Source: Kribbella turkmenica
GTDB lineage: Bacteria; Actinomycetota; Actinomycetes; Propionibacteriales; Kribbellaceae
Assembly: GCF_004348725.1 (NCBI RefSeq)
Contig: NZ_SMKR01000009.1
Span: 1-64,000 of the forward strand
DNA: 64,000 bases
Reading direction: 5' to 3'
The position numbers and the translations under genes are program-made. Positions within the stretch are counted from its first letter, which is position 1, and every line of letters starts with the position of its first letter. Below are positions 1 to 64,000 of this stretch, in pieces. The notes beneath the pieces are model-generated. The model saw nothing but the letters and a program-made list of their open reading frames with translations, did not search any database and was not told where the DNA came from.

Positions 1-393
1 GTGTACGCCATCGGGGGCAACGAGGAGGCAGCCACGTTGATGGGTGCGCCGGCGGCACGGGTGAAGGTGCTCGTGTACCTGATGTCCGGTCTGCTGGCCG
101 GCCTGGCCGGTGCGCTGAACGCCGCCCGGCTGTCGTCGGGTGTGACGATCCTCGGCGCCGGTCTGGAGCTCGACGTGATCGCGGCGGTCGTCATCGGCGG
201 CACGCTGCTGACGGGTGGGGCCGGCGGCGTGACCGGCACGATGGCAGGTGTGCTGCTCCTCGGCGTCATCCAGGGGCTGATCAACCAGGTCGGCGTGCTG
301 ACGTCGGCGTTCCAGCAAGTCGTCAGCGGCGCGTTCCTAGCCGTGGTCGTCGTCGCGCAGCGCCTGCTCCACAGAGCTCGACTGATCTCCTGA
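1..393 (+). CDS. Sugar ABC transporter permease, C-terminal part (RbsC type)
   Basis: The gene enters from the left edge, and 130 codons remain before the TGA at 391-393. The residues match the C-terminal third of ribose/xylose-type (RbsC) inner-membrane permeases. Visible are a hydrophobic helix with the family pattern GLLAGLAGALNAARL around residues 31-45, then the conserved stretch LDVIAAVVIGGTLLTGGAGG at about 57-76, then two more hydrophobic helices. It would form the membrane channel of a monosaccharide importer with an ATPase and a binding protein encoded upstream, outside the window. The GH127 gene begins 21 bases downstream with its own ribosome-binding site, so the two are probably one transcript and the imported sugar may be arabinose. 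Substrate is inferred from context only. Whether the GTG at base 1 is a start cannot be judged. Confidence 0.85.
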   Translation: MYAIGGNEEAATLMGAPAARVKVLVYLMSGLLAGLAGALNAARLSSGVTILGAGLELDVIAAVVIGGTLLTGGAGGVTGTMAGVLLLGVIQGLINQVGVLTSAFQQVVSGAFLAVVVVAQRLLHRARLIS

Positions 394-414
394 CAGATTC
401 CGGAGGTTCTGACC

Positions 415-2877
415 ATGACCGACCCCTATCTCAACCGCCGGAAGGTTCTCGGCGGGTTCGCCGCGGGCGCCGGCGCCGCATGGTTCGCAGACGGCCTGGC
501 ACCCTCGACCGCGGCTGCCGCGACCGCGGGCGGACCGGTCGCCGGGCGTAGTGGTCACTACGTCCCGAACCGGGCGCCGCTGGCCGCCGTGCCCTTCCAG
601 AAACTGCCGCCGGGTGCGGTGCGTCCGCGCGGTTGGCTGGCACAGCAACTCGTCTTGCAAGTGAACGGTTTGTGCGGTCGGTACGACGACGTCTCGGAGT
701 ACCTGGTGTACGAGGAGAACGGCTGGGTGGACCCGGCCAAGTGGGCCTGGGAAGAGCTCCCGTACTGGTTGCGTGGCCTCGGCGATCTCGGCTATGTGAC
801 CGGGGACGAGCGCATCCTCGGCAACGCGGAGCGCTGGATCACCGGGATCATGGCGACTCAGGCGCGAGACGGCTGGTTCGGCCCCGAAGGTCTGCGGACA
901 TCGCTCGAGGGCGGCCCCGACTTCTGGCCGGGTATGCCGTTGCTGGGTGCACTGCGGTCGTGGCACGAGTACACCGGTGACGAGGCCGTCCTGCCGTTCC
1001 TGACCAGGTACTTCGCCTTCCAGGATCGTCAGCCGGCCGAGGTGTTCAACCGCTCCTGGGGTGCGTTCCGCTGGGGCGACAACATCGACAGCGCGTACTG
1101 GTTGTACAACCGCACCGGTGAGACCTGGCTTCTCGACCTGGTCCGCACGATGCATGCCGGATCCGCCGACTACACCAGCGGGATCCCCAACTGGCACAAC
1201 GTCAACCTTGCGCAGGGTTTCCGCGAGCCGCTCCAGTTCGGCCTGCTCTCCGGCGAGCCGTTGCATCGTGAGGCGACGTACCGGAACTACCGCACGATCA
1301 TGGACACGTACGGCCGGTTCGCCGGCGGCGGGTTCGCCGGGGACGAGAACAGCCGGCCGGGGTTCGGCGATCCGCGGCAGGGATTCGAGACGTGCGGAAT
1401 CGTCGAGTTCATGCACAGCTTCGAGATGCTGACCAGGTTCACCGCCGACATCGCCTGGGCCGACCGGTGCGAGGAACTGGCCTTCAACCTGCTGCCGGCG
1501 GCCTTCGACCCGGAGCAGAAGGCGTGTCACTACATCACCCCGGCGAACGTCGTCCAGCTCGACGACGGCCACAAGCACGGGCAGTTCCAGAACGGGTTCC
1601 CGATGCTGGCGTACAAGCCAGGGATCCGGCAGTACCGGTGCTGTCCGCACAACTACGGCATGGGGTGGCCGTACTACGCGCAGGAGATGTGGCTCGCCAC
1701 CTCCGACGGCGGTCTGGCCGCATCGCTGTACGGCGCCAGCGACGTCCGGGCGCGGGTCGGCAGCGGTGAAGGCGCGGAGGTGGAGATCCGGCAGGACACC
1801 GAGTACCCGTTCGGCGATCAGGTGAAGCTGACGGTCACCGCGCCACGGCCGACCCGGTTCCCGCTGTACCTGCGGATCCCCGGTTGGGCCGACGACGCGA
1901 CCGTCCGCGTCGGCGGGAAGCCGCTGCCGATCCGCTGCGAGCCTGGCGGCTGGGTGAAGGTCGACCGAGCGTGGAGCTCGGGTGAGCATCTCAGCCTGCA
2001 CTTGCCGATGCGGGTGTCTGTTCGGCGCTGGAAGGACAACCACGACTCGGTGTCTGTCGATCGCGGCCCGCTCACCTACTCCCTGCAGATCGCCGAACGC
2101 TACGAGCGTTTCGGCGGCACCGAGGCCTGGCCGGAACTGGCCGTCTACCCGGAATCGTCCTGGAACTACGCGCTCGTCGATCCCCGCGCGGACCGGTTCG
2201 ATGTCGTCACGCGCTCGGTCCCGGCCGGATCGAACCCGTTCACCAGCGAGGGTGCGCCGATCCAGTTGCGGGCGCGAGCCAAGCAGCTTGCGGAATGGGA
2301 GGCCGACGCCGAGGACGTGGTAGGCCTGCTGCAGGCGAGTCCCGCCGCGTCACAGGCAGCCGTCGAGACCGTCGACCTGATTCCCATGGGCGCGGCTCGG
2401 CTGCGGATCACGTCGTTCCCGACCACCCTGCCCCGATCCGGCGGCCACCGCTGGGGCCTGCGGCCGATCGCGTCCGCATCTCACGTCTGGGACGGTGACT
2501 CCTATGAAGCGCTGTCAGATGATCGGGTGCCGGCCAGTTCGGCGGACACCTCGATCCCGCGCTTCACCTGGTGGGACCGGCGCGGCAGCATCGAGTGGGT
2601 CCAGCTCGACCTGCGGGAACCACGAGCCGTCAGCGAGGCGTCGGCGTACTGGTTCGACGACACCGGTTTCGGCCAGTGCCGGGTCCCGGCATCCTGGCGC
2701 GTGCTGTGGCTCGACGGCTCGACCTGGCGTCCGGTCACCGGCGCGGATGCTTACCCGACCGACCTCGACAGGTTCAACACCGTTCGGTTCGACCGGGTGA
2801 GGGCTCAGGTCTTCCGGGTGGAGGTCCAACTGCGACCGGACGTCTCCGGCGGCATCCTGGAGCTCCGCTTCAAGTAG
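415..2877 (+). CDS. Tat-exported GH127 beta-L-arabinofuranosidase-like hydrolase
   Basis: 820 residues. The N-terminus NRRKVLGGFAAGAG followed by an Ala-rich stretch is a twin-arginine signal, so the enzyme should act outside the cell. The body matches the GH127 (DUF1680) (alpha/alpha)6-barrel family. Glu325 and Cys327 (ETC) and Cys409-Cys410 (CC) reproduce the spacing of the four zinc ligands known from bifidobacterial HypBA1 (E338, C340, C417, C418); one of these cysteines is the nucleophile in that enzyme. A beta-sandwich region follows at about 430-600. The C-terminal 150 residues, with Trp-rich strands, look like an added carbohydrate-binding or discoidin-like domain. A GGAGG sits 8 bases before the ATG. 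Release of L-arabinofuranose from plant or mycobacterial arabinan is likely, and the sugar permease gene lies just upstream. Exact linkage cannot be read. Confidence 0.87.
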   Translation: MTDPYLNRRKVLGGFAAGAGAAWFADGLAPSTAAAATAGGPVAGRSGHYVPNRAPLAAVPFQKLPPGAVRPRGWLAQQLVLQVNGLCGRYDDVSEYLVYEENGWVDPAKWAWEELPYWLRGLGDLGYVTGDERILGNAERWITGIMATQARDGWFGPEGLRTSLEGGPDFWPGMPLLGALRSWHEYTGDEAVLPFLTRYFAFQDRQPAEVFNRSWGAFRWGDNIDSAYWLYNRTGETWLLDLVRTMHAGSADYTSGIPNWHNVNLAQGFREPLQFGLLSGEPLHREATYRNYRTIMDTYGRFAGGGFAGDENSRPGFGDPRQGFETCGIVEFMHSFEMLTRFTADIAWADRCEELAFNLLPAAFDPEQKACHYITPANVVQLDDGHKHGQFQNGFPMLAYKPGIRQYRCCPHNYGMGWPYYAQEMWLATSDGGLAASLYGASDVRARVGSGEGAEVEIRQDTEYPFGDQVKLTVTAPRPTRFPLYLRIPGWADDATVRVGGKPLPIRCEPGGWVKVDRAWSSGEHLSLHLPMRVSVRRWKDNHDSVSVDRGPLTYSLQIAERYERFGGTEAWPELAVYPESSWNYALVDPRADRFDVVTRSVPAGSNPFTSEGAPIQLRARAKQLAEWEADAEDVVGLLQASPAASQAAVETVDLIPMGAARLRITSFPTTLPRSGGHRWGLRPIASASHVWDGDSYEALSDDRVPASSADTSIPRFTWWDRRGSIEWVQLDLREPRAVSEASAYWFDDTGFGQCRVPASWRVLWLDGSTWRPVTGADAYPTDLDRFNTVRFDRVRAQVFRVEVQLRPDVSGGILELRFK

Positions 2878-3250
2878 CTGAGAACCTCGTCGAGCAACGT
2901 TTGGCGTTTGGTGTGTGCCGGCGGCTGCAGATCGAGGACAGGGTGCGGCTCGACAGGATGTCTGCGGCGATCGAGCGCGCGTCCACGGGGTGCCCAGCCT
3001 GCACCAGCCGGCAGTGGGTGTATACGTCCTGTCGATCTGCACCTGCCCACCGCGCCGTCCAACTGAGCGGCATGCGGGTGGTCAGCCCGACCCGGGGTGC
3101 GTACGACCCGACCCGGACGACGATCGACGGCTCGTCGTGCTGCCGCGCGACGAGCCGTCCGTTTAGCGTCCACCGCAGCAGGCCGCCCGCCCTCGACTCC
3201 TTCACCCCGTCGAGTGCCAGCGCGATGCCACCCACGTCTGCGATTTCCAC
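2870..3250 (-). pseudogene. Possible MmcQ/YjbR-like gene fragment
   Basis: Starting at a GTG at 3250 on the minus strand, about 45 residues (MEIADVGGIALALDGVKES and then RWTLNGRLVARQ) resemble the N-terminus of MmcQ/YjbR-family proteins, small DNA-binding-like domains common in actinobacteria. After about residue 47 the resemblance stops in every frame. The remaining 80 codons have no recognisable pattern and run to a stop that overlaps the end of the GH127 gene by 8 bases. I read it as a remnant left by deletion or frameshift. A genuine unrelated short protein is possible. Nothing else was found between 2878 and 3284. Confidence 0.35.
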
Positions 3251-3284
3251 CCCGCCACCTTGCCACGGATTCCTGCCGCGGCGG

Positions 3285-3857
3285 TCAGCGTAGGTCGAGG
3301 CGCATCAGTATGCGCGGGTGGCCGGCCAGGACCGAGGTGGTGTCGGCTGACTTGGTGAAGCCGGCGCGTTCGAAGTTCTTCCGGAGACCGGCGTACGCCA
3401 TCGTCAGGTCGACCTTGGCGTCGCCGTTGTCCAGCGGGTACGCCTCGACCGCGGCCGCACCGTGCTCGCGGGCGAACGCGACCGCGCCGGCGATCAGCGC
3501 GTGCGAGATCCCCTGCTTGCGGTGACCGGGCCGGATGCGGACGCACCACAGCGACCAGACCGGCAGGTCGTCGACGTGCGGGATCTTGCGGTTGCGCGCG
3601 AACGACGTGTCCGCGCGGGGTGCGATCGCCGCCCAGCCGACCGGCTCGTCACCGTCGTACGCGAGCACGCCGGGAGCCAGGTCCGCACGGCACAGCTCGG
3701 CGACGTACTCACCGCGGGCCGGGCCGCGCAGCTCGTTGTTGAGCTTGGACGGGATCCGGTAGCTCAAACACCAGCAGACATTCGCGCCGGGCGACTTGGG
3801 GCCCAACACGGCGCGAAGATCCTCGAACACGGACGCCGGACGGACTTCGATGGCCAT
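3285..3857 (-). CDS. GNAT-family N-acetyltransferase
   Basis: 190 residues. A GNAT fold is shown by the strand VWSLWCVRIRPGHRKQGISH (about residues 99-118), which carries the acetyl-CoA pyrophosphate-binding motif (R/Q-x-x-G-x-x) and is followed by the usual helix AFAREHGAAAVEAYP. An N-terminal extension with several Cys and Trp residues (CWCLSYR near residue 28) is typical of a Streptomyces/Kribbella subgroup with no assigned substrate. The gene stands alone between a remnant and a small ORF read divergently. The start is the ATG at 3857; alternatives inside the gene would cut the conserved N-terminus. It transfers an acetyl group from acetyl-CoA to an unknown amine. Confidence 0.8.
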   Translation of the reverse strand: MAIEVRPASVFEDLRAVLGPKSPGANVCWCLSYRIPSKLNNELRGPARGEYVAELCRADLAPGVLAYDGDEPVGWAAIAPRADTSFARNRKIPHVDDLPVWSLWCVRIRPGHRKQGISHALIAGAVAFAREHGAAAVEAYPLDNGDAKVDLTMAYAGLRKNFERAGFTKSADTTSVLAGHPRILMRLDLR

Positions 3858-3920
3858 GGCACCACCATGTCAGGTTAGGAGGTGGGTACCAGTAGGCGAC
3901 TCGAGTGCTGGGGAGGAACT

Positions 3921-4028
3921 GTGGACGCGTTGTACTGGATCGCCGGGATGGTTCTCGTAGTCGCGGCGTGGCGTTGGTGGATGGCCAGTGCGGCCGGTGA
4001 GCTCAGGCGGCGGACCCGCCGGCACTGA
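3921..4028 (+). CDS. 35-residue single-helix membrane protein (hypothetical)
   Basis: A GTG-started frame of 36 codons lies 8 bases after a strong GGGAGGA ribosome-binding site (3910-3916). The peptide begins VDALYWIAGMVLVVAAWRWW, one transmembrane helix, and ends in an Arg-rich tail (GELRRRTRRH), a layout of small bitopic proteins with the tail in the cytoplasm. It is divergent from the GNAT gene. There is no family assignment. The support is the ribosome-binding site and the hydrophobic pattern only. Confidence 0.45.
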   Translation: MDALYWIAGMVLVVAAWRWWMASAAGELRRRTRRH

Positions 4029-4151
4029 GGCGGAGCACCACCTGACATTCGGACGCGAACGGCCGCCGACGCTGCGACGTGTCCGGTCCGCAGACCGCCA
4101 GGCTTCTCGCACCGGCTGAACCACTCCGCGAACAGCCCCCGGCAGGGCCGA

Positions 4152-4174
4152 GGGTCCCGTCCCCGCCGGGACCC
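4152..4174 (-). terminator. GC-rich hairpin after the sulfatase gene
   Basis: GGGTCCCG and CGGGACCC form perfect 8-base arms around a 7-base loop, 11 bases beyond the sulfatase stop. There is no T tract, so it may act as a Rho-assisted terminator or as an mRNA 3'-end stabiliser. Confidence 0.5.
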
Positions 4175-4185
4175 GGACCCGGCGA

Positions 4186-5697
4186 TCAGGCGTCCGAGCG
4201 GAGGGTCTCGGTGTACCGCGCGACGTCCTGCAAGGACTTCTCGTCGGCCCACGACCATTCGGGTCGGGGCGTGTCCGGGCCGGCGTAGGGCTCGTCGGCG
4301 TACTGGTGCTGCAACTCGGCGAGCCTGGTGGTCAGGCGCGCACGGATGCCGGCGTACGCCGGGTCGTCGGCGACGTTGACGAGTTCCTCCGGATCGGTGC
4401 GCAGGTCGTACAGCTCCCACTCCGCCGCGAACAGGCGCTCCGACGACCCGGGTACGCCGAGCCCGGCACCGTAGTAGTGGATGAGTTTGAACTCTGCAGT
4501 CCGTACGCCGTAGTGCGCCGGCGCGTGGTGGATCGGGTCGTCGTGCTCCCAGTAGCGGTAGTACACGGCGTCGGGCCAGTCGTCGACCTCCTCGCCGCGC
4601 AGCAGCGGCAGGAAGCTGCGGCCCTGGGAGGTCGGCAGCACCGTGGCCGCGTCCATCCCGGCCAGGTCGAGGAACGTGGCCGCGAAGTCGACGTTCGTGA
4701 CCATCGCGTCGCAGGTGCCGCCGACCGGGATCGAGGACGGCCAGCGGATCAGCAGCGGCATCTGCAACGACTCGTCGAACATCAGCCGCTTGTCAAACCA
4801 CCCGTGGTCGCCGAGGAAGAACCCCTGGTCGGAGGTGTAGACGACCATGGTCGAGCCGGTCAGGCCCTCCGCGTCGAGGACGTCGAGCAACCGGCCGACG
4901 TTGTCGTCGACCGATTGCACGCACTGCAGGTAGTCGCGCAGGTAGCGCTGGTACTTCCAGCGCATTCGCCCGACCCGGTTCTCCGGCCCGCGCAGCCCGG
5001 CGGGCAGGTCCTCGCCGAGCTCGTCCGAGCTCAGATCGTCGGCGACGGACATCCGCACACCGCGAACGGCCTGACTCCGGGTGCCGTGGTCGTCGAACAG
5101 CGTGCTCGGCTCCGGGATCGACCCGAGCGGGTACAGCTCCTTGTGCTTTTCGTCCGGCACCCACGGCCGGTGCGGCGCCTTGTGGTGCACGAGCAGCAGG
5201 AACGGCCGGTCCGGGTCGCGGTCGCGGAGCCAGTCGATGCTCTGGTCGGTGACGATGTCGGTGGCGTACCCGGGCACGGTCTCCGTCGCGTCCGGCCCGA
5301 TCATCACCGGGTCGACGTACGCGCCCTGACCGGGGAAGACCTTCCACGCGTCGAAGTGCCGCGGCGCCGCCTCGGGCCGCTCGCCGAGGTGCCACTTGCC
5401 GAACAGCGCGGTCTGGTAGCCGGCCTCGTGCAGCACCTCGGTGAACGTCGGCACCCGGTAGTCGATCTCGGTGAAGATCGACGCCACCCCGTTGACGTGG
5501 CTGTAGGTCCCGGTCAGGATCGACGCCCGCGACGGCGAGCAGATCGAGTTCGTGCAGTACGCCGCGTCCATCCGGACCCCCTCGGCGGCCAGCCGGTCCA
5601 GGTGCGGGGTCCGGTTGACCTTGCTCCCGTACGCCGAGATCGCGTGCGCGGCGTGGTCGTCGGACAGGATGAGAACGAGGTTGGGCGATGAGGTCAT
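4186..5697 (-). CDS. Type I sulfatase (formylglycine-dependent)
   Basis: 503 residues from the ATG at 5697; an ATG four codons earlier is possible. The N-terminus NLVLILSDDHAAHAISAYG holds the metal-binding Asp pair (D13, D14). CSPSR at 53-57 is the sulfatase signature whose Cys is converted to formylglycine. Later family positions are present, including GKWHLG (about 125), HHKAPH (about 190), and YTSDQGFFLGDHGWFDKRLM (about 290), where the Asp and His complete the calcium site. The C-terminus carries the short beta domain typical of the family. There is no signal peptide, so it is predicted to be cytoplasmic, which suggests action on imported sulfated sugars or sulfate esters. The substrate cannot be read from sequence. 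The length fits the family. Confidence 0.88.
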   Translation of the reverse strand: MTSSPNLVLILSDDHAAHAISAYGSKVNRTPHLDRLAAEGVRMDAAYCTNSICSPSRASILTGTYSHVNGVASIFTEIDYRVPTFTEVLHEAGYQTALFGKWHLGERPEAAPRHFDAWKVFPGQGAYVDPVMIGPDATETVPGYATDIVTDQSIDWLRDRDPDRPFLLLVHHKAPHRPWVPDEKHKELYPLGSIPEPSTLFDDHGTRSQAVRGVRMSVADDLSSDELGEDLPAGLRGPENRVGRMRWKYQRYLRDYLQCVQSVDDNVGRLLDVLDAEGLTGSTMVVYTSDQGFFLGDHGWFDKRLMFDESLQMPLLIRWPSSIPVGGTCDAMVTNVDFAATFLDLAGMDAATVLPTSQGRSFLPLLRGEEVDDWPDAVYYRYWEHDDPIHHAPAHYGVRTAEFKLIHYYGAGLGVPGSSERLFAAEWELYDLRTDPEELVNVADDPAYAGIRARLTTRLAELQHQYADEPYAGPDTPRPEWSWADEKSLQDVARYTETLRSDA

Positions 5698-5943
5698 GGT
5701 GTCCAGCATCGGACATCGGACCGGCCGCCGCCGTACCTCGGTCAGGTTTGTTGCTGATGGCCAGGTTCGAGGTGGGATGACGAGGGGTTCGGCGGCACGT
5801 CGGCAGCGGCGACCCCGGCGGCACCTTCGAAGCGGCGTCCTGGAGAGTCATCGATATACCGATGAGTTCCGCGCGGCGCTGTCGTTTCACCTGACGAGAG
5901 CGTCGGTCAGACTGTGACCGACCCGAACCGCGGGAGGCCGCAG

Positions 5944-6369
5944 ATGGACTGGAAACTCGAACTCGTCATCGTCCCGGTGTCGGACGTGGACCGGGCGAAG
6001 AAGTTCTACACCGAGCAGCTCGGCTTCCGTGAGGACGTCGACCACAGCGCGGGCGAGTCGTTCCGGGTGGTACAGCTGACCCCGTCGGGATCGGCCTGCT
6101 CGATCACGATCGGCACCGGCCTGACCACGGCGGCGCCCGGCGCCTACCAGGGCACGCACCTGGTGGTGAACGACATCGAGGCGGCCCGCGCCGAGCTGGT
6201 CGAGCGCGGCGTCGACGTGAGCGAACCGTTCCACTTCGCCGCCGAGGGCCGGCAGCCGGGTGTGCACCCGGACCGGCCCGACTACGGCACGTTCCTGAAC
6301 TTCCAGGACCCCGACGGCAACGGCTGGACGGTCCAGGAGGTCCGCACGACGAATCGCGACCGGCTGTGA
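5944..6369 (+). CDS. VOC (glyoxalase/bleomycin-resistance) family protein
   Basis: 141 residues from ATG 5944, which has GGGAGG 6 bases upstream; a GTG at 5914 is less well placed. The protein has two beta-alpha-beta-beta-beta modules: LELVIVPVSDVDRAKKFYTE opens the first and GTHLVVNDIEAARAELVERG the second. The ending FQDPDGNGWTVQEV is the usual VOC C-terminus and carries the Glu that often binds metal. The stop overlaps the sigma-factor start by 4 bases (GTGA), so the two are translationally coupled. Pairing of ECF sigma genes with small enzyme genes of this kind is common in actinobacteria. The substrate is unknown. Confidence 0.85.
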   Translation: MDWKLELVIVPVSDVDRAKKFYTEQLGFREDVDHSAGESFRVVQLTPSGSACSITIGTGLTTAAPGAYQGTHLVVNDIEAARAELVERGVDVSEPFHFAAEGRQPGVHPDRPDYGTFLNFQDPDGNGWTVQEVRTTNRDRL

Positions 6370-7334
6370 GGACGCTCGAGGAGGCGGCGTTCGCGGGTGA
6401 CGAGGCCGCGTTCGCCGACCTCGCCGGCCGGCACCGGCGTGAGCTGCACGTGCACTGCTACCGGATGCTCGCGTCTTTCGACGACGCGGAGGACGCCGTC
6501 CAGGAAACCCTGCTGCGCGCCTGGCGCGGACGGGACGGGTACGACGGCCGGACGTACTTCCGCGCCTGGCTGTACCGGATCGCCACCAACGTCTGCCTGG
6601 ACGTGGCCCGCCGGCACGCGCGCCGGCAGGCCGCGTCACCGGGCGAGATGGTGTGGCTGCAGCCGTACCCGGACCAGTTGCTCGACGAGATCGCCCCGCC
6701 TGACGACCAGCCCGACGCGGTGGCCGTGGACCGGGAGACGATCGAGCTGGCCTTCCTGGTGGCCATGCAGGCTCTGCCACCGCGGCAGCGGGCGGCCCTG
6801 ATCGCCCGCGACGTACTCGGCTGGTCCGCGCACGACACGGCCGAGCTGCTGGGAACCAGTGTGCCGGCGGCCAACAGTGCGCTGCAGCGCGCCCGGGCGA
6901 CGATGCAGCAACGCCTGCCGGCCCGGCGGAACGACTGGAGTGCGCCGCGGCCGACCGCGCCGGAGCGGGAGTTGCTGGACAGGTTCATCGACGCGCACGA
7001 GCGGTGCGACGCGGCCGGGGCGATCGCGATCGCGGCCGAGGACATCCGGATCTCGATGCCGCCGGACCAGCTCGCCTTCGCCGGTCTCGACGGGTTGCGG
7101 CCGCTGCTGGAGCGGGCCTTCGGTCCGGACCGGGACGGGGACTGGCGGCTGGTGCCGACGTCGGCGAACCGGCTGCCGGCCGCGGCCAGCTACCTGCGCC
7201 GCCCGGGCGACTCGGTGTTCCGGGCGTTCAAGCTCGACGTCCTGCGGATCAGCGAGGGCCGGATCGCCGAGATCACCACCTTCGGCTACTCCCGTTTCCC
7301 CGCCTTCGGCCTCCCGGGGACGATGACCGCCTGA
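6366..7334 (+). CDS. ECF sigma factor with C-terminal SnoaL-like domain (SigG/SigX5 type)
   Basis: 322 residues. Region sigma2 is clear (ELHVHCYRMLASFDDAEDAV, then QETLLRAW and RAWLYRIATNVCLD, residues about 25-85). Region sigma4 is at about 135-185 (LPPRQRAALIARDVLGWSA and ELLGTSVPAANSALQRAR). Residues about 200-320 form a SnoaL/NTF2-like domain (ELLDRFIDAHERCDAAGAI, then FKLDVLRISEGRIAEITTF). This layout is the SigG/TIGR02960 group, in which the C-terminal domain is thought to control activity in place of a separate anti-sigma factor. It is co-transcribed with the VOC gene. The same architecture occurs in the broken gene at 47.9-48.8 kb. The target promoters are not evident. Confidence 0.9.
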   Translation: MRTLEEAAFAGDEAAFADLAGRHRRELHVHCYRMLASFDDAEDAVQETLLRAWRGRDGYDGRTYFRAWLYRIATNVCLDVARRHARRQAASPGEMVWLQPYPDQLLDEIAPPDDQPDAVAVDRETIELAFLVAMQALPPRQRAALIARDVLGWSAHDTAELLGTSVPAANSALQRARATMQQRLPARRNDWSAPRPTAPERELLDRFIDAHERCDAAGAIAIAAEDIRISMPPDQLAFAGLDGLRPLLERAFGPDRDGDWRLVPTSANRLPAAASYLRRPGDSVFRAFKLDVLRISEGRIAEITTFGYSRFPAFGLPGTMTA

Positions 7335-7353
7335 GTGCTCCGCGCGGAGCACT
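7334..7353. promoter_or_regulatory. Perfect 20-base palindrome before the HAD-GH65 operon
   Basis: AGTGCTCCGCGCGGAGCACT begins on the last base of the sigma-factor stop codon and ends at the -10 hexamer of the next gene. It could be an operator covering the promoter or a hairpin at the end of the sigma mRNA. No T tract follows. Confidence 0.5.
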
Positions 7354-7358
7354 AGTCT
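7353..7358 (+). promoter_or_regulatory. Leaderless -10 element (TAGTCT) for the HAD gene
   Basis: TAGTCT lies 6 bases before the ATG at 7365 and no ribosome-binding site is present. Transcription would start at or next to the start codon, as in many actinobacterial leaderless genes. Confidence 0.5.
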
Positions 7359-7364
7359 GGACCC

Positions 7365-8111
7365 ATGTTGGGACTCCCGACGGGGATCACGGCCTGCCTG
7401 TTCGATCTGGACGGTGTGCTGACGAACACCGCGGCGGTGCACGCCGCCGCGTGGAAGGAGATGCTCGACGAGTTCCTCCGGACGTACTCCGACCAGCACG
7501 GCATCCCGTACCGGCCGTTCGACGCGCGGGCGGAGTACGACGAGCACGTCGACGGCAAGCCGCGGATCGACGGCGTCCGGGACTTCCTGGCGTCCCGCGG
7601 GATCCACCTGCCGGACGGGAGCCCGGACGACCCACCGGCCACGCTGACGGTCAACGGTCTCGGCAACCGGAAGAACGAGGCCGTTCAGCGGCGGATCCGG
7701 ACGCAGGGTGTCGAGGTGTTCGAGGGCTCCCGGCGGTACCTGCAGGCCGCCGAGAAGGCCGGTCTCCGGCGGGCCGTGGTGTCGTCGAGCGCCAACACCC
7801 GCGAGGTCCTCGGCGTCACCGGACTGGCGGCGTACGTCGAGGAGGTGGTCGACGGGGTGACGATCCGGGCCGAGGGGCTGCTCGGCAAGCCGGCGCCGGA
7901 CACGTTCCTGCGGGCGGCGCGGCTGTTCGGGGTCGACCCGGCCGAGGCGGTCGTCTTCGAGGACGCGCTGGCCGGAGTGGCCGCGGGACGCGCCGGGGCC
8001 TTCGGCCTTGTGGTCGGCGTCGACCGCGTCGGCCAGGCCGAGGACCTGAAGGCCCACGGCGCGGACGTCGTCGTCAAGGATCTGGCCGAACTGCTGGGGG
8101 AGGACCGATGA
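7365..8111 (+). CDS. pgmB: HAD-family beta-phosphoglucomutase
   Basis: 248 residues. [12 protein letters not shown] (D14 nucleophile, D16 acid/base) is HAD motif 1. A helical cap follows, then AVVSSSANT (motif 2), KPAPDTF (motif 3 Lys) and [16 protein letters not shown] (motif 4 acidic pair). The early Thr-rich FDLDGVLT and the cap match the beta-phosphoglucomutase group that accompanies GH65 phosphorylases. It would convert beta-glucose 1-phosphate to glucose 6-phosphate in the cytoplasm. The gene overlaps the GH65 start by 4 bases (ATGA), so the pair is coupled and the functions fit together. The start is the ATG at 7365, consistent with leaderless expression. Confidence 0.88.
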
Positions 8112-10480
8112 TCGACCGCGGGCACCATCCGATCGAGCCGTGGCGGTTGCGGGAGACCCGGCTGCAACTCGACAAGCTGGCCCAGTCGGAGTCGCTGTTC
8201 GCGCTGTCGAACGGGCACATCGGGCTGCGCGGCAACCTCGACGAGGGCGAGCCCTACGCGATCCCGGGCACCTACCTGAACTCGTTCTACGAGCAGCGCC
8301 CGCTGCCGTACGCCGAGGCCGGCTACGGCTACCCGGAGTCCGGCCAGACGCTGGTCGACGTGACCAACGGCAAGCTGATCCGGCTGCTGGTGGACGACTC
8401 GCCGTTCGACATCCGGTACGGGTACCTGAGCCACCACGAGCGGACGCTCGACTTCCGCACCGGCCTGCTCGAGCGCGACGTGGACTGGACCTCGCCGGGC
8501 GGCAAGCGGATCCGGGTCCGCAGCCGCCGGATGGTGTCGCTGACCCAGCGCGCGGTCGCCGCGATCGAGTACATCGTCGAGCCGATCGACCAGCCGGCCC
8601 GGTTCGTGATCCAGTCCGAGCTGGTCGCGAACGAGACCCAGCCGAAGCTGTCCGACGACCCCCGGGTCGCCGCGGTGCTGGACAACCCGCTCAAGCCGGT
8701 CAGTCACGACGGCGGCGAGAACGGCATCGTCCTGATCCACCGGACCACCCGCAGCCGGCAGTTGATGGCGGCGGCGATGGTGCACGAGGTCGACACGTCG
8801 GCCCGCTACGCCCTGGACCGCGACGTCCGGGAGAACTGGGCCCGCTCGACGGTGATCTGCCAGTTGCAGCCGGGCGAGACCCTGCGGGTGGTGAAGTACC
8901 TCGCCTACGGCTGGTCGAGCCTGCGGACCGAGACGGCCATCCGGGACCAGGTCGCGGCCGCGCTGGCCAGCGCACGCTTCTCCGGCTGGGACGGGCTGAC
9001 GAAGCAGCAGACCGAGTTCCTGGACGACTTCTGGGACGGCGCCGACGTGGAGGTGCACGGCCACCCCGAGCTGCAGCAGGCGGTCCGGTTCGCGCTCTTC
9101 CACGTGCTGCAGGCCGGTGCCCGGGCCGAGCGCCGGGCGATCCCGTCGAAGGGCCTGACCGGTGCCGGGTACGACGGTCACACCTTCTGGGACACCGAGG
9201 GCTTCGTCCTGCCCGTGCTGAACTACACCATGCCCGGCGCTGCCGCGGACGCCCTGCGCTGGCGGCACTCGATCCTCGAGCAGGCCAAGGAGCGGGCCGG
9301 CGTGCTCGGACTGCGCGGTGCCGCGTTCCCGTGGCGGACGATCCGCGGTCAGGAGTGCTCCGGCTACTGGCCGGCCGGTACGGCGGCATTTCACATCAAC
9401 GCCGACATCGCCGAGGCGGTGATGCGGTACCACATCTCGACCGGGGACGACGAGTTCCTCGAGGAAATCGGACTGGAACTGCTGGTGGAGACCGCCCGGC
9501 TGTGGATGTCGCTCGGCCACCACGACCGGCACGGGCGCTGGCACCTGCCCGGCGTGACCGGCCCGGACGAGTACAGCGCGGTTGCCGACGACAACGTCTT
9601 CACGAACCTGATGGCTGCCCGGAACCTGCGCGCCGCGGCCGCGGTCGCGGTCGCGCACCCGGCGAAGGCGCGCGAGCTCGGTGTCGACCGCGAGGAGGAG
9701 GCCGGCTGGCGGGACGCGGCCGCCGCCGTCCACATCCCGTACGACGAGGAGCTCGGCGTCCACCCGCAGTCGGAGGGGTTCACCGGGTACGCCGAGTGGG
9801 ACTTCGAGGCGTACAAGGGCAAGTACCCGTTGATGCTGCACGCGCCGTACTTCCAGCTGTACCGCAAGCAGGTGATCAAGCAGGCCGACCTGATGCTGGC
9901 GACGTACTGGTGCGGGGACGCGTTCACGGCCGAGGAGAAGGCCCGCAACTTCGACTACTACGAGCGGCTGACGGTCCGCGACTCCTCCCTGTCGGCCTGC
10001 GTCCAGGCGGTGATGGCGGCCGAGGTCGGGCACCTCGACCTCGCCTACGACTACGCCTACGAGGCGGCGCTGATCGACATGCGGAACCTGCACCACAACA
10101 CCGGCGACGGCCTGCACATGGCTTCACTCGCCGGAGCCTGGACCGCGCTCGTCGCCGGTTTCGGCGGTCTGCGGGAGCGCGACGGCGGCCTGTGCTTCGA
10201 CCCGGCGCTGCCGCAGGGCATGTCCCGGCTGGTGTTCTCGATCCGCTGGCGGGGCGCGCGGCTGAAGGTGGACATCACCGAGCTCGAGGTCAACTACACG
10301 GTGCACGACGGTACCGATTGCAGCGTCTCCTTCATGCATGCGGGCGAGCAGGTCAGCGTGACTCCCGAGAGCCCGCTGAGGCGCCCGCTCGGCAAACGCA
10401 CCCCGCTGCTCCCGCGTCCCAGCCAGCCGCCGGGCCGGGAGCCTCGCTCGGCCCTCGCCCAGAACGGACTCGGCGGCTAG
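8108..10480 (+). CDS. GH65 disaccharide phosphorylase (maltose/kojibiose/trehalose type)
   Basis: 790 residues, typical for GH65. The N-terminal beta-sandwich (about 1-270) begins [20 protein letters not shown]. The (alpha/alpha)6 barrel contains [17 protein letters not shown] (about 350) and [15 protein letters not shown], where E488 matches the catalytic acid of maltose phosphorylase (E487). [12 protein letters not shown] (about 587) is the phosphate/loop region, followed by [16 protein letters not shown] (about 660). The C-terminal beta domain ends in a Pro/Arg-rich tail. It cleaves an alpha-glucosyl disaccharide with inorganic phosphate, giving beta-glucose 1-phosphate, which the coupled mutase then uses. 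The exact linkage cannot be decided from sequence. The 3' end overlaps the convergent fusion gene by 4 bases. Confidence 0.88.
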
Positions 10481-11763
10481 CGCAGGGCCCGCAGGAGCAG
10501 GGCGACACCCCGGACGGCGTCGACGTTCGCGGCGATCGCGACGGCGATCAGGCCCCACAGCGGGAAGCCGGAGATCGCCGCCAGCGCAAAGATCAGCAGC
10601 CGGAACTCGCGCCGGAACAGCAGCCGTACGTCGGTGTCCCGCCCGACCGCGTGGACGTAGGAGATGAGCAGGCACCCGACGGCCGCGGCGAAGCCCCAGG
10701 CCCACGCGGTGCGCGTCGCCCCGGTCGCCAGAACCAGCGCCAGTACGACGGCCAGGTCGGCGTACCGATCGAGGAGCGTGTCGAGCGTGGCACCGCGGCG
10801 GGACGCTCGCGCACTGACGCGGGCGAGCTCACCGTCGACGCCGTCGAGCGCGGACCCGAGAACGACGCCCAGACCGCCCGCAACCATCAGCCAGGTGTCG
10901 CCGGTCGCGACCAGGGCCGCTGCGATGAGCGTGACTGCGAACGCCAGTGCGGTCGCCACATCGGGGGAGAGGCGAGTGCGCAGCAACAGGCGGGTGAGCG
11001 GTCCGGAGATGCGCCGGTTGAGCACTCGCGCGATCACGCCGTCCGTCGGCTTCGGGCCGTACCGGCGCCACATGGACCGTTCGAGCGCGCGCACGGTCTC
11101 CGGCGTGTCCACGTCGGCCCAAAGACCCCGCACCTCCCGCGACTGCATCTCGCACCCGTGCGCGAGCAGTTGCTGCCGGACCTCCAGCCACGACTCCCGC
11201 TCCCGATAGGTCACCAACAGGACGTCCTGCACGTCGACGACCGACAGGCCCGCGTCCACCCCGTCGTACTCGTCGAGGTCGGGTCCGAGACCGGCCACCG
11301 ATCCGTCGTCGCGCAGGCGGATCCGGTTCGGCCGTGTGCTGCTCTCCGCGACGGGCTGCTCCGAACGCCCCACGGCCGCGACGTTCCCGGCCGGCGTCTG
11401 GATCAGCCGCCGTACGTCGTCCGCCTCGAAGACGTGGTCACCCATCACCACCAGGCAGCGGCGCTCGCCGATCTGGCTCAGCCCGGCGAGCACCGAGGAC
11501 GCCGTACCGCTCTCCCAGTCAGGATTGACCACCACCTCCACCGGCAGCTTGCGGTCCTTGATCGTGGCGACGACGTCGTCGGCACGGTAGCCCAGGACGA
11601 CGATGATTCGCTCGACGCCGGCTTGCCGCAGCACCCGGACCGAGCGCTCCAGCAGAGTGGTGCCGCCGACACGGCGCAGCACCTTCGGCCGGGTCGACCG
11701 CATCCGGAGTCCCCGTCCGGCCGCCAGCAGCAGGGCCACCCGGACCGCATTCTCCTTGACCAC
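10477..11763 (-). CDS. Nucleotidyltransferase / CDP-alcohol phosphatidyltransferase fusion (DIPP-synthase-like)
   Basis: 428 residues from GTG 11763, which has GGGGAGG 6 bases upstream. Residues about 7-220 form a sugar-nucleotidyltransferase domain (LLLAAGRGLRMRSTRPKVL, the NTP-binding loop with Lys; VVMGDHVFEADD, the metal-binding Asp). Residues about 250-428 are membrane-embedded: a CDP-alcohol phosphatidyltransferase with the exact signature DG-x2-AR-x8-G-x3-D-x3-D (DGELAR...GATLDTLLD) and about five helices. This order is that of the bifunctional inositol-1-phosphate cytidylyltransferase/di-myo-inositol-phosphate phosphate synthase known from hyperthermophiles. Here it would make CDP-inositol and transfer inositol phosphate to another alcohol, in a soluble compatible solute or a lipid head group. 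Domain calls are firm; the product is inference. It is convergent with GH65 and divergent from the next gene. Confidence 0.82.
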   Translation of the reverse strand: MVKENAVRVALLLAAGRGLRMRSTRPKVLRRVGGTTLLERSVRVLRQAGVERIIVVLGYRADDVVATIKDRKLPVEVVVNPDWESGTASSVLAGLSQIGERRCLVVMGDHVFEADDVRRLIQTPAGNVAAVGRSEQPVAESSTRPNRIRLRDDGSVAGLGPDLDEYDGVDAGLSVVDVQDVLLVTYRERESWLEVRQQLLAHGCEMQSREVRGLWADVDTPETVRALERSMWRRYGPKPTDGVIARVLNRRISGPLTRLLLRTRLSPDVATALAFAVTLIAAALVATGDTWLMVAGGLGVVLGSALDGVDGELARVSARASRRGATLDTLLDRYADLAVVLALVLATGATRTAWAWGFAAAVGCLLISYVHAVGRDTDVRLLFRREFRLLIFALAAISGFPLWGLIAVAIAANVDAVRGVALLLRALR

Positions 11764-11804
11764 CGTCGACCTCCCCTCGCCCATCCCCAGGATGCCTTAC
11801 CCGC

Positions 11805-11810
11805 TAACCT
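11805..11810 (+). promoter_or_regulatory. Leaderless -10 element (TAACCT)
   Basis: TAACCT lies 5 bases before GTG 11816 and 8 before ATG 11819. No ribosome-binding site precedes either codon. Confidence 0.4.
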
Positions 11811-11815
11811 GTGCG

Positions 11816-12229
11816 GTGATGAACGCGGCGCATCGTCTGGCGCGCTCCCTGGTGTTGCTGGGAGCGCTGTTCGGTGTGCTCGCGCTGTCCGGGGCGAACG
11901 TCTCGTCGGAGCCGCCCGTCGCGATCCCGGCCCAGACCACCAGCGTTCTGCAGGTGGATCCGCACGGCGTGGTCGAACGGCTCGAACAGGTCGCGATGCT
12001 GGCGCCCGGCGCGTTCGCCGTCGACGCATCCGATCATCGGTACACGCTGCTGCCGGGCGTCACCTTCGCGTCGGCCGGGTTGCTGTTGCTGCTCTGCGTC
12101 GGCTTGTTCCTGCGCCGCGAACGTTTCGGTGAAGCGCCACGCGAGGCGATCATGACGCTTGCGCCCGCACCTCGCCGCGTGGTCCCGGAACCACCGGATC
12201 TGGCAAGGCTCTGCATTCTGCGGACGTGA
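11816..12229 (+). CDS. Small two-helix membrane protein, hypothetical
   Basis: About 137 residues. GTG 11816 and ATG 11819 are adjacent in-frame starts; the promoter position fits either. A hydrophobic N-terminal segment (LARSLVLLGALFGVLALSGA) is followed by about 50 polar extracellular residues. A second helix comes next (FASAGLLLLLCVGLFLRRER), then a cytoplasmic tail with a Pro-rich end. No family is recognised. It lies 90 bases before the cupredoxin-like lipoprotein gene on the same strand and probably belongs with that export-oriented cluster. Confidence 0.6.
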   Translation: MMNAAHRLARSLVLLGALFGVLALSGANVSSEPPVAIPAQTTSVLQVDPHGVVERLEQVAMLAPGAFAVDASDHRYTLLPGVTFASAGLLLLLCVGLFLRRERFGEAPREAIMTLAPAPRRVVPEPPDLARLCILRT

Positions 12230-12275
12230 CGGTCGGCTGCCCTCACAGCTGATCTCACCAATCTCCGCGTTCGTG

Positions 12276-12290
12276 CAGGGGTCGCCCCTG
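12276..12290 (+). other. Short leader hairpin before the cupredoxin-like gene
   Basis: CAGGGG and CCCCTG form perfect 6-base arms around TCG, 30 bases before the ATG at 12320 and just before the GAAAGGA ribosome-binding site. It may shape the leader RNA. Confidence 0.3.
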
Positions 12291-12319
12291 TGCGCGTGCC
12301 TTCCTGAAAGGACGCCGCC

Positions 12320-12820
12320 ATGCGGCTCTCACCTCGCGGCGCTGCCGCCTGCCTTGCTGTCGTTGCCCTGACCGGTTGCGGTGCGGCCGAGACTCCGGCC
12401 GCCGACACGACGCCGACCACCATGCCGACCACCATGCCGACCACCATGCCGACCACCATGCCGACCACCATGCCGACCACCACGCCCACGCCGACCCCGA
12501 CGACTCCACCGTCCGCCACACCGCCCGCCGTACCGACCAAAACTCCGACGAGTACGGCGGACGTCACCGTCGACGTCTCGATCGCCGACGGGAAGGTGTC
12601 CACCGCGAAGCCGGTGGTGAAGGCGAGGCCCGGCCAGACGGTCCGGATCACCGCGGTCAGCGACGTGGCCGACCAACTACACGTGCACGGCTACGACAAG
12701 GCCCTGGACCTGAAGCCGGGAATGCCGGCGTCGGTCGAGTTCGAAACCTCCACCAAGGGGACGTTCGAGGTCGAGACGCACGAGACCGGCAAGCTCCTGT
12801 TCAAGCTGCAAGTGTCGTGA
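12320..12820 (+). CDS. Cupredoxin-like lipoprotein with TTMP repeat linker
   Basis: 166 residues. The signal peptide ends in the lipobox LTGC (Cys20), so the mature protein is anchored to the outer face of the membrane. Residues about 31-75 are a Thr/Pro linker with five TTMP repeats encoded by a 12-base tandem repeat. Residues about 80-166 form a small beta-sandwich of cupredoxin type (VTVDVSIADGKV, RPGQTVRITAVSDVADQLHVHGYDK, and TFEVETHETGKLLFKLQV). HVHGYD and the ETHETGKL region hold His residues where copper ligands sit in cupredoxins, but the usual Cys is absent, so metal binding is uncertain. Its stop overlaps the start of the next gene (GTGA), so it is coupled to that membrane protein. 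Confidence 0.8.
   Translation: MRLSPRGAAACLAVVALTGCGAAETPAADTTPTTMPTTMPTTMPTTMPTTMPTTTPTPTPTTPPSATPPAVPTKTPTSTADVTVDVSIADGKVSTAKPVVKARPGQTVRITAVSDVADQLHVHGYDKALDLKPGMPASVEFETSTKGTFEVETHETGKLLFKLQVS
12413..12484 (+). repeat. 12-base tandem repeat, five exact copies plus one variant
   Basis: The unit is CCGACCACCATG, encoding Thr-Thr-Met-Pro in frame. The last copy ends ACG (Thr-Thr-Thr-Pro). Copy number could change by slippage without breaking the frame, lengthening or shortening the lipoprotein stalk. Confidence 0.9.
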
Positions 12821-14139
12821 GGGCTGTGGTCGTGCCACTGCACGGGATCGGCGGCCGTCAGGACCTGCCGATACCGCTGGAGTTCGCCGTCACCGGGGCG
12901 GCGGTCGCGATCACGTTGTCGTTCGTGATCCTGGCCGTCGCCTGGCGGACGCCTCGCTACCGGGGCGCCGCCTCCGGTACGGCGCTGCCCTCTGGGCTCG
13001 CCGCAGTCCTGGACTCCTTCTGGTTGCGGTGGACGGTGCGGTTGTTCGGCCTGGCGGCGTTCCTCTACGCGGGGATGGCGTTGCTGGCCGGAGCGGATCG
13101 GCTGACGAATCCGATCTTCGGAGTCGTCTACATCCTGGTGTGGGTCGGGCTGGTGCCGGTGTCCCTGTTCCTTGGGCCGGTGTGGCGGACTCTGAACCCG
13201 CTGCGGACCCTGCACCTGCTGGTGTGCCGCCTGTTGCGTCACAACCCACGGGACGGGTTGTTGGAGCTGTCACCGCGCGTCGGGCTGTGGCCGGCGTCCG
13301 CCGGGATCTTCGCGTTCGCATGGTTGGAGCTGGTCGCGCCGGACCGAGCGACCCTGCCCGTGCTGCAGACGTGGCTGGCCGTGTACGTGGTGGCCGTCCT
13401 GTTCGGTGCGGTGCTGTTCGGAGACCGGTGGTTCGCCGCTGCGGACCCGTTCGAGGCGTACGCGACGCTGATGGCCAAGCTCTCACCGTGGGGCCGTCGA
13501 GCCGACGCAGTGATCGTCGTACGACGTCCGCTGGAGAACCTGGACAGCCTCACGCCTCGCCCAGGCCTGGTCGGCCTGGTCGCCGCGCTCCTCGGATCCA
13601 CGGCGTACGACGGCTTCTCCCGGAGCACACTGTGGATCGCCTGGGCGCAGAACCCGGGGTACTCGCAGACACTGCTGGGAACGGTCGCCCTGGCCGGGTT
13701 CATCGCGTTCGTGCTGGTGACGTACTCGGCGGCGACCGTACTGGCCGGGCGGATGTCCTCGCGGGCCGCACTGCCGGGGATGTTCGCCCACTCGGTCGTG
13801 CCGATCGTCCTCGGGTACGTCGTCGCGCACTACTTCAGCCTGCTCGTGCTCGAAGGCCAACGCACGCTGATCCTGCTCAGCGATCCGCTCAGCAACGGCT
13901 GGAACGTGTTCGGTACCGGCTTGCTCGGAGTCAACGCCGGACTGACCAACCATCCCGGTGCGATCGCGACCGTCCAGGTGAGTGCTGTGGTCGTCGGTCA
14001 CCTCCTCGGGGTCATCTCCGCCCACGATCGGGCCGTCGCCCTGTATGCCAGGGGCCGGGCGCTGGCCGGCCAGGTCCCACTGCTGGTGGTCATGGTGGCC
14101 TATACCGTCGGCGGGCTCCTGCTGCTGTTCTCCACCTGA
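12817..14139 (+). CDS. Polytopic membrane protein of the 'fenitrothion hydrolase'-annotated family
   Basis: 440 residues from the GTG overlapping the lipoprotein stop. About ten hydrophobic helices alternate with short loops. The N-terminal pattern HGIGGRQDLPIPLEFAVTGA is the hallmark of an actinobacterial family often labelled fenitrothion hydrolase. The label rests on little evidence, and a transport or redox role is as likely. Conserved-looking loop residues include GPVWRTLNPLR (about 120) and FGDRWFAAADPFEAYATLM (about 202). Translational coupling to a cupredoxin-like lipoprotein suggests the two act together at the outer face of the membrane, possibly in metal or electron handling. That is inference. 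Confidence 0.7.
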   Translation: MRAVVVPLHGIGGRQDLPIPLEFAVTGAAVAITLSFVILAVAWRTPRYRGAASGTALPSGLAAVLDSFWLRWTVRLFGLAAFLYAGMALLAGADRLTNPIFGVVYILVWVGLVPVSLFLGPVWRTLNPLRTLHLLVCRLLRHNPRDGLLELSPRVGLWPASAGIFAFAWLELVAPDRATLPVLQTWLAVYVVAVLFGAVLFGDRWFAAADPFEAYATLMAKLSPWGRRADAVIVVRRPLENLDSLTPRPGLVGLVAALLGSTAYDGFSRSTLWIAWAQNPGYSQTLLGTVALAGFIAFVLVTYSAATVLAGRMSSRAALPGMFAHSVVPIVLGYVVAHYFSLLVLEGQRTLILLSDPLSNGWNVFGTGLLGVNAGLTNHPGAIATVQVSAVVVGHLLGVISAHDRAVALYARGRALAGQVPLLVVMVAYTVGGLLLLFST

Positions 14140-14174
14140 GTCGTTCTGTCCGGGGTGTGCCTCAGCCTCGATCT

Positions 14175-14426
14175 GTGCCTGAGGTTTCGCGGCCGGACGC
14201 TCGGCGGATCGCCGTGCGGGCCCAGCTGCTGGGCCGGGACCGGCCAGAGGACCTGGCGGAGATGGCGGAGTGGCCGGGGAGCGGGCCGCTGCTCGACTGG
14301 CAGGAGTACCGCCGGGACTGGGTGAAGGCGAACGAGGGATGCCGGCTCGACATCCTCGAGCGGCTCCGGCAGGACGGCCCGCTGGTGATGCGCGAGCTGC
14401 CCGACACGTGGGTCCGGGCCATGTAG
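14175..14426 (+). pseudogene. Winged-helix (HTH_42/YcaQ-like) gene relic with internal deletion
   Basis: The 83 codons from GTG 14175 join two pieces of a DUF1006/HTH_42 winged-helix protein of about 350-400 residues. The piece RPDARRIAVRAQLLGRDRPE is the family N-terminus. It runs straight into LAEMAEWPG..WQEYRRDWVKANEGCRLDILERLRQDGP, which belongs roughly 80 residues further along. The frame ends at TAG 14424 shortly after, so the C-terminal part is missing too. The sequence left resembles the family closely, which suggests a recent event. Relatives include DNA glycosylases of the AlkX/YcaQ group. Confidence 0.65.
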
Positions 14427-14461
14427 CGGTCTAATGGAGGTAGTTGGGGGAGGCTGGTCAG

Positions 14462-15403
14462 ATGGCGACGGGCGGCCCGGGACAGGAGCAGCGGCAACGG
14501 ATGCGGCCGGCTGCGGCGATCGCGGCCGCCGTGGTGGTCACCTTGCTGTCGGCTCTCCTGGCCGGCCTGGGCGTGCTGTACTTCGGCGGCGATCCCGCGT
14601 CGACCGGGCAGGGCGCCGTACCCCTGCCCGGGGCCGCGGCCACGGCGACCGCATCCAGGACGTCTTCCGGGACCACCTCCTCCGCTGAGCCGCCAACGCC
14701 CTCGCCGACCAGGCAAGCGCCGCCGAGTGCATCCCCGACCAGGCAAACGCCGCCGAGTGCATCCCCGACCAGGCAAACGCCGCCGAGTGCATCCCCGACG
14801 TTCCGGTTCCAGCCGTTGTGGCCGTTCGCCTCGGTCGCGGACGCGGCCGAGTGGCAACGTAGGTACCGGGACGGCGGTGACCAGCCATGGCACCTGGACG
14901 CGGAGCAGACGGCGTTGTCCTTCACCACCGGCTTCCTCGGCTTCACCGAGATCGACCGGGTGGTCGCCCGCTCGATCAGGGGTGACGACGCCCGGATCTC
15001 CGTCGGGTACGAGTCCGGCGAAGGGCCGGCGAGCGTCGCCGCGGTGATCCACCTGGTTCGCATCGGCCAGGGCCCCGACGCGCCGTGGGAGGTCGTCGGG
15101 ACGGCCGACTCCACGCTCACCCTCGAGCGGCCGCGGTACGGCGCGCGCGTGAGCTCACCGATCACCGCCGGCGGCCGGATCACCGGGGTCGACGAGTCGA
15201 TCCAGATCGACGTCCGCCAGGCCGGCTCCGAGCGGCCGCTCGGCACGGCGTGCTGCGTCCCGGGCGGCGGTCAGCGGCAGCCCTGGTCGACGCGGGTGAG
15301 CTTCCGCGGTGCCGACGCCGGTGCGGTCGTGATCGTCGCCTCCACCGGCGGTCACGTGCAGGACGTCGAGCGCTTCGCGATCACCGGTGTCCGCGTCGGC
15401 TGA
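14462..15403 (+). CDS. Membrane-anchored protein with Gmad2-like immunoglobulin domain
   Basis: 313 residues from ATG 14462, which has GGGGGAGG about 10 bases upstream. One N-terminal helix (AAAIAAAVVVTLLSALLAGL, about 17-36) is followed by a long Ala/Thr/Ser/Pro linker that includes three SPTRQ(A/T)PPSA repeats. A globular domain at about 115-215 (WPFASVADAAEWQRRYRDGG and FLGFTEIDRVVA) carries no recognised name. The last 90 residues (VSSPITAGGRITGVDESIQI, then GAVVIVASTGGHVQDVERF) match the Gmad2 immunoglobulin-like fold of surface and sporulation-linked proteins. Topology is a cytoplasmic stub with the domains outside. The function is unknown. Confidence 0.75.
   Translation: MATGGPGQEQRQRMRPAAAIAAAVVVTLLSALLAGLGVLYFGGDPASTGQGAVPLPGAAATATASRTSSGTTSSAEPPTPSPTRQAPPSASPTRQTPPSASPTRQTPPSASPTFRFQPLWPFASVADAAEWQRRYRDGGDQPWHLDAEQTALSFTTGFLGFTEIDRVVARSIRGDDARISVGYESGEGPASVAAVIHLVRIGQGPDAPWEVVGTADSTLTLERPRYGARVSSPITAGGRITGVDESIQIDVRQAGSERPLGTACCVPGGGQRQPWSTRVSFRGADAGAVVIVASTGGHVQDVERFAITGVRVG
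14701..14790 (+). repeat. 30-base tandem repeat, three copies
   Basis: Two identical units (14731-14760, 14761-14790) and one with three differences (14701-14730) encode SPTRQTPPSA in the extracellular linker. The repeat is in frame, so copy changes would only alter linker length. Confidence 0.9.
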
Positions 15404-15440
15404 CCCGCGCCTGTTGATGTGTGACGCCGGTCACAGTTGA

Positions 15441-15454
15441 TGTTGACGCAAACA
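15441..15454. promoter_or_regulatory. LacI-type operator-like palindrome 1 before GH5
   Basis: TGTTGACGCAAACA is a 14-base imperfect palindrome centred on CG, the usual core of LacI-family sites. It resembles the element 35 bases downstream; the consensus is TGTTKACGYRAACA. Confidence 0.4.
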
Positions 15455-15475
15455 TCGGGCATTGACGCGGCCCCG

Positions 15476-15489
15476 TGTTTACGTGAACA
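15476..15489. promoter_or_regulatory. LacI-type operator-like palindrome 2 before GH5
   Basis: TGTTTACGTGAACA has 12 of 14 symmetric positions around CG. It lies 58 bases before the GH5 start and close to a TTGACG (15462-15467) that could serve as a -35 element. Confidence 0.45.
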
Positions 15490-15547
15490 TCGCCGCGACA
15501 CGCAAACCCGCGGCGCCGGACCGCCGCTCGTGAGGATCGGAGAGCGC

Positions 15548-16990
15548 GTGAGATCAACTGTTGGGCGCATCGCCGCGGCGGCGCTCGCCGCGACCGCGGT
15601 CGTCGCGGCCGTCACCGTGCCGGCCGGGGCGTCGGCCACACCGAGCACGACCGGCACCGCCGGCCACACCGGGCCCACTGGCACCGGCGAGTTCCGCGGG
15701 GTGAACTGGGCGGACCCGAGGGACAACTACGCCGACGACGAGGTGGTCCCGTCCGGTCTGAGTACGGCGGACTCGTACGCGACGACGTACCGGAAGGCGA
15801 CCGGGATCGTCGGCGAGTTCCGCAAAGAGCTGAAGGCGAACACGGTCCGGCTGCCGATCAACCCGTCGAGCGCCGGCACCGACTGGTGGCAGTCCTACCG
15901 GGCCGCGATCGACGCGTCGGTGGCCGGCGGGTTCAAGGTCATCCTCAGCTATTGGGAGGCCGACAACGCCAAGGACGGCCGGGTCGACGACCCGGTGAAG
16001 TACGCGGCGATGTGGGACGCCGTGGTGACGGCGTACGGCAAGAACCCCCGGGTGTACTTCGAGCCGATGAACGAGCCGTTCGGCTACTCGCTCGACGAGT
16101 GGGTGTCGCTCACCTCGTCCTGGATCGCCCGGCACCAGAACGTGCCGCGCGGGCGGATCGTCATCTCGGGCACCGGCTACAACGACAACGTCACCGGCGT
16201 CGGCGCGGCACCGCAGCTCGAGGGCACCCTGCTGTCCCTGCACTTCTACGGCTTCTGGGCGTCGGACGAGAACAAGGCCGCCTGGCTGGCGAACCTGCGG
16301 CCGCGGATCGGCGACTACGGCTGGCGGACGATCATCGACGAGGCCGGCTCGCCGATGACGATCGGGCTGAACTACGGCAACCACGAGGGCAACGTCTACA
16401 CGTCGTACCTCGCGGCGCTCACGCAGGTAGCGCGCGAGCAGAAGATGGGCATCGTCTACTGGCCCGGGCTGCGCACCGGCGACTCGTACTCGATGACGAC
16501 CCAGGTCGGGCCGAAGGACTTGCAGGTCAACAGTCAGAGCGGTCTGGCACAGCTGTGGTGGGGCTGGGGTCTGCTGCGTCAGGAGCCGACGAACGACCTG
16601 CCGCCGGCACCTCCGGGTGAGCCGATCCGCGGCGTCGCCAGCAACCGGTGCGTCGACGTCCCGGGCTTCTCCACCGCCCCCGGTACGGCACTCAACCTGT
16701 GGGACTGCAACAACGGTGGCAACCAGTCGTGGAACTACACCGCCGACAAGCAACTCACCGTCTACGCCGACAAGTGCATGACCGCCGGGGCCGCTGGCAG
16801 TCCGGTCACCATCGAGAACTGCACAGGCGCGCCCAGCCAGGCCTGGAACGTGAACGCCGACCTCACCATCACCAGCGTCGCAAGCCCCGACCTCTGCCTC
16901 GACGCCGCCGGCGGCGGAACGGGCAACGGCACGGCCGTCGATCTCTGGTACTGCAACAACGCCGACAACCAGAAGTGGACCCGCTCCTAG
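15548..16990 (+). CDS. Secreted GH5 endoglucanase/mannanase-like enzyme with ricin-type CBM13
   Basis: 480 residues from GTG 15548 (GGAG upstream; GTG 15530 is also possible). The signal peptide is GRIAAAALAATAVVAAVTVP ending ASA. The GH5 (beta/alpha)8 barrel spans about 40-340: E176 in YFEPMNEPFGY is the acid/base, E265 in TIIDEAGSP the nucleophile, and LHFYGFW (about 230) supplies the conserved His/Tyr. Residues about 358-480 are a ricin-B-like CBM13 with Cys pairs and QxW-like repeats (NRCVDVPG, NQSWNY, DLCLDAAGGGTGNG, NQKWTRS). It would cut beta-1,4-glycans outside the cell. Cellulose, glucan and mannan cannot be separated. The two palindromes in its promoter suggest sugar control. Confidence 0.87.
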   Translation: MRSTVGRIAAAALAATAVVAAVTVPAGASATPSTTGTAGHTGPTGTGEFRGVNWADPRDNYADDEVVPSGLSTADSYATTYRKATGIVGEFRKELKANTVRLPINPSSAGTDWWQSYRAAIDASVAGGFKVILSYWEADNAKDGRVDDPVKYAAMWDAVVTAYGKNPRVYFEPMNEPFGYSLDEWVSLTSSWIARHQNVPRGRIVISGTGYNDNVTGVGAAPQLEGTLLSLHFYGFWASDENKAAWLANLRPRIGDYGWRTIIDEAGSPMTIGLNYGNHEGNVYTSYLAALTQVAREQKMGIVYWPGLRTGDSYSMTTQVGPKDLQVNSQSGLAQLWWGWGLLRQEPTNDLPPAPPGEPIRGVASNRCVDVPGFSTAPGTALNLWDCNNGGNQSWNYTADKQLTVYADKCMTAGAAGSPVTIENCTGAPSQAWNVNADLTITSVASPDLCLDAAGGGTGNGTAVDLWYCNNADNQKWTRS

Positions 16991-16997
16991 CTTGCTC

Positions 16998-17903
16998 CTA
17001 GCCGGCCCGGGCTTCACCGAGAACCTGGTGGACCTGGGCCGTCCCGAGCAGGCGGCGCCTGCGTTCGATGGACTGGCCCCAGGTGGTGCCGAGGAGGATG
17101 AGGGTGGCGCCGGCGGCGGCGGGGACGGTGAAGCGGTCCCCGGCAAGGATGATGCCGATGGCAACGGCCCAGAGAGGCTCGGTGCCGAGGAGGAGGCTGG
17201 CCCGGCTCGCGGAGGTGCGCTGGACTGCCCAGGTCTGGGCGAGGAAGGCGAAGACGCTGCAGAACAGCGCGAGGTAGACCAGTTGCAGCCAGGTGGCCGC
17301 GCCGGCGTCGGTGGGCAGGTGTCCGACGGCCGGTCCGGCGAACAGCGCCGTACCGACCACGGTCTGGACGGTGGTCACCTGCAGCGGCCGGAGGTCGGTC
17401 GCGAGCCGGCCGACGAGGGCGACGTGGGCGGCGCGGACGACGGCTGCCGCGAGCATGAGCAGGTCACCGAGGCCGGGGGCGTGCAGTCCGTCGCCGGACA
17501 TCAGCAGGCCGACGCCGACGATGCACACTCCGGCTGCGAGGAAGAACCTCGGCGGCATCCGGCGGCGGTCCAGCAAGGGCGTGAGGACAAGGGTCAGGCT
17601 GATGATCAGCCCGGCGTTGGCCGCGCTCGTGTGCGTGACGCCGTACGTCTCGAGGACGAGGACCGCGGCCTGGCTCAGTCCGAGCACGCCGCCGACCCTG
17701 AGCTCGCGCCGGCTGACGCGCCGTACGAACAACACCAGCGCCAGCGCGGAGATGCCGTACCGCAGGAACAGCACCGTGAGCACCGGCGTGGACCCGGTCG
17801 CGGTCTTGGCGGCGAGATAGCTCGAGCCCCACACGATCGCGACCAGCAACAACACCATGTCGGTACGGCGGGAGGCGAGCACGGCACAACGGTGGCCGGT
17901 CAC
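16998..17903 (-). CDS. EamA (DMT) family transporter
   Basis: 301 residues with about ten hydrophobic helices in two halves, each an EamA repeat (VLLLVAIVWGSSYLAAKTAT in the first; MLAAAVVRAAHVALVGRLAT in the second). The family exports amino acids and related metabolites. It is divergent from the LysR gene 59 bases away, a common arrangement for a regulator and its exporter. The start is GTG 17903, and an internal ATG at 17858 would still leave the first helix. The 3' end is 7 bases from the convergent GH5 gene. Confidence 0.85.
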   Translation of the reverse strand: MTGHRCAVLASRRTDMVLLLVAIVWGSSYLAAKTATGSTPVLTVLFLRYGISALALVLFVRRVSRRELRVGGVLGLSQAAVLVLETYGVTHTSAANAGLIISLTLVLTPLLDRRRMPPRFFLAAGVCIVGVGLLMSGDGLHAPGLGDLLMLAAAVVRAAHVALVGRLATDLRPLQVTTVQTVVGTALFAGPAVGHLPTDAGAATWLQLVYLALFCSVFAFLAQTWAVQRTSASRASLLLGTEPLWAVAIGIILAGDRFTVPAAAGATLILLGTTWGQSIERRRRLLGTAQVHQVLGEARAG

Positions 17904-17909
17904 GATGCT

Positions 17910-17928
17910 GAAGCCAAGTACCAGCTTC
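17910..17928. promoter_or_regulatory. Possible LysR binding site between EamA and LysR genes
   Basis: GAAGC-N9-GCTTC is a dyad in the 59-base divergent region, in keeping with LysR-type T-N11-A sites, but the arms are only 5 bases. Confidence 0.3.
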
Positions 17929-17950
17929 TTAAGCGATTTTGTAGCAGGCC

Positions 17951-17956
17951 TACAGT
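17951..17956 (+). promoter_or_regulatory. Leaderless -10 element (TACAGT) for the LysR gene
   Basis: TACAGT ends 6 bases before ATG 17963 and there is no ribosome-binding site. Confidence 0.5.
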
Positions 17957-17962
17957 GTCCGT

Positions 17963-18868
17963 ATGGACGAGCGACAGTTGCGAGTGCTTCGGGAAGTCGG
18001 TGAACTGGGCAGCGTCACCGCCGCTGCGGAGGCGCTGCTGGTGACGCCGTCGGCGATCTCCCAGCAGTTGCGGCTGCTCCAGCGCTCGATCCCGGTGCCT
18101 TTGACCGAACGCGACGGCCGACGCGTCGTCCTCACCGACGCCGGTCGCGCGCTCGCGGCCGCGGCCGTCGGCGTGGAGCGCGCGCTGGCCCACGCCCGGC
18201 ACACGGTCGACGAGTTCGTCGAGCAGCCCGACGGGATCGTGTCGGTCGCCGCGTTCCACAGTGCGGCGGCCACTTTCTTCCCGTTGCTGCTGCGCGCCGG
18301 CACGCCACCTCGGCTCAGCCTGCACGACGAGGACGTCCCACAGGACGAGTTCCCCCTGCTCACCCGCGAGTACGACGTCGTCCTCGCTCACCGCCTCGAC
18401 CACGGTGCCGCCTGGCCGGGCACGGTCGCCGTCACCCCGTTGCTCCACGAACCCCTCGACGTGGCGCTGCCAGTCGATCACCCGCTCGCCGCCAAGCGGC
18501 ACCTGACCCCACGCGACGTCGCCGGCGAGCCCTGGGTCACGGTCCACGACGGCTTCCCGCTGATGGCCACCATCGAGGCGATCGGCGCCGCCGCCAACCG
18601 CCGGCTCGACCTCGTGCACCGCATCAACGAGTTCGCGGTCGTCGCGGAGGTGGTGGCCGCGGGCGCCGGCATCGCGCTCATGCCCCGCTGGACCGCCCGC
18701 CGCCACCCGGACGTCGTACTGCGTCCCCTCCGCGGAGTCCACGCCCGCCGGCACATCGACGCCCTCCACCGCCCCGAGCGCACCGCCCGCCAGGCGGTCC
18801 GCACCGTCCTCACCACCCTCCGCCGGTCCGCCACCCACACCCGCCGGACCGACGGACCGCTACTCTGA
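17963..18868 (+). CDS. LysR-family transcriptional regulator
   Basis: 301 residues. The N-terminal winged helix (RQLRVLREVGELGSVTAAAE, then LLVTPSAISQQLRLLQRS) is the LysR DNA-binding domain. The rest (about 90-295) is the two-lobed inducer-binding domain (DVALPVDHPLAAKRHLTPRD; GAGIALMPRW). It probably controls the divergent EamA exporter and itself. The C-terminus is Arg-rich. The start is fixed by the conserved helix and the leaderless promoter. Confidence 0.88.
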   Translation: MDERQLRVLREVGELGSVTAAAEALLVTPSAISQQLRLLQRSIPVPLTERDGRRVVLTDAGRALAAAAVGVERALAHARHTVDEFVEQPDGIVSVAAFHSAAATFFPLLLRAGTPPRLSLHDEDVPQDEFPLLTREYDVVLAHRLDHGAAWPGTVAVTPLLHEPLDVALPVDHPLAAKRHLTPRDVAGEPWVTVHDGFPLMATIEAIGAAANRRLDLVHRINEFAVVAEVVAAGAGIALMPRWTARRHPDVVLRPLRGVHARRHIDALHRPERTARQAVRTVLTTLRRSATHTRRTDGPLL

Positions 18869-18925
18869 GTGCTGACCTGTCACCCGCCCGCGATGGTCTT
18901 TGTCCGTACGGATCTCGAGGGAGTC

Positions 18926-19462
18926 ATGGCAGCAATTCTTCGCCGCACACTCGCGGCATCGATCGTTCTCCTGACCGGAGCGGCCGCGCCCGTCGGCGCC
19001 GCGGCATCGCCGAATTCGAAGGTGGTCACCGCGCACGACGGCCTCCGCGACCTGGAGCCGGACCTGAGCGGGGCCTTCGACCGGGCGCATGGGCTGGCGG
19101 TCCTGGTGTCGCGTGGTGAGTCGACGTCGGCGATCCTGCGGGTGCGCGGGATCGAGCGGTCGGCCGCCGGCCGGTCGTTCGGTGCCCATCTGCACTCCGG
19201 GCCCTGTGTCGCCGGCGACGGCGCGGCGGCCGGTCCGCACTACAACACCGACACCGTCGCCGGGAAGGTCCCGCCCCGGGTGAACCGCAGCACCGAGGTG
19301 TGGCTCGACTTCACCGTCGGCCCGTCCGGGGCCGCCAACGCGATGGCCGTCGTACCCTTCACACCCCTGCCGGGCAACCGCTCGATCGTCATCCACGAGA
19401 AGCCGACCGACCACCACGGCGCCGCCGGTGCCCGCCTGGCCTGCCTGCCGCTGTCGTGGTGA
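18926..19462 (+). CDS. Secreted superoxide dismutase-like protein, apparently copper-only
   Basis: 178 residues from ATG 18926, which has GAGGGAG upstream. The signal peptide is LAASIVLLTGAAAPVGAAAS. The SodC-type fold is shown by GAHLHSGPC (H88, H90, C94), GPHYN (H105) and NRSIVIHEKPTDHHG (H157), then GARLACLPL (C173). These align with the four copper-binding His and the disulfide Cys pair of Cu/Zn SOD. The loop that carries the zinc ligands (H71, H80, D83 in bovine SOD) is replaced by DTVAGKVPPRVNRSTEVW, which has no His. A zinc-free, copper-only enzyme like fungal SOD5 or Mycobacterium SodC is therefore likely, though loss of activity is possible. It would act in the cell envelope. Confidence 0.75.
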   Translation: MAAILRRTLAASIVLLTGAAAPVGAAASPNSKVVTAHDGLRDLEPDLSGAFDRAHGLAVLVSRGESTSAILRVRGIERSAAGRSFGAHLHSGPCVAGDGAAAGPHYNTDTVAGKVPPRVNRSTEVWLDFTVGPSGAANAMAVVPFTPLPGNRSIVIHEKPTDHHGAAGARLACLPLSW

Positions 19463-19532
19463 CCGGCCGGCGATGAGAATTCTGTAATCTTCCGCTCATG
19501 CGGTTCTCCAGGAGGCCTCGCAGGATGTGAGG

Positions 19533-19847
19533 ATGCGGTCTCCACGCCTGATCTACGGGGTTGTCGCCGGCGTGCTGGTGGTGGCCGGGTTCCTGCTGCC
19601 CCGGTTCCTGGCCGACCGGTCGTCACCCGAGCTCGGCGAGACCGTCGTCGTCCCCGCCTCGTCCACGTCGGCGGCACCCACGCCGGCCCCGTCGCCCTCG
19701 CCCACCGTGACGCCGACGCCGACGCCGGCGAAGCCCACGGTGACGGGAACCACCGGTGCCGACCCGGTGTCGCCCCCGCCGGCCCCGACCGCGGGGGACG
19801 ACGATGACGACGACGGCGCGGACGACCCGGACGACGACGATGGGTGA
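19533..19847 (+). CDS. Small anchored protein with acidic tail, upstream of a histidine kinase
   Basis: 104 residues from ATG 19533 (a GTG two codons earlier is possible; AGGAGG lies further upstream at 19510). One N-terminal helix (LIYGVVAGVLVVAGFLLPRF) is followed by a Ser/Thr/Pro-rich stretch and a strongly acidic C-terminus (runs of Asp, about residues 90-104). It overlaps the kinase start by 8 bases, so it is translationally coupled to the two-component system. It may be an extracytoplasmic cation-binding accessory; that is inference from the acidic tail and position. Confidence 0.6.
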   Translation: MRSPRLIYGVVAGVLVVAGFLLPRFLADRSSPELGETVVVPASSTSAAPTPAPSPSPTVTPTPTPAKPTVTGTTGADPVSPPPAPTAGDDDDDDGADDPDDDDG

Positions 19848-21249
19848 TGCCCGGCGGCGGCCGGTGGTCAGCGCCCGGGTGCGGATCATCGGCTGGATGT
19901 ACGGGGTGCTCGCCCTCGCACTGTCCGCGCTGGTCCTCCTCACCTGGCAGGTGCTGGCAGCGCGTGCCGACGCGGCCGCGGACGACGAACTGACCCACGA
20001 GGCGAACAAGTTCCGCGCGTTCGCCACCTCCGCGGAAGCAGCGTCGTTCTCCCGCCCGGAGGCGCTGCTCGACCGCTGGCTGCAGGGCAACCTGCCGGAC
20101 GACTCGGAGGCGCTCTTCTCCATCGTCGACGGCCGCGAGTACCACCGCAGCCAGGGCACCCCGCCCGCCCGGCTCGACACCGACGCCGCCTTCGTCCGGC
20201 GGGTCGGCGGCGCGACCGAGCCGTCGTACGGCTGGGCCGACAGCGCGGCGGGCAAGGTCCGGTACGGCGTCATCCCGGTGCGACTGGGGTCAGCGCCGGT
20301 CCGGGCGCACCTGGTGGTGCTCGAGTTCCGCGACGTCATCGCCCAGCCGTCGATGGACGCGGCCCGGGCGCTGGTGCTCATCGGCGCGATCACGCTGGTG
20401 CTGGCCGGGGGCGCGTGCTGGCTCGTGACCGGGCGCGTGCTCGCACCGATCCGGCAGCTGCGAACGACCGCGGAGCGGATCAGCGACACCGACCTGCGCC
20501 GCCGGATCGATGTCGTCGGCAAGGACGACGTCGCCCAGCTGGCCGGCACGTTCAACACCATGCTGGACCGGTTGGAGGACGCGTTCACCGCGCAGCGGGA
20601 CTTCGTCGACAACGCCGGGCACGAGCTGCGGACGCCGATCACGGTGATCCGCGGTCACCTGGAGCTCATGGGCGCGGATCCGCGCGACCAGGCGGAGACC
20701 AAGGCGCTGCTGCTGGACGAGCTGGCCCGGATGAACCGGATGGTCGACGACCTGTTGGTGCTGGCGAAGAGCGGGCGGCCGGACTTCCTCGAGCTGGGCG
20801 CGGTGAACCTGACCGAGCTCGTGGTCGAGGTGGTCGCGAAGGCGCGGCCGTTGGCGGACCGCGCCTGGCGGGTGGCCGGGACGGCCGACGCGACGATCGT
20901 CGCCGACGGTCAGCGACTGACCCAGGCCCTGATGCAACTCGTGTCCAACGCGGTCCGGCACACCGGGCCCGGCGACCGGATCGAGGTCGGCTCGCACCTG
21001 GACGCCGGCGGGAGCGTGCTGCTGTGGGTCGCCGACACCGGGCCGGGGGTGCCGCCGGCGGACCGGGAGCGGATCTTCGAGCGATTTGCCCGGGGCAACG
21101 ACCAGCGCCGGACCGATGGCGCCGGCCTCGGGCTGGCGATCGTCCGCTCGATCGCGCAGGCGCATGACGGTGAGGTACGGCTGGCGCCCGGTCCCGGCGC
21201 CCGCTTCGAGATGACGCTGCCCGCGGCCGAGGAGGCGATGGCGCGATGA
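19840..21249 (+). CDS. Sensor histidine kinase
   Basis: 469 residues from ATG 19840. Two helices (about 17-37 and 170-190) flank a periplasmic sensor of about 130 residues. A HAMP domain follows (GRVLAPIRQLRTTAERISDT, about 195-245). The H box is NAGHELRTPITVIRGHLELM, with H261 as the phosphorylated residue. The ATPase N box is LMQLVSNAVRHT, the G1 box is VADTGPGVP, and the G2 box is DGAGLGLAIVRSIAQAH. The response regulator gene overlaps by 4 bases. The closely similar pair at 60.1-62.3 kb is a paralogue. Confidence 0.93.
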   Translation: MGDARRRPVVSARVRIIGWMYGVLALALSALVLLTWQVLAARADAAADDELTHEANKFRAFATSAEAASFSRPEALLDRWLQGNLPDDSEALFSIVDGREYHRSQGTPPARLDTDAAFVRRVGGATEPSYGWADSAAGKVRYGVIPVRLGSAPVRAHLVVLEFRDVIAQPSMDAARALVLIGAITLVLAGGACWLVTGRVLAPIRQLRTTAERISDTDLRRRIDVVGKDDVAQLAGTFNTMLDRLEDAFTAQRDFVDNAGHELRTPITVIRGHLELMGADPRDQAETKALLLDELARMNRMVDDLLVLAKSGRPDFLELGAVNLTELVVEVVAKARPLADRAWRVAGTADATIVADGQRLTQALMQLVSNAVRHTGPGDRIEVGSHLDAGGSVLLWVADTGPGVPPADRERIFERFARGNDQRRTDGAGLGLAIVRSIAQAHDGEVRLAPGPGARFEMTLPAAEEAMAR

Positions 21250-21905
21250 ACCGGATCCTGATCGCCGAGGACGAGGAGCGGATCGCGTCCTTCGTCGAAC
21301 GCGGCCTGCGCAGCAACGGGTTCGTGACGACCGTGGTCGGCGACGGCGAGACGGCGTACCAGGAAGGGGCCGGCGGCGCCTACGACCTGTTGATCCTGGA
21401 CATCGGCCTGCCGCGGGTCGACGGCTTCACCGTGCTCCGGCGGTTGCGCGAGGCAAGGGTCACGATGCCGGTGGTGATCCTGACCGCGCGCGACAGCGTG
21501 CGCGACACGGTCGCCGGGCTGGAGGGCGGTGCGGATGACTACATCGCCAAGCCGTTCGCCTTCGAGGAGCTCCTGGCCCGCGTCCGGCTGCGGCTGCGCA
21601 GCGAGGGCACGCCGGACGCCAACATCCTGCAGATCGGCGACCTGAGCCTGGACCTGCGCACCCGGCGTGCCCTGGTCGGCGGCGAGACGGTCGAGCTGAC
21701 CGCGCGGGAGTTCCTGCTGGCCGAGGTGTTCTGCCGTCATCCCGACCAGGTGCTGTCGCGGGAGCAACTGCTGTCCCAGGTCTGGGGGTTCGACTTCGAT
21801 CCCGGGTCCAACGTGGTCGACGTCTACATCCGCTACCTGCGCCGAAAACTCGGCCAGGACCGCATCCAGACCGTCCGCGGCATGGGCTACCGCCTGCTTC
21901 CGTGA
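21246..21905 (+). CDS. OmpR-family response regulator
   Basis: 219 residues. The receiver domain has the acidic pocket (AEDEE), phosphoacceptor D52 in LLILDIGLP, and Lys in DDYIAKPFAFEELLARV. The C-terminal winged helix (VELTAREFLLAEVF, then SREQLLSQVWGFDFDPGSNV and VDVYIRYLRRKLG) binds DNA, usually to direct repeats 11 bases apart. Such repeats lie just after its stop codon (21912-21939). It is co-translated with the kinase by a 4-base overlap (ATGA). Confidence 0.94.
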   Translation: MNRILIAEDEERIASFVERGLRSNGFVTTVVGDGETAYQEGAGGAYDLLILDIGLPRVDGFTVLRRLREARVTMPVVILTARDSVRDTVAGLEGGADDYIAKPFAFEELLARVRLRLRSEGTPDANILQIGDLSLDLRTRRALVGGETVELTAREFLLAEVFCRHPDQVLSREQLLSQVWGFDFDPGSNVVDVYIRYLRRKLGQDRIQTVRGMGYRLLP

Positions 21906-21917
21906 GAGGTTTCTCAC
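21902..21917. other. Dyad at the end of the response regulator gene
   Basis: GTGAGA-GGTT-TCTCAC spans the stop codon and could form a small RNA hairpin. Its right arm is also the first of the direct repeats. Confidence 0.35.
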
Positions 21918-21939
21918 CACCCCCTCAACAGGCTCTCAC
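21912..21939 (+). promoter_or_regulatory. Three direct repeats with 11-base period, likely OmpR-class site
   Basis: TCTCAC (21912), CCTCAA (21923) and TCTCAC (21934) are spaced exactly 11 bases apart. Downstream, CTGGAGG at 21979-21985 with a GTG at 21988 looks like an orphan translation start whose frame soon becomes meaningless, so the gene once served by this promoter may be gone. Nothing else is seen before 22009. Confidence 0.5.
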
Positions 21940-22008
21940 TCCGGGCCGGAGGGGTGAGGTTCACCCCGACCTCCACCTGGAGGAACCGTGTCCTGGTGCT
22001 GCGTCGGC

Positions 22009-22197
22009 TCACTCGGAGTGGATGATGTGCGCGTCCGGACCGGGGAAGAAGAGGGTCTCGCTGTCGGTGTCGGTCCAGTGCACCAGGTACGGCGGGGCGC
22101 CGTCGGGATCGTGGACCTCGACGATCTCGCCCTGCCGCCGGTGGGCCATCACGTGCGTGCCCTCGACGATCACTGTGTCACCCGCCGCCGCCTTCAT
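22009..22197 (-). CDS. DUF1918 domain protein
   Basis: 62 residues, the full length of the family. MKAAAGDTVIVEGTHVMAHR opens a small beta barrel, and GEIVEVHDPDGAPPYLVHW followed by FFPGPDAHIIH is the DUF1918 signature. A GGAGG lies 7 bases before the ATG. Proteins of this family are common singletons in actinobacteria with no assigned function; the fold resembles SH3-type barrels. Confidence 0.9.
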   Translation of the reverse strand: MKAAAGDTVIVEGTHVMAHRRQGEIVEVHDPDGAPPYLVHWTDTDSETLFFPGPDAHIIHSE

Positions 22198-22267
22198 CGG
22201 ACCGCCTCCATAACTCGGTGACTACTCCCTCCCAGCTTGACCCCAGACCCCCGGTCGGCACCAGACG

Positions 22268-22921
22268 TCAGCGGATGTCGGTCGCGAGCCGGGCGGCCAG
22301 GGCGGCGAAGATGCCGGCGCAGACGCGTTCGAGCCGCCGGCGGACGGTGCTGCCGGCGCGCAGGAACCGGTCGGTCAGGCTGCCTGCGAGCAGGCCGACC
22401 GACCCGTCCACGGCGAAACCGATGACCATCAGGATCAGGCCGAGGGCCAGGATCTGCGGGCCGGCCGGCCAGCTGCCCGGACCGGTGCTGATGAACTGTG
22501 GGACGAAGGCCAGGTAGAACAGGATGACCTTCGGGTTGGCGACGTTGGTCAGAACCGCCATCAGGTAGGTCCGGGGCAGCGTCCGCCGCGGCAGGTCGAC
22601 GGCCTCGTCGGTCTCACCGACCTCCCGCCGGCTCGCTCGCCAGGTGAGGTAGGCGAGGTAGATCAGGAACGCCGCCCCGGCGATCCGCACCCCGTCGAGG
22701 ACCTGCGGCGCCGCCTGGATCAGCGCGCCGAGCCCGAGGGCCGCGGCGGCGGTGTGCACCACCAGCCCCGTCGACACCCCGGCCGCCGCGACGACGCCGG
22801 CGCGCCGTCCGCCCGCGGCCGCGTTCGCGGCGATGAACAGCATGTCCGGCCCCGGCACGATGCTCACCACCAGGGCCGCCACCATGAATCCGATCACGAT
22901 CGAGAGCTCCATGCCGTCCAT
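22268..22921 (-). CDS. LysE-family amino-acid exporter
   Basis: 217 residues with six hydrophobic helices. The N-terminal SIVPGPDMLFIAANAAAGGR is the conserved LysE/RhtB motif, and VANPKVILFYLAFVPQF (about 130) is the second family signature. It exports amino acids or similar compounds using the proton gradient. The substrate cannot be read. The start is ATG 22921; a second in-frame ATG follows at codon 4. Confidence 0.88.
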   Translation of the reverse strand: MDGMELSIVIGFMVAALVVSIVPGPDMLFIAANAAAGGRRAGVVAAAGVSTGLVVHTAAAALGLGALIQAAPQVLDGVRIAGAAFLIYLAYLTWRASRREVGETDEAVDLPRRTLPRTYLMAVLTNVANPKVILFYLAFVPQFISTGPGSWPAGPQILALGLILMVIGFAVDGSVGLLAGSLTDRFLRAGSTVRRRLERVCAGIFAALAARLATDIR

Positions 22922-22968
22922 CCTGCCCGGAGCGTGGACGGCTCACGACCCGTTTCCAGCCCGTGGTC

Positions 22969-22974
22969 TAGGCT
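22969..22974 (+). promoter_or_regulatory. -10 element (TAGGCT) for the GH31 gene
   Basis: TAGGCT places the transcription start near 22981, inside the LacI operator that follows, a layout suited to direct repression. Confidence 0.45.
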
Positions 22975-22976
22975 TC

Positions 22977-22992
22977 GTCGAAGCGCTTCGAC
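22977..22992. promoter_or_regulatory. LacI operator 1 (before GH31)
   Basis: GTCGAAGCGCTTCGAC is a perfect 16-base palindrome with the central CG typical of LacI sites. The identical sequence occurs before the GH3 and LacI genes. Confidence 0.8.
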
Positions 22993-23017
22993 ATCCGCTG
23001 CAGGGAGGGCCCGCCCG

Positions 23018-25219
23018 ATGAAGTTCACCGACGGTTACTGGCAGCTGCGGGACGGGCTGACGCGGCTGCGGCCGGCCGAGGTCGAGAGCGTGCAGCCAGG
23101 GGATCGGGAGCTCACCGTGTTCGCGCCGGCCAAGCGGATCGAACGCCGCGGGGACACCCTCAACCAGCCGGTGTTCACGGTCACCTTCACCTCACCGGCC
23201 CGCGGTGTGATCGGGGTCCGGATCGCGCATCATCTCGGCGGGCTGCCCGCCCGGCCGTCGTACCGGCTGAACACCGGAGACGGCCACCCGGTCAAGGTGG
23301 AGATCGGTCCGGCCGAGGCGCGGCTGACGTCGGGTGAACTCAGCGTGGCCGTCGGTCTGGACGGACCGTGGGACGTGCGGTTCGAGCAGGACGGGCGGCC
23401 GGTGACGAATTCGGGGGCGCGCAGCCTCGGGCTGATCACCGACCAGGACGGCCGGCAGTTCCTGCACGAGCAGCTCGCGCTCGGCGTCGGCGAGACGATC
23501 TACGGCCTCGGCGAGCGGTTCGGCCCGCTGGTGAAGAACGGCCAGGTCGTCGACATCTGGAACGCCGACGGCGGCACGTCCAGCGAGCAGGCGTACAAGA
23601 ACGTCCCGTTCTTCCTGAGCAGCCGGGGGTACGGCGTCCTGGTCGACACCCCTGCCGAGGTGTCGTTCGAGGTCGGGTCCGAGGTCACGTCCCGCAACCA
23701 GTTCAGCGTCGAGGGCCAGGAACTGTCGTACCACGTCTTCGCCGGACCGACCGCGAAGGACGTGCTCCGGCGCTACACCGCGCTCACCGGCCGGCCCGCC
23801 CGGGTGCCGGCGTGGTCGATGGGGCTGTGGCTGTCGACGTCGTTCACCACCGACTACAGCGAGGAGACGACGAGCGCGTTCGTCGACGGCATGGCCGAGC
23901 GCGACCTGCCGTTGAGCGTCTTTCACTTCGACTGCTTCTGGATGCGGCAGTTCCACTGGTGCGACTTCGGCTGGGACCCGGTCGCGTTCCCCGACCCGGC
24001 CGGGATGCTGCGCCGGCTGAAGGACCGCGGCCTGCGGGTCAGTGTGTGGATCAACCCGTACATCGCGCAGCGGTCGGTCCTGTTCGAGGAGGGCCGCCGG
24101 CTCGGCTACCTGCTGAAGCGGCCGGACGGCTCGGTCTGGCAGTGGGACATGTGGCAGGCGGGCATGGCGATCGTCGACTTCACCAACCCGGACGCCACCG
24201 CGTGGTACCGCTCGAAGCTGCAGACGCTCATCGACCTCGGCGTCGACTGCTTCAAGACCGACTTCGGCGAGCGGATCCCGACCGATGTCGTCTGGTTCGA
24301 CGGTTCGGACCCGCGGCGGATGCACAACTACTACGCGCACCTCTACAACGAGGCGGTCTTCGGGCTGCTCGAGGAGAACCACGGCGAGGGCGAGGCCGTG
24401 CTGTTCGCCCGCTCCGCGACCGCCGGCGGTCAGCAGTTCCCGGTGCACTGGGGTGGCGACTGCGAGTCGACGTTCGAGGCGATGGCGGAGTCGTTGCGCG
24501 GCGGGTTGTCGCTGGCGGCGTCCGGATTCGGCTATTGGAGTCACGACATCGGCGGGTTCGAGGGCACGCCTGATCCCGCCATCTTCAAACGCTGGGTGCC
24601 GTTCGGGTTGCTCTCGTCGCACTCGCGGCTGCACGGCTCGTCGTCGTACCGGGTGCCGTGGGCGTTCGACGACGAGGCCGTCGACGTGCTGCGGAAGTTC
24701 ACCAAGCTGAAGATGTCGCTGATGCCGTACCTGATGACCGCGGCGGCCGAGGCGCACCGCGACGGCGTACCGATGATGCGGCCGATGATCCTGGAGTTCC
24801 CCGACGACCCGGGCGCCGCGTACCTGGACCGCCAGTACATGCTCGGCCCGGACCTCCTGGTCGCACCCGTGATGAGCTGGACCGGCGAGGTGTCGTTCTA
24901 CCTGCCCGCGGGCATCTGGACCGACCTGCTCAGCGGCGAGCGGTTCGCCGGACCACGCTGGGTCCAGCAGACCCACGGGTTCGGCTCTGTGCCGGTCCTG
25001 GTCCGCGAGGGCGCCGTCATCCCGATCGGTGCCGTCGACGACCGTCCGGAGTACGACTGGTCGGACAACGTCCAGCTCCGCTGGTTCGCCCCCACCGAAG
25101 GACGGACGACCGTCGCCAAGCTCCCGGACGCGGCGGTCGAGCTGACGTTCCGGGACGGCCAGGTGGGATCCCGCCTGATCGACGGCAGTTGCGAGCGCTA
25201 CACCGTCGAACTCGCCTGA
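23018..25219 (+). CDS. yicI: GH31 alpha-xylosidase (YicI type)
   Basis: 733 residues from ATG 23018, which has GGGAGGG 9 bases upstream. An N-terminal beta-sandwich (about 1-230) precedes the catalytic barrel. KTDFGERIPTDVVWFDGSDP carries the nucleophile D415 (D416 in E. coli YicI), and FPVHWGGDCES carries the acid/base D481 (D482 in YicI). The sequence around the nucleophile is almost that of YicI, which favours xyloside over glucoside activity. It is cytoplasmic, with no signal, and would remove alpha-linked xylose from xyloglucan oligosaccharides. A LacI operator covers its promoter. The 3' end overlaps the convergent GH3 gene by 22 bases. Confidence 0.92.
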   Translation: MKFTDGYWQLRDGLTRLRPAEVESVQPGDRELTVFAPAKRIERRGDTLNQPVFTVTFTSPARGVIGVRIAHHLGGLPARPSYRLNTGDGHPVKVEIGPAEARLTSGELSVAVGLDGPWDVRFEQDGRPVTNSGARSLGLITDQDGRQFLHEQLALGVGETIYGLGERFGPLVKNGQVVDIWNADGGTSSEQAYKNVPFFLSSRGYGVLVDTPAEVSFEVGSEVTSRNQFSVEGQELSYHVFAGPTAKDVLRRYTALTGRPARVPAWSMGLWLSTSFTTDYSEETTSAFVDGMAERDLPLSVFHFDCFWMRQFHWCDFGWDPVAFPDPAGMLRRLKDRGLRVSVWINPYIAQRSVLFEEGRRLGYLLKRPDGSVWQWDMWQAGMAIVDFTNPDATAWYRSKLQTLIDLGVDCFKTDFGERIPTDVVWFDGSDPRRMHNYYAHLYNEAVFGLLEENHGEGEAVLFARSATAGGQQFPVHWGGDCESTFEAMAESLRGGLSLAASGFGYWSHDIGGFEGTPDPAIFKRWVPFGLLSSHSRLHGSSSYRVPWAFDDEAVDVLRKFTKLKMSLMPYLMTAAAEAHRDGVPMMRPMILEFPDDPGAAYLDRQYMLGPDLLVAPVMSWTGEVSFYLPAGIWTDLLSGERFAGPRWVQQTHGFGSVPVLVREGAVIPIGAVDDRPEYDWSDNVQLRWFAPTEGRTTVAKLPDAAVELTFRDGQVGSRLIDGSCERYTVELA

Positions 25220-28020
25220 CGGTGTGGGACGTCGGCCGTCAGCCCGGCCAACACCACGTCGGGTGAGGAGAAGACGACGTAGACGGTGTGTACGCCGGTC
25301 TGCGTGAGCTCACCGGACAGGGCGGCCGGCCGGTGGTTCGGCGGAATCCGGAGGGTGTCCAGCAGGTCGCCGTGGAGCGGGTCGTCCAGGCGTAGCTCGA
25401 TCGAGGCCGGTGCGGCTCCGCGGTTGGCGACGGTTGCCTGGTACGGCGCCGGAGTGAGCTCGACGTCGTCGTAGCACACCCAGGCGCCGGCCTCCAGGGA
25501 GAGAACCGCGTCGCCCTGCTCCGGGGTCGCGGTGGTCAGGGTCAACGCGGAGTAATCGTCGAAGCTGGTGGCGGCGAGCCGGCTGATCGAGCGCGGCGGG
25601 ATGCGCTCGCCGTGGACGTCGAGGGTCGCGGCGAGCCGGATGTCCGTGCTGGAGCGGCCGACCATCACGCTGTGCCGGGCGGTCTCCACGCAGCGGCGGT
25701 CCCGGGTCACGTCCCAGAACCCCAGGTCCGCCGCGGCGATCGTCAGCTCGACCTCGGTGCTCTCACCGGGAAGCAGCGACAGCCGCCGGAAACCACGAAG
25801 TTGCCGCAGCGGTTGTTTGACCCGTGAACGCTGCTGGTGGGTGTAGAGCTGCGCGACCTCGCAACCTTCCCGGGTGCCGGTGTTCGTCACGGTGAAGGTG
25901 ACCCGGACCTCGCCGTCCGCCGGGATGGACGCCGGGCTGAGCCGCAGGTCGCCGTACGAGAAGGTGGTGTAGCTCAGCCCATGGCCGAACGAGTACAGCG
26001 GCAGTCCGCGGTAGTACAGGTACGTGGCGTCGGCCGCGATGATGTCGTAGTCGTGCAGGTCGGGCAGCTCGGCGGCCGAGTGGTACCACGTCTGCGTCAA
26101 CCGGCCGGCAGGGTCGGCGTCGCCGAACAGTACGTCGGCCAGAGCGCGACCGTACTCCTGCCCACCGTGGGCCGACCAGAGCACGGCCGGAAGATTCTGC
26201 TGGGCCCACCCGGCCGCGAACGGGTAGCTGCTCGTCATCACCAGGACTGTCCGCGGGTTCGCCGCGTGCACGGCCCGCAGCAGACGCTCCTGCGCCCTCG
26301 GCAGGTCCAGGTCGGTCCGGTCCTCGGTCTCCCGGCCGTTCACCATCGGATGATTGCCGAGGACAACGATCGCGACGCCGGCGGGTGCGGCGAGTCCGGC
26401 GGCGGCCGCCGCGCCGTCGACCAGGAGCTCGAGCTCGAAATCGGTCCCGGACTCGCCGAGCCCGACCGTGCCGTCCACCCGCAGGTAGCGGCCGCTGTTC
26501 AGGTGGAGCACCCGGACCCGGCCGCCGGTCTCGACCAGGCGGAAGGTCTGCTTCACCTCCCAGCCGTTCGGACCAGGCTGGTCGGCCACGAGCGAGCCGT
26601 CGTGGTTGACAGTCAGATGCTGCCCGTTCCGGACCGAGCGCAGTGCACATGCGCCACCACCCCAGTCGAACAGGTCGAACGCTTTGTGCTCGTCCTCGCC
26701 GGCGCGGAGGACGCCGTCGGCCCCGATCGTCAGGTACGACGCCGAACCGGCGACCCGCAACGCGATTCGGTCCACACCCTCGCAGTACTCGACCCGGCCG
26801 TCACCCAGTCGTTCGACCAGACCGTCGTACGCGGTGATCTGGTAGGGCAGTGTGCCGGCGTACCAGTCCGCGGAGAGTGTGTTGCCGAGCGGGCCGATGA
26901 CCGCGATCCGTTCGATCGTCGAGGCGTCCAGCGGAAGCACCCCGCACTCGTGCTTGAGCAGCACGATCGACTGCCGGGCGGCTTCCTGGGCGAGCCGGCG
27001 GTGGCCGGGACAGTTGACCAGGCCGGGTTCGAGGCCGCGGTACGGATCGAGCTCGGCCGGGTCGAACTCGCCGAGCCGGAAACGGATCGCCAGCGCGTGC
27101 CGGACCGCGGTGTCGACGTCGTCGAGGGTGATGAGGCCGCGGTCGATCGCGTCCGCGAGGTTCGCGATCGACGGCCCCGCGTCCGTGCCGTCCTGGGTGA
27201 AGCTGTCCACTCCGGCCTTGAGAGCGGCGGCGTACGCGGTCGCGCCGTCAGGGTGGTACCGCTGCAACCCGTACAGGTTCGCGGGCGCGTAGGCGTCGCT
27301 GACCACGAGCAGTTCGTCGCCGGTCCAGCCACGGAGCACGTCGTTGATGAGCGGGCTCAGGTGCGCGGGCCGCCCGTTCACCAGGTTGTACGACGGCATC
27401 ACCGCGACCGCCGCGCCGGCTTCGATCGGGGCCCGGAACGCGGGCAGTTCGTAGTCATGCAGCACGCGCGGTGGGAGGTTGCTGGAGGTCGTGCAGCGGT
27501 CGGTCTCGTTGTTGTAGGCGAGGAAGTGCTTGAGCGTCGGGGCGGTCCGCAGATGCGTGGGGTGATCGCCGGCCAGGCCCTGCCCGTACGCGGTGGCGAT
27601 CACGCCGGTCAGCCAAGGGTCCTCGGCGTACCCCTCCTCGTTGCGGCCCCAGCGGGGATCGCGGAGCGGGTTGACGACCGGCGCCCACACATTCAGGCCG
27701 ACCCCGGCCGGGTCCTTGTGGTGGAAGACCCGGACCTCGTCGCCGACCGCGGCACCGACGGCCCGGACCAGCTCGGGATTCCAGGTGGTGGCCAGTCCGA
27801 CGGCCTGCGGAAAGACGGTCGCCGGGCCGTGCCAGGCAACGCCGTGCAGCGCCTCGGTGCCGGTCCGGAACGCTTCCAGGCCGAGGCGATGGACCGGCGC
27901 TTGGTGCTGGTGCAGCAGGGCCAGCTTCTCGTCGGTGGTCAGCCGGCCGAGCAGGTCGTCGACGCGTGCGCGCAGCGGCCGGGCCGGGTCTCGGAACGGT
28001 GGGTCCTGGGGCGCACTCAT
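25198..28020 (-). CDS. GH3 beta-glycosidase with inserted beta-trefoil and C-terminal CBM6-like domain
   Basis: 940 residues. The N-terminal barrel has WAPVVNPLRDPRWGRNEEGY (about 112) and LKHFLAYNNET, with the nucleophile D242 in VVSDAYAP. The C-terminal alpha/beta sandwich follows (VVLGNHPMVNGRETEDRTDL). Inserted at about 425-540 is a fascin/ricin-like beta-trefoil (ASYLTIGADGVLRAG, GQHLTVNHDGSL, GRYLRVDG). A fibronectin-III-like domain follows (VTFTVTNTGTREGCEVAQLY), and the last 110 residues (WVCYDDVELTPAPYQATVAN) resemble CBM6. No signal peptide is present. It would remove beta-linked glucose or xylose from oligosaccharides, complementing GH31. Two LacI operators lie upstream. The start is ATG 28020 with a weak GGAG 10 bases away. 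Confidence 0.9.
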   Translation of the reverse strand: MSAPQDPPFRDPARPLRARVDDLLGRLTTDEKLALLHQHQAPVHRLGLEAFRTGTEALHGVAWHGPATVFPQAVGLATTWNPELVRAVGAAVGDEVRVFHHKDPAGVGLNVWAPVVNPLRDPRWGRNEEGYAEDPWLTGVIATAYGQGLAGDHPTHLRTAPTLKHFLAYNNETDRCTTSSNLPPRVLHDYELPAFRAPIEAGAAVAVMPSYNLVNGRPAHLSPLINDVLRGWTGDELLVVSDAYAPANLYGLQRYHPDGATAYAAALKAGVDSFTQDGTDAGPSIANLADAIDRGLITLDDVDTAVRHALAIRFRLGEFDPAELDPYRGLEPGLVNCPGHRRLAQEAARQSIVLLKHECGVLPLDASTIERIAVIGPLGNTLSADWYAGTLPYQITAYDGLVERLGDGRVEYCEGVDRIALRVAGSASYLTIGADGVLRAGEDEHKAFDLFDWGGGACALRSVRNGQHLTVNHDGSLVADQPGPNGWEVKQTFRLVETGGRVRVLHLNSGRYLRVDGTVGLGESGTDFELELLVDGAAAAAGLAAPAGVAIVVLGNHPMVNGRETEDRTDLDLPRAQERLLRAVHAANPRTVLVMTSSYPFAAGWAQQNLPAVLWSAHGGQEYGRALADVLFGDADPAGRLTQTWYHSAAELPDLHDYDIIAADATYLYYRGLPLYSFGHGLSYTTFSYGDLRLSPASIPADGEVRVTFTVTNTGTREGCEVAQLYTHQQRSRVKQPLRQLRGFRRLSLLPGESTEVELTIAAADLGFWDVTRDRRCVETARHSVMVGRSSTDIRLAATLDVHGERIPPRSISRLAATSFDDYSALTLTTATPEQGDAVLSLEAGAWVCYDDVELTPAPYQATVANRGAAPASIELRLDDPLHGDLLDTLRIPPNHRPAALSGELTQTGVHTVYVVFSSPDVVLAGLTADVPHRQASSTV

Positions 28021-28047
28021 CGGCGATCGACTCCACTGCGGCTGTGA

Positions 28048-28063
28048 GTCGAAGCGCTTCGAC
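28048..28063. promoter_or_regulatory. LacI operator 2 (before GH3, proximal)
   Basis: GTCGAAGCGCTTCGAC is a perfect palindrome 28 bases before the GH3 start and identical to the GH31 operator. Confidence 0.8.
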
Positions 28064-28080
28064 TGTCCTCCCGGCGCAGT

Positions 28081-28096
28081 ATCGAAGCGCTTCGAC
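28081..28096. promoter_or_regulatory. LacI operator 3 (before GH3, distal)
   Basis: ATCGAAGCGCTTCGAC differs from the other copies at one outer base. Its centre is 33 bases from the proximal copy, about three helical turns, so two repressor dimers could bind the same face around the GATACT -10-like sequence. Confidence 0.75.
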
Positions 28097-28208
28097 GGGC
28101 TGGGCGAAAAAATCCGTCTCGGTCAGTGACGACCCTGTGACGACGGAGTGATCAGAGGTTGGCATCCCAGGCCGGGCTGGTCAAGGCCTGGTAGACGCTT
28201 TCCGGAGT

Positions 28209-29402
28209 TCACCCGGGACTGGGCAGGTGACCGGTCGTCAAGGACGTGAGCGCTCGGGCGGTGGCGCCGAGGGGAGTTGCGGTGTCGGGGAACGTCGACG
28301 CGACGACGGTGCAAGCGCCGGCCTGCGGGGCGATGGCGGACTCGTGCAACGCCTTGGTGACGGCGGAGGACAGGTGCGCGGCCAGCAGGGCGTAGGCGCC
28401 GCCCAGGACGACGTACTCCGGGTTGAGGACGTTGACGAGGGCCGCGATGCCGTGGCCCAGGTGGGTCCCGGCTTCGGCGAGAACCTTGGTGACCGCCGCC
28501 TCGCCGTCGTCGGCCCGGCGGATCAGGTGCTCGAGCTGGATCTGCGGATCGGGATCGGTCAGGCCGTCGACGCGGGACAGGATCGCCGGCAGACCGGCGA
28601 GTGCCTCCAGACAGCCGCGACGCCCGCAGCCGCACAGCGGCCCGTCCGCGACCACGCGAAGATGGCCGATCTCCCCGATGTACCCGAGATGGCCTCGCAG
28701 CGGGCGGCCGTCGACGATGATGCCCGCGCCGACTCCGGTGTCACCGGCCAGGTGGATCAGGTTCTCCGAGCCGGCCAGTGGGCCGTAGAGATGCTCCGCC
28801 AGCACCGCGAGTGAGGCGTCGTTGTCCACGGTCACCGGGATGTCCGGCCGGCCGAGCGCGGCGGTGAGATCGGTCCGTAGCGGAACGTCGCGCCAGCCGA
28901 GGCCGGCCGCGAGCACGACCGAACCGTCACGGTTCACCAGGCCGGGCACGCCCACCGTGATCCCGAGGACCCGCCGGCCCGACGTCTGCACGGTCGAGAT
29001 CGCCCGCCGGGCCAGCGCCGCGACCGCGGCGACGGTCTTCGCCGGTCCGGCGCCGGCGCCCGGCCCCGCCCGGTGCCAGCGCAGCACCTGCCCGCCGGCG
29101 GTGTCGTAGGCGAGCGCGGTCAGGCCCCGGGCGCTCACCTCGAGCCCGATGGCGGCGTACGCCGAACCGTCCAGGACGAGCAGGGTCGCGGGCCGGCCGA
29201 CGTGATGCTGGGTCTGCCGGGTCTCGCGGACCAGCCGGCGGTCGAGCAGGTCGGCGACGATGCTGGTCACGGTCGCCTTGTTGAGTCCGGTCCCGGACGC
29301 GATCGCGGCCCGCGAGCACGGCGCCTGGCGGCGCAGGTAGCCCAGCACGGCAGCCAGATTGGTGGCGCGGATGTCCGTGTGGTCCGCGGTCTGTGAGGTC
29401 AA
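28209..29402 (-). CDS. ROK-family transcriptional repressor
   Basis: 397 residues from TTG 29402, the only in-frame start before the DNA-binding domain; its ribosome-binding site is weak. The N-terminal winged helix is NLAAVLGYLRRQAPCSRAAI, then GLNKATVTSIVADLLDRRLV. The ROK domain has the ATP-fold pattern DNDASLAVLAEHLYG, the GDTGVGAGIIVDG loop, and the zinc motif CGCGRRGCLEAL (about 285). It is divergent from the ABC-GH42 operon, with an imperfect palindrome between them, and is most likely the repressor that senses the imported sugar. Confidence 0.9.
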   Translation of the reverse strand: MTSQTADHTDIRATNLAAVLGYLRRQAPCSRAAIASGTGLNKATVTSIVADLLDRRLVRETRQTQHHVGRPATLLVLDGSAYAAIGLEVSARGLTALAYDTAGGQVLRWHRAGPGAGAGPAKTVAAVAALARRAISTVQTSGRRVLGITVGVPGLVNRDGSVVLAAGLGWRDVPLRTDLTAALGRPDIPVTVDNDASLAVLAEHLYGPLAGSENLIHLAGDTGVGAGIIVDGRPLRGHLGYIGEIGHLRVVADGPLCGCGRRGCLEALAGLPAILSRVDGLTDPDPQIQLEHLIRRADDGEAAVTKVLAEAGTHLGHGIAALVNVLNPEYVVLGGAYALLAAHLSSAVTKALHESAIAPQAGACTVVASTFPDTATPLGATARALTSLTTGHLPSPG

Positions 29403-29477
29403 GGTCCGTCCGTTCGGGTGGCCAGTGGTTCGGCGATGGCTCAGTTCTACACCTTGTCGTGCTCGCGCGCTTACGTT

Positions 29478-29506
29478 AATTTGTTTGGCTACCAGCCCAA
29501 CTAATT
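29478..29506. promoter_or_regulatory. Imperfect palindrome, probable ROK operator
   Basis: AATTTGTTTGGCT-ACC-AGCCCAACTAATT has 13-base arms with 11 matches. It is AT-rich in a GC-rich surround and lies between the ROK gene and the solute-binding-protein gene, just after a TACGTT -10-like element (29472-29477). Confidence 0.65.
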
Positions 29507-29534
29507 CTAGGCCAAGAACTCCAGGAGAGCCATC

Positions 29535-31202
29535 GTGACCGGACCAGTGGGCGGCGGGACCAGCCGCCGGACGTTCATCTCCCTGCTCGGCGCGGGCGCC
29601 GCGGCGGCCACCGGCGGCGTCACGCTGACCGGCTGCTCGGACGGCGGGTCCGGGTCGTCGACGGCCGGTCGCGCGGAGACCGAGGACAAGCTGTCCGGTC
29701 TGCTGCCGAAGCACATCCCGTACGAGTCGGTCCAGCCGGACCTGCCGGGGGGAAACGGTGCGGCGCCGGGATTCACGAAGTACCCGGCCGAACTGAAGCG
29801 GGCCGTGCCGGACAAGGCGGTCGCCAGCGGCAAGGAGGTGTCCGCGATGACCCCGCTGTGGAGCCCGGCGCCACCCGGTCTCGGCCACAACTCGTACTAC
29901 GACGTCAACAACGAGCGGATCGGCGCCCCGGTCCGGTTCAACATCCTGAACGGCAACGACTACGGCGACAAGCTCGGCCCGATTCTTGCTGCCGGCAACG
30001 TCCCCGAACTGCTCTGCGTGCCGGGCTGGAACATCTCGGGACTGACCCGGTTCGGGCAGGCGGCGGACAAGCTGTTCGAGGATCTGACACCGTACCTGGC
30101 CGGTGACAAGGCGGCGGCGTACCCGATGCTGGCCAATCTGCCGACGCGTGCCTGGGCCTACGGCGTCTGGAACTCGCAGCTGAAGGCCGTGCCGTTCCCG
30201 TCGGACGGCTTCCCGTGGGCGCTGTACTACCGCAAGGACCTGTTCGACCAGTTCGGTGCCGAGCCGCCGAAGAACGCCGACGACCTGCTCATGCTGGGCA
30301 AGGAGCTCACCGACGCCAAGGCGAACCGGTGGGCCTACGGTTCGGTCGCCGACGAGGTGATCCGGGCGTTCGGGGCGCCGGCGGACTGGCGCAAGGAGTC
30401 CGACGGCAAGCTGGTGAACAAGATCGAGACCCCGGAGTTCGAGGAGGCGGTGGCCTTCGTCCGGAAGCTGTTCCAGGCGGGTTACGTGCATCCCGAGGTC
30501 GTCGGCAACGCCGGCGCCGACCAGAACCCGCTGTTCGAGGGCGGCCGGCTGCTGATCCGGCAGAACGGGCTCGGCGGCTGGCACGAGTCGTTGCAGCGAC
30601 AGCTGCCGGTGAACCCGCAGTTCGAGCCGCAGGCGGTGCTGCCGTTCGCGCACGACGGCGGCACACCGATCACCTGGGGCGGCGACCCGGCCAACATCTT
30701 CACCTTCGTCAAGAAGGGCCTCGGCGAGGCCCGGGTGAAGGAGCTGCTCGGCGTCCTGAACTACACGTCCGCGCCCTTCGGCACCGAGGAGTACCAGCTG
30801 TACAGCTACGGCCAGGAGGGCAAGCACTACACCAGGCAGCCGTCCGGTGCACCGAAGCTCACCGCCCTGGGACAGAAGGAGGTCTCGCAGACCTACGTCT
30901 TCCTCGGCGGCCGGCCGGCGGCCATCACCCAGAGCGAGTACCCGGGGTACGTGGAGTCGATGAGTGCCTGGCAGAACGCCGCGGCCAAGGTCCAGCAGAA
31001 GAGCCTGTTCGACGGGATCCGGGTCGAGCAGCCGGCGAAGATGGCCGGGCTGGCGCAGCCGTTCGACGACGCGCTGCAGGACATCTTCCGGGGCCGGCGC
31101 CCGGTCGGCGAGCTGAAGACCGCGGTCAAGCAGTGGCAGACCAACGGCGGCAACGAGGGTCGCGACTTCTACGCGAAGGTGCTCAGTGACAACGGTCGCT
31201 GA
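29535..31202 (+). CDS. Sugar ABC transporter solute-binding lipoprotein (Tat type)
   Basis: 555 residues. The signal holds SRRTFISLLGAGAAAAT (twin arginine) and ends in the lipobox LTGC (Cys35), so the protein is exported folded and anchored outside the membrane. The large mature domain (PVRFNILNGNDYGDKLGPIL, WGGDPANIFTFVKKGL) fits the 500-plus-residue LplA/family-1 binding proteins for oligosaccharides. Two permeases and a GH42 enzyme follow with 4- to 17-base overlaps, forming one operon. The ATPase is not encoded here; actinobacterial importers often share an MsiK-type ATPase encoded elsewhere. GTG 29535 has AGGAGA 8 bases upstream. Confidence 0.9.
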   Translation: MTGPVGGGTSRRTFISLLGAGAAAATGGVTLTGCSDGGSGSSTAGRAETEDKLSGLLPKHIPYESVQPDLPGGNGAAPGFTKYPAELKRAVPDKAVASGKEVSAMTPLWSPAPPGLGHNSYYDVNNERIGAPVRFNILNGNDYGDKLGPILAAGNVPELLCVPGWNISGLTRFGQAADKLFEDLTPYLAGDKAAAYPMLANLPTRAWAYGVWNSQLKAVPFPSDGFPWALYYRKDLFDQFGAEPPKNADDLLMLGKELTDAKANRWAYGSVADEVIRAFGAPADWRKESDGKLVNKIETPEFEEAVAFVRKLFQAGYVHPEVVGNAGADQNPLFEGGRLLIRQNGLGGWHESLQRQLPVNPQFEPQAVLPFAHDGGTPITWGGDPANIFTFVKKGLGEARVKELLGVLNYTSAPFGTEEYQLYSYGQEGKHYTRQPSGAPKLTALGQKEVSQTYVFLGGRPAAITQSEYPGYVESMSAWQNAAAKVQQKSLFDGIRVEQPAKMAGLAQPFDDALQDIFRGRRPVGELKTAVKQWQTNGGNEGRDFYAKVLSDNGR

Positions 31203-32190
31203 GGACTCCGCGCGGACCGCGCCGGCCGGCACGAAGCGTCCGCCGGCGCCGCGGACCGGACGCCGGCGGGCACGTGGCGGGGCAGGATGGCGCCACCGGC
31301 TCCGGCGGGACTGGCCGCTGCTGCTGATGGTCCTGCCGGTGATCGTGCTGCTCGGTGTGTTCCACTACGTCCCGACGCTGGGCAACGTGATCGCGTTCCA
31401 GGACTACTCGCCGTACGTCGGCATCCGGGGCAGCGAGTTCGTCGGATTCGGCAACTTCGGCCGGCTGTTCTCCGAGCCGGCGTTCTGGCAGGCGGTCACG
31501 AACACGCTGACGATCACCGCCGTCCAGTTGGTGTTCTTCTTCCCGGTCCCGATCGGGCTCGCGCTGCTGCTGAACAGCGTGCTGTCGGTGCGGCTGCGGA
31601 CCCTGATCCAAGGAGTCGTCTACCTCCCGCACTTCTTCTCCTGGGTGCTCGTGGTCTCGTTGTTCCAGCAGATGATCGGCGGTGCCGGCCTGCTCGCCCA
31701 GTCGCTGCGGGCGAACGGGTACGAGGCCGTCGACCTGATGACCAGACCGGACACCTTCATCCTGCTGGTCACCGCACAGTCGATCTGGAAGGACGCCGGC
31801 TGGGGCATGATCGTGTTCCTGGCCGCGCTGTCCACGATCAACCCGGCGCTGTACGAGGCCGCCGCCGCCGACGGCGCGAACCGTCGCCGTCGCCTCTGGC
31901 ACATCACCCTGCCGGGACTGCGGCCGGTGATCGTGCTGCTGCTCATCCTGCGGCTCGGTGACGCGCTGACGGTCGGTTTCGAGCAGTTCATCCTGCAGCG
32001 CAGCGCGGTCGGTGGCGACGCGGCCGAGGTGCTCGACACCTACGTCTACTACCAGGGGCTGCTCGTCGGCGACTTCGGGTACGGCGCCGCGGCCGGCCTG
32101 TTCAAGGGTGTCGTCGGACTCGTCCTCGTCCTGGTGGCCAACCGATTCGCCCATCTCGTGGGCGAGCAGGGGGTGTACTCGCGCTCATGA
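31186..32190 (+). CDS. Sugar ABC transporter permease 1 (LplB type)
   Basis: 334 residues. The N-terminal tail of about 40 residues is Arg/Pro-rich, followed by six helices. The EAA loop EAAAADGANRRRRLWHITLP (about 225) docks with the ATPase. The gene overlaps the binding-protein gene by 17 bases and the second permease by 4. It pairs with permease 2 to form the channel for the oligosaccharide handled by GH42. Confidence 0.92.
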   Translation: MTTVAEDSARTAPAGTKRPPAPRTGRRRARGGAGWRHRLRRDWPLLLMVLPVIVLLGVFHYVPTLGNVIAFQDYSPYVGIRGSEFVGFGNFGRLFSEPAFWQAVTNTLTITAVQLVFFFPVPIGLALLLNSVLSVRLRTLIQGVVYLPHFFSWVLVVSLFQQMIGGAGLLAQSLRANGYEAVDLMTRPDTFILLVTAQSIWKDAGWGMIVFLAALSTINPALYEAAAADGANRRRRLWHITLPGLRPVIVLLLILRLGDALTVGFEQFILQRSAVGGDAAEVLDTYVYYQGLLVGDFGYGAAAGLFKGVVGLVLVLVANRFAHLVGEQGVYSRS

Positions 32191-33098
32191 CGACCTTGTC
32201 ACGACCGATCTGGGAAGAGGAGCCGAGCGGGATCGCCCGGCTGTCGAGGCCGCTCGTGCTGGCCCTGGTCGCGCTCGCGGTGACGTTCCCGTTGTACGTC
32301 GTCGTGGTGACCAGCCTGTCCACCACCGAGGCCGTGACGCGGGCCGGCGGGTTGGTCGTCGTACCCCGGGAACTGACGGTGGCGGCGTACGCGCAACTGC
32401 TGTCGGGTGGGGTGGTCACCCGGGCCCTCGTGATCAGCGTGCTGATCACCGTGGTCGGTACGGCGTTCAGTCTGGGAATCACCGTCCTGGCGGCGTACGG
32501 GCTCTCGCGGCCGGGCTCGCTGTTCCACCGGCCGTTGCTGTTCGTCGTCCTGCTCACGTTCCTGTTCGGCCCGGGCATCATCCCGAGCTACCTGGTGGTG
32601 AACGCGCTCGGGCTGATCGACAGCTACGCGTCGCTCGTCCTGCCGACCGCGGTGTCCGCGTTCAACCTGATCGTGATGCGGTCGTTCTTCATGGGCATCC
32701 CGGGGGAGCTGATCGACAGCGCGCGGATCGACGGCGCCGGGGAGTTCGCGATCCTGCGCCGGATCGTGCTGCCGCTGTCGAAGGCGGTGGTGGCGGTGGT
32801 CGGGCTGTTCTACGCGGTCGGCTACTGGAACGCGTTCTTCAACGCGTTGCTGTACATCAACGACAACAACAAGTGGCCGCTGCAGATGGTGCTGCGGACG
32901 TACATCGTGCAGGCCCAGGTGCTGCCGACCGGTGCCGGCGGGGTGGCTTCCGGGACCGGGCTGGGGATGGCGCCCGCGCCGAGTCTGGCGATCAAGATGG
33001 CGATCGTGGTGATCGCGATCGTCCCGGTCCTGCTGGTCTACCCGTTCATCCAGCGCCATTTCACCAAGGGCGTCATCATCGGCGCGGTCAAGGGATGA
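32187..33098 (+). CDS. Sugar ABC transporter permease 2 (YtcP type)
   Basis: 303 residues with six helices. The EAA loop is DSARIDGAGEFAILRRIVLP (about 175). VVVTSLSTTEAVTRAGGLVVVPRE near the N-terminus matches the carbohydrate-uptake CUT1 second permease group. It starts on the stop of permease 1 (ATGA). Confidence 0.92.
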   Translation: MTTLSRPIWEEEPSGIARLSRPLVLALVALAVTFPLYVVVVTSLSTTEAVTRAGGLVVVPRELTVAAYAQLLSGGVVTRALVISVLITVVGTAFSLGITVLAAYGLSRPGSLFHRPLLFVVLLTFLFGPGIIPSYLVVNALGLIDSYASLVLPTAVSAFNLIVMRSFFMGIPGELIDSARIDGAGEFAILRRIVLPLSKAVVAVVGLFYAVGYWNAFFNALLYINDNNKWPLQMVLRTYIVQAQVLPTGAGGVASGTGLGMAPAPSLAIKMAIVVIAIVPVLLVYPFIQRHFTKGVIIGAVKG

Positions 33099-33133
33099 TG
33101 CCAGGATGGGTCCGGCGGACGGGAAGGGCCGGC

Positions 33134-35056
33134 ATGACGCGACTGTGGTACGGCGGCGACTACAACCCGGAGCAGTGGGATCCGCAGGTGTGGAAGGAGG
33201 ACGCCGACCTGATGCGTCAGGCCGGCGTCAACCTGGTCACAGTCGGCGTCTTCTCCTGGTCGAGTCTCGAGCCGTCACCAGGGGAGTACCGGTTCGGCTG
33301 GCTGGACCAGGTTCTGGACCTGCTGCACGCCGCCGGCGTGAGTGTCGACCTGGCCACGCCGACCGCGTCGCCGCCGCCGTGGTTCAGCCGGCTGCACCCG
33401 GAGGCGTTGCCCGTGACCGCCGACGGCGTCCGGCTGACGCACGGCAGCAGGGACACGTACTGCGCCTGTGCGCCGGCCTACCGCTCAGCGGCCACGGGGA
33501 TAGCGCGTGCGCTTGTCGATCGGTACGGCGATCATCCGTCACTGGCGATGTGGCACGTCCACAACGAGTACGGAACCGTCTGCTACTGCCCGTTGGCGGC
33601 TGAGCGGTTCCGTGAGTGGCTGCGGGAGCGCTACGGCTCGCTCGATCGGCTGAACGCCGCGTGGACGACGGCGTTCTGGAGTCAGGGGTACTCCGGCTGG
33701 CAGGACGTGCAGCCGCCGCGCCGGACGCAATACCTGGTGAATCCGACGCAGTTCCTGGACTACCGGCGGTTCTGGTCGGACGAGTTGCTGGCGGCGTACC
33801 TGGAGCAGAAGGCGGTCATCCGGGAGCGGTCGTCGTTGCCGGTGACCACGAACTTCGTGTTCGGCGGCTGGGTGCCGGTGAACCATGCCCGCTGGGCCGC
33901 GGAGGTGGATGTCGTTGCCATCGACCACTATCCGACCCGGACCGATGCCGGCGCCGAGGAGCAGACCGCCTTCGGTGCCGACCTCGCCCGGTCGTGGGCC
34001 GGCGGGAGACCGTGGCTGTTGATGGAGCAGGCGGCGGGAACGCTCGACGACGGGAAACGCCTGCACACCAAGGAGCCCGGACGGATGGCGCGGCACAGCC
34101 TGTCGCACATCGCCCGCGGGTCCGCCGGAGCGTTGTTCTTCCAGTGGCGGGCGTCGCGTGGCGGTTCCGAGGTGTACCACTCGGCGCTGGTGCCGCACGC
34201 CGGTCCGTCCTCGCGGATCTTCCGTGAGGTGGTCGCGCTGGGTTCGCTGCTGCCGTCGCTGGCGGAGGTCGCGGACGCCGAGGTCGTCGCCGATGTCGCC
34301 GTACTGTGGGACGTCGAGTGCTGGTGGGCGATGCAGGGGACGCATCTGCCGTCGTCCTCGCTCGACTACCTGTCGGCGGTGCAGGACGCGCATCGGCACT
34401 TCTGGCGTGCGGGAGTGACTGTCGACTTCGCGGAGCCGTCGGCGGACCTGTCGTCGTACCGGCTCGTCGTGGTGCCGTCCTTGTACCTGATCAGCGACGA
34501 GGCGGCCGCATCGCTGGCCGCCTATGTCGAGCGCGGCGGCCAGTTGGTGGTCGGGTACTTCAGCGGAATCGTCGACCCCGACGCGCGGGTCCGGCTCGGT
34601 GGCTATCCGGGCGCCTTCACAGCCTTGCTGGGTGTTCGGGTGGAGGAGTTCCACCCGCTCACCGAGGACGGTGAGGTCCAGTTGTCGTCCGGCGGGCGTG
34701 GGCGGGTGTGGAGCGAGGACGTCGAGGCGGTCTCGGCCGAGGTCGTCGACCGGTACGTCGGGGGAGTGCTCGACGGGAAGCCGGCGATCACCCGCCGCCG
34801 GGTCGGGGCCGGGATCGCGTGGTACGTGTCGACGTCGGTCGACGTCGACACGGCTGCCGGGTTGTTCGGCCTGACCGGATCGGCGGTGGAGACGGTTCGG
34901 CGTCGCTCCGGCGACACGACCTGGACGTTCCTGGTCAACCATGGTGCGTCCGAGGTCGTCGTGCCGATCGCCGGCGTCGAGCTGATCTCAGGCTCGGCGG
35001 TCGACGGTTCGCTCGCCTTGGCCGGTGGTGGTGTCGCTGTCGTCCGCTCGCCCTGA
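33134..35056 (+). CDS. GH42 beta-galactosidase
   Basis: 640 residues from ATG 33134; ATG 33095, overlapping the permease stop, is in frame, but the conserved N-terminus LWYGGDYNPEQWD fits the later start, which has GGGAAGGG upstream. E145 in WHVHNEYG is the acid/base and E298 in LLMEQAAG the nucleophile. A Cys cluster at about 113-155 (YCACAP, CYCP) matches the zinc site of many GH42 enzymes. The trimerisation domain (about 390-580) and a small C-terminal beta domain complete the family length. It is cytoplasmic and would hydrolyse beta-galactosides brought in by the linked ABC importer. The last 69 bases overlap the convergent LacI gene. Confidence 0.92.
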   Translation: MTRLWYGGDYNPEQWDPQVWKEDADLMRQAGVNLVTVGVFSWSSLEPSPGEYRFGWLDQVLDLLHAAGVSVDLATPTASPPPWFSRLHPEALPVTADGVRLTHGSRDTYCACAPAYRSAATGIARALVDRYGDHPSLAMWHVHNEYGTVCYCPLAAERFREWLRERYGSLDRLNAAWTTAFWSQGYSGWQDVQPPRRTQYLVNPTQFLDYRRFWSDELLAAYLEQKAVIRERSSLPVTTNFVFGGWVPVNHARWAAEVDVVAIDHYPTRTDAGAEEQTAFGADLARSWAGGRPWLLMEQAAGTLDDGKRLHTKEPGRMARHSLSHIARGSAGALFFQWRASRGGSEVYHSALVPHAGPSSRIFREVVALGSLLPSLAEVADAEVVADVAVLWDVECWWAMQGTHLPSSSLDYLSAVQDAHRHFWRAGVTVDFAEPSADLSSYRLVVVPSLYLISDEAAASLAAYVERGGQLVVGYFSGIVDPDARVRLGGYPGAFTALLGVRVEEFHPLTEDGEVQLSSGGRGRVWSEDVEAVSAEVVDRYVGGVLDGKPAITRRRVGAGIAWYVSTSVDVDTAAGLFGLTGSAVETVRRRSGDTTWTFLVNHGASEVVVPIAGVELISGSAVDGSLALAGGGVAVVRSP

Positions 35057-36043
35057 CGAGCCGCGGGCGGTGAACTCCGGCGGCAGCAGCGTCAACTCGG
35101 GTGCCTCTGCGCCGGACAGCTTGGTGATCAGGGACTCGACCGCCAGTGCGCCGATCCGTTCGGCCGGGATGGTGACGGACGACAACTGCGGCACCTGCCG
35201 CTCGGCGACGTCGTCCGCGCAGATCGCCACCAGCGACATGTCCTCGGGAACGCGTCGTCCGAGTCGCCGCAGGACGTCGAGCAGCGGGCCGATGATCGGC
35301 TCGTTCTGCACGACGAGCCCGGTGAGGTCCGGGTGATCGTGCAGCAGACGCTCGACGGTGCCGAGGACGGCGGCGAACGTGTGCTCGCACGGGGTCTCGA
35401 CCCCGACGACGCCCCGTTGTCCGGCGGCTTCGGCGAATCCGGTCAGGGTGCGCTGGGCGAAGCCGGTCTGACGTTCGTACACGGCGGACGGCGTACCCAG
35501 CAGGGCCATCGAGCGGTGGCCGAGGTCGGCCAGGTGGTCGACGCAACGGGCGCCCGCGGCAACGAAGTCGAGGTCGATGCAGGTCAGGCCCTCGGAGTCG
35601 GCCGGGTAGCCGATGAGCACCGACGGCATCGGCAGCTCACGCAGGACCGGAACCCGTTCGTCGTCGAGCTCGACGTCCATCACGACCAGCGCGTCCACCA
35701 GCGAGCTCTGCGCGACCCGCTGCAGCCCCTCCGGGCCCTCGTCGGCGGTCAGCAGCAGGACGTCATGGTCGTACCGGCGGGCGGTGGTCACCACCGCGGC
35801 GGCGAACTGCATCATCACCGGGACGTGCATGCCGGTGCGCAGCGGGATCACCAGCGCGAGCACGTTGGAGCGCTGGCTGGCGAGCGCCCGGGCACTCGCG
35901 TTCGGGCGGTAGCCGAGCGCGCGGACGCTGCGCTGCACGCGCTCACGGGTGTCGGACGAGATCGACCGCTTTCCGCTGAGCACGTAGGAGACCGTGCTGG
36001 CCGCAACCCCGGCGTGCCGGGCGACGTCCGCGATCGTGACCAC
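34988..36043 (-). CDS. LacI-family transcriptional repressor
   Basis: 351 residues from GTG 36043 (GGGAG 9 bases upstream). The helix-turn-helix TIADVARHAGVAASTVSYVL, then SGKRSISSDTRERVQRSVRALGY, is canonical, followed by the hinge ASARALASQRS. The sugar-binding domain (about 60-335) ends in an unusual acidic, Ser/Thr-rich tail of about 25 residues that is encoded opposite the GH42 end. The palindrome at 36066-36081 lies in its own promoter and is identical to those before GH31 and GH3. It therefore probably represses itself and those enzymes, with a xyloglucan-derived sugar as inducer (inference). Confidence 0.9.
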   Translation of the reverse strand: MVTIADVARHAGVAASTVSYVLSGKRSISSDTRERVQRSVRALGYRPNASARALASQRSNVLALVIPLRTGMHVPVMMQFAAAVVTTARRYDHDVLLLTADEGPEGLQRVAQSSLVDALVVMDVELDDERVPVLRELPMPSVLIGYPADSEGLTCIDLDFVAAGARCVDHLADLGHRSMALLGTPSAVYERQTGFAQRTLTGFAEAAGQRGVVGVETPCEHTFAAVLGTVERLLHDHPDLTGLVVQNEPIIGPLLDVLRRLGRRVPEDMSLVAICADDVAERQVPQLSSVTIPAERIGALAVESLITKLSGAEAPELTLLPPEFTARGSSGRADDSDTTTGQGERTVDRRA

Positions 36044-36065
36044 TGTGGCGCGCTCCCTCGTCCCG

Positions 36066-36081
36066 GTCGAAGCGCTTCGAC
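36066..36081. promoter_or_regulatory. LacI operator 4 (before lacI-type gene)
   Basis: GTCGAAGCGCTTCGAC lies 23 bases before the repressor start codon, pointing to autoregulation. Confidence 0.8.
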
Positions 36082-36090
36082 CCGCTGGAC

Positions 36091-36121
36091 AAACAAAAGC
36101 AAGGAGAGTGGATCTCCTTGC
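36091..36121 (-). terminator. Intrinsic terminator after the GH36 unit
   Basis: On the minus strand, GCAAGGAGA-TCCAC-TCTCCTTGC (perfect 9-base arms) is followed by TTTTGTTT. It would stop leftward transcription from GH36 before it enters the LacI promoter. Confidence 0.7.
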
Positions 36122-36243
36122 CTGTTTCAACTTATAGCGCAGGTGGAGGCTTGCCGCAAGGCCCGGGGTGCGCCGGAGAATCGCCGCTCGTGACTGGATA
36201 TCAGCCGGCTCAGCCGGCGGCCGGACGACGTGGCGGCCGCGGG

Positions 36244-36519
36244 GTGACGGACGTCGACGTCCTGGTCGTCGGCGGTGGACCGGCGGGGTTGATGCTGGCG
36301 GGTGAGTTGCGGTTGGCAGGCGTGCGGGTGGCGGTGCTCGAGCGGGCACCGCGGCCGCGGGAGACGGCGAAGGCGAACGGCCTGGCCGGGCAGATCCTGG
36401 AGCTGCTGCGCGGACCGGCCGGCCGACGTGATGCTGATCCGGCCGGACGCCGTCGTCGCCTGGGCCGGTGACGAGCCGGCTGGTCCCGCGCTGCCGGGAC
36501 GCGCTCTCGACCTGGTTCA
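36244..36519 (+). pseudogene. FAD-dependent monooxygenase relic with internal deletion
   Basis: From GTG 36244, DVDVLVVGGGPAGLMLAGEL (the FAD-binding GxGxxG loop), then RLAGVRVAVLERAPRPRET and NGLAGQILELL form the first 55 residues of a PheA/TetX-type aromatic monooxygenase. At about 36412-36430 the match jumps, in another frame, to PADVMLIRPDAVVAWAGDEP, the known C-terminal end of the same family. Some 400 internal residues are missing and the frame is broken. The relic runs up to the GH36 stop. Only its two ends survive. Confidence 0.7.
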
Positions 36520-38517
36520 GCGGGTGAGGCGCAGGATCCGGGCCGACGGCTCGGCGACGTCCGTCGTGACGGTGAGGTCGTCGCCCGACCAGGAGTAGCT
36601 CCAGCCGCCGGGAGCGGCCGGGAAGAGGTGGTCGATTGTGGCCGGAGGCAACGAAAGGGTCAGTTCGGACGGGCCGGCGACGCGGTGCCACAGGGCCAGG
36701 TAGGTGACGGTGTCGTTGCCCAGGGCCAGCGCGATCCAGTCGTCGTCCCAGTTCGGGAGACCCAGCGGCCAGCTCGGGACCAGGGTCTCCACGTCCTTCA
36801 GGACGACGCGATGAGCGGCGATCGCGGACCGGACCAGCTCCAGCTCGGCGCCGGTCATGTGGTTGAGGTGTCCGGACAGGTAGAGCCGGCCCGGGATGCC
36901 GTTGACCAGCGCGAGCGTGAACTCCTCGCGCGTGGTCCCGGTGATCGGATAGGCCCAGTGCCCGGCCTGTTCGGGCAGTACGCCGGCCGGGGCCGCCGCG
37001 GTGATCGGTGCGTAGAGCAGCGGGTGCTGCTGGTCGGAGGTCGACTGCAGATGAAGCCGGGACAGCATCGCGTAGTCCATCCGCATGGCTCCGGAGGCGC
37101 AGTTCTCGATCAGCAGCTCCGGGTGGCGGGCCTGCAGCGCGTCCAGCCAGCTGAGCACGGCCCGGTTGTGCTCGAGCAGTCCCTGGCCGAGCGACGTACC
37201 GCCCTTGTCGGTGCCGGGCCCGGTCATCGTGTTGTTGTCGAACTTGAAGAACCCGATGCCGAAGTCGCTCACCAGCCGGTCGACCGTGTCGTCGAGGTGC
37301 CGGCGGGCGAGCGGGTTGCGGAGGTCGAGCAGGTAGCGGCCGTGCTCGGCGACCCGGATCCCGCGCCGGGTGAGGAAGGCCTCGTCGGGCAGTGCCGACG
37401 CGATCGGCGCGTGCACGCCGATCACCTCGGGCTCCAGCCACAGGCCCGGCACCAGCCCGCGGTCGTGGATCCGGTCGATCACCTCGCCGAGACCCTTCGG
37501 GAAGCGGGTGGCCGACGGCTGCCACGCGCCGACGGTGCTCCACCAGTGGCCTTCGGCGTACCAGCCGGCGTCGATGCAGAAGTAGTCCGCGCCGGCCTCG
37601 GCCGCGGCGTCGATCAGCGGCAGCAGCTTCTCGGTCGTCGGATCGCCCATCAGTGTGTTCATGTAGTCGTTGAAGACCACCGGCATCCGGTCGTCGACCC
37701 GGCGCCGCCGCCGGAGCGTACGGCGCTGCCGGGTGAGGGCCGCGAACACACTGTCCCGGTCGGTGCCGGCGACGAGTGAGACCGGCACGCTGGTGAACGG
37801 CTCGTCCACCGTGATCCGGACGGTCCACTGGTGTTCCTGGTCGGTCGGTCCGCTGAGCAGGAGGTAGCCGCCCCGCCGGTTCTCACCGAGCTCGAAGTGC
37901 CACGGCCCGTTGTGCTCGATCTGCCAGCCGAGCGCGGACGGCGTACCCCGATCGACCAGTACGCCGACGGGCAGGCGCTCACCGCTCGACCACGACCCGG
38001 TGCTCGTCACCGCGTGCCGGCTCTTCGAGACCGGGTGGTGCGGATCCCGGACGATCTCCGGGACCCGGCCGGACCGCAGTGGCTCGACCGACCAGCGGTT
38101 CTCGGCCATCCAGTCGTTGGCCGCCGAGTACAGGTCGGCGTCGACCGACTCGAGGCCGACGACGAGGGAGGAGAGGAAGTCCAGTTCCAGCGATCCCGGT
38201 CCGGACATCGACGCCTCGGACCAGGTGCGGACGCCGGCCCTGGCCTCGAACACGCTGGTCACCCGCAGCCCGGTCTCGACATCCTCCTGCACGATGCGCA
38301 GCGTCGACCCGTCGTCGTCATGGCGCACGTACCGCAGCCGCTGACCCAGGATCGTGTCGACGTGCCGGCTGGTCCCGGGGAAGCGCCCGTACCCGAGCGC
38401 CGACACCTCGACCAACGGCTGGCTCAGCTCAGCGGCGGCCCCGGCGGTCACCCGCACCGGACCGTCGTCGAGAGTGAAGGTCAAGGACAGGTCGGGCGTG
38501 CTCCAGCGCAGGTTCAT
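36517..38517 (-). CDS. GH36 alpha-galactosidase
   Basis: 666 residues. The N-terminal beta-supersandwich spans about 1-280. In the barrel, FFKFDNN carries the nucleophile D427 and STSDQQH the acid/base D495. ENCASGAMRMDYAM (about 475) replaces the usual CSGGGRFD. VFNDYMNTLMGDPTTEKLLP is the usual barrel entry. It is cytoplasmic and would remove alpha-galactosyl units from raffinose-type or galactomannan/xyloglucan oligosaccharides. Its start overlaps the stop of the (broken) EamA gene by 4 bases, so the two were an operon. A terminator lies 400 bases beyond its end. Confidence 0.9.
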   Translation of the reverse strand: MNLRWSTPDLSLTFTLDDGPVRVTAGAAAELSQPLVEVSALGYGRFPGTSRHVDTILGQRLRYVRHDDDGSTLRIVQEDVETGLRVTSVFEARAGVRTWSEASMSGPGSLELDFLSSLVVGLESVDADLYSAANDWMAENRWSVEPLRSGRVPEIVRDPHHPVSKSRHAVTSTGSWSSGERLPVGVLVDRGTPSALGWQIEHNGPWHFELGENRRGGYLLLSGPTDQEHQWTVRITVDEPFTSVPVSLVAGTDRDSVFAALTRQRRTLRRRRRVDDRMPVVFNDYMNTLMGDPTTEKLLPLIDAAAEAGADYFCIDAGWYAEGHWWSTVGAWQPSATRFPKGLGEVIDRIHDRGLVPGLWLEPEVIGVHAPIASALPDEAFLTRRGIRVAEHGRYLLDLRNPLARRHLDDTVDRLVSDFGIGFFKFDNNTMTGPGTDKGGTSLGQGLLEHNRAVLSWLDALQARHPELLIENCASGAMRMDYAMLSRLHLQSTSDQQHPLLYAPITAAAPAGVLPEQAGHWAYPITGTTREEFTLALVNGIPGRLYLSGHLNHMTGAELELVRSAIAAHRVVLKDVETLVPSWPLGLPNWDDDWIALALGNDTVTYLALWHRVAGPSELTLSLPPATIDHLFPAAPGGWSYSWSGDDLTVTTDVAEPSARILRLTR

Positions 38518-39406
38518 CGATAAACCTTAGGTGGATCGGTCACCGCCGGCGCAATGGGCGTCTCGCGGCGCGGGCGCGCGAGGGTGATGCCGCCGAGCAC
38601 GAGTGCCAGCCCGAGGAGTTGGGGCAGGGTGAGCAGTTCGCCGGACAGGGTCGTCCCGAGCAGTACGCCGGTGACCGGGTTCAGCAGCCCGATCAGACCC
38701 ACGGTTGCGGCCGGGAGCTGACGGAGGCCGGTGAACCAGGCGGTGAAGGCGAGGGCGGTGGCGATCAGGCCGACGTACGCGAAGCCCGCGACCGCGGCAA
38801 GGTCCAGGACGGGCGGTCGTCCTTCGACGGCGACCGCGAAGGAACCAGCACCAGGCCGCCGGCGAGGAGTTGCCACGCCGTGGTGGCCAGCGGGCTCGCG
38901 GAACGGCCCCACTTCTTCGTGAGGATGTAGCCGCACGACGACATCAACAGGGCAGCGACCGAGGCCGCCACCCCGCGGACGTTGACCGAGGTGGCGCCGG
39001 CGCCCAGAAGTAGGCAAACGCCGACGATCCCGGCCGCCGCGCCGACGAGCACCGCCGCGGTCGGACGCTCGGCCAGCAGCGCCCAGGCGAACAGCGCCAT
39101 CGTCAGCGGACTGGCCGACATGATCGTCGACGCGAGGCTGACCGGCAGGAGTTGCGAGGCGAGGTAGACGAGGGCGAAGAACGCTGCCATGGTGCAGATG
39201 CCGAGGACGAGCGACCGCCACCACCACGCACCCCGGGGGAGACGCCGGGCGATGCCCAGCACCAACAGGCCGGCGGGCAGTGCGCGGAGGACGGCGCCGT
39301 ACAAGGGATAGCCGGCCGGCAGGTACTCGTGGGTGACGAAGTAGTTCGTGCCCCAGGCGATCGGGGCGATCGCGGTGACGAGCACCCACCGGAAAGTATT
39401 TTCCAT
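38514..39406 (-). pseudogene. EamA-family transporter, frameshifted
   Basis: The ATG at 39406 opens a normal DMT transporter (RWVLVTAIAPIAWGTNYFVT, then GIARRLPRGAWWWRSLVLGI) that reads cleanly for about 190 residues to QLLAGGLVLVP. At about 38838-38843 the frame is lost, and the family sequence continues in another frame (FAVAVEGRPPVLDLAAVAGF to LTLPQLLGLALVLGGITLAR). Loss of one base in GGTTCCTTCGCGG explains it. As written, the product lacks helices 7-10. A sequencing error is the main alternative, since the rest is intact. It is divergent from a MarR gene and translationally coupled to GH36. Confidence 0.75.
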
Positions 39407-39410
39407 GGAA
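39401..39410. promoter_or_regulatory. MarR operator copy A, over the EamA start codon
   Basis: TTCCATGGAA is a perfect 10-base palindrome that contains the EamA start codon. Looser symmetry extends to GTA/TAC on both sides. Confidence 0.55.
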
Positions 39411-39421
39411 ATTACTATATC

Positions 39422-39431
39422 TTCCGTGGAA
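39422..39431. promoter_or_regulatory. MarR operator copy B
   Basis: TTCCGTGGAA lies exactly 21 bases (two helical turns) from copy A and ends 3 bases before the MarR -10 element. Confidence 0.55.
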
Positions 39432-39433
39432 GC

Positions 39434-39439
39434 TATGCT
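39434..39439 (+). promoter_or_regulatory. Leaderless -10 element (TATGCT) for the MarR gene
   Basis: TATGCT lies 6 bases before GTG 39446, with no ribosome-binding site. Confidence 0.5.
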
Positions 39440-39445
39440 GGGCCG

Positions 39446-39955
39446 GTGACCGAGGACCAACTGGACCACGTGGCGCGGATCCAGGCCGAGTGGCGGATCG
39501 AGCGTCCGGATGTCGACACCGGACCACAGGGTGTGATCGGCCGGCTGCACCGGATCGCCAACCGGATGACCGGTGAGCTGACCACCCTTTACGCGAAATA
39601 CGGGCTGACCGAGGGAGAATTCGACGTCCTCGCCGCGCTGCGCAGGGCGGGTGCGCCGTACGAACGGGCGCCCGGGGAGATCGCGCTGCACACGATGGTG
39701 ACGACCGGCGCGGTCACCAAGCGGGTGGACCGACTGGAGCAGGCCGGCCTGGTGCAGCGGCGGCGCAGCGACGCCGACGGCCGCGGGCGGGCCGTCCGGC
39801 TGACCCCGGCCGGTCGCCGCCTGTTCGACCAGGCGTTCACCGCTCACATGGCCAACGAACGACGCCTGCTCGAAGCCCTGGCTCCGGACGAGGCAGCCCA
39901 GTTGGAGAGGCTGCTGACCACCTGGCTGGCCGTCCTGGAGCCGCCGGCCACCTGA
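39446..39955 (+). CDS. MarR-family transcriptional regulator
   Basis: 169 residues from GTG 39446. The winged helix is YGLTEGEFDVLAALRRAGAP, then LHTMVTTGAVTKRVDRLEQAGL, with the wing RRRSDADGRGRAVRLTPAG. N- and C-terminal helices form the dimer interface. It is divergent from the EamA gene with two TTCC(A/G)TGGAA sites in the 39-base gap, so it very likely represses both. The ligand is unknown. Confidence 0.9.
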   Translation: MTEDQLDHVARIQAEWRIERPDVDTGPQGVIGRLHRIANRMTGELTTLYAKYGLTEGEFDVLAALRRAGAPYERAPGEIALHTMVTTGAVTKRVDRLEQAGLVQRRRSDADGRGRAVRLTPAGRRLFDQAFTAHMANERRLLEALAPDEAAQLERLLTTWLAVLEPPAT

Positions 39956-40108
39956 GGTAGCCCTGCGGTCACGTCCGGGTTGCTATCCGGCCACAAGTGT
40001 ACGAGACCGTAACGGATCACGAGTTGTTTCTATTATTCCCGTGAAATCGTGCAACGCTTCCCGAGCCCGGCACGTTTCGCCAGTGCCGCTACTCATGAAG
40101 GAGAACGC

Positions 40109-42028
40109 GTGAACGGCCCACACGTCGTCATGCTCGTCGGCAACGACGTCGTCAAGGACACCCGCGTCCTGAAGGAAGCGTTCGCGCTCGGCCAGGCCGG
40201 CCGCCGGGTCACGTTGCTCGGGGTGTCGGCGACGTCGGACCGGCCGGTGATCGACACGATCGACGCCGGGGTGGTTCTGATCCAGTTGCCAGGCCGGTTC
40301 GTCCTGCGCGACGAGCGGATCCGGCGCCGGCGCGCGCGGCGCGGACGGCGCCTGCTGACGCCGGCGCAGTCGGAGTCCCTGCAGGCGGCGAAGGTCGCCG
40401 CACGCCTGGCCGACCTGACCGCGGAGACCGGGCACGCGCTCGCCCTTCGCCGGGCCGGCGCGGTCGGACCGGTCGCGTTCCAGGCCGGGAGGGTGCGGCG
40501 TGCGGTCCAACGGCAACGCTGGCTGCGGTCCGGGAAGGGGACCGCGGCGCGCGAGTGGCTGGCCGACTGGGAGGGGCGGAAGGCGACGGACTTCTGGCAG
40601 TGGTGGGACGGCTCGACGTCACAGTGGCGGTGGCCGGTCGACTGGCGCAAGGTCATCCCGGAGGCGGACGACTTCGAGGCGATCTTCGCCAAGGTCCTGG
40701 ACGACCTGCTGCCCGACGTCCTGCACGCGCACGATATGCACGTGATCGGCGTGGCCTCCCGGGCCTCCGGCCGGGCGGCCCTGCGGAAGCGGGACGTGAA
40801 GGTCGTGTACGACGCCCACGAGTACGTCCCCGGTCTGTCGACGTACCCGCCCCGCACCCCGCGCATCGTCGCCGCCTGGGCGCAGCACGAGCGTGAGTAC
40901 ATCCGCACCGTCGACCGGGTCATCACGGTGAGCCCGGCGATCGCGCGGACCCTGCGGGAGCGCCACAAACTGGATCGCGAACCCACCGTGGTGATGAACA
41001 GCCCGGCGCCGGTCGAGCTGAACAGCGGGGTGACCGACATCCGCACGGTGATCGGGCTGGCTCCCGAGGTGCCGCTGATCGTCTACAGCGGCGCCGTCAC
41101 GCGCGCCCGCGGCGTCGAGACCGCGGTCGCCGCCCTCCCGCAGTTGCCGGGCGTGCACCTGGCGGTCGTGTGCGTACCGCGGACGAAGATGAAGCCGGTC
41201 GAGGAGTTGCAGGCACTGGCGGCCGAGCTCGGCGTGACCGAGCGGGTGCACTATCTCGACCCGGTGGCGCCGCTCGACGTGACGGCGTTCCTGCGGACGG
41301 CCGACATCGGGCTGATCCCGATCCTGCGCTACCCGAGCCACGAGATGGCGTTGCCGAACAAGGTGTTCGAGTACATCTTCGCCGGGCTGCCGGTGGTGAC
41401 GAGTGACATGCCGACCCTGGAGGAGTTCGTCGGCCGGACCAGGATCGGTGAGGTGTTCGAGACCGCGAACCCGGCCGGCCTGGCCGCCGCGGTCTCCCGG
41501 ATCCTCGCCGGCCCCGCGCCGTACCGGGAGGCCTGTGCGTCGCCGGAGCTGCGCCAGGAGTCGTCCTGGGAGACGCAGGCCGATCGCCTCCGGGCGCTGT
41601 ACGACGACCTGCTCGGGCCGGTCGAGCCGCCGGGCCCGGTCCCGACCCGCCTGGTCATCGGGCCGCTGGACGGCAGCCGGGTGCCGAGCGGGTGGGCCGC
41701 CTCCATCGACGAGGCCGAGGTGACGCGCCGCCGGCTGAGCCCGGCCGACCTGAACGGGATCACGCACCTGCTGATGGAGGACTGGAACTCCGTCCTCGGC
41801 AGCGAGACGCTCATCGACGACCTCCCGCTGCTCGCGGCGGCCCGGGTGAAGCATGGCGTGATCGTCTACGCCAAGCCGGACCGCACCGAGTTGCGCCGGC
41901 GGATCCGGGCCTACAACGGCACGGTGTTCGTCACCGATCCGCTGGTCGCCGAGCAGGTCGCCGGCACCGTGCTGCTGCCTCCCGGCGAGGAGGGCGTCGA
42001 GGTGCTCCGCAAGTTCATGGCCGACTAG
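40109..42028 (+). CDS. GT4-family glycosyltransferase with extra N-terminal and C-terminal regions
   Basis: 639 residues from GTG 40109, which has AAGGAGA 5 bases upstream. The GT-B fold is shown by HVVMLVGNDVVKDTRVLKEA (N-terminal donor loop), DVLHAHDMHVIGVASRASGR (about 211), VVYDAHEYVPGL, and the C-terminal half IVYSGAVTRARGVETAVAAL. The nucleotide-sugar loop with the EX7E-like pattern is PSHEMALPNKVFEYIFAGLP (about 411). An Arg-rich insert at about 70-180 and a C-terminal 130-residue region (about 510-639) are additions. It would transfer a sugar from a nucleotide donor, in the cytoplasm, to a surface glycan. The first 150 bases upstream hold only its promoter. Confidence 0.82.
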   Translation: MNGPHVVMLVGNDVVKDTRVLKEAFALGQAGRRVTLLGVSATSDRPVIDTIDAGVVLIQLPGRFVLRDERIRRRRARRGRRLLTPAQSESLQAAKVAARLADLTAETGHALALRRAGAVGPVAFQAGRVRRAVQRQRWLRSGKGTAAREWLADWEGRKATDFWQWWDGSTSQWRWPVDWRKVIPEADDFEAIFAKVLDDLLPDVLHAHDMHVIGVASRASGRAALRKRDVKVVYDAHEYVPGLSTYPPRTPRIVAAWAQHEREYIRTVDRVITVSPAIARTLRERHKLDREPTVVMNSPAPVELNSGVTDIRTVIGLAPEVPLIVYSGAVTRARGVETAVAALPQLPGVHLAVVCVPRTKMKPVEELQALAAELGVTERVHYLDPVAPLDVTAFLRTADIGLIPILRYPSHEMALPNKVFEYIFAGLPVVTSDMPTLEEFVGRTRIGEVFETANPAGLAAAVSRILAGPAPYREACASPELRQESSWETQADRLRALYDDLLGPVEPPGPVPTRLVIGPLDGSRVPSGWAASIDEAEVTRRRLSPADLNGITHLLMEDWNSVLGSETLIDDLPLLAAARVKHGVIVYAKPDRTELRRRIRAYNGTVFVTDPLVAEQVAGTVLLPPGEEGVEVLRKFMAD

Positions 42029-42149
42029 GGAGACGCACCCTGGGCCGCTTCCCCCAGGACACGTCCGACCCGGGGCGCGCGGCGGGCTTGCTGGCGGCGC
42101 CGGGAAGGGGTGGGTAACCTTCCCTGGTCGTCGGTCGAGCGGATAGGAG

Positions 42150-43604
42150 ATGATGCCCCCCGTGACCGGACCACGTAGCCAGGACGCGCAGGACCGGCTG
42201 ACCCCGTCGGAGGCCGACCCGTCCGTCGCCGGCCTGACGGTGGGTCTCGGTGGGCCAGCCGGGCGGTTGGCCCGGCTGGGCTCGTCCTGGTGGACGCCGC
42301 TGCGGATCGCCCTCGCGGTGTGCACGGTCACGTTCGCGCTCGGTGTGCTGCAGAAGGCGCCGTGCATGGAGGCCGGCTGGGACCGGCAGAGCTGGCGGCC
42401 GTTCAAGGCGCTGTGCTACTCCGACATCGGCTTCCTGTACCAGGAACGCGGGTTCGCCGAGGGCAACCGGCCGTTCCTCGACACCGGCAACTACCCGGTG
42501 CTGGAGTACCCGGTGCTGACCGGCGGGTTCATGGAGGTCGCGGCCCGGGTCACCTGGGTGATCACCGGCGACCCGAAGAAGGACCTGACCGTCGAGGAGA
42601 AGCGCGACACCGCGGGCGTCTTCTTCGTGGTCAACCTGGTGATGCTGTTCCTGTGCGCGCTGGTGATCGTCGGGTTGACCGTCGCCACCGCGCGCGGGGT
42701 GGAGAAACGGCCCGGCGCGGCCCGTGGGCAGCCGCTGGACGCGCTGTACGTCGCCGCCGCGCCGGTGCTCGCGCTGACCGCGACGATCAACTGGGACCTG
42801 TTCGCGGTCGCGCTGACCGCCGGCGCGATGTTCGCCTGGTCACGCGGCCGGCCGATCTGGTTCGGCATCCTGCTCGGGCTCGGGACGGCGGCGAAGTTCT
42901 ACCCGTTCCTGCTGCTCGGGCCGCTGCTGATCGTCTGTCTCCGCGGCCGCAAGCTGTGGCCGTGGTTCCAGGCGACGGTGGCCGCGATCTTCGCCTGGGG
43001 CCTGGTGAACGCGCCGGTCTACCTGCTGGCGAAGAACGAGTGGATGTCGTTCTGGACGTTCAACGACCAGCGGGCGAGCGACTACGGCTCGATCTGGTAC
43101 GTGCTGAAGCTGGCCAAGCACGAGGTCGCCGACGTGAATCAGCTGAACATCGTGATCTTCGCCGGCCTGTGCCTGTCGATCGCGATCCTCGGCCTGATGG
43201 CGCCGCGACCACCTCGCTTCGCACAGTTGGCATTCCTGGTGGTGGCGGCGTTCCTGCTGATCAACAAGGTCTACTCGCCGCAGTACGTGCTCTGGCTGCT
43301 CCCGCTGGTGGCGCTGGCCCGGCCGCGACTGCGGGACTGGCTGATCTGGCAGGCGTGCGAGTGCTTCTACTGGATGCTGGTCTGGATGCACCTGGCCCAG
43401 TTCCTGGCGCCCGGGAACCCGGACCAGCCGGACCGGATCTACTGGCTGTCGGTGATCCTGCGGATGGCCGGCACCCTCTGGCTGATGCTCGTGGTGGCAC
43501 GCGACATCCTGCTGCCGGAGAATGATCCGGTCCGCCAGGGTGATGTCGTCGACGACCCGGGTGACGGGGTCAAGTCCGACGTCCGCGCGCTCGCGCCCGC
43601 CTAG
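42150..43604 (+). CDS. GT87/DUF2029 polyprenyl-phosphate-dependent mannosyltransferase-like membrane protein
   Basis: 484 residues with about ten helices. Conserved features of the actinobacterial GT87 group are YPVLEYPVLTGGFMEVAARV (about 110, the acidic catalytic loop), NWDLFAVALTAGAMFAWSRG (about 212) and GLGTAAKFYPFLLLGPLLIV (about 245). It resembles the mycobacterial Rv0051 group. It would use a lipid-linked sugar such as polyprenyl-phosphomannose at the outer face of the membrane. ATG 42150 follows TAGGAG closely; ATG 42153 and GTG 42162 are alternatives. It probably works in envelope glycan assembly with the GT4 gene upstream. Confidence 0.82.
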   Translation: MMPPVTGPRSQDAQDRLTPSEADPSVAGLTVGLGGPAGRLARLGSSWWTPLRIALAVCTVTFALGVLQKAPCMEAGWDRQSWRPFKALCYSDIGFLYQERGFAEGNRPFLDTGNYPVLEYPVLTGGFMEVAARVTWVITGDPKKDLTVEEKRDTAGVFFVVNLVMLFLCALVIVGLTVATARGVEKRPGAARGQPLDALYVAAAPVLALTATINWDLFAVALTAGAMFAWSRGRPIWFGILLGLGTAAKFYPFLLLGPLLIVCLRGRKLWPWFQATVAAIFAWGLVNAPVYLLAKNEWMSFWTFNDQRASDYGSIWYVLKLAKHEVADVNQLNIVIFAGLCLSIAILGLMAPRPPRFAQLAFLVVAAFLLINKVYSPQYVLWLLPLVALARPRLRDWLIWQACECFYWMLVWMHLAQFLAPGNPDQPDRIYWLSVILRMAGTLWLMLVVARDILLPENDPVRQGDVVDDPGDGVKSDVRALAPA

Positions 43605-43615
43605 AGGGACCCGGC

Positions 43616-44545
43616 CTAGAGATTCAGCTTCGACACGTCGAGGTTGCCGCCGCTGACCACGGAGGCGGTCGTGCCGGCCAGTTGGATGCTGCCCTCGAGA
43701 AGTGCGGCGAACGGCGCGGCCGCGGCCGGCTCCAGGGCCAGCTTCGTGCGTGACATCACCAGGCGGGTCGCCGCCAGCAGCGACTCCTCGCTCACCCGGA
43801 CCACGTCGTCGACGTACTGCTGGATGATCGGGAAGTTGCGGGTGCCGCAGACCGGGGCGGCCAGGCCGTCGGCGATCGACCGGGCGGTCGGCAGCTTCCG
43901 CGGTTCGCCGGCCGCGAGGCTGCGGCTGACCACGTCGGCCTGCTCGGGCTCGATGCCGATCACCCGGATCTCCGGCTTGGCCAGCTTCACCGCGAGCGCG
44001 ACGCCGGAGATGAGGCCGCCGCCGCCCATCGGGACCAGCACGGTGTCGACGTCCGGGCGGTCCTGCAGGAGTTCCAGGCCGAGGCCGGCGTGGCCGGTGA
44101 TCACATCGTCGTCGTCGAACGGGTGGACGCCGGTCAGCTTGCGCTCGTCCCGGATCCGCTCGTACTGGGCCATCAGGTCACCGTCGACCAGTTCGACGGT
44201 GGCGCCGTACCCGCGGGCCGCGTCGATCTTCGCCTGGACGGCGGTGGTCGCCATCACCACGGTCGCCGGGACGCCGGCATTCCGGGCCGCCCAGGCGAGC
44301 GCGCCGGCCGCGTTCCCGGCCGACACGGTGACGACGCCGCGCTCGCGCTCCTCGGAACTCAGCCGGAGCAGCTTGGTGAGCAGGCCGCGGACCTTGAAGC
44401 TGCCGGTCTTCTGGAACAACTCGGCCTTCAGCAGGAGCGTGCCGCCGAACCGCTCGTCGAGGGCGCTCGAGGTCAGGACCGGGGTGCGGTGGATGCGGCC
44501 GTCGAGCTGGTCGGCGGCCTGCTGGATCTCCTCGAGCGTCGGCAT
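43616..44545 (-). CDS. PLP-dependent threonine/serine dehydratase
   Basis: 309 residues. KTGSFKVRG holds the PLP lysine K51, SAGNAAGALAWAA the cofactor-ring Asn, VLVPMGGGGLISGVALAV the tetraglycine phosphate loop, and SGGNLD the end of the fold II core. There is no regulatory ACT domain, so it resembles catabolic threonine dehydratase or serine racemase rather than biosynthetic IlvA. It would convert threonine or serine to a keto acid and ammonia. Confidence 0.88.
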   Translation of the reverse strand: MPTLEEIQQAADQLDGRIHRTPVLTSSALDERFGGTLLLKAELFQKTGSFKVRGLLTKLLRLSSEERERGVVTVSAGNAAGALAWAARNAGVPATVVMATTAVQAKIDAARGYGATVELVDGDLMAQYERIRDERKLTGVHPFDDDDVITGHAGLGLELLQDRPDVDTVLVPMGGGGLISGVALAVKLAKPEIRVIGIEPEQADVVSRSLAAGEPRKLPTARSIADGLAAPVCGTRNFPIIQQYVDDVVRVSEESLLAATRLVMSRTKLALEPAAAAPFAALLEGSIQLAGTTASVVSGGNLDVSKLNL

Positions 44546-44552
44546 GCCACTG

Positions 44553-44558
44553 ACTCTA
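44553..44558 (-). promoter_or_regulatory. Leaderless -10 element (TAGAGT) for the dehydratase gene
   Basis: TAGAGT on the minus strand lies 7 bases before the ATG, without a ribosome-binding site. Confidence 0.4.
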
Positions 44559-44566
44559 TTCGGCCG

Positions 44567-45415
44567 CTACAGACGGTTCGCGACCGCCGTGGCCAGCTTC
44601 TCGGTCGCCTCCGGGAACTCCGGCAGGAACAGGTACGGCTCGATCAGCTCCAGCTCCATCAACAGGAAGCGGCCGTTGACGACGACGCCGTCGACGCGGG
44701 CGTACAGCGGCGCCGGACCGGCCGCGGCCAGCGTCTCCCGAGCGCTTTCCAGGACGGCGGCCGGCGGGTCGGTCAGCGTGGCGACGCCGCCGAACATCAC
44801 CTGGACCCGGTAGTCACCCTCGGCCGGCCGCTTGACGACGGCGTGGGTGAACTCGCCGTCGACGAACATCAGCGACCACTCCCCGTCGGTCACGATCTCG
44901 GGTACGAACGGCTGGACCAGGTAGACCAGATCCGGCAGGTCGTCCATCGCCAGGCTCAGCTCCGCCGAGCCGGCGACGCCGCGGACGGTGTGCCGGGCGG
45001 AGGCGCCGACCGTGGGCTTCGTCACGATCTCCTGGCCGTCGAGCCCGGCGACCACCTCGCGCAGGCACGCGCCGGCCGCGATCTGTGACGGCACGATCGC
45101 GACTCCGCGCTCCCGCAGTTCGACCAGGTACCGCTTATCGCCGTTCCACCGGACCAGGCCGCTGTCGTTGAACACCGGGACGCCGGCCTTGTCGACCACG
45201 TTCAGCCACTCGCAGAACTCGTCGTACCGGCGGTGGTAGTCCCAGACCGAGCGCAGCAGGACGGCGTCGTACGCCGACCAGTCGACCGACGGGTCCGTCC
45301 ACACCACGGCCACCGGGTCCAGGCCCTTGGCGCGGACCGCGTCGACGAGGGGGAGGTCGTGTTCATGCAACCCGGGATGGTCGGCCGAGGTCGCGAGGGC
45401 GATGCGTTTGGTCAC
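44567..45415 (-). CDS. ATP-grasp family ligase
   Basis: 282 residues from GTG 45415. The N-terminal domain (RIALATSADHPGLHEHDLPL, DAVLLRSVWDYHRRYDEFCE) is followed by the ATP-grasp fold. It shows the Lys pair (GDKRYLVELRERG; EIVTKPTVGASARHT), the acidic strand FVPEIVTDGEWSLMFVDGEF and the metal-binding end FLLMELELIEPYLF. It belongs to the RimK/DcsG-like group of carboxylate-amine ligases without a defined substrate. It lies head to tail with the dehydratase, 21 bases apart. Confidence 0.82.
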   Translation of the reverse strand: MTKRIALATSADHPGLHEHDLPLVDAVRAKGLDPVAVVWTDPSVDWSAYDAVLLRSVWDYHRRYDEFCEWLNVVDKAGVPVFNDSGLVRWNGDKRYLVELRERGVAIVPSQIAAGACLREVVAGLDGQEIVTKPTVGASARHTVRGVAGSAELSLAMDDLPDLVYLVQPFVPEIVTDGEWSLMFVDGEFTHAVVKRPAEGDYRVQVMFGGVATLTDPPAAVLESARETLAAAGPAPLYARVDGVVVNGRFLLMELELIEPYLFLPEFPEATEKLATAVANRL

Positions 45416-45505
45416 GCCCGACAGTGTTGGCTGGGACTCGGCGGCTCGTCAAACTGTTGCTCGGCGTCCGGGCGGTGACGCACGGTCAGTCACGGCCCGA
45501 CGATC

Positions 45506-45511
45506 TACGCT
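45506..45511 (+). promoter_or_regulatory. Leaderless -10 element (TACGCT) for the response regulator operon
   Basis: TACGCT ends 6 bases before GTG 45518, without a ribosome-binding site. Confidence 0.5.
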
Positions 45512-45517
45512 CGTCCT

Positions 45518-46216
45518 GTGGCTACTCGTGTGCTCGTGGTGGACGACGACCCGACCGTTTCGACCGTGGTCTCGGCGTACCTGACCAAGTCCGGGTACGA
45601 CGCCCGCGTGGTCGCCGACGGCGTCGCGGCGGTCGAGGTCTGGCAGCAGTGGAAGCCGTCCGTCGTCGTCCTGGACGTGATGCTCCCCGGCCTGTCCGGG
45701 CTGGAGGTGCTGCGCCGGATGCGCGCCGCCGACGACGGCGCCGCCGTGATCATGCTGTCCGCCCGCGGCGAGGAGGAGGACCGGGTCGTCGGGCTGGAGG
45801 TCGGGGCGGACGACTACGTGGTGAAGCCGTTCAGCCCGCGTGAGCTCACCCTGCGGGTGCAGGCGTTGCTGCGGCGCGAGGAGCGGCTGGCCGGGCTCGA
45901 CCTGACACCGACGAAGCTGAGTGCCGGGCCGGTCGGCATCGACACGGCCGCGCGGGTGGCGACCCTCGACGGCCGGGAGCTCTCGCTGACGCATCGCGAG
46001 TTCGACCTGCTGACCTATCTCGTGTCCCACCCGGGCAAGGCGTACACGAAGGCCGAGTTGCTCCGCCGGGTCTGGGGCTGGGACTTCGGTGACTCGTCCA
46101 CGGTGACCGTCCACATCCGGCGGTTGCGGGAGAAGATCGAGGCTGACCCGTCGGATCCCCGGCTCGTGCTGACCGTGCCGCGGACCGGCTACCGCTTCGC
46201 GGGAGAGTCGGGATGA
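45518..46216 (+). CDS. OmpR-family response regulator
   Basis: 232 residues from GTG 45518. The receiver has VVDDDP, phosphoacceptor D53 in VVLDVMLPGLSG, and Lys in DDYVVKPFSPRELTLRV. The winged helix ends VTVHIRRLREKIEADPSDPR. It is less similar to the two paralogous regulators than they are to each other. It is coupled by 4 bases to the kinase and heads a four-gene unit. Confidence 0.93.
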   Translation: MATRVLVVDDDPTVSTVVSAYLTKSGYDARVVADGVAAVEVWQQWKPSVVVLDVMLPGLSGLEVLRRMRAADDGAAVIMLSARGEEEDRVVGLEVGADDYVVKPFSPRELTLRVQALLRREERLAGLDLTPTKLSAGPVGIDTAARVATLDGRELSLTHREFDLLTYLVSHPGKAYTKAELLRRVWGWDFGDSSTVTVHIRRLREKIEADPSDPRLVLTVPRTGYRFAGESG

Positions 46217-47373
46217 ACCGCGACACCGCCACGATCCTCGCGTTGACGACCCTGTGGACGCTGGTGGTCGCTGCCGTGGGCGCCCTGGTGCTGTGGCAGT
46301 TCCGGCGGAGATCGTTGCGGACGGCGATGATCGTGGCGGCGCTGGTCCCGATGGCGGCCGCGCTGGCCGCCGTCCTGCAGAGCGTGCGGGCGATGTTCAT
46401 CTCGGCGCACGACTCGTGGGTGGTGCTGTGGACGCTGGCGTTCTCGGCGCTGCTCGGGGTCGGGTTGTCGGTGCTGATCGGGCACTGGGTGACCGCGGGC
46501 TCCCGCGATGTCGGCCGGCGGCTGCGTCAGCTCGGTACGTCGTACGACGCCCCGGCGGAGGCCTCGACCGGGACGGTGCCGGCGGAGCTGGCGGCGTTGA
46601 CCGACGAGTTGGAGCAGACGCGGATGAAGCTCGCCGCCTCGCACGAACGGGAGAGAACGCTGGAGGACAGCCGGCGCGAGCTGGTTGCCTTCATGTCCCA
46701 CGACCTGCGGACGCCGCTGGCCGGGTTGCGGGCGGTGTCCGAAGGGCTCGAGGACGGCGTGATCGACGACGTACCCGGGGCGTTGCGGCAGATGCGGGCG
46801 ACGGTCGACCGGATGACCGGGCTGGTGGAGGACCTGTTCGAGCTGTCGCGGCTGTCGTCGGCGCCCGCACCGCGGCGGCGGATGGCGGTGTCGTTGCGGG
46901 AGCTGGCGGACGACGTCGTCGGCGAGAACTCCGAACACGCGCGTTCCAAAGCCGTCCGGCTGTCCGTCGCGACACCGGCCGACGACCGGCTCGCCGTCCA
47001 GGGGGATCCGGACGAGCTGACCCGGGCCGTGACCAACCTGGTCGACAACGCGATCCGGCACACGAAGCCCGAGGAGACCGTCACGGTGTCGGTCGACCGG
47101 TCGGCCGGCGGTGGCGTGAGCCTGGCGGTGACGGACGCGTGCGGGGGGATCCCCGCGGAGGACCTGGAGCGGGTCTTCGATGTCGGCTGGCGCGGCGACG
47201 CGGGACGGACGCCGGCTCACGGCGGGGCCGGTCTGGGACTGGCGATCGCCCGCGGGATCGTCGAGTCCCACCACGGAACCATTGCCGTCAGCAACGTTCC
47301 GGGCGGATGCAGCTTCCGCATCGACCTTCCGGCGGAGCGACCCGCTGCCGACCCACCCGCCGCGCAGCCGTGA
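46213..47373 (+). CDS. Sensor histidine kinase
   Basis: 386 residues. Helices near the N-terminus (about 9-28, 36-55 and 74-95) enclose almost no extracellular loop, so it may sense the membrane or an internal partner. The H box is FMSHDLRTPLAGLRAVSEGL with H163, the N box is VTNLVDNAIRHT, and the G boxes are DACGGIP and GGAGLGLAIARGIVESH. Its stop overlaps the next gene (GTGA). Confidence 0.93.
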   Translation: MNRDTATILALTTLWTLVVAAVGALVLWQFRRRSLRTAMIVAALVPMAAALAAVLQSVRAMFISAHDSWVVLWTLAFSALLGVGLSVLIGHWVTAGSRDVGRRLRQLGTSYDAPAEASTGTVPAELAALTDELEQTRMKLAASHERERTLEDSRRELVAFMSHDLRTPLAGLRAVSEGLEDGVIDDVPGALRQMRATVDRMTGLVEDLFELSRLSSAPAPRRRMAVSLRELADDVVGENSEHARSKAVRLSVATPADDRLAVQGDPDELTRAVTNLVDNAIRHTKPEETVTVSVDRSAGGGVSLAVTDACGGIPAEDLERVFDVGWRGDAGRTPAHGGAGLGLAIARGIVESHHGTIAVSNVPGGCSFRIDLPAERPAADPPAAQP

Positions 47374-47855
47374 GCCTGACCTGGGTGCTGGTGCTGGTCG
47401 CGGCCGGGGTGCTGCTGCTCGGCGCGTACTCGAGCTGGACCGCCGGCCGGCTGGACCGACTGCACCACCGGGTCGAGAGCGCCCGGGCGTCGCTGGAGAC
47501 GGAGCTGGCCCGCCGGGCGGCGCTGGTCGTGGAGCTGGCCGGGACCGGCATCCTCGACCCGGCGTCGTCACTTCTGTTGATGGACGCGGCCCATCGCGCC
47601 CGCACCGCGTCGCCGGAGGACCGCGAGCAACGGGAATCCGCGCTGACGCGGGCGATCAATGCCACCGGCGCCGAGGTCGAACCGTGGCGTGGTGAACTGA
47701 GCCTGGCGACGCGACGGGTCCAGCTCGCCCGGCGGTTCCACAACGACATCGTGGTGTCCACCCGCGATCTGCGGCACCGGCGCCTCGTCACCTGGCTGCG
47801 GCTGGCCGGCCACGCCCCGATGCCCACCACGATCGAGCTGGAGGACGGGAGTTGA
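47370..47855 (+). CDS. LemA-like small membrane protein
   Basis: 161 residues from GTG 47370. The single N-terminal helix is TWVLVLVAAGVLLLGAYSSW, followed by long helices (DRLHHRVESARASLETELAR; LSLATRRVQLARRFHNDIVV) resembling LemA, whose end also has a paired Arg-Phe/Tyr-Asn motif. The C-terminus ends HAPMPTTIELEDG. It overlaps the kinase start-side and the broken sigma gene by 4 bases each, so all four are one transcript. The role is unknown. Confidence 0.65.
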   Translation: MSLTWVLVLVAAGVLLLGAYSSWTAGRLDRLHHRVESARASLETELARRAALVVELAGTGILDPASSLLLMDAAHRARTASPEDREQRESALTRAINATGAEVEPWRGELSLATRRVQLARRFHNDIVVSTRDLRHRRLVTWLRLAGHAPMPTTIELEDGS

Positions 47856-48816
47856 GTTTCGCCGACGACGCCGAACGCCATCGGCACGAGTTGCTGGTGC
47901 ACTGCTACCGGCTCCTCGGCTCGTACGACGACGCCGAGGAGATCGTCCAGGAGACCTACCTGCGCGCGTGGAAGGCCCGCGACACGTTCGAGGGCCGTTC
48001 GTCACTGCGCGCCTGGCTCTACCGGATCGCCACCAACGTGTGCATCGACGACGTACGCCGTCCGCGGCGCGTCCTCCCGTACCAGCTCGAGCCCGCCTCG
48101 TTCCCGTCGGAGGCCTTGCCCGCACGCGACGACGTGCCGTGGCTGCAGCCGTTCCCGGACGTGCTGCTCGACCGCGTCGAGGAGCCGGACGCGGTCGTGG
48201 TCCGCCGAGAAACCATCGAGCTCGCCTTCCTGGTGGCGATCCAGCACCTCCCGCCGCGCCAGCGCGCGCGGTCCTCATCTTCCGCGACGTGCTCGGCTGG
48301 ACCGCGCGCGAGACCGCGGAAGCCGTCTCCCTGTCGGTCCCGGCCGTGAACTCCGCCCTGCAACGAGCGCGCCCGGTCCTGCGCGAACACCTCCCGCCGC
48401 ACCGCTGCGAGTGGTCCGCGGCGTCGACCGCGCAGGAGCAAGCCCTCCTGCGCAAGTACGTGGCCGCCTGGGACGCCGCCGACGCCGAGGCGTTGGCCGC
48501 CCTCATGCACGAGGACATCCGCATCACCATGCCGCCGTACCCGTTCTGGTTCGAGGGCGCCGACGCCATCCGCTCCCTCACCGCCAACCTCGACCCCACC
48601 CATCCCGTCTACCGAGGCAGCTGGCGCTTCCGCCCCACCACGCTCAACCGCCAACCCACCCTCGCCGCCTACCTCCAACCCACCGGCTAGCCCACGTACC
48701 GCCCGTTCGCCGTCGACATGTTCCGCATCGAACAGGGCCGGATCGCCGAGATCACCGCCTACGAAGCCACGGACTTCGAGCGCTTCGGGCTGCCGGATCA
48801 CCCGCCCGCGTCGTAG
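47852..48816 (+). pseudogene. ECF sigma factor (SigG/SigX5 type) broken by frameshift and stop
   Basis: From TTG 47852, ERHRHELLVHCYRLLGSYDD to IQHLPPRQRA gives a clean sigma2 and the start of sigma4. At about 48262-48275 the frame is lost in a GCGCGCG run, and the family sequence continues in another frame (VLIFRDVLGWTARETAEAVS, then LQRARPVLREHLPPHRCEW and the SnoaL-like domain). A second lesion, TAG at 48688, cuts the SnoaL-like domain, after which the same frame resumes with RPFAVDMFRIEQGRIAEITA to the true end at 48816. Two independent lesions argue for real loss rather than error. The intact relative in the window is at 6.4-7.3 kb. The upstream three genes of its operon are intact. Confidence 0.85.
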
Positions 48817-48824
48817 GACCTCGG

Positions 48825-50477
48825 CTACTTCGCGTCGGCGTAGCTCTCGACGGTTGCGGTGGTGAACGCGAAGTTGGTCGGGGTCGGTCCGAAGGTGAGG
48901 GTGCCGGCGAGGTTCCCGGCGGACTGGACGGCTCGGCTGACGACTTCGGCTTCGTCGGTGGGGCAGTGGACGATGACCTCGTCGTGCTGGAAGAAGACCA
49001 GCTCCGCCTTGAGGTCGGCGAGGGACTGGCGGAGGGCGGCGAGCATCAGCAAGGCCCAGTCGGCGGCCGAGCCCTGGACGACGAAGTTCCGGGTGAAGCG
49101 GCCGCGGGCGCGGGCGTGGCGGGCGTCGGTGAGCGGTTCGTCGGCGGGCGGGCCTTCGAGCAGGGCGGCGTCCAGGGGTGCGCCGGCGGGTGGGCAGGTG
49201 CGGCCGAGCCAGGTGCGGACGAGCCGGCCTTCCTCGCCCGCGCGGGCGGCGTCGTCGACGTACTGGACCGCGGCCGGGAATCGCTTGCGAAGCATGGCGA
49301 GGTTCTTCAGGCCGTCGCCGGACGTCTGCCCGTAGATCGCGCCGAGGACGGCGAGTTTCGCCATCGCCCGGTCGCCGGCGAACGCCGCGTCGGACACCGC
49401 CTGGTAAAGATCGCCGGGGGAGCTCGCGACCTCCATCAGCGCGGGGTCGCGGGAGATCGCGGCCAGAATGCGCGGCTCCAGCTGGGAGGCGTCCGCGACC
49501 ACGAGCCGCCAGCCCGGGTCGGCGACGACCGCGCGCCGGATCACCTTCGGGATCTGCAGACCTCCGCCACCGTTGGTGACCCACCGGCCGGAGACCGTCC
49601 CGCCCGGCAGGAAGCCGGGCCGGAAGCGGCCGTCGTGAACCCAGTCCTGCAGCCAGGACCACCCGTTCGCGGTGTAGATGCGGTAGAGCTTCTTGTACTC
49701 GACCAGCGGCGCGACCGCCGGATGGTCGATCGTCTCCAGCTCCCACCGCCGCGTCGACTTCAGCTGGTACCCGGCGGCCTTGAACGCCTTCAGCACGTCG
49801 GCCGGCAGATCGGGCCGCACCCGCCGGCCGAACGCCGCGGACACCTCGTCCGCCAGCTCGGTCAACCGCCGGGGCTGACCCGTTCCGCCGAACCGCTCAC
49901 CCAGCAACTCCGTCAGCAACGACCGATGCGCCGAGGCACTCCACGGCAACCCGGCCCGGTCCATCTCGGCCGCGATCAGCATCCCGGACGACTCCGAGGC
50001 CGTGAGCAACCGCATCCGGTCCGGATGCTCCGCCGACCCGTGGCGCCGCAGCTGGTCGGCGTACACCTGCAGCAGGCCTTCGAAGGGAACCGGCTCCTCC
50101 TGGATCTCGAACAGCGACGACTGCTCACCGGGAACGGCGGCGCGCAGCGGCGGATCCGGCGGCACCGGTCGCCCGGTCAACCGGGCCCACGCGGCCGCCG
50201 CCGACCGGGGCTCACCGAGCCGGCCTTCGTGGCCGAGCAGCAGGCCCTCACTGTTCTCGATGTCGTAGCACCGCTCCACCCGTACGCCGCTGTCCAGCAA
50301 CCGCGGGTAGAGCTCCGAGGTCGACCGCCACACCCACCGCGACACCTGCGGACGTGCCGCGACGGCGGCCGCGAGATCAGGCTCGTGCAGCACCGGCCCG
50401 GCGGACCGACCGTCCGGACGCAGGGCGACGAGAACCGCCCCGCCACCCTCCGGCGCGATCGCCCACCGCTCGTCCAT
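48825..50477 (-). CDS. Family A DNA polymerase lacking the 5'-nuclease domain
   Basis: 550 residues from ATG 50477. Motif A is VADASQLEPRILA, motif B is RAMAKLAVLGAIYGQTSG, and motif C is FQHDEVIVHCP, so the polymerase site is complete. The N-terminal 180 residues replace the exonuclease domain but keep few of its acidic residues, so proofreading is doubtful. The 5'-nuclease of PolA is absent. Actinobacteria often carry such a second, short PolI-like enzyme of unclear role, perhaps in repair or translesion synthesis. It is convergent with the broken sigma gene, 8 bases away. Confidence 0.88.
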   Translation of the reverse strand: MDERWAIAPEGGGAVLVALRPDGRSAGPVLHEPDLAAAVAARPQVSRWVWRSTSELYPRLLDSGVRVERCYDIENSEGLLLGHEGRLGEPRSAAAAWARLTGRPVPPDPPLRAAVPGEQSSLFEIQEEPVPFEGLLQVYADQLRRHGSAEHPDRMRLLTASESSGMLIAAEMDRAGLPWSASAHRSLLTELLGERFGGTGQPRRLTELADEVSAAFGRRVRPDLPADVLKAFKAAGYQLKSTRRWELETIDHPAVAPLVEYKKLYRIYTANGWSWLQDWVHDGRFRPGFLPGGTVSGRWVTNGGGGLQIPKVIRRAVVADPGWRLVVADASQLEPRILAAISRDPALMEVASSPGDLYQAVSDAAFAGDRAMAKLAVLGAIYGQTSGDGLKNLAMLRKRFPAAVQYVDDAARAGEEGRLVRTWLGRTCPPAGAPLDAALLEGPPADEPLTDARHARARGRFTRNFVVQGSAADWALLMLAALRQSLADLKAELVFFQHDEVIVHCPTDEAEVVSRAVQSAGNLAGTLTFGPTPTNFAFTTATVESYADAK

Positions 50478-50777
50478 ACCCCCGATCCTGTCATCTCGCT
50501 CCGACAGAATCGTTCGGCCGTCGCGCATCGGATGAAAAGCCTCTCATCTAGGTGAGAGTCTCCTCATGATGACTCCGGGCAGCGGTTCGCGCTCCTACGA
50601 TCCGAGCGTCGGACAAGACCGGTGGGGGCCGGTTCGGGCAGTTGGGGTGGGGTTCACCAGCCATTCGGCTGATCCACGGACGTGGTCCGCGAAGGGCCGT
50701 CGGCGCTGACGCAGCGCCGCGGGTCCCGGCGCTGCCGCACGCCCTGTGACGGACCCTCGGAGAAGGGGGTTTGGGTC
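50478..50777 (+). promoter_or_regulatory. 300-base leader of the giant surface-protein gene
   Basis: No gene is seen. CTCTCA-TCTAGG-TGAGAG (50541-50558) is a dyad carrying a half-site like those near the two-component systems. A strong hairpin GCAGCGCCG-CGGGTCC-CGGCGCTGC (50711-50735) with perfect 9-base arms stands 43 bases before the start codon. AGAAGGGGG at 50761-50769 is the ribosome-binding site. No known riboswitch pattern is recognised. Confidence 0.5.
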
Positions 50778-53700
50778 ATGTCGGATTCGAAGCAGACACG
50801 GCGCCGGTTGGTCGCGGTCACCGCCGCCCTGACCGTTCTGATCGGCCTGGTGGCGGTCCCGGTGACGCCGGCCGCGGCCAGTTCGGTCTACGCGGTCACC
50901 ACCACGGTGGACGCCGTGGACGCCGCCGTCGGTGACGGGATCTGCGCGACCAGCGCCGGTGCCTGCAGCCTGCGGGCCGCGATCCAGGAGTCGAACGCCA
51001 GCACCGCCGCGGACACCGTCCAGGTCCCGGCCGGCAACTATGCCTTGACCCTGCCGCCGCAGGGCGACAACCTCGCCCACAGCGGCGACCTCGACATCAC
51101 CAGACCGCTGAACGTCCTCGGTGCCGGCGCGACCACTGTCACCGTCGACGCGAACGGCATCGACCGCCTGGTCGAGATCCATCCCGAAGCGGGCGCGGTC
51201 ACCATCTCCGGCCTCGCCCTGCGCGAAGGCGCCCACGAAGAACGGGGTGGCGGACTGCTCAACAGCTCCACCGGAACGGTCCGGCTGCAGAACGTCGCCG
51301 TACGGGACAGCTCGGCGAGCACCTTCGGCGGCGGCATCGCCAACGAGGGCACCGGCCGGCTGGACCTGACCGGCGTCACCGTCGAGGGCAACCGGACCGA
51401 CGGTGAAGGCGGCGGTATCTCGACCGGTCTGGGCACGCTGACGATCACCGGTACGTCGGCCGCCCCGAGCCGGATCGCGGACAACGAGGCGCGCACCGGC
51501 GGTGGCCTGTTCAACAGCGGCGAGCCCGGTCCGGACGGCCTGCCCAGCCTCGCCACCATCTCCGGCGCCACCGTCGAATTCAACGATGCACTCGGGGCCG
51601 GCGGTGGCGTCTTCGTCGGCCACGAGGGCGAGCTGATCGTTGCCGACAGCACCTTCAAGGACAACACCGCCGTCGAGTACGGCGGTGCGGTGGCGGCCGT
51701 GGCGAAGACGACGGTCACGATCAGCCGCGGCGCGATGGAGGGCAACACCGCCGGCGGATCGGGCGGCGGCCTGTTCAGCGACACCGAGCGGCCGGTCTCC
51801 GTCACCGGCGTCACGCTGACCGGCAACATCGCCGGCGATCCCGTGTCGGGCGACGGTGGCGGTGGCGGGATCGAGGCCGGCGGCAGTGGCGCGATCACCG
51901 TCTCCGGCTCGACCTTCGCCGCGAACACGTCGATCGCCGAGGGAGGCGCGCTGGCGACGTCCAACAACGGCTCGGTGACGGTTCGCGACAGCACCTTCCG
52001 GGACAACTCGTCGACCGCGGGCGGCGGAGCGATCGCGAACAGCGGGATGCGCACCAGCCTCGAGCGGCTGGTCGTCTCGGGCAACCGCGCCGGGGCCGAG
52101 GGCGGCGGCATCCTGAACGACGGCAGCGGCGACTTCACCCTGCTGGAGAGCACGCTCAGCGGAAACACCGCGGCCAGCGGCGGTGGCCTTGCCAACGAAG
52201 CGGACGGCGCGCTGCGCGTCGTCCGCTCGACCATCTGGAACAACAGCGCCCGTTCCGGGGCCGAGGAGGACAGCGGCCTGGGCGGCGGCGTGTACGGTCT
52301 GGGTGACGCCGAGGCGACGTACGAGAACACCACCATCAGTGGCAACTACGCCCAGGTGCGGGGTGGTGGGTTGTACATCGACTCCGACTCCACCGTGCAC
52401 GTGAACAGTACGACGATCTCGCACAACAGCTCCCCGGTGGCCAGTGGCGTCGGTGGCGAGGTGACCGTGCCGGCCGTTCCGGTCGTGCCCAGCCCGTCGG
52501 TCATCCTCCGCAACTCCGTTGTCGCCGGCAACCGCTTGGGGGCGGACTGCAACTTCGCGATCGGGTCCGAGGGCGGCAACCTGGACTCGGCCGACACCTG
52601 CTACTTCCGTGGCCCGCGCGACCGGAACAACGTCGGCGACCCGCGCCTCGACGCGGTCGCGGACAACGGCGGCCCGACGATGACGCAGGCGCTCCGGGTG
52701 GACAGCTTCGCCGTGGACGGCGGGGTGTCGCCGTGCCCGCCGACCGACCAGCGCGGGGTCACCCGGCCGAAGAACGGCCGTTGCGACAGCGGGGCGTTCG
52801 AGCACGAGGGCCCGTTCGGTCCGCCGGACACCACGCCGCCGACCACGACGCTGATCGACCCGCCGGCCTCGGTGGGCGAGACCGCGACCTTCCGGTTCGG
52901 CGGCGCGGACAACGTCACCCCGCTCGGTGACCTGCTGTTCGAGTGCCGCATTCTCAACAACGACCCGACCGATCCGCCGGACCCGACCGATCCGACCGAG
53001 CCGCCGGATCCCGAGTTCGCCTTCGTGGGCTGCCCGAACCCGTACGTGGTCCAGGCCGTCGAGGAGGGCCAGAACCGGATCGAGGTCCGGGCGGTCGACC
53101 GCGCCGGCAACACCGACCAGACGCCGGCCGTCCACGAGTTCGTCGCCGGCCAGGACGGTACGCCGCCGCAGACGATCTTCACGCTGACCCCGCCGAACCC
53201 GAGCAACGGCCGGACGGCGACCTTCGGGTTCACCGCGACCGACGACATCACCCCGCCGCTGCTGATCGAGTTCGAGTGCCGGCTGGACAGCACCGACGAG
53301 GAGGCCTGGGTCGAGTGCTTCAACCCCACCACCTTCTCCAACCTCACGCCGGGACAGCACACCGTCCAGGTCCGGGCGATCGACGAGATGGACAACATCG
53401 ACCCGACGCCGGCGACGTACACCTGGACAGTCGCCTCACCGGTCGACTGCGACGAGGCGAACGTAACTCTGCCTGCCGTCGCCGACAGTTGGGTGGACGA
53501 GGCGAACCCGCTGGAGAACTTCGGCAGTCTCGAGGAGCTGACCGTACGCTCCGACAGCCCGGGCGCGGACGCCCGCGCGCTGGTGCGGTTCGGCCTGCCC
53601 GGGACGATCCCGGCCGGTTGCGAGCTCACCTCCGCGACGCTGCGCCTGCACTCCGAGGGCGGAGAGCCCGGCCGGACGCTGGCCGCCGTGCCGATCGACG

Positions 53701-56700
53701 CGGCGTGGGCGGAGACGGCCGTCACCTGGAACAACCAGCCGGCCGCCGCCGGCACCGCCGTCAACGCGACGTCCGGCTCCGGCTTCCGGGAGTGGAACCT
53801 GATCGCGGCGGTGACCGCGATGCTCGCCGGTGGGCCGAACCACGGCTTCCTGATCCGGGACACCGCGGAAGAGGCCGACCCCGCGGCGGAGCAGTCGTTC
53901 GCCAGCAGGCAGGTCGAGCCGGACCCGAGTCAGCCGCCGGTCCAGCCGCAGCTCGTCCTGCGCTTCGGCGGTCCGGGTACGCCGCCACCGCCGCCACCGG
54001 CCGATCCGGTCCCGGCGACGGTGAGCTGTGGGCAGGTGCTCACCCAGAGCACGAAGCTGCTGAACGACCTGACCGACTGCCCGCTCGACGGTCTGGTCAT
54101 CGGCGCGCCGAACATCGCCGTCGACCTGAACGGTCACACCGTCGACGGACCGGGCTACTTCCCGGACCAGCCCGGCTCGCCGATCGAGTTGCCGGAGGAC
54201 GGCCTGCCGGCCGGGGTTCGCAACGTCGGGTACGCCGGTGTGGTGGTCCGCAACGGCACGATCACCGAGTTCGGGTACGGCGTCCACCTGATGGCCGGAT
54301 CGCGGTTCGGCACGGTGCAGGGGCTGACGCTGCGCGGGAACGCGACCGCCGGAATCGAGTTGTCGGACGCCGACGACGGCCGCAACGGCAACAAGGTCAT
54401 CGGGAACACCCTGACCGGCAACGAGGTCGGGATCGCGCTGTACGACGACTCCGAGAACAGCCTGGTCGAGAACAACACGCTCACCGGCAACTTCGGGGTC
54501 GCCATCCACGCCTGGTCCGGGAGCGGACACCAGGTCACCGGCAACCGGATCAGCGGGGTCACGACCGACCCGCTGCTGGACAGCGACGGCGGGATCAGGC
54601 TGGAAGGCTCCACCGACAACGTGCTGGTCGCGAACACCGTGAGCGACACCGGGGACGCCGGCGTCATCATCACGGCCGGCGCGCACCGCAACCGGGTCGA
54701 GGACGGCACGTTCAGCCGGACCGGGGACGCCGGTGTGTCCGTGGAGGAGTCGGACGGCAGCCAGGTGCTCGGCAACGCCGCGTACCTCGCCTCGGACAGC
54801 GGTGTCAGCCTGACCGGCGCGAACTCCTCGGTGGTCCGCGGCAACGACGTCCGCTTCAACCCGGGCGGCGTCGAGCTGGACAACTCGTCCGACAACCTGA
54901 TCGAGGACAACGACGCCGGCCGGTCCACCGGCAGCGGTATCTCGGTGAGCGGCGACTCGTTCCGCAACCGGATCCTGGCCAACACCGCGATCGCCACCGG
55001 CGCCGACGGTATCTCCATCGTCGGTGAGGCGCTGGACGCGAACGGCGATCCCGCCGGCGGCAACCTGGTCCAGGGCAACACCGCGCACAGCAACCTCGGC
55101 GACGGCGTCTCCACGGCCGCCGGGCACACCCTGACCGGCAACCTGACGCACAACAACGCGGCCTACGGCATCCAGGCAGCCGAGCCGAACGTCGACGGCG
55201 GCGGCAACGTCGCCAACGGCAATGGCAACCCGGAGCAGTGCGCAGGCGTGGTCTGCGGACCGGGTGCGGCGGTACCGCCGGTCCTTCCCGACCTGGTCGC
55301 GCCGGACACCAGGATCACCGCCGCCCCGGCCGATCCGAGCAGCAGCTCGGGCACCGCGGTGTTCTCCTTCACCGGGACCGACGACGTCGCCCCACCGAGC
55401 GCGTTGCGGTTCGAGTGCAGGCTGGACGGTCCGCCGATCGACCCGAACGACCCCGACGGCGGCGAGGGCTGGGCCGAGTGCCCGGACCCGACGAGCTACG
55501 GGTTCCTGCCGGCCGGCGAGCACACCTTCGACGTCCGGGCGATCGACCCGTCCGGCAACGTCGACCTCACCCCGGCCTCCGTGACCTGGACCGTGGTCCC
55601 CGCCCCACCCGGTCCGGACGACGTGCCGCCGAGTACTACGATCTACTCCGGTCCTGACCTGGTCAGCTCCAGCACCGAGGCGACCTTCGGCTTCCGCGGC
55701 AGTGACAACGCGACCCCGGGCCCGAACCTGCGCTACGAGTGCAAGTTCGACAGCGGGGCCTTCACCGCCTGCGTGTCGCCCAGGACGTACTCCGGTCTCG
55801 CACTCGGCGAGCACACCATCCAGGTGCGCGCGATCGACCTGGCCGGGAACGTCGACCCGACGCCGGCGACCCGGATCTGGACGATCGAGGCCCCGCCGCC
55901 GGACACCACCGCGCCGGACACGCTGATCGCCTCCGGTCCGGACGCGAGCACGGTGGCAGCCACGGCCACGTTCACGTTCACGTCCACCGAGCCGGGTTCG
56001 ACGTTCGCGTGCGCGCTCGACGGGACAACCTATGTGCCGTGCACGTCGCCGCGGACGCTGTCCGGGCTGACGGTCGGTGACCACACCTTCCGCGTGCGGG
56101 CGACCGACGCCGCGGGCAACGCCGACCAGAGCCCGGCGGCGTACAGCTGGACGGTCCAGTCGGCTCCGGTACCGGTGACGGTCGGCTGCGGTCAGGTGCT
56201 GACCCGGAGCAGCCTGATCACCAACGACCTGACCAACTGCCCGAACGACGGGCTGGTGATCGGGGCGAGCGGCATCACGATCGACCTGGACGGCTCGGTG
56301 ATCGACGGCATCGGCCAGGGCACCGGCATCCGGAACCCGGGCTTCGACTCGGTCACCATCACCGGTGGCACCGTGCAGGAGTTCGACTACGGCGTCCAGC
56401 TGACCGCCGGTACGGCGCTGGGCATCGTCGGGGCGCTGACGATCCGGCTCAACCAGGAGGCGGGCGTCCAGTTGGTCGACGCCGACGACGGCGTCAACGG
56501 CAACATCGTCCGGGAGAACTCGATCGCCGGGAACGGTGCCGGGCTCAGCCTCGGGGGCGGTACGCAGGGTGCGGCCGTGCTCCGGAACACCATCGGCGGC
56601 AGCGCGCTGCACGGCATCCGGGTGCTCGGGGCCACCGGCAACACGCTGGAAGGCAACACCGTCACCGGGTCGAGCGAGAACGGCATGTTGTTCGATGCGG

Positions 56701-59700
56701 CCGGCAACAACACGGTGGTGAGCAACTCGGTCACCGCCAGCGCGAAGAGCGCGATCCTGGTCCAGGCCGGGTCGCACGCCAACCTGATCCGGGGCAACAC
56801 GCTGCGCGAGGGGGAGGCCGGGATCGAGCTGACCGACTCCGACGGCACGGAGGTCGTCGCCAACATCGCCAACCAGATGGACAAGCCGGGCATCGTGCTC
56901 GAGCGCGCGCACGACACCGTGGTCCGCGGCAACGACGTGCGGTTCAACGGTGGCGGCATCGAGCTGCTGGAGTCGAACAACAACCGGCTCGAGTCCAACA
57001 ACGCCAGTGAGAACTCCGACACCGGCATCTCCCTCGGCGCCCTGTCCCTCGGCAACGTTGTCCTCACCAACGATGCCGGCGCCAACGACTCGGACGGCAT
57101 CTCGGTCGAGGCCGAGGTGCTGCCCGGGTCGGTCCTGCCCGGCAACCTGCTGGAACGGAACACCGCCCACGACAACTCCGGTGACGGCATCACGGTCAAC
57201 AAGGCCGGGCACACCGTCACCGCGAACAGCGCGAACAGCAACGACGGCTGGGGCATCTACGCCGAGATCGACAACGTCGACGGCGGCGGCAACCGGGCGG
57301 TCGGCAACACCGAGCCGGCGCAGTGCTACACCATCGAGTGCAACGGCGGGCCACCGGTGCCGCCAGAGCTGGCACCGCCGGACACCGAGCTGCTCGAATT
57401 CCCGGCCAACCCGAGCGGCAGCAGGTCCGCCGCGTTCATCTTCACCGGGATCGACGACAACACGCCGCTGACCGAGCTCGCCTTCGAGTGCCGGATCGAC
57501 AACGGCGCCTTCACCGACTGCGAGAACCCGCGGCTGTACTCCGGGCTGGCACCGGGCACGCACACGTTCCAGGTACGGGCCGTCGACCTGGCCGGCAAGG
57601 TCGACCCGACGCCGGCGAGTTATGCGTGGGTGATCGAGCTGCCACCTCCGGGCGTCCCCCCGGACACGACGGTGCAGTCCGGGCCGCCGGTCCAGACGCC
57701 GCTGGAGAACGCCCTGTTCACCTTCGGCAGCAACGAGCCGGACACCACGTTCCAGTGTTCGCTGGACGGGGCCGCCTTCACCGCGTGCACGTCGCCGCAG
57801 GAGTACGAGGAGGTCGCGTACGGCGCGCACGAGTTCCAGGTACGGGCGATCGACCCGGAGGGCAACGTCGACGCGAGTCCGGCGGTGCACACCTGGACCC
57901 GGACCGGACCTCCGGTGGTAACCATCACCTCCGGACCGGCCGATCCGACCACACAGAACGACGCGACGTTCGCCTTCACCGCGAACGAGCCGGTCACGAA
58001 GTACGAGTGCTCGATCGACCTGGGCGCGTTCACCGAGTGCACCTCACCGGTGACGTTCGAAGGGCTGGCCGTCGGGGACCACTCGCTGCGGATCCAGGCG
58101 ACCGACCTGGACGAGCTCGTCTCCGGACCCGACGAGATGGGCGTGTTCGAGTGGACGGTCGAGCCGTCGCTGGACGACGTACCGCCGCAGACGGTGCTCA
58201 CCAGCGGGCCGGCGACCCCGAGCGGAGACGCGACCTTCGTGTTCGCCGGGACCGACAACGTCACGTCACCGCAGGGGCTCACGTTCGAGTGCCGGCTGGA
58301 CAGCGACAACGAGGCGGACTTCGCCGAGTGCACGAGTCCGTACACCTATCCGAACCCGGACTTCCCCGAACCGCTCACGGTCGGGCAGCACACGGTGGAC
58401 ATCCGGGCGATCGACGTCGAGGACAACGTCGACCCGACACCGGTCCGGCACACCTGGACGTACTCCGGTGACACTGCCGCGCCGTCGACGACGTTCGTCA
58501 GTGGCCCACCGGCCACGACCGCCGCGACCGAAGCGACGATCTCCTTCAACGCCGACGACCCGTTCGCGACCTTCGAATGCTCGTTGGACAACGCGCCGTT
58601 CGAGCCGTGCGAGTCGCCGCACCAGGTCCAGAGCCTCGAGCCCGGAGCACATGAGCTGCGGGTGCGGGCGACCGACCTGTCCGGCAACACCGAGACGACG
58701 CCGGTGGTCCGCGGCTGGACCGTGGTCGCCGCGCCGGAGACGACGATCACGTCCGGACCGGCAGCGACGACGACGAGCACGACGGCGACGTTCGCGTTCA
58801 GCTCCGACCAGGCCGGTTCCACCTTCGCCTGCTCGCTGAACGGTTCGGCCTTCACGGTGTGCACCTCGCCGGCGACCTACACGGTGGCCGGTGGCCTGCA
58901 CGAGTTCGCGGTACGGGCGACGAACGGGCTGGGGCAGGTGGACCAGTCGCCGGCCGAGCACGCGTGGACCGTCGACGCTCCGCCCCCGACCCCGCCGGAG
59001 ACCACGATCACCGGGCAGCCGGATGCGACGACCTCGGACACGACAGCGACGTTCACGTTCGTGGCCGACCAGGCGGGCTCGACGTTCGAGTGCTCGGTCG
59101 ACGAGGCGCCGTACTCGGCCTGCACGTCGCCGGTGCACCTGACCGGGCTGGCCATCGGCGAACACGTCTTCTCCGTCCGGGCCACGGATCCCGGCGGCGA
59201 GGTCGACGCCACTCCCGCGGACTACGAGTGGGACGTGACCGCGCCCGCCCCGCCGGACACCACGATCGGCACCGCACCGTCGGCCACGACGACGGCTACG
59301 ACGGCGAGCTTCACGTTCTCCGCGACCAAGGCCGGCTCCACCTTCCGTTGCTCGCTGGACGGGGCGGCGGCGACGGTCTGCACGTCACCGGTCAACCTCA
59401 CCGGGTTGGCCTTGGGCAGCCACACCTTCCGGGTGCACGCGGTCGACCCGGATGGTCTGGTGGACGCGACTCCGGCGGTGCACACCTGGACCATCACGAC
59501 CCCGGCACCGGTGTGTACGCCGACCACTGTGACGGTCGGCGCGGTGGCGGACAGTTGGCTGCTGCAGAGTTCAGGCGGCCAGAACTACGGCACGGACTCG
59601 GTGCTGAAGGTCGACACCAAGTCCGGTGCGAACGCCCGGGCCGTGGTCCGCTTCAATCTGCCGGCGATCCCGGCCGGGTGCCAGCTCCTCGACGCCAAGC

Positions 59701-60017
59701 TCCGGCTGTACGCGACGTCGTACAAGTCCGGGCGGACGCTGCAGGCGCTCCGGCTGAACGGACCGTGGACCGAGACCAACGTGACCTGGAACAACCAGCC
59801 GGCCACCACCGGTACGGCGGCCACCGCCGCCTCGCCGACGTCCAACCGGTACGTCGAGTGGAGTGTGGTGTCGCAACTGCAGAGCATGTACGCCGGCGGC
59901 AATCACGGCTTCCTGATCCGGGACGCGGTGGAGAACGGCGGCGGATCGGACCAGGGATTCCACAGCCGTGAGAAAGGCACGGACAACCCGCCACGCCTGG
60001 TGTTCACCTTCGGGTGA
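50778..60017 (+). CDS. Giant modular secreted protein: three beta-helix, Ig-like and two DNRLRE domains
   Basis: 3,079 residues from ATG 50778. The signal peptide is LVAVTAALTVLIGLVAVPVT ending AAA. The first right-handed beta-helix (about 40-660) opens with the CSLREA-type motif GACSLRAAIQESNA and shows repeating GGG(I/L)..S...(I/V). Two Ig-like repeats follow (about 680-890; FECRL..C..P..YS.L..G.HT..VRAID..GN.D). DNRLRE domain 1 spans about 895-1065 (VTLPAVADSWVDEANP; AVTWNNQPA). Two NosD-like beta-helices (about 1081-1480 and 1801-2180) begin alike (CGQVLT, NDLT..CP.DGLVIGA). Ig-like repeats lie at about 1505-1793 and 2198-2910. DNRLRE domain 2 spans about 2912-3079. No sortase motif or C-terminal helix is present. 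It probably binds or remodels a polysaccharide or forms a surface fibre. Confidence 0.85.
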   Translation: MSDSKQTRRRLVAVTAALTVLIGLVAVPVTPAAASSVYAVTTTVDAVDAAVGDGICATSAGACSLRAAIQESNASTAADTVQVPAGNYALTLPPQGDNLAHSGDLDITRPLNVLGAGATTVTVDANGIDRLVEIHPEAGAVTISGLALREGAHEERGGGLLNSSTGTVRLQNVAVRDSSASTFGGGIANEGTGRLDLTGVTVEGNRTDGEGGGISTGLGTLTITGTSAAPSRIADNEARTGGGLFNSGEPGPDGLPSLATISGATVEFNDALGAGGGVFVGHEGELIVADSTFKDNTAVEYGGAVAAVAKTTVTISRGAMEGNTAGGSGGGLFSDTERPVSVTGVTLTGNIAGDPVSGDGGGGGIEAGGSGAITVSGSTFAANTSIAEGGALATSNNGSVTVRDSTFRDNSSTAGGGAIANSGMRTSLERLVVSGNRAGAEGGGILNDGSGDFTLLESTLSGNTAASGGGLANEADGALRVVRSTIWNNSARSGAEEDSGLGGGVYGLGDAEATYENTTISGNYAQVRGGGLYIDSDSTVHVNSTTISHNSSPVASGVGGEVTVPAVPVVPSPSVILRNSVVAGNRLGADCNFAIGSEGGNLDSADTCYFRGPRDRNNVGDPRLDAVADNGGPTMTQALRVDSFAVDGGVSPCPPTDQRGVTRPKNGRCDSGAFEHEGPFGPPDTTPPTTTLIDPPASVGETATFRFGGADNVTPLGDLLFECRILNNDPTDPPDPTDPTEPPDPEFAFVGCPNPYVVQAVEEGQNRIEVRAVDRAGNTDQTPAVHEFVAGQDGTPPQTIFTLTPPNPSNGRTATFGFTATDDITPPLLIEFECRLDSTDEEAWVECFNPTTFSNLTPGQHTVQVRAIDEMDNIDPTPATYTWTVASPVDCDEANVTLPAVADSWVDEANPLENFGSLEELTVRSDSPGADARALVRFGLPGTIPAGCELTSATLRLHSEGGEPGRTLAAVPIDAAWAETAVTWNNQPAAAGTAVNATSGSGFREWNLIAAVTAMLAGGPNHGFLIRDTAEEADPAAEQSFASRQVEPDPSQPPVQPQLVLRFGGPGTPPPPPPADPVPATVSCGQVLTQSTKLLNDLTDCPLDGLVIGAPNIAVDLNGHTVDGPGYFPDQPGSPIELPEDGLPAGVRNVGYAGVVVRNGTITEFGYGVHLMAGSRFGTVQGLTLRGNATAGIELSDADDGRNGNKVIGNTLTGNEVGIALYDDSENSLVENNTLTGNFGVAIHAWSGSGHQVTGNRISGVTTDPLLDSDGGIRLEGSTDNVLVANTVSDTGDAGVIITAGAHRNRVEDGTFSRTGDAGVSVEESDGSQVLGNAAYLASDSGVSLTGANSSVVRGNDVRFNPGGVELDNSSDNLIEDNDAGRSTGSGISVSGDSFRNRILANTAIATGADGISIVGEALDANGDPAGGNLVQGNTAHSNLGDGVSTAAGHTLTGNLTHNNAAYGIQAAEPNVDGGGNVANGNGNPEQCAGVVCGPGAAVPPVLPDLVAPDTRITAAPADPSSSSGTAVFSFTGTDDVAPPSALRFECRLDGPPIDPNDPDGGEGWAECPDPTSYGFLPAGEHTFDVRAIDPSGNVDLTPASVTWTVVPAPPGPDDVPPSTTIYSGPDLVSSSTEATFGFRGSDNATPGPNLRYECKFDSGAFTACVSPRTYSGLALGEHTIQVRAIDLAGNVDPTPATRIWTIEAPPPDTTAPDTLIASGPDASTVAATATFTFTSTEPGSTFACALDGTTYVPCTSPRTLSGLTVGDHTFRVRATDAAGNADQSPAAYSWTVQSAPVPVTVGCGQVLTRSSLITNDLTNCPNDGLVIGASGITIDLDGSVIDGIGQGTGIRNPGFDSVTITGGTVQEFDYGVQLTAGTALGIVGALTIRLNQEAGVQLVDADDGVNGNIVRENSIAGNGAGLSLGGGTQGAAVLRNTIGGSALHGIRVLGATGNTLEGNTVTGSSENGMLFDAAGNNTVVSNSVTASAKSAILVQAGSHANLIRGNTLREGEAGIELTDSDGTEVVANIANQMDKPGIVLERAHDTVVRGNDVRFNGGGIELLESNNNRLESNNASENSDTGISLGALSLGNVVLTNDAGANDSDGISVEAEVLPGSVLPGNLLERNTAHDNSGDGITVNKAGHTVTANSANSNDGWGIYAEIDNVDGGGNRAVGNTEPAQCYTIECNGGPPVPPELAPPDTELLEFPANPSGSRSAAFIFTGIDDNTPLTELAFECRIDNGAFTDCENPRLYSGLAPGTHTFQVRAVDLAGKVDPTPASYAWVIELPPPGVPPDTTVQSGPPVQTPLENALFTFGSNEPDTTFQCSLDGAAFTACTSPQEYEEVAYGAHEFQVRAIDPEGNVDASPAVHTWTRTGPPVVTITSGPADPTTQNDATFAFTANEPVTKYECSIDLGAFTECTSPVTFEGLAVGDHSLRIQATDLDELVSGPDEMGVFEWTVEPSLDDVPPQTVLTSGPATPSGDATFVFAGTDNVTSPQGLTFECRLDSDNEADFAECTSPYTYPNPDFPEPLTVGQHTVDIRAIDVEDNVDPTPVRHTWTYSGDTAAPSTTFVSGPPATTAATEATISFNADDPFATFECSLDNAPFEPCESPHQVQSLEPGAHELRVRATDLSGNTETTPVVRGWTVVAAPETTITSGPAATTTSTTATFAFSSDQAGSTFACSLNGSAFTVCTSPATYTVAGGLHEFAVRATNGLGQVDQSPAEHAWTVDAPPPTPPETTITGQPDATTSDTTATFTFVADQAGSTFECSVDEAPYSACTSPVHLTGLAIGEHVFSVRATDPGGEVDATPADYEWDVTAPAPPDTTIGTAPSATTTATTASFTFSATKAGSTFRCSLDGAAATVCTSPVNLTGLALGSHTFRVHAVDPDGLVDATPAVHTWTITTPAPVCTPTTVTVGAVADSWLLQSSGGQNYGTDSVLKVDTKSGANARAVVRFNLPAIPAGCQLLDAKLRLYATSYKSGRTLQALRLNGPWTETNVTWNNQPATTGTAATAASPTSNRYVEWSVVSQLQSMYAGGNHGFLIRDAVENGGGSDQGFHSREKGTDNPPRLVFTFG

Positions 60018-60038
60018 GGTGATGTTCACCTTCGGGTG
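60001..60038 (+). repeat. Tandem 16-base repeat with UUCG hairpins at the end of the giant gene
   Basis: TGTTCACCTTCGGGTG occurs at 60001-60016 and again at 60023-60038. Each copy folds as CACC-TTCG-GGTG, a stem with the very stable UUCG loop. The first copy contains the gene's last codons and the second is untranslated. It may mark an mRNA end or a pause before the kinase gene. Confidence 0.6.
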
Positions 60039-60124
60039 GAAAAGTCTGGTGGTTAGCGGTGGGGGTGCGATCTGGTGCGGACGCAGCAGAGACCGGCCGG
60101 GGAACGGCGCGGTAGGTGAGGGCC

Positions 60125-61618
60125 ATGAGGGGGATCGGCTCGGGGGAGGACGAAGGGTCGGCCGTGTCCGGGCGGTTGGGGCAGGCGTTGTCGAACCTGC
60201 CTCGCTCGGTCCGGGCGCGGATCCTCGCCTGGGTGCTGCTGCTGGCCGCGGTCGGGATGGCCGGCGCGGCCGGTACGGCGTACGTCCTCGAGCGGCAGCG
60301 GATCGACGTACGGATCGAGCAGGCGCTGCAGCAGGAGGTCTCGGAGTTCGCCGAGTTCCGGCGGTCGGCGGTGGATCCGCGCGACGGTGGACAGTTCACC
60401 ACGTTGGAGCGGATGTTCGAGATCGCGCTGCGGCGGAACGTGGCCGACCACCACCAGACGCTGGCCGCGTACCTGCCGACCAAGACCCTCTCGCCGGTCG
60501 GCGGGACGCTGGCGCTGCACTCCGATCCGGCGTTCCGGGAGCTGGTGACCGGATCCCGGCAGGCGACCTCGGGGTCCTACCGGCCGCCGGATGCCGGCGA
60601 GATCCGCTACTCCACCGTGCCGGTGCAGCTGGGCGACGCGCGCGGCACGTTCGTCGTGGTGTACTTCACCGCGCCGGAGCGGTCCGAGCTGACCGAGGTG
60701 TTCCAGATCTACTCGGTGGTGGCGGTCGCCGCGCTGGCGGTGATCGCGCTGGCCGGCTGGCTGGCCGCGGGCCGGCTGCTGCGGCCGATCCGGGATGTCC
60801 GGCAGACCGCGCAGCAGATCAGCCAGACCGACCTCGTCCGCCGGATCGTTGTCCATGGCAACGACGACGTGTCGTCGCTGGCCCGGACCTTCAACGCGAT
60901 GCTGGACCGGCTGGAGGAGGCGTTCGCGACGCAGCGCCGGTTCCTCGACGAGGCGGGGCACGAGCTGCGGACGCCGATCACCATCGTCCGCGGTCACCTG
61001 GAGCTGATGAATCCCCGCGACGCCGAGGAGACCGAGGAGGTCCGGGAGCTGCTGCTGGACGAGCTGGACCGGATGAGCCGCTCGGTCGAGGATCTGATCG
61101 TGCTGGCGAAGGCGGAACGGCCGGACTTCCTGCGCACCGACGTGGTCGACATCGGCCGGCTGACCGACGTCGTCCTGGACAAGGCGCGGGCACTCGGTGA
61201 CCGCTCCTGGCGGATCGACCAGCGGGCGGACGCCTGGGTGGTGGCCGACGGGCAGCGGCTCACCCAGGCGCTGGTCCAGCTCGCCGAGAACGCGGTGAAG
61301 TTCACCCGGCCGTCCGACCAGGTGACGATCGGCTCGTCCGCCGACGGCGACACCGTCCGGCTGTGGGTCCGCGACTCCGGGCCCGGGATCGCCCCTGAGG
61401 ACACCGAGCGCATCTTCGAGCGGTTCCAGCGCGGCCACAGCGTGATCCGGGCGGACGGCTCCGGTCTGGGACTGGCGATCGTCCGGGCGATCGTGGAGGC
61501 ACACGGTGGCTCGGTCGAGGTCGAGTCCGGCCCGGGCCGCGGGGCGAACTTCGTGCTGCGGATCCCGCGGGTCGCCGTCCCCGCGTGGACGGCGCCGACC
61601 GAGGAAGTGGCGCTGTGA
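60125..61618 (+). CDS. Sensor histidine kinase (paralogue of the 19.8 kb kinase)
   Basis: 497 residues from ATG 60125 (GTG 60116, three codons earlier, is possible). Helices at about 34-54 and 195-215 surround an extracellular sensor of about 140 residues. HAMP (AAGRLLRPIRDVRQTAQQIS), H box DEAGHELRTPITIVRGHLEL (H279), N box LVQLAENAVKFT, G boxes RDSGPGIAP and DGSGLGLAIVRAIVEAH follow. The transmitter is close to that of the first kinase, but the sensor differs. It lies 107 bases after the giant surface-protein gene and is coupled by 4 bases to its regulator. Confidence 0.92.
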   Translation: MRGIGSGEDEGSAVSGRLGQALSNLPRSVRARILAWVLLLAAVGMAGAAGTAYVLERQRIDVRIEQALQQEVSEFAEFRRSAVDPRDGGQFTTLERMFEIALRRNVADHHQTLAAYLPTKTLSPVGGTLALHSDPAFRELVTGSRQATSGSYRPPDAGEIRYSTVPVQLGDARGTFVVVYFTAPERSELTEVFQIYSVVAVAALAVIALAGWLAAGRLLRPIRDVRQTAQQISQTDLVRRIVVHGNDDVSSLARTFNAMLDRLEEAFATQRRFLDEAGHELRTPITIVRGHLELMNPRDAEETEEVRELLLDELDRMSRSVEDLIVLAKAERPDFLRTDVVDIGRLTDVVLDKARALGDRSWRIDQRADAWVVADGQRLTQALVQLAENAVKFTRPSDQVTIGSSADGDTVRLWVRDSGPGIAPEDTERIFERFQRGHSVIRADGSGLGLAIVRAIVEAHGGSVEVESGPGRGANFVLRIPRVAVPAWTAPTEEVAL

Positions 61619-62271
61619 GCCGGGTGCTGATCGCGGAGGACGAGGAACGGATCGCGTCCTTCATCGCCAAGGGGTTGCGTGCCAACGGGTTCACGCCGAC
61701 GGTGGTCGGCGACGGCCGGTCGGCGCTGGAGCATGGGCTGACCGGTGAGTTCGACCTGCTGCTGCTCGACCTCGGCCTGCCGTTGCTCGACGGGTTCAGC
61801 GTGCTCGGCCGGCTGCGCACGGCCGGGAGCACGATGCCGGTCGTGATCCTGACTGCGCGGAGCTCGGTGCAGGACACGGTCGCGGGACTGGAGGGCGGAG
61901 CCGACGACTATCTCAGCAAGCCTTTCCGCTTCGAGGAGCTGCTGGCCCGGATCCGGCTGCGGTTACGGGAGGACCGCACCGGCGAACCGACGACGCTGCG
62001 GTGGGGGTCGCTCGCGCTGGACCTGCGGGCGCGCTGCGCGGTGGTCGACGGGAAGGTCGTGCCGCTCACGGCCCGGGAGTTCATGCTCGCGGAGACGTTC
62101 CTGCGCAACGGCGGTCAGGTGCTGTCGCGGGAGCTGTTGCTGAGCCGGATCTGGGGGTTCGACTTCGACCCGACGTCCAACGTGGTCGACGTGTACGTCC
62201 GGTACCTGCGCCGCAAGCTGGGCGCGGAGCGGTTCGAGACGGTACGCGGTGCCGGATACCGGCTCGTCTAG
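61615..62271 (+). CDS. OmpR-family response regulator (paralogue of the 21.2 kb regulator)
   Basis: 218 residues from GTG 61615. AEDEERIASFIAKGLRANGF, D52 in LLLLDLGLPLLDG, Lys in DDYLSKPFRFEELLARI, and the winged helix SRELLLSRIWGFDFDPTSNV with YVRYLRRKLGAERF. Whole stretches are shared with the first regulator, including the recognition helix region, so both may read similar DNA. A three-repeat site with 11-base spacing lies in the promoter of the next gene. Confidence 0.94.
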   Translation: MSRVLIAEDEERIASFIAKGLRANGFTPTVVGDGRSALEHGLTGEFDLLLLDLGLPLLDGFSVLGRLRTAGSTMPVVILTARSSVQDTVAGLEGGADDYLSKPFRFEELLARIRLRLREDRTGEPTTLRWGSLALDLRARCAVVDGKVVPLTAREFMLAETFLRNGGQVLSRELLLSRIWGFDFDPTSNVVDVYVRYLRRKLGAERFETVRGAGYRLV

Positions 62272-62328
62272 CACCGCGTACCGCTCCTCTGTTGGGGGTA
62301 GAGGCCCCGGAGTCTCGTGGTCAGGCGG

Positions 62329-62832
62329 TCAGAGCCGCCGGCACTGGTCCTCCTTGTTGCCACCGACAACGTTGCCGGTGCCGGTCGGGGCGGGGACGTT
62401 CGACTTGCACTGCAGGTTGCCGTTCACGCGGTTGGCGGTGAAGTACTGCGCCCCGCGGTTGGTGAACGACTGGATGTCGCCGCCGACCCGGTTCGAGCGC
62501 AGCGACGCGGTCCCGCCCTGCTTCAGCTGGATGCTGCCGCCCACTGTGGACGAGGTGACGATGACGCCTTTGTGACCCTCGGCCTGGATGTTGCCGATGA
62601 CCCGGATGGCGGACGCGCCCAGCGTGGCGCCGCGCTCCACCTTCAACGTGCCTTTGACAGTGGTCCGGCTGAGGTTGCAGGTGGCGCCGGCCGGAACCCG
62701 CAGGTTGTCCACGGTGACGGCCCCGAGGGTGCCGCGGCAGACGCGTTCCTCGGCTTGGGCGACGGGTGCGGTCAGAACGCTGCCGGCCAGAACCACGGCG
62801 CCTGCTCCGGCCACGATGATGGAGCGCTTCAT
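62329..62832 (-). CDS. Small secreted beta-helix-like protein
   Basis: 167 residues. The signal peptide is MKRSIIVAGAGAVVLAGSVL ending AQA. The mature part repeats a pattern of about 20 residues, such as LRVPAGATCNLSRTTVKGTL, LKVERGATLGASAIRVIGNI and STVGGSIQLKQGGTASLRSN, with Gly-turns and alternating Val/Ile, as in parallel beta-helices. Four Cys residues may pair. GGAGG lies 8 bases before the ATG. It is convergent with the response regulator, and its promoter holds three repeats with 11-base period. No enzyme motif is visible; a surface or matrix role is inferred. Confidence 0.75.
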   Translation of the reverse strand: MKRSIIVAGAGAVVLAGSVLTAPVAQAEERVCRGTLGAVTVDNLRVPAGATCNLSRTTVKGTLKVERGATLGASAIRVIGNIQAEGHKGVIVTSSTVGGSIQLKQGGTASLRSNRVGGDIQSFTNRGAQYFTANRVNGNLQCKSNVPAPTGTGNVVGGNKEDQCRRL

Positions 62833-62894
62833 TCATGTCCTCCGGTCTCGGGACGGCCGGTCCGGCCGTCTACCGGACACTGTGACCGCGCTGG

Positions 62895-62922
62895 ATGAGA
62901 GCTCCGTGAAGCAACGATGAGA
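62895..62922 (-). promoter_or_regulatory. Three direct repeats with 11-base period in the promoter of the small secreted protein
   Basis: On the plus strand ATGAGA (62895), GTGAAG (62906) and ATGAGA (62917) are exactly 11 bases apart; read on the minus strand they are TCTCAT, CTTCAC, TCTCAT. The outer repeats match those beside the first two-component system. Confidence 0.55.
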
Positions 62923-62943
62923 TTGCGTTCATCGACCGTCGGC

Positions 62944-62967
62944 AGTCCAGTCGTGTCAGACTGGACT
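62944..62967. promoter_or_regulatory. Inverted repeat before the MocR-type gene, probable autoregulatory operator
   Basis: AGTCCAGTC-GTGTCA-GACTGGACT has perfect 9-base arms and ends one base before the start codon at 62969. A bound repressor would block the promoter and the start. Confidence 0.65.
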
Positions 62968-62968
62968 T

Positions 62969-64000
62969 ATGTGGCGAGTGGGTGACCTGGATCCGGCGGA
63001 CGGGACCAAGACCGAACAGGTCGAGGCGCTCGTACTGCGGCGGATCGAGCGCGGGGACCTGTCGATCGGCTCCCGGCTGCCCTCGGAGCGGGTGCTGGCG
63101 GAGCGACTCGGACTCAGCCGCGTGACCGTCGTACGGGCGCTCGATCACCTGCGCGCGGACGGCGTACTGGAGACCAGGCGGGGCTCCGGGACCGTCGTAC
63201 GACCACTCGACCGGCTGCTGGACCCGATCGCGCCGGTGTCGACCGTGACGGCGGGGGACCAGCCGCTGCTGGACCTGCGGTTCGCGACGACCGCCGCACC
63301 GCACGACGTGGCCGAGGTGGCTGCCCAGATCGTCGTGGACGGCCTTCCGCAAGCCATGGGCGGCGACGGACCACCCCCGGGCGGTTCATTGGAGTTGCGT
63401 GCGGCATTGGCGGCCAGGCTCACCACTGAGGGGGTGCCAACCGAGCCCGACCAGCTCACACTCACCGTCGGAGCAGCGGCTGGACTCAATGCCGCACTGG
63501 CCGGTCTGGACCTGGGACCGGGCGTGGCGATCACCGAGACCCCGACGTACCCCGCTGCCTTCGACCTGCTCCGCAAACACCGGCTCGACGTCGCCGGCTG
63601 GCCCGCTGGCGTCTGGGACACCGACCAACTCACCCACCTCTGCAGGCGCCATCGCCCCAAGGTCATCTACCTGCAGGCCGACAACCACAACCCGACCGGG
63701 CTGAGCCTCCCGGCTGATCGACGTACGGCGGTCGTCGAGATCGCCCGGCGCTATGGCGCCGCACTGATCAGTGATGAGACGATGCGGCCGCTGTGGCTGG
63801 CCAGTGGGGAGCAGGCCGAGCCGCTGAGTCGCTATCCGCGCACGGTCAGTGTCGGCTCGCTCAGCAAGACGGTCTGGGGTGGACTGCGCGTCGGCTGGGT
63901 TCGTACGGGCAAACAACTGCGGAGACGCATCAACACCGCGGCTCAGCTGAGTGTGGCGTCACCGAGCGCACTGGACGACCTGCTGGCGCAGGCGATCGTC
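62969..64000 (+). CDS. MocR-type (GntR/aminotransferase) regulator, 3' end missing
   Basis: 344 codons are visible before the right edge; the family is 450-480. The GntR winged helix is EQVEALVLRRIERGDLSIGS, RLPSERVLAERLGLSRVTVV and DGVLETRRGSGTVV. The aminotransferase-like domain begins near residue 90 and shows TVGAAAGLNAALAGLDLGPG, QADNHNPTGLSLP (the Asn of the PLP pocket), LISDETMRPLW (the Asp) and SVGSLSKTVWGGLRVGW with the PLP Lys. Such proteins sense PLP or an amine. No ribosome-binding site is evident because the operator abuts the ATG. Confidence 0.9.
   Translation, partial: MWRVGDLDPADGTKTEQVEALVLRRIERGDLSIGSRLPSERVLAERLGLSRVTVVRALDHLRADGVLETRRGSGTVVRPLDRLLDPIAPVSTVTAGDQPLLDLRFATTAAPHDVAEVAAQIVVDGLPQAMGGDGPPPGGSLELRAALAARLTTEGVPTEPDQLTLTVGAAAGLNAALAGLDLGPGVAITETPTYPAAFDLLRKHRLDVAGWPAGVWDTDQLTHLCRRHRPKVIYLQADNHNPTGLSLPADRRTAVVEIARRYGAALISDETMRPLWLASGEQAEPLSRYPRTVSVGSLSKTVWGGLRVGWVRTGKQLRRRINTAAQLSVASPSALDDLLAQAIV

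Follow-up and report, generated by a model that had tools for sequence, protein, structure and literature searches.

A predicted LacI-family operator set in a candidate xyloglucan island of Kribbella turkmenica

Regulators of related sugar systems

CebR and CelR of Streptomyces and Thermobifida are LacI-family proteins for cellobiose and cello-oligosaccharides, with the operator TGGGAGCGCTCCCA (PMC4898821, PMC3377646). The locus described here lies in a window of 64,000 nucleotides, which is positions 1 to 64,000 of contig NZ_SMKR01000009.1 of Kribbella turkmenica (GCF_004348725.1). Like the CebR/CelR systems, it joins an actinobacterial LacI-family protein, a predicted repressor, to a 14-bp palindrome with an AGCGCT centre ahead of glycosidase genes, and a sugar ABC transporter is encoded nearby. 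However, the arms of the operator are TCGA here and TGGG there, and each half of the site TCGAAGCGCTTCGA departs at three positions from the one given in PMC4898821, so that the palindrome does not qualify as a CebR/CelR operator. The predicted targets are GH31, GH3 and, in relatives, GH12/GH5 enzymes instead of a cellulase set, and the transporter is apparently under a ROK protein.

GloR of Thermotoga maritima, also of the LacI family, is predicted to control locally the glo cluster for xyloglucan oligosaccharides, which includes cel74 (PMC3750489). It resembles our case in its family, in its predicted local role at such a cluster with an ABC transporter and GH74 (the latter in relatives here), and in having a second regulator on the cluster, which is CelR in T. 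maritima. It belongs to a different phylum, however, and GloR is itself a prediction only. In Ruminiclostridium cellulolyticum, XygS/XygR is a two-component activator of xyloglucan genes (cited in PMC10766802 and PMC8579813). Control of xyloglucan degradation, import and catabolism is common to both cases, but a two-component activator is used there, in contrast to the LacI repressor proposed here. AxuRS and XylQ of Caldicellulosiruptor bescii (PMC8579813) and XylR of Firmicutes (PMC2873477) are alpha-xyloside regulators and share with our case the predicted control of alpha-xylosidase and alpha-xyloside transport genes. Unlike the LacI protein, AxuRS and XylQ are AraC-type, and the Firmicutes XylR forms a separate regulator group with other DNA motifs.

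No description of an actinobacterial xyloglucan regulator or of this regulon was found in the literature searched, with subscription papers and regulon databases outside its reach. Nor did any paper in it show the palindrome in a setting that bears on this locus; PMC5332605, on S. scabies, contains the shorter GAAGCGCTTC.

Genes and operator sites of the island

Genes were called from codon-position G+C and Pfam matches. The lacI gene (34988..36043, minus strand) encodes a protein of 351 aa with an N-terminal LacI HTH (PF00356, 1.9e-15, residues 3-48) and a periplasmic-binding-protein-like effector domain (PF13377, 7.1e-27; also PF00532), which places it in the LacI/GalR family of repressors. 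Its recognition helix is AASTVSYVLSGK. The GH31 gene (23018..25219, plus strand) encodes a predicted alpha-xylosidase of 733 aa in which no signal peptide was obvious by eye. It matched the structure entries of E. coli YicI at about 952 bits over residues 1-706 or 1-720, the next non-YicI entry scoring 380 bits, and it keeps the active-site stretch KTDFGERIPTDVVWFDGSDP (nucleophile motif KTDFGER). The alpha-xylosidase activity of YicI is established. By full-length homology the GH31 protein is a close relative and is predicted to be a YicI-type alpha-xylosidase, in agreement with the initial annotation, which had called it YicI-like. Facing it is a gene for a predicted GH3 beta-glycosidase (25198..28020, minus strand; 940 aa) with Fn3-like and CBM6 domains and, again by eye, no obvious signal peptide. 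Among solved structures, beta-xylosidases and beta-glucosidases are its closest relatives, and isoprimeverose-producing enzymes come lower in the list.

The genes between GH3 and lacI were not part of the initial annotation. They encode a ROK-family regulator (28209..29450, minus strand; PF00480, 2.3e-47, with a MarR_2 HTH, 7.5e-07), the start codon of which is uncertain at about 29402-29450, and, all on the plus strand, a lipoprotein-like solute-binding protein of an ABC sugar transporter (29535..31202), permease 1 (31186..32190, PF00528), permease 2 (32187..33098, by Pfam) and a predicted GH42 beta-galactosidase of 640 aa (33134..35056). The solute-binding protein has no Pfam match and was assigned by its position and a lipobox-like signal. 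Beyond lacI, Pfam identified a GH36 alpha-galactosidase gene (36517-38517, minus strand).

Four predicted LacI operators were located, each a palindrome with a central CG at or near the promoter of lacI itself or of a sugar gene. Three are exact copies of GTCGAAGCGCTTCGAC: O1 (22977..22992) is 25 bp ahead of the GH31 ATG at 23018, O2 (28048..28063) is ahead of the GH3 ATG at 28020 on the minus strand, and O4 (36066..36081) is 22 bp ahead of the lacI GTG at 36043 on the minus strand, a position that suggests autoregulation. O3 (28081..28096), also ahead of GH3, reads ATCGAAGCGCTTCGAC and has a single mismatch that leaves the 14-base core exact. None of the four palindromic sites is assigned to a strand. 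They are the only matches in the window at up to three mismatches, which confirms the positions and the rarity originally reported for this 16-mer. The initial annotation had also proposed a search of the whole genome at up to one mismatch as one check of its claim, which many copies away from sugar genes would have refuted. This search of the assembly (7,447,142 bases in 351 contigs) returned the same four sites and none away from the island, while the reversed control gave 0. For the core TCGAAGCGCTTCGA, there were four exact copies in the whole genome, compared to about 0.02 expected in a random genome of the same size and G+C, and none with one mismatch. The 39 two-mismatch core sites are background, because the reversed control had 50. 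A wider regulon through weaker sites in this genome was rejected on these counts. Neither the transporter operon (at up to three mismatches) nor the GH36 gene has a LacI operator in the window, and GH36 was rejected as a LacI target for this reason.

LacI repressors are usually placed over the transcription start. A TAGGCT hexamer resembling a -10 element lies immediately upstream of O1 (22969-22974), from which O1 would cover the expected transcription start, as had been proposed. Among the GH31 promoters of 16 Kribbella sequences, the operator is the sole long invariant block amid otherwise diverged promoters, directly 3' of a -10-like TAnnnT hexamer. In most of the other Kribbella GH31 promoters, a conserved TTGAC-N18-TAnnnT adjoins the operator, with TTGAC as the -35 about 18 bases upstream of TAnnnT. 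The GH31 promoter of the K. turkmenica strain has no recognisable -35, and a scan of the three promoters in the island with a consensus promoter found nothing. The paired GH3 sites are 33 bp apart, as first noted, but this spacing is not special to the pair: most other Kribbella have 34-50 bp between the two sites, and other genera 60-191 bp. Since the 33-bp spacing is not conserved, it implies no fixed helical phase and no fixed looping geometry, and a fixed 33-bp operator pair for looping was rejected given the range of 33-191 bp.

Substrate and regulator of the sites

We consider it highly probable that the palindrome is the operator of the LacI protein encoded at 34988-36043, and that this protein acts as a local repressor for xyloglucan use with GH31, GH3 and lacI as targets. 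Enzymes of families GH74, GH12 and GH5 outside the cell and GH31, GH3 and GH42 inside it make up a xyloglucan toolkit. In other Kribbella, the same operator stands ahead of GH12 genes (adjoining lacI), GH5, GH3 and ABC-transporter genes. The best solved match of the relatives' operator-bearing GH5 is the xyloglucanase 2jep, at 596 bits. In many relatives, a GH74 gene with the xyloglucan hydrolase 2cn2 as its best solved match is found between permease 2 and GH42, where K. turkmenica has none. The genus comparison comprised 38 genomes, and the loci in the organism-named collection are Kribbella loci. GH74 is present in 27 of the 38 genomes, all of them among the 32 that have this LacI, and in 0 of the 6 that lack it. 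The relatives' operators ahead of GH12, GH5 and GH3, together with GH74 in the island, sharpen what had been a guess at xyloglucan from a regulon described as one for alpha-xylosides.

It is unlikely that the regulon serves another alpha-glycoside or beta-galactoside, such as galactomannan or isomalto-oligosaccharides, and that the link to xyloglucan is incidental. The GH36 alpha-galactosidase gene next door and the breadth of GH42 enzymes would fit such a substrate, but GH36 is without an operator and the known activity of YicI-type GH31 is that of an alpha-xylosidase. Similarly, the gene 3' of lacI in Streptomyces encodes a more distant GH31 (30-32%), yet in that genus the neighbourhood of lacI also includes relatives of GH12 and GH74. 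K. turkmenica itself lacks the GH74 and GH5 xyloglucanases of its kin, a point in favour of another substrate, against which stand the GH12, xyloglucanase-like GH5 and GH3 genes under the same operator, and the GH74 in the island, in those relatives. In a search of the K. turkmenica genome for GH74, GH5 and GH12, with the genus-wide GH74 search as the positive control, neither a GH74 nor a GH5 like those of the relatives was found, and the sole GH12 among the searched matches is distant and has no operator nearby. Since the relatives' GH74 and GH5 are absent, the polymer itself may not be the substrate of this strain, which may instead live on ready-made oligosaccharides released by others.

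The assignment of the sites to the neighbouring LacI protein draws on the genus comparison. An orthologue (74-100% identity) is present in 32 of the 38 genomes. These 32 contain 133 exact cores in total, with 2-7 in each, and the six genomes without the LacI contain 0. The chance of such co-occurrence (32/32 compared to 0/6) is 3.6e-7 if the genomes are treated as independent, although they are related. The six genomes also lack the GH3, so the sites may have gone with the island no less than with the regulator. The co-occurrence across the genus is thus good evidence, strongly suggesting that protein and site belong together, though it is not free of shared ancestry. The core was found upstream of lacI in 16/16 Kribbella loci and in 49/64 other actinobacterial loci, Streptomyces and Thermomonospora loci among them. 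Streptomyces, Micromonospora, Thermomonospora and others have a site ahead of lacI and/or GH3. Some of the loci with no site upstream of lacI have lacI after a site-bearing GH3; in Micromonospora and Virgisporangium loci, lacI lies directly 3' of such a GH3 gene. The proposal that one LacI protein and one operator control its own gene, GH31 and GH3 holds up in that the sites occur only here and that their presence in the genus tracks the LacI orthologue.

It is improbable that the palindromes are read by a different LacI paralogue, either a cellobiose repressor of the CebR/CelR type or a paralogue with 39% identity. There is no shortage of candidates, with about 58 LacI-type HTH regions in the genome, but in our reading of these 58 no other had the VAASTVSYVLSGK recognition helix. 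The AGCGCT centre is common to this operator and the CebR/CelR site TGGGAGCGCTCCCA, although the three differences per half already described separate them. In two of the Kribbella genomes that lack this LacI, the GH31-GH42 pair is retained behind the 39% LacI. The site there is GTCGAAGCGTTTCGAC, in one of the two genomes a close variant, and is one base off the core, which indicates that near-identical sites can be read by a paralogue. The helix of this paralogue, SxSTVSYxLTGT, is near-identical to that of the LacI studied here. The neighbouring LacI is nevertheless favoured by the site ahead of lacI itself in every Kribbella locus and by its absence from all six genomes without this LacI.

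Although intergenic palindromic repeats can be mobile elements, there is scarcely any likelihood that this one is a repeat or a word arisen by chance and without a part in regulation: all four exact cores lie in promoters, their flanks differ among copies and the site has persisted in families of Actinobacteria whose promoters have diverged, and chance origin was rejected on the genome-wide counts compared to expectation.

A second palindrome and proposed control of the island

The reading of regulator, operator and targets in one island stands, but it was incomplete, in that it passed over the ROK regulator, the ABC transporter operon and GH42. The latter have no LacI operator in this strain but do have a conserved palindrome, TTAGTTGGGCTGGTAGCCAAACAAA (29480..29504, minus strand), between the ROK gene and the transporter operon, which is a probable ROK operator. 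Conservation of this palindrome is strong in 11 further Kribbella loci and looser in 3 Micromonosporaceae loci; 0 were expected in shuffles. The island thus probably holds two switches, LacI and ROK, and the ROK protein next door very likely controls the transporter and GH42.

For the LacI protein, what is known of its family suggests repression and a sugar as the inducer. In the absence of inducer, dimeric LacI would occupy its own promoter and that of GH31 at one site each and the GH3 promoter at two, all of them at the likely start of transcription or shortly after it, and would block transcription. Xyloglucan oligosaccharides would enter through the ABC transporter of the island. One of them, or a breakdown product, would then bind the periplasmic-binding-protein-like domain of LacI, causing it to leave the DNA so that the cytoplasmic enzymes are made. 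GH31 would take off alpha-xylose, GH3 the beta-sugars of the backbone and GH42 galactose. The transporter and GH42 would be outside LacI operator control in this strain, with the ROK regulator very likely in charge.

A LacI switch for xyloglucan is well supported by the sequence comparisons as real and widespread among relatives, and would be of a familiar kind. A more tentative suggestion, which we hold at somewhat less than even chances, is that Kribbella and some Micromonosporaceae split xyloglucan use between a LacI repressor for the debranching enzymes (in relatives, for secreted GH12/GH5 as well) and a ROK repressor that would govern import and the removal of galactose. This strain would then have lost the secreted xyloglucanases of its kin and kept both switches, as an oligosaccharide scavenger.

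Xyloglucan is a common sugar polymer of plant cell walls and Kribbella is a soil bacterium. One can read from the DNA here a regulator, the full set of its operators and the genes it would control, and the prediction extends over several families of Actinobacteria. The LacI paralogue with a one-base operator change ahead of the same enzymes in sister species makes a neat case, and the operator word may be used to annotate xyloglucan genes in soil actinobacteria.

DNA elements of the island and its flank

The palindrome TTAGTTGGGCTGGTAGCCAAACAAA, which is of the ROK type and highly conserved, lies at 29480-29504 between the ROK regulator and the ABC transporter operon and is probably a second switch of the island. 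The gap between permease 2 and GH42 (33098-33134) lacks the GH74 xyloglucanase gene that many Kribbella carry there, and a search for GH74 across the rest of this genome found none.

Between lacI and GH36, a terminator-like hairpin with a T tail is present on the minus strand at 36097-36123; none was seen in the aligned upstream regions of other Kribbella. By eye, the stretch at about 36190-36500 resembles a truncated reading frame for an FAD-dependent monooxygenase (VDVLVVGGGPAGLMLAGELRLAG...). This frame is possibly a gene remnant.

Orthologues and a paralogue of LacI

Many Streptomyces loci, including L066 and L064, carry an orthologous lacI with the operator. The gene that comes after this lacI is a GH31 of lower similarity (30-32%), and GH12 and GH42 genes lie in the vicinity. 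In the genus-wide search, the LacI orthologue of one Kribbella genome (G008:C21, locus L162) was found to contain one in-frame TGA, which could reflect a pseudogene, a boundary effect or a sequencing error. Genome G008 retains its LacI operators.

At L167 and L168 (genomes G039 and G019, respectively), a different LacI (39%) precedes GH31-GH42 genes that have about 80% and 70% identity to those of the window. The operator found with it is GTCGAAGCGTTTCGAC or a close variant. This arrangement is a LacI paralogue with an operator changed by one base, ahead of the same enzymes.

Further operator-linked genes in other Kribbella

At L154, and also at L160, in other Kribbella, the LacI operator was seen upstream of another GH3 (50%) and of an ABC transporter of the SBP_bac_5/oligopeptide type. 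The operator before this transporter suggests that the regulon in other Kribbella includes a second oligosaccharide transporter.
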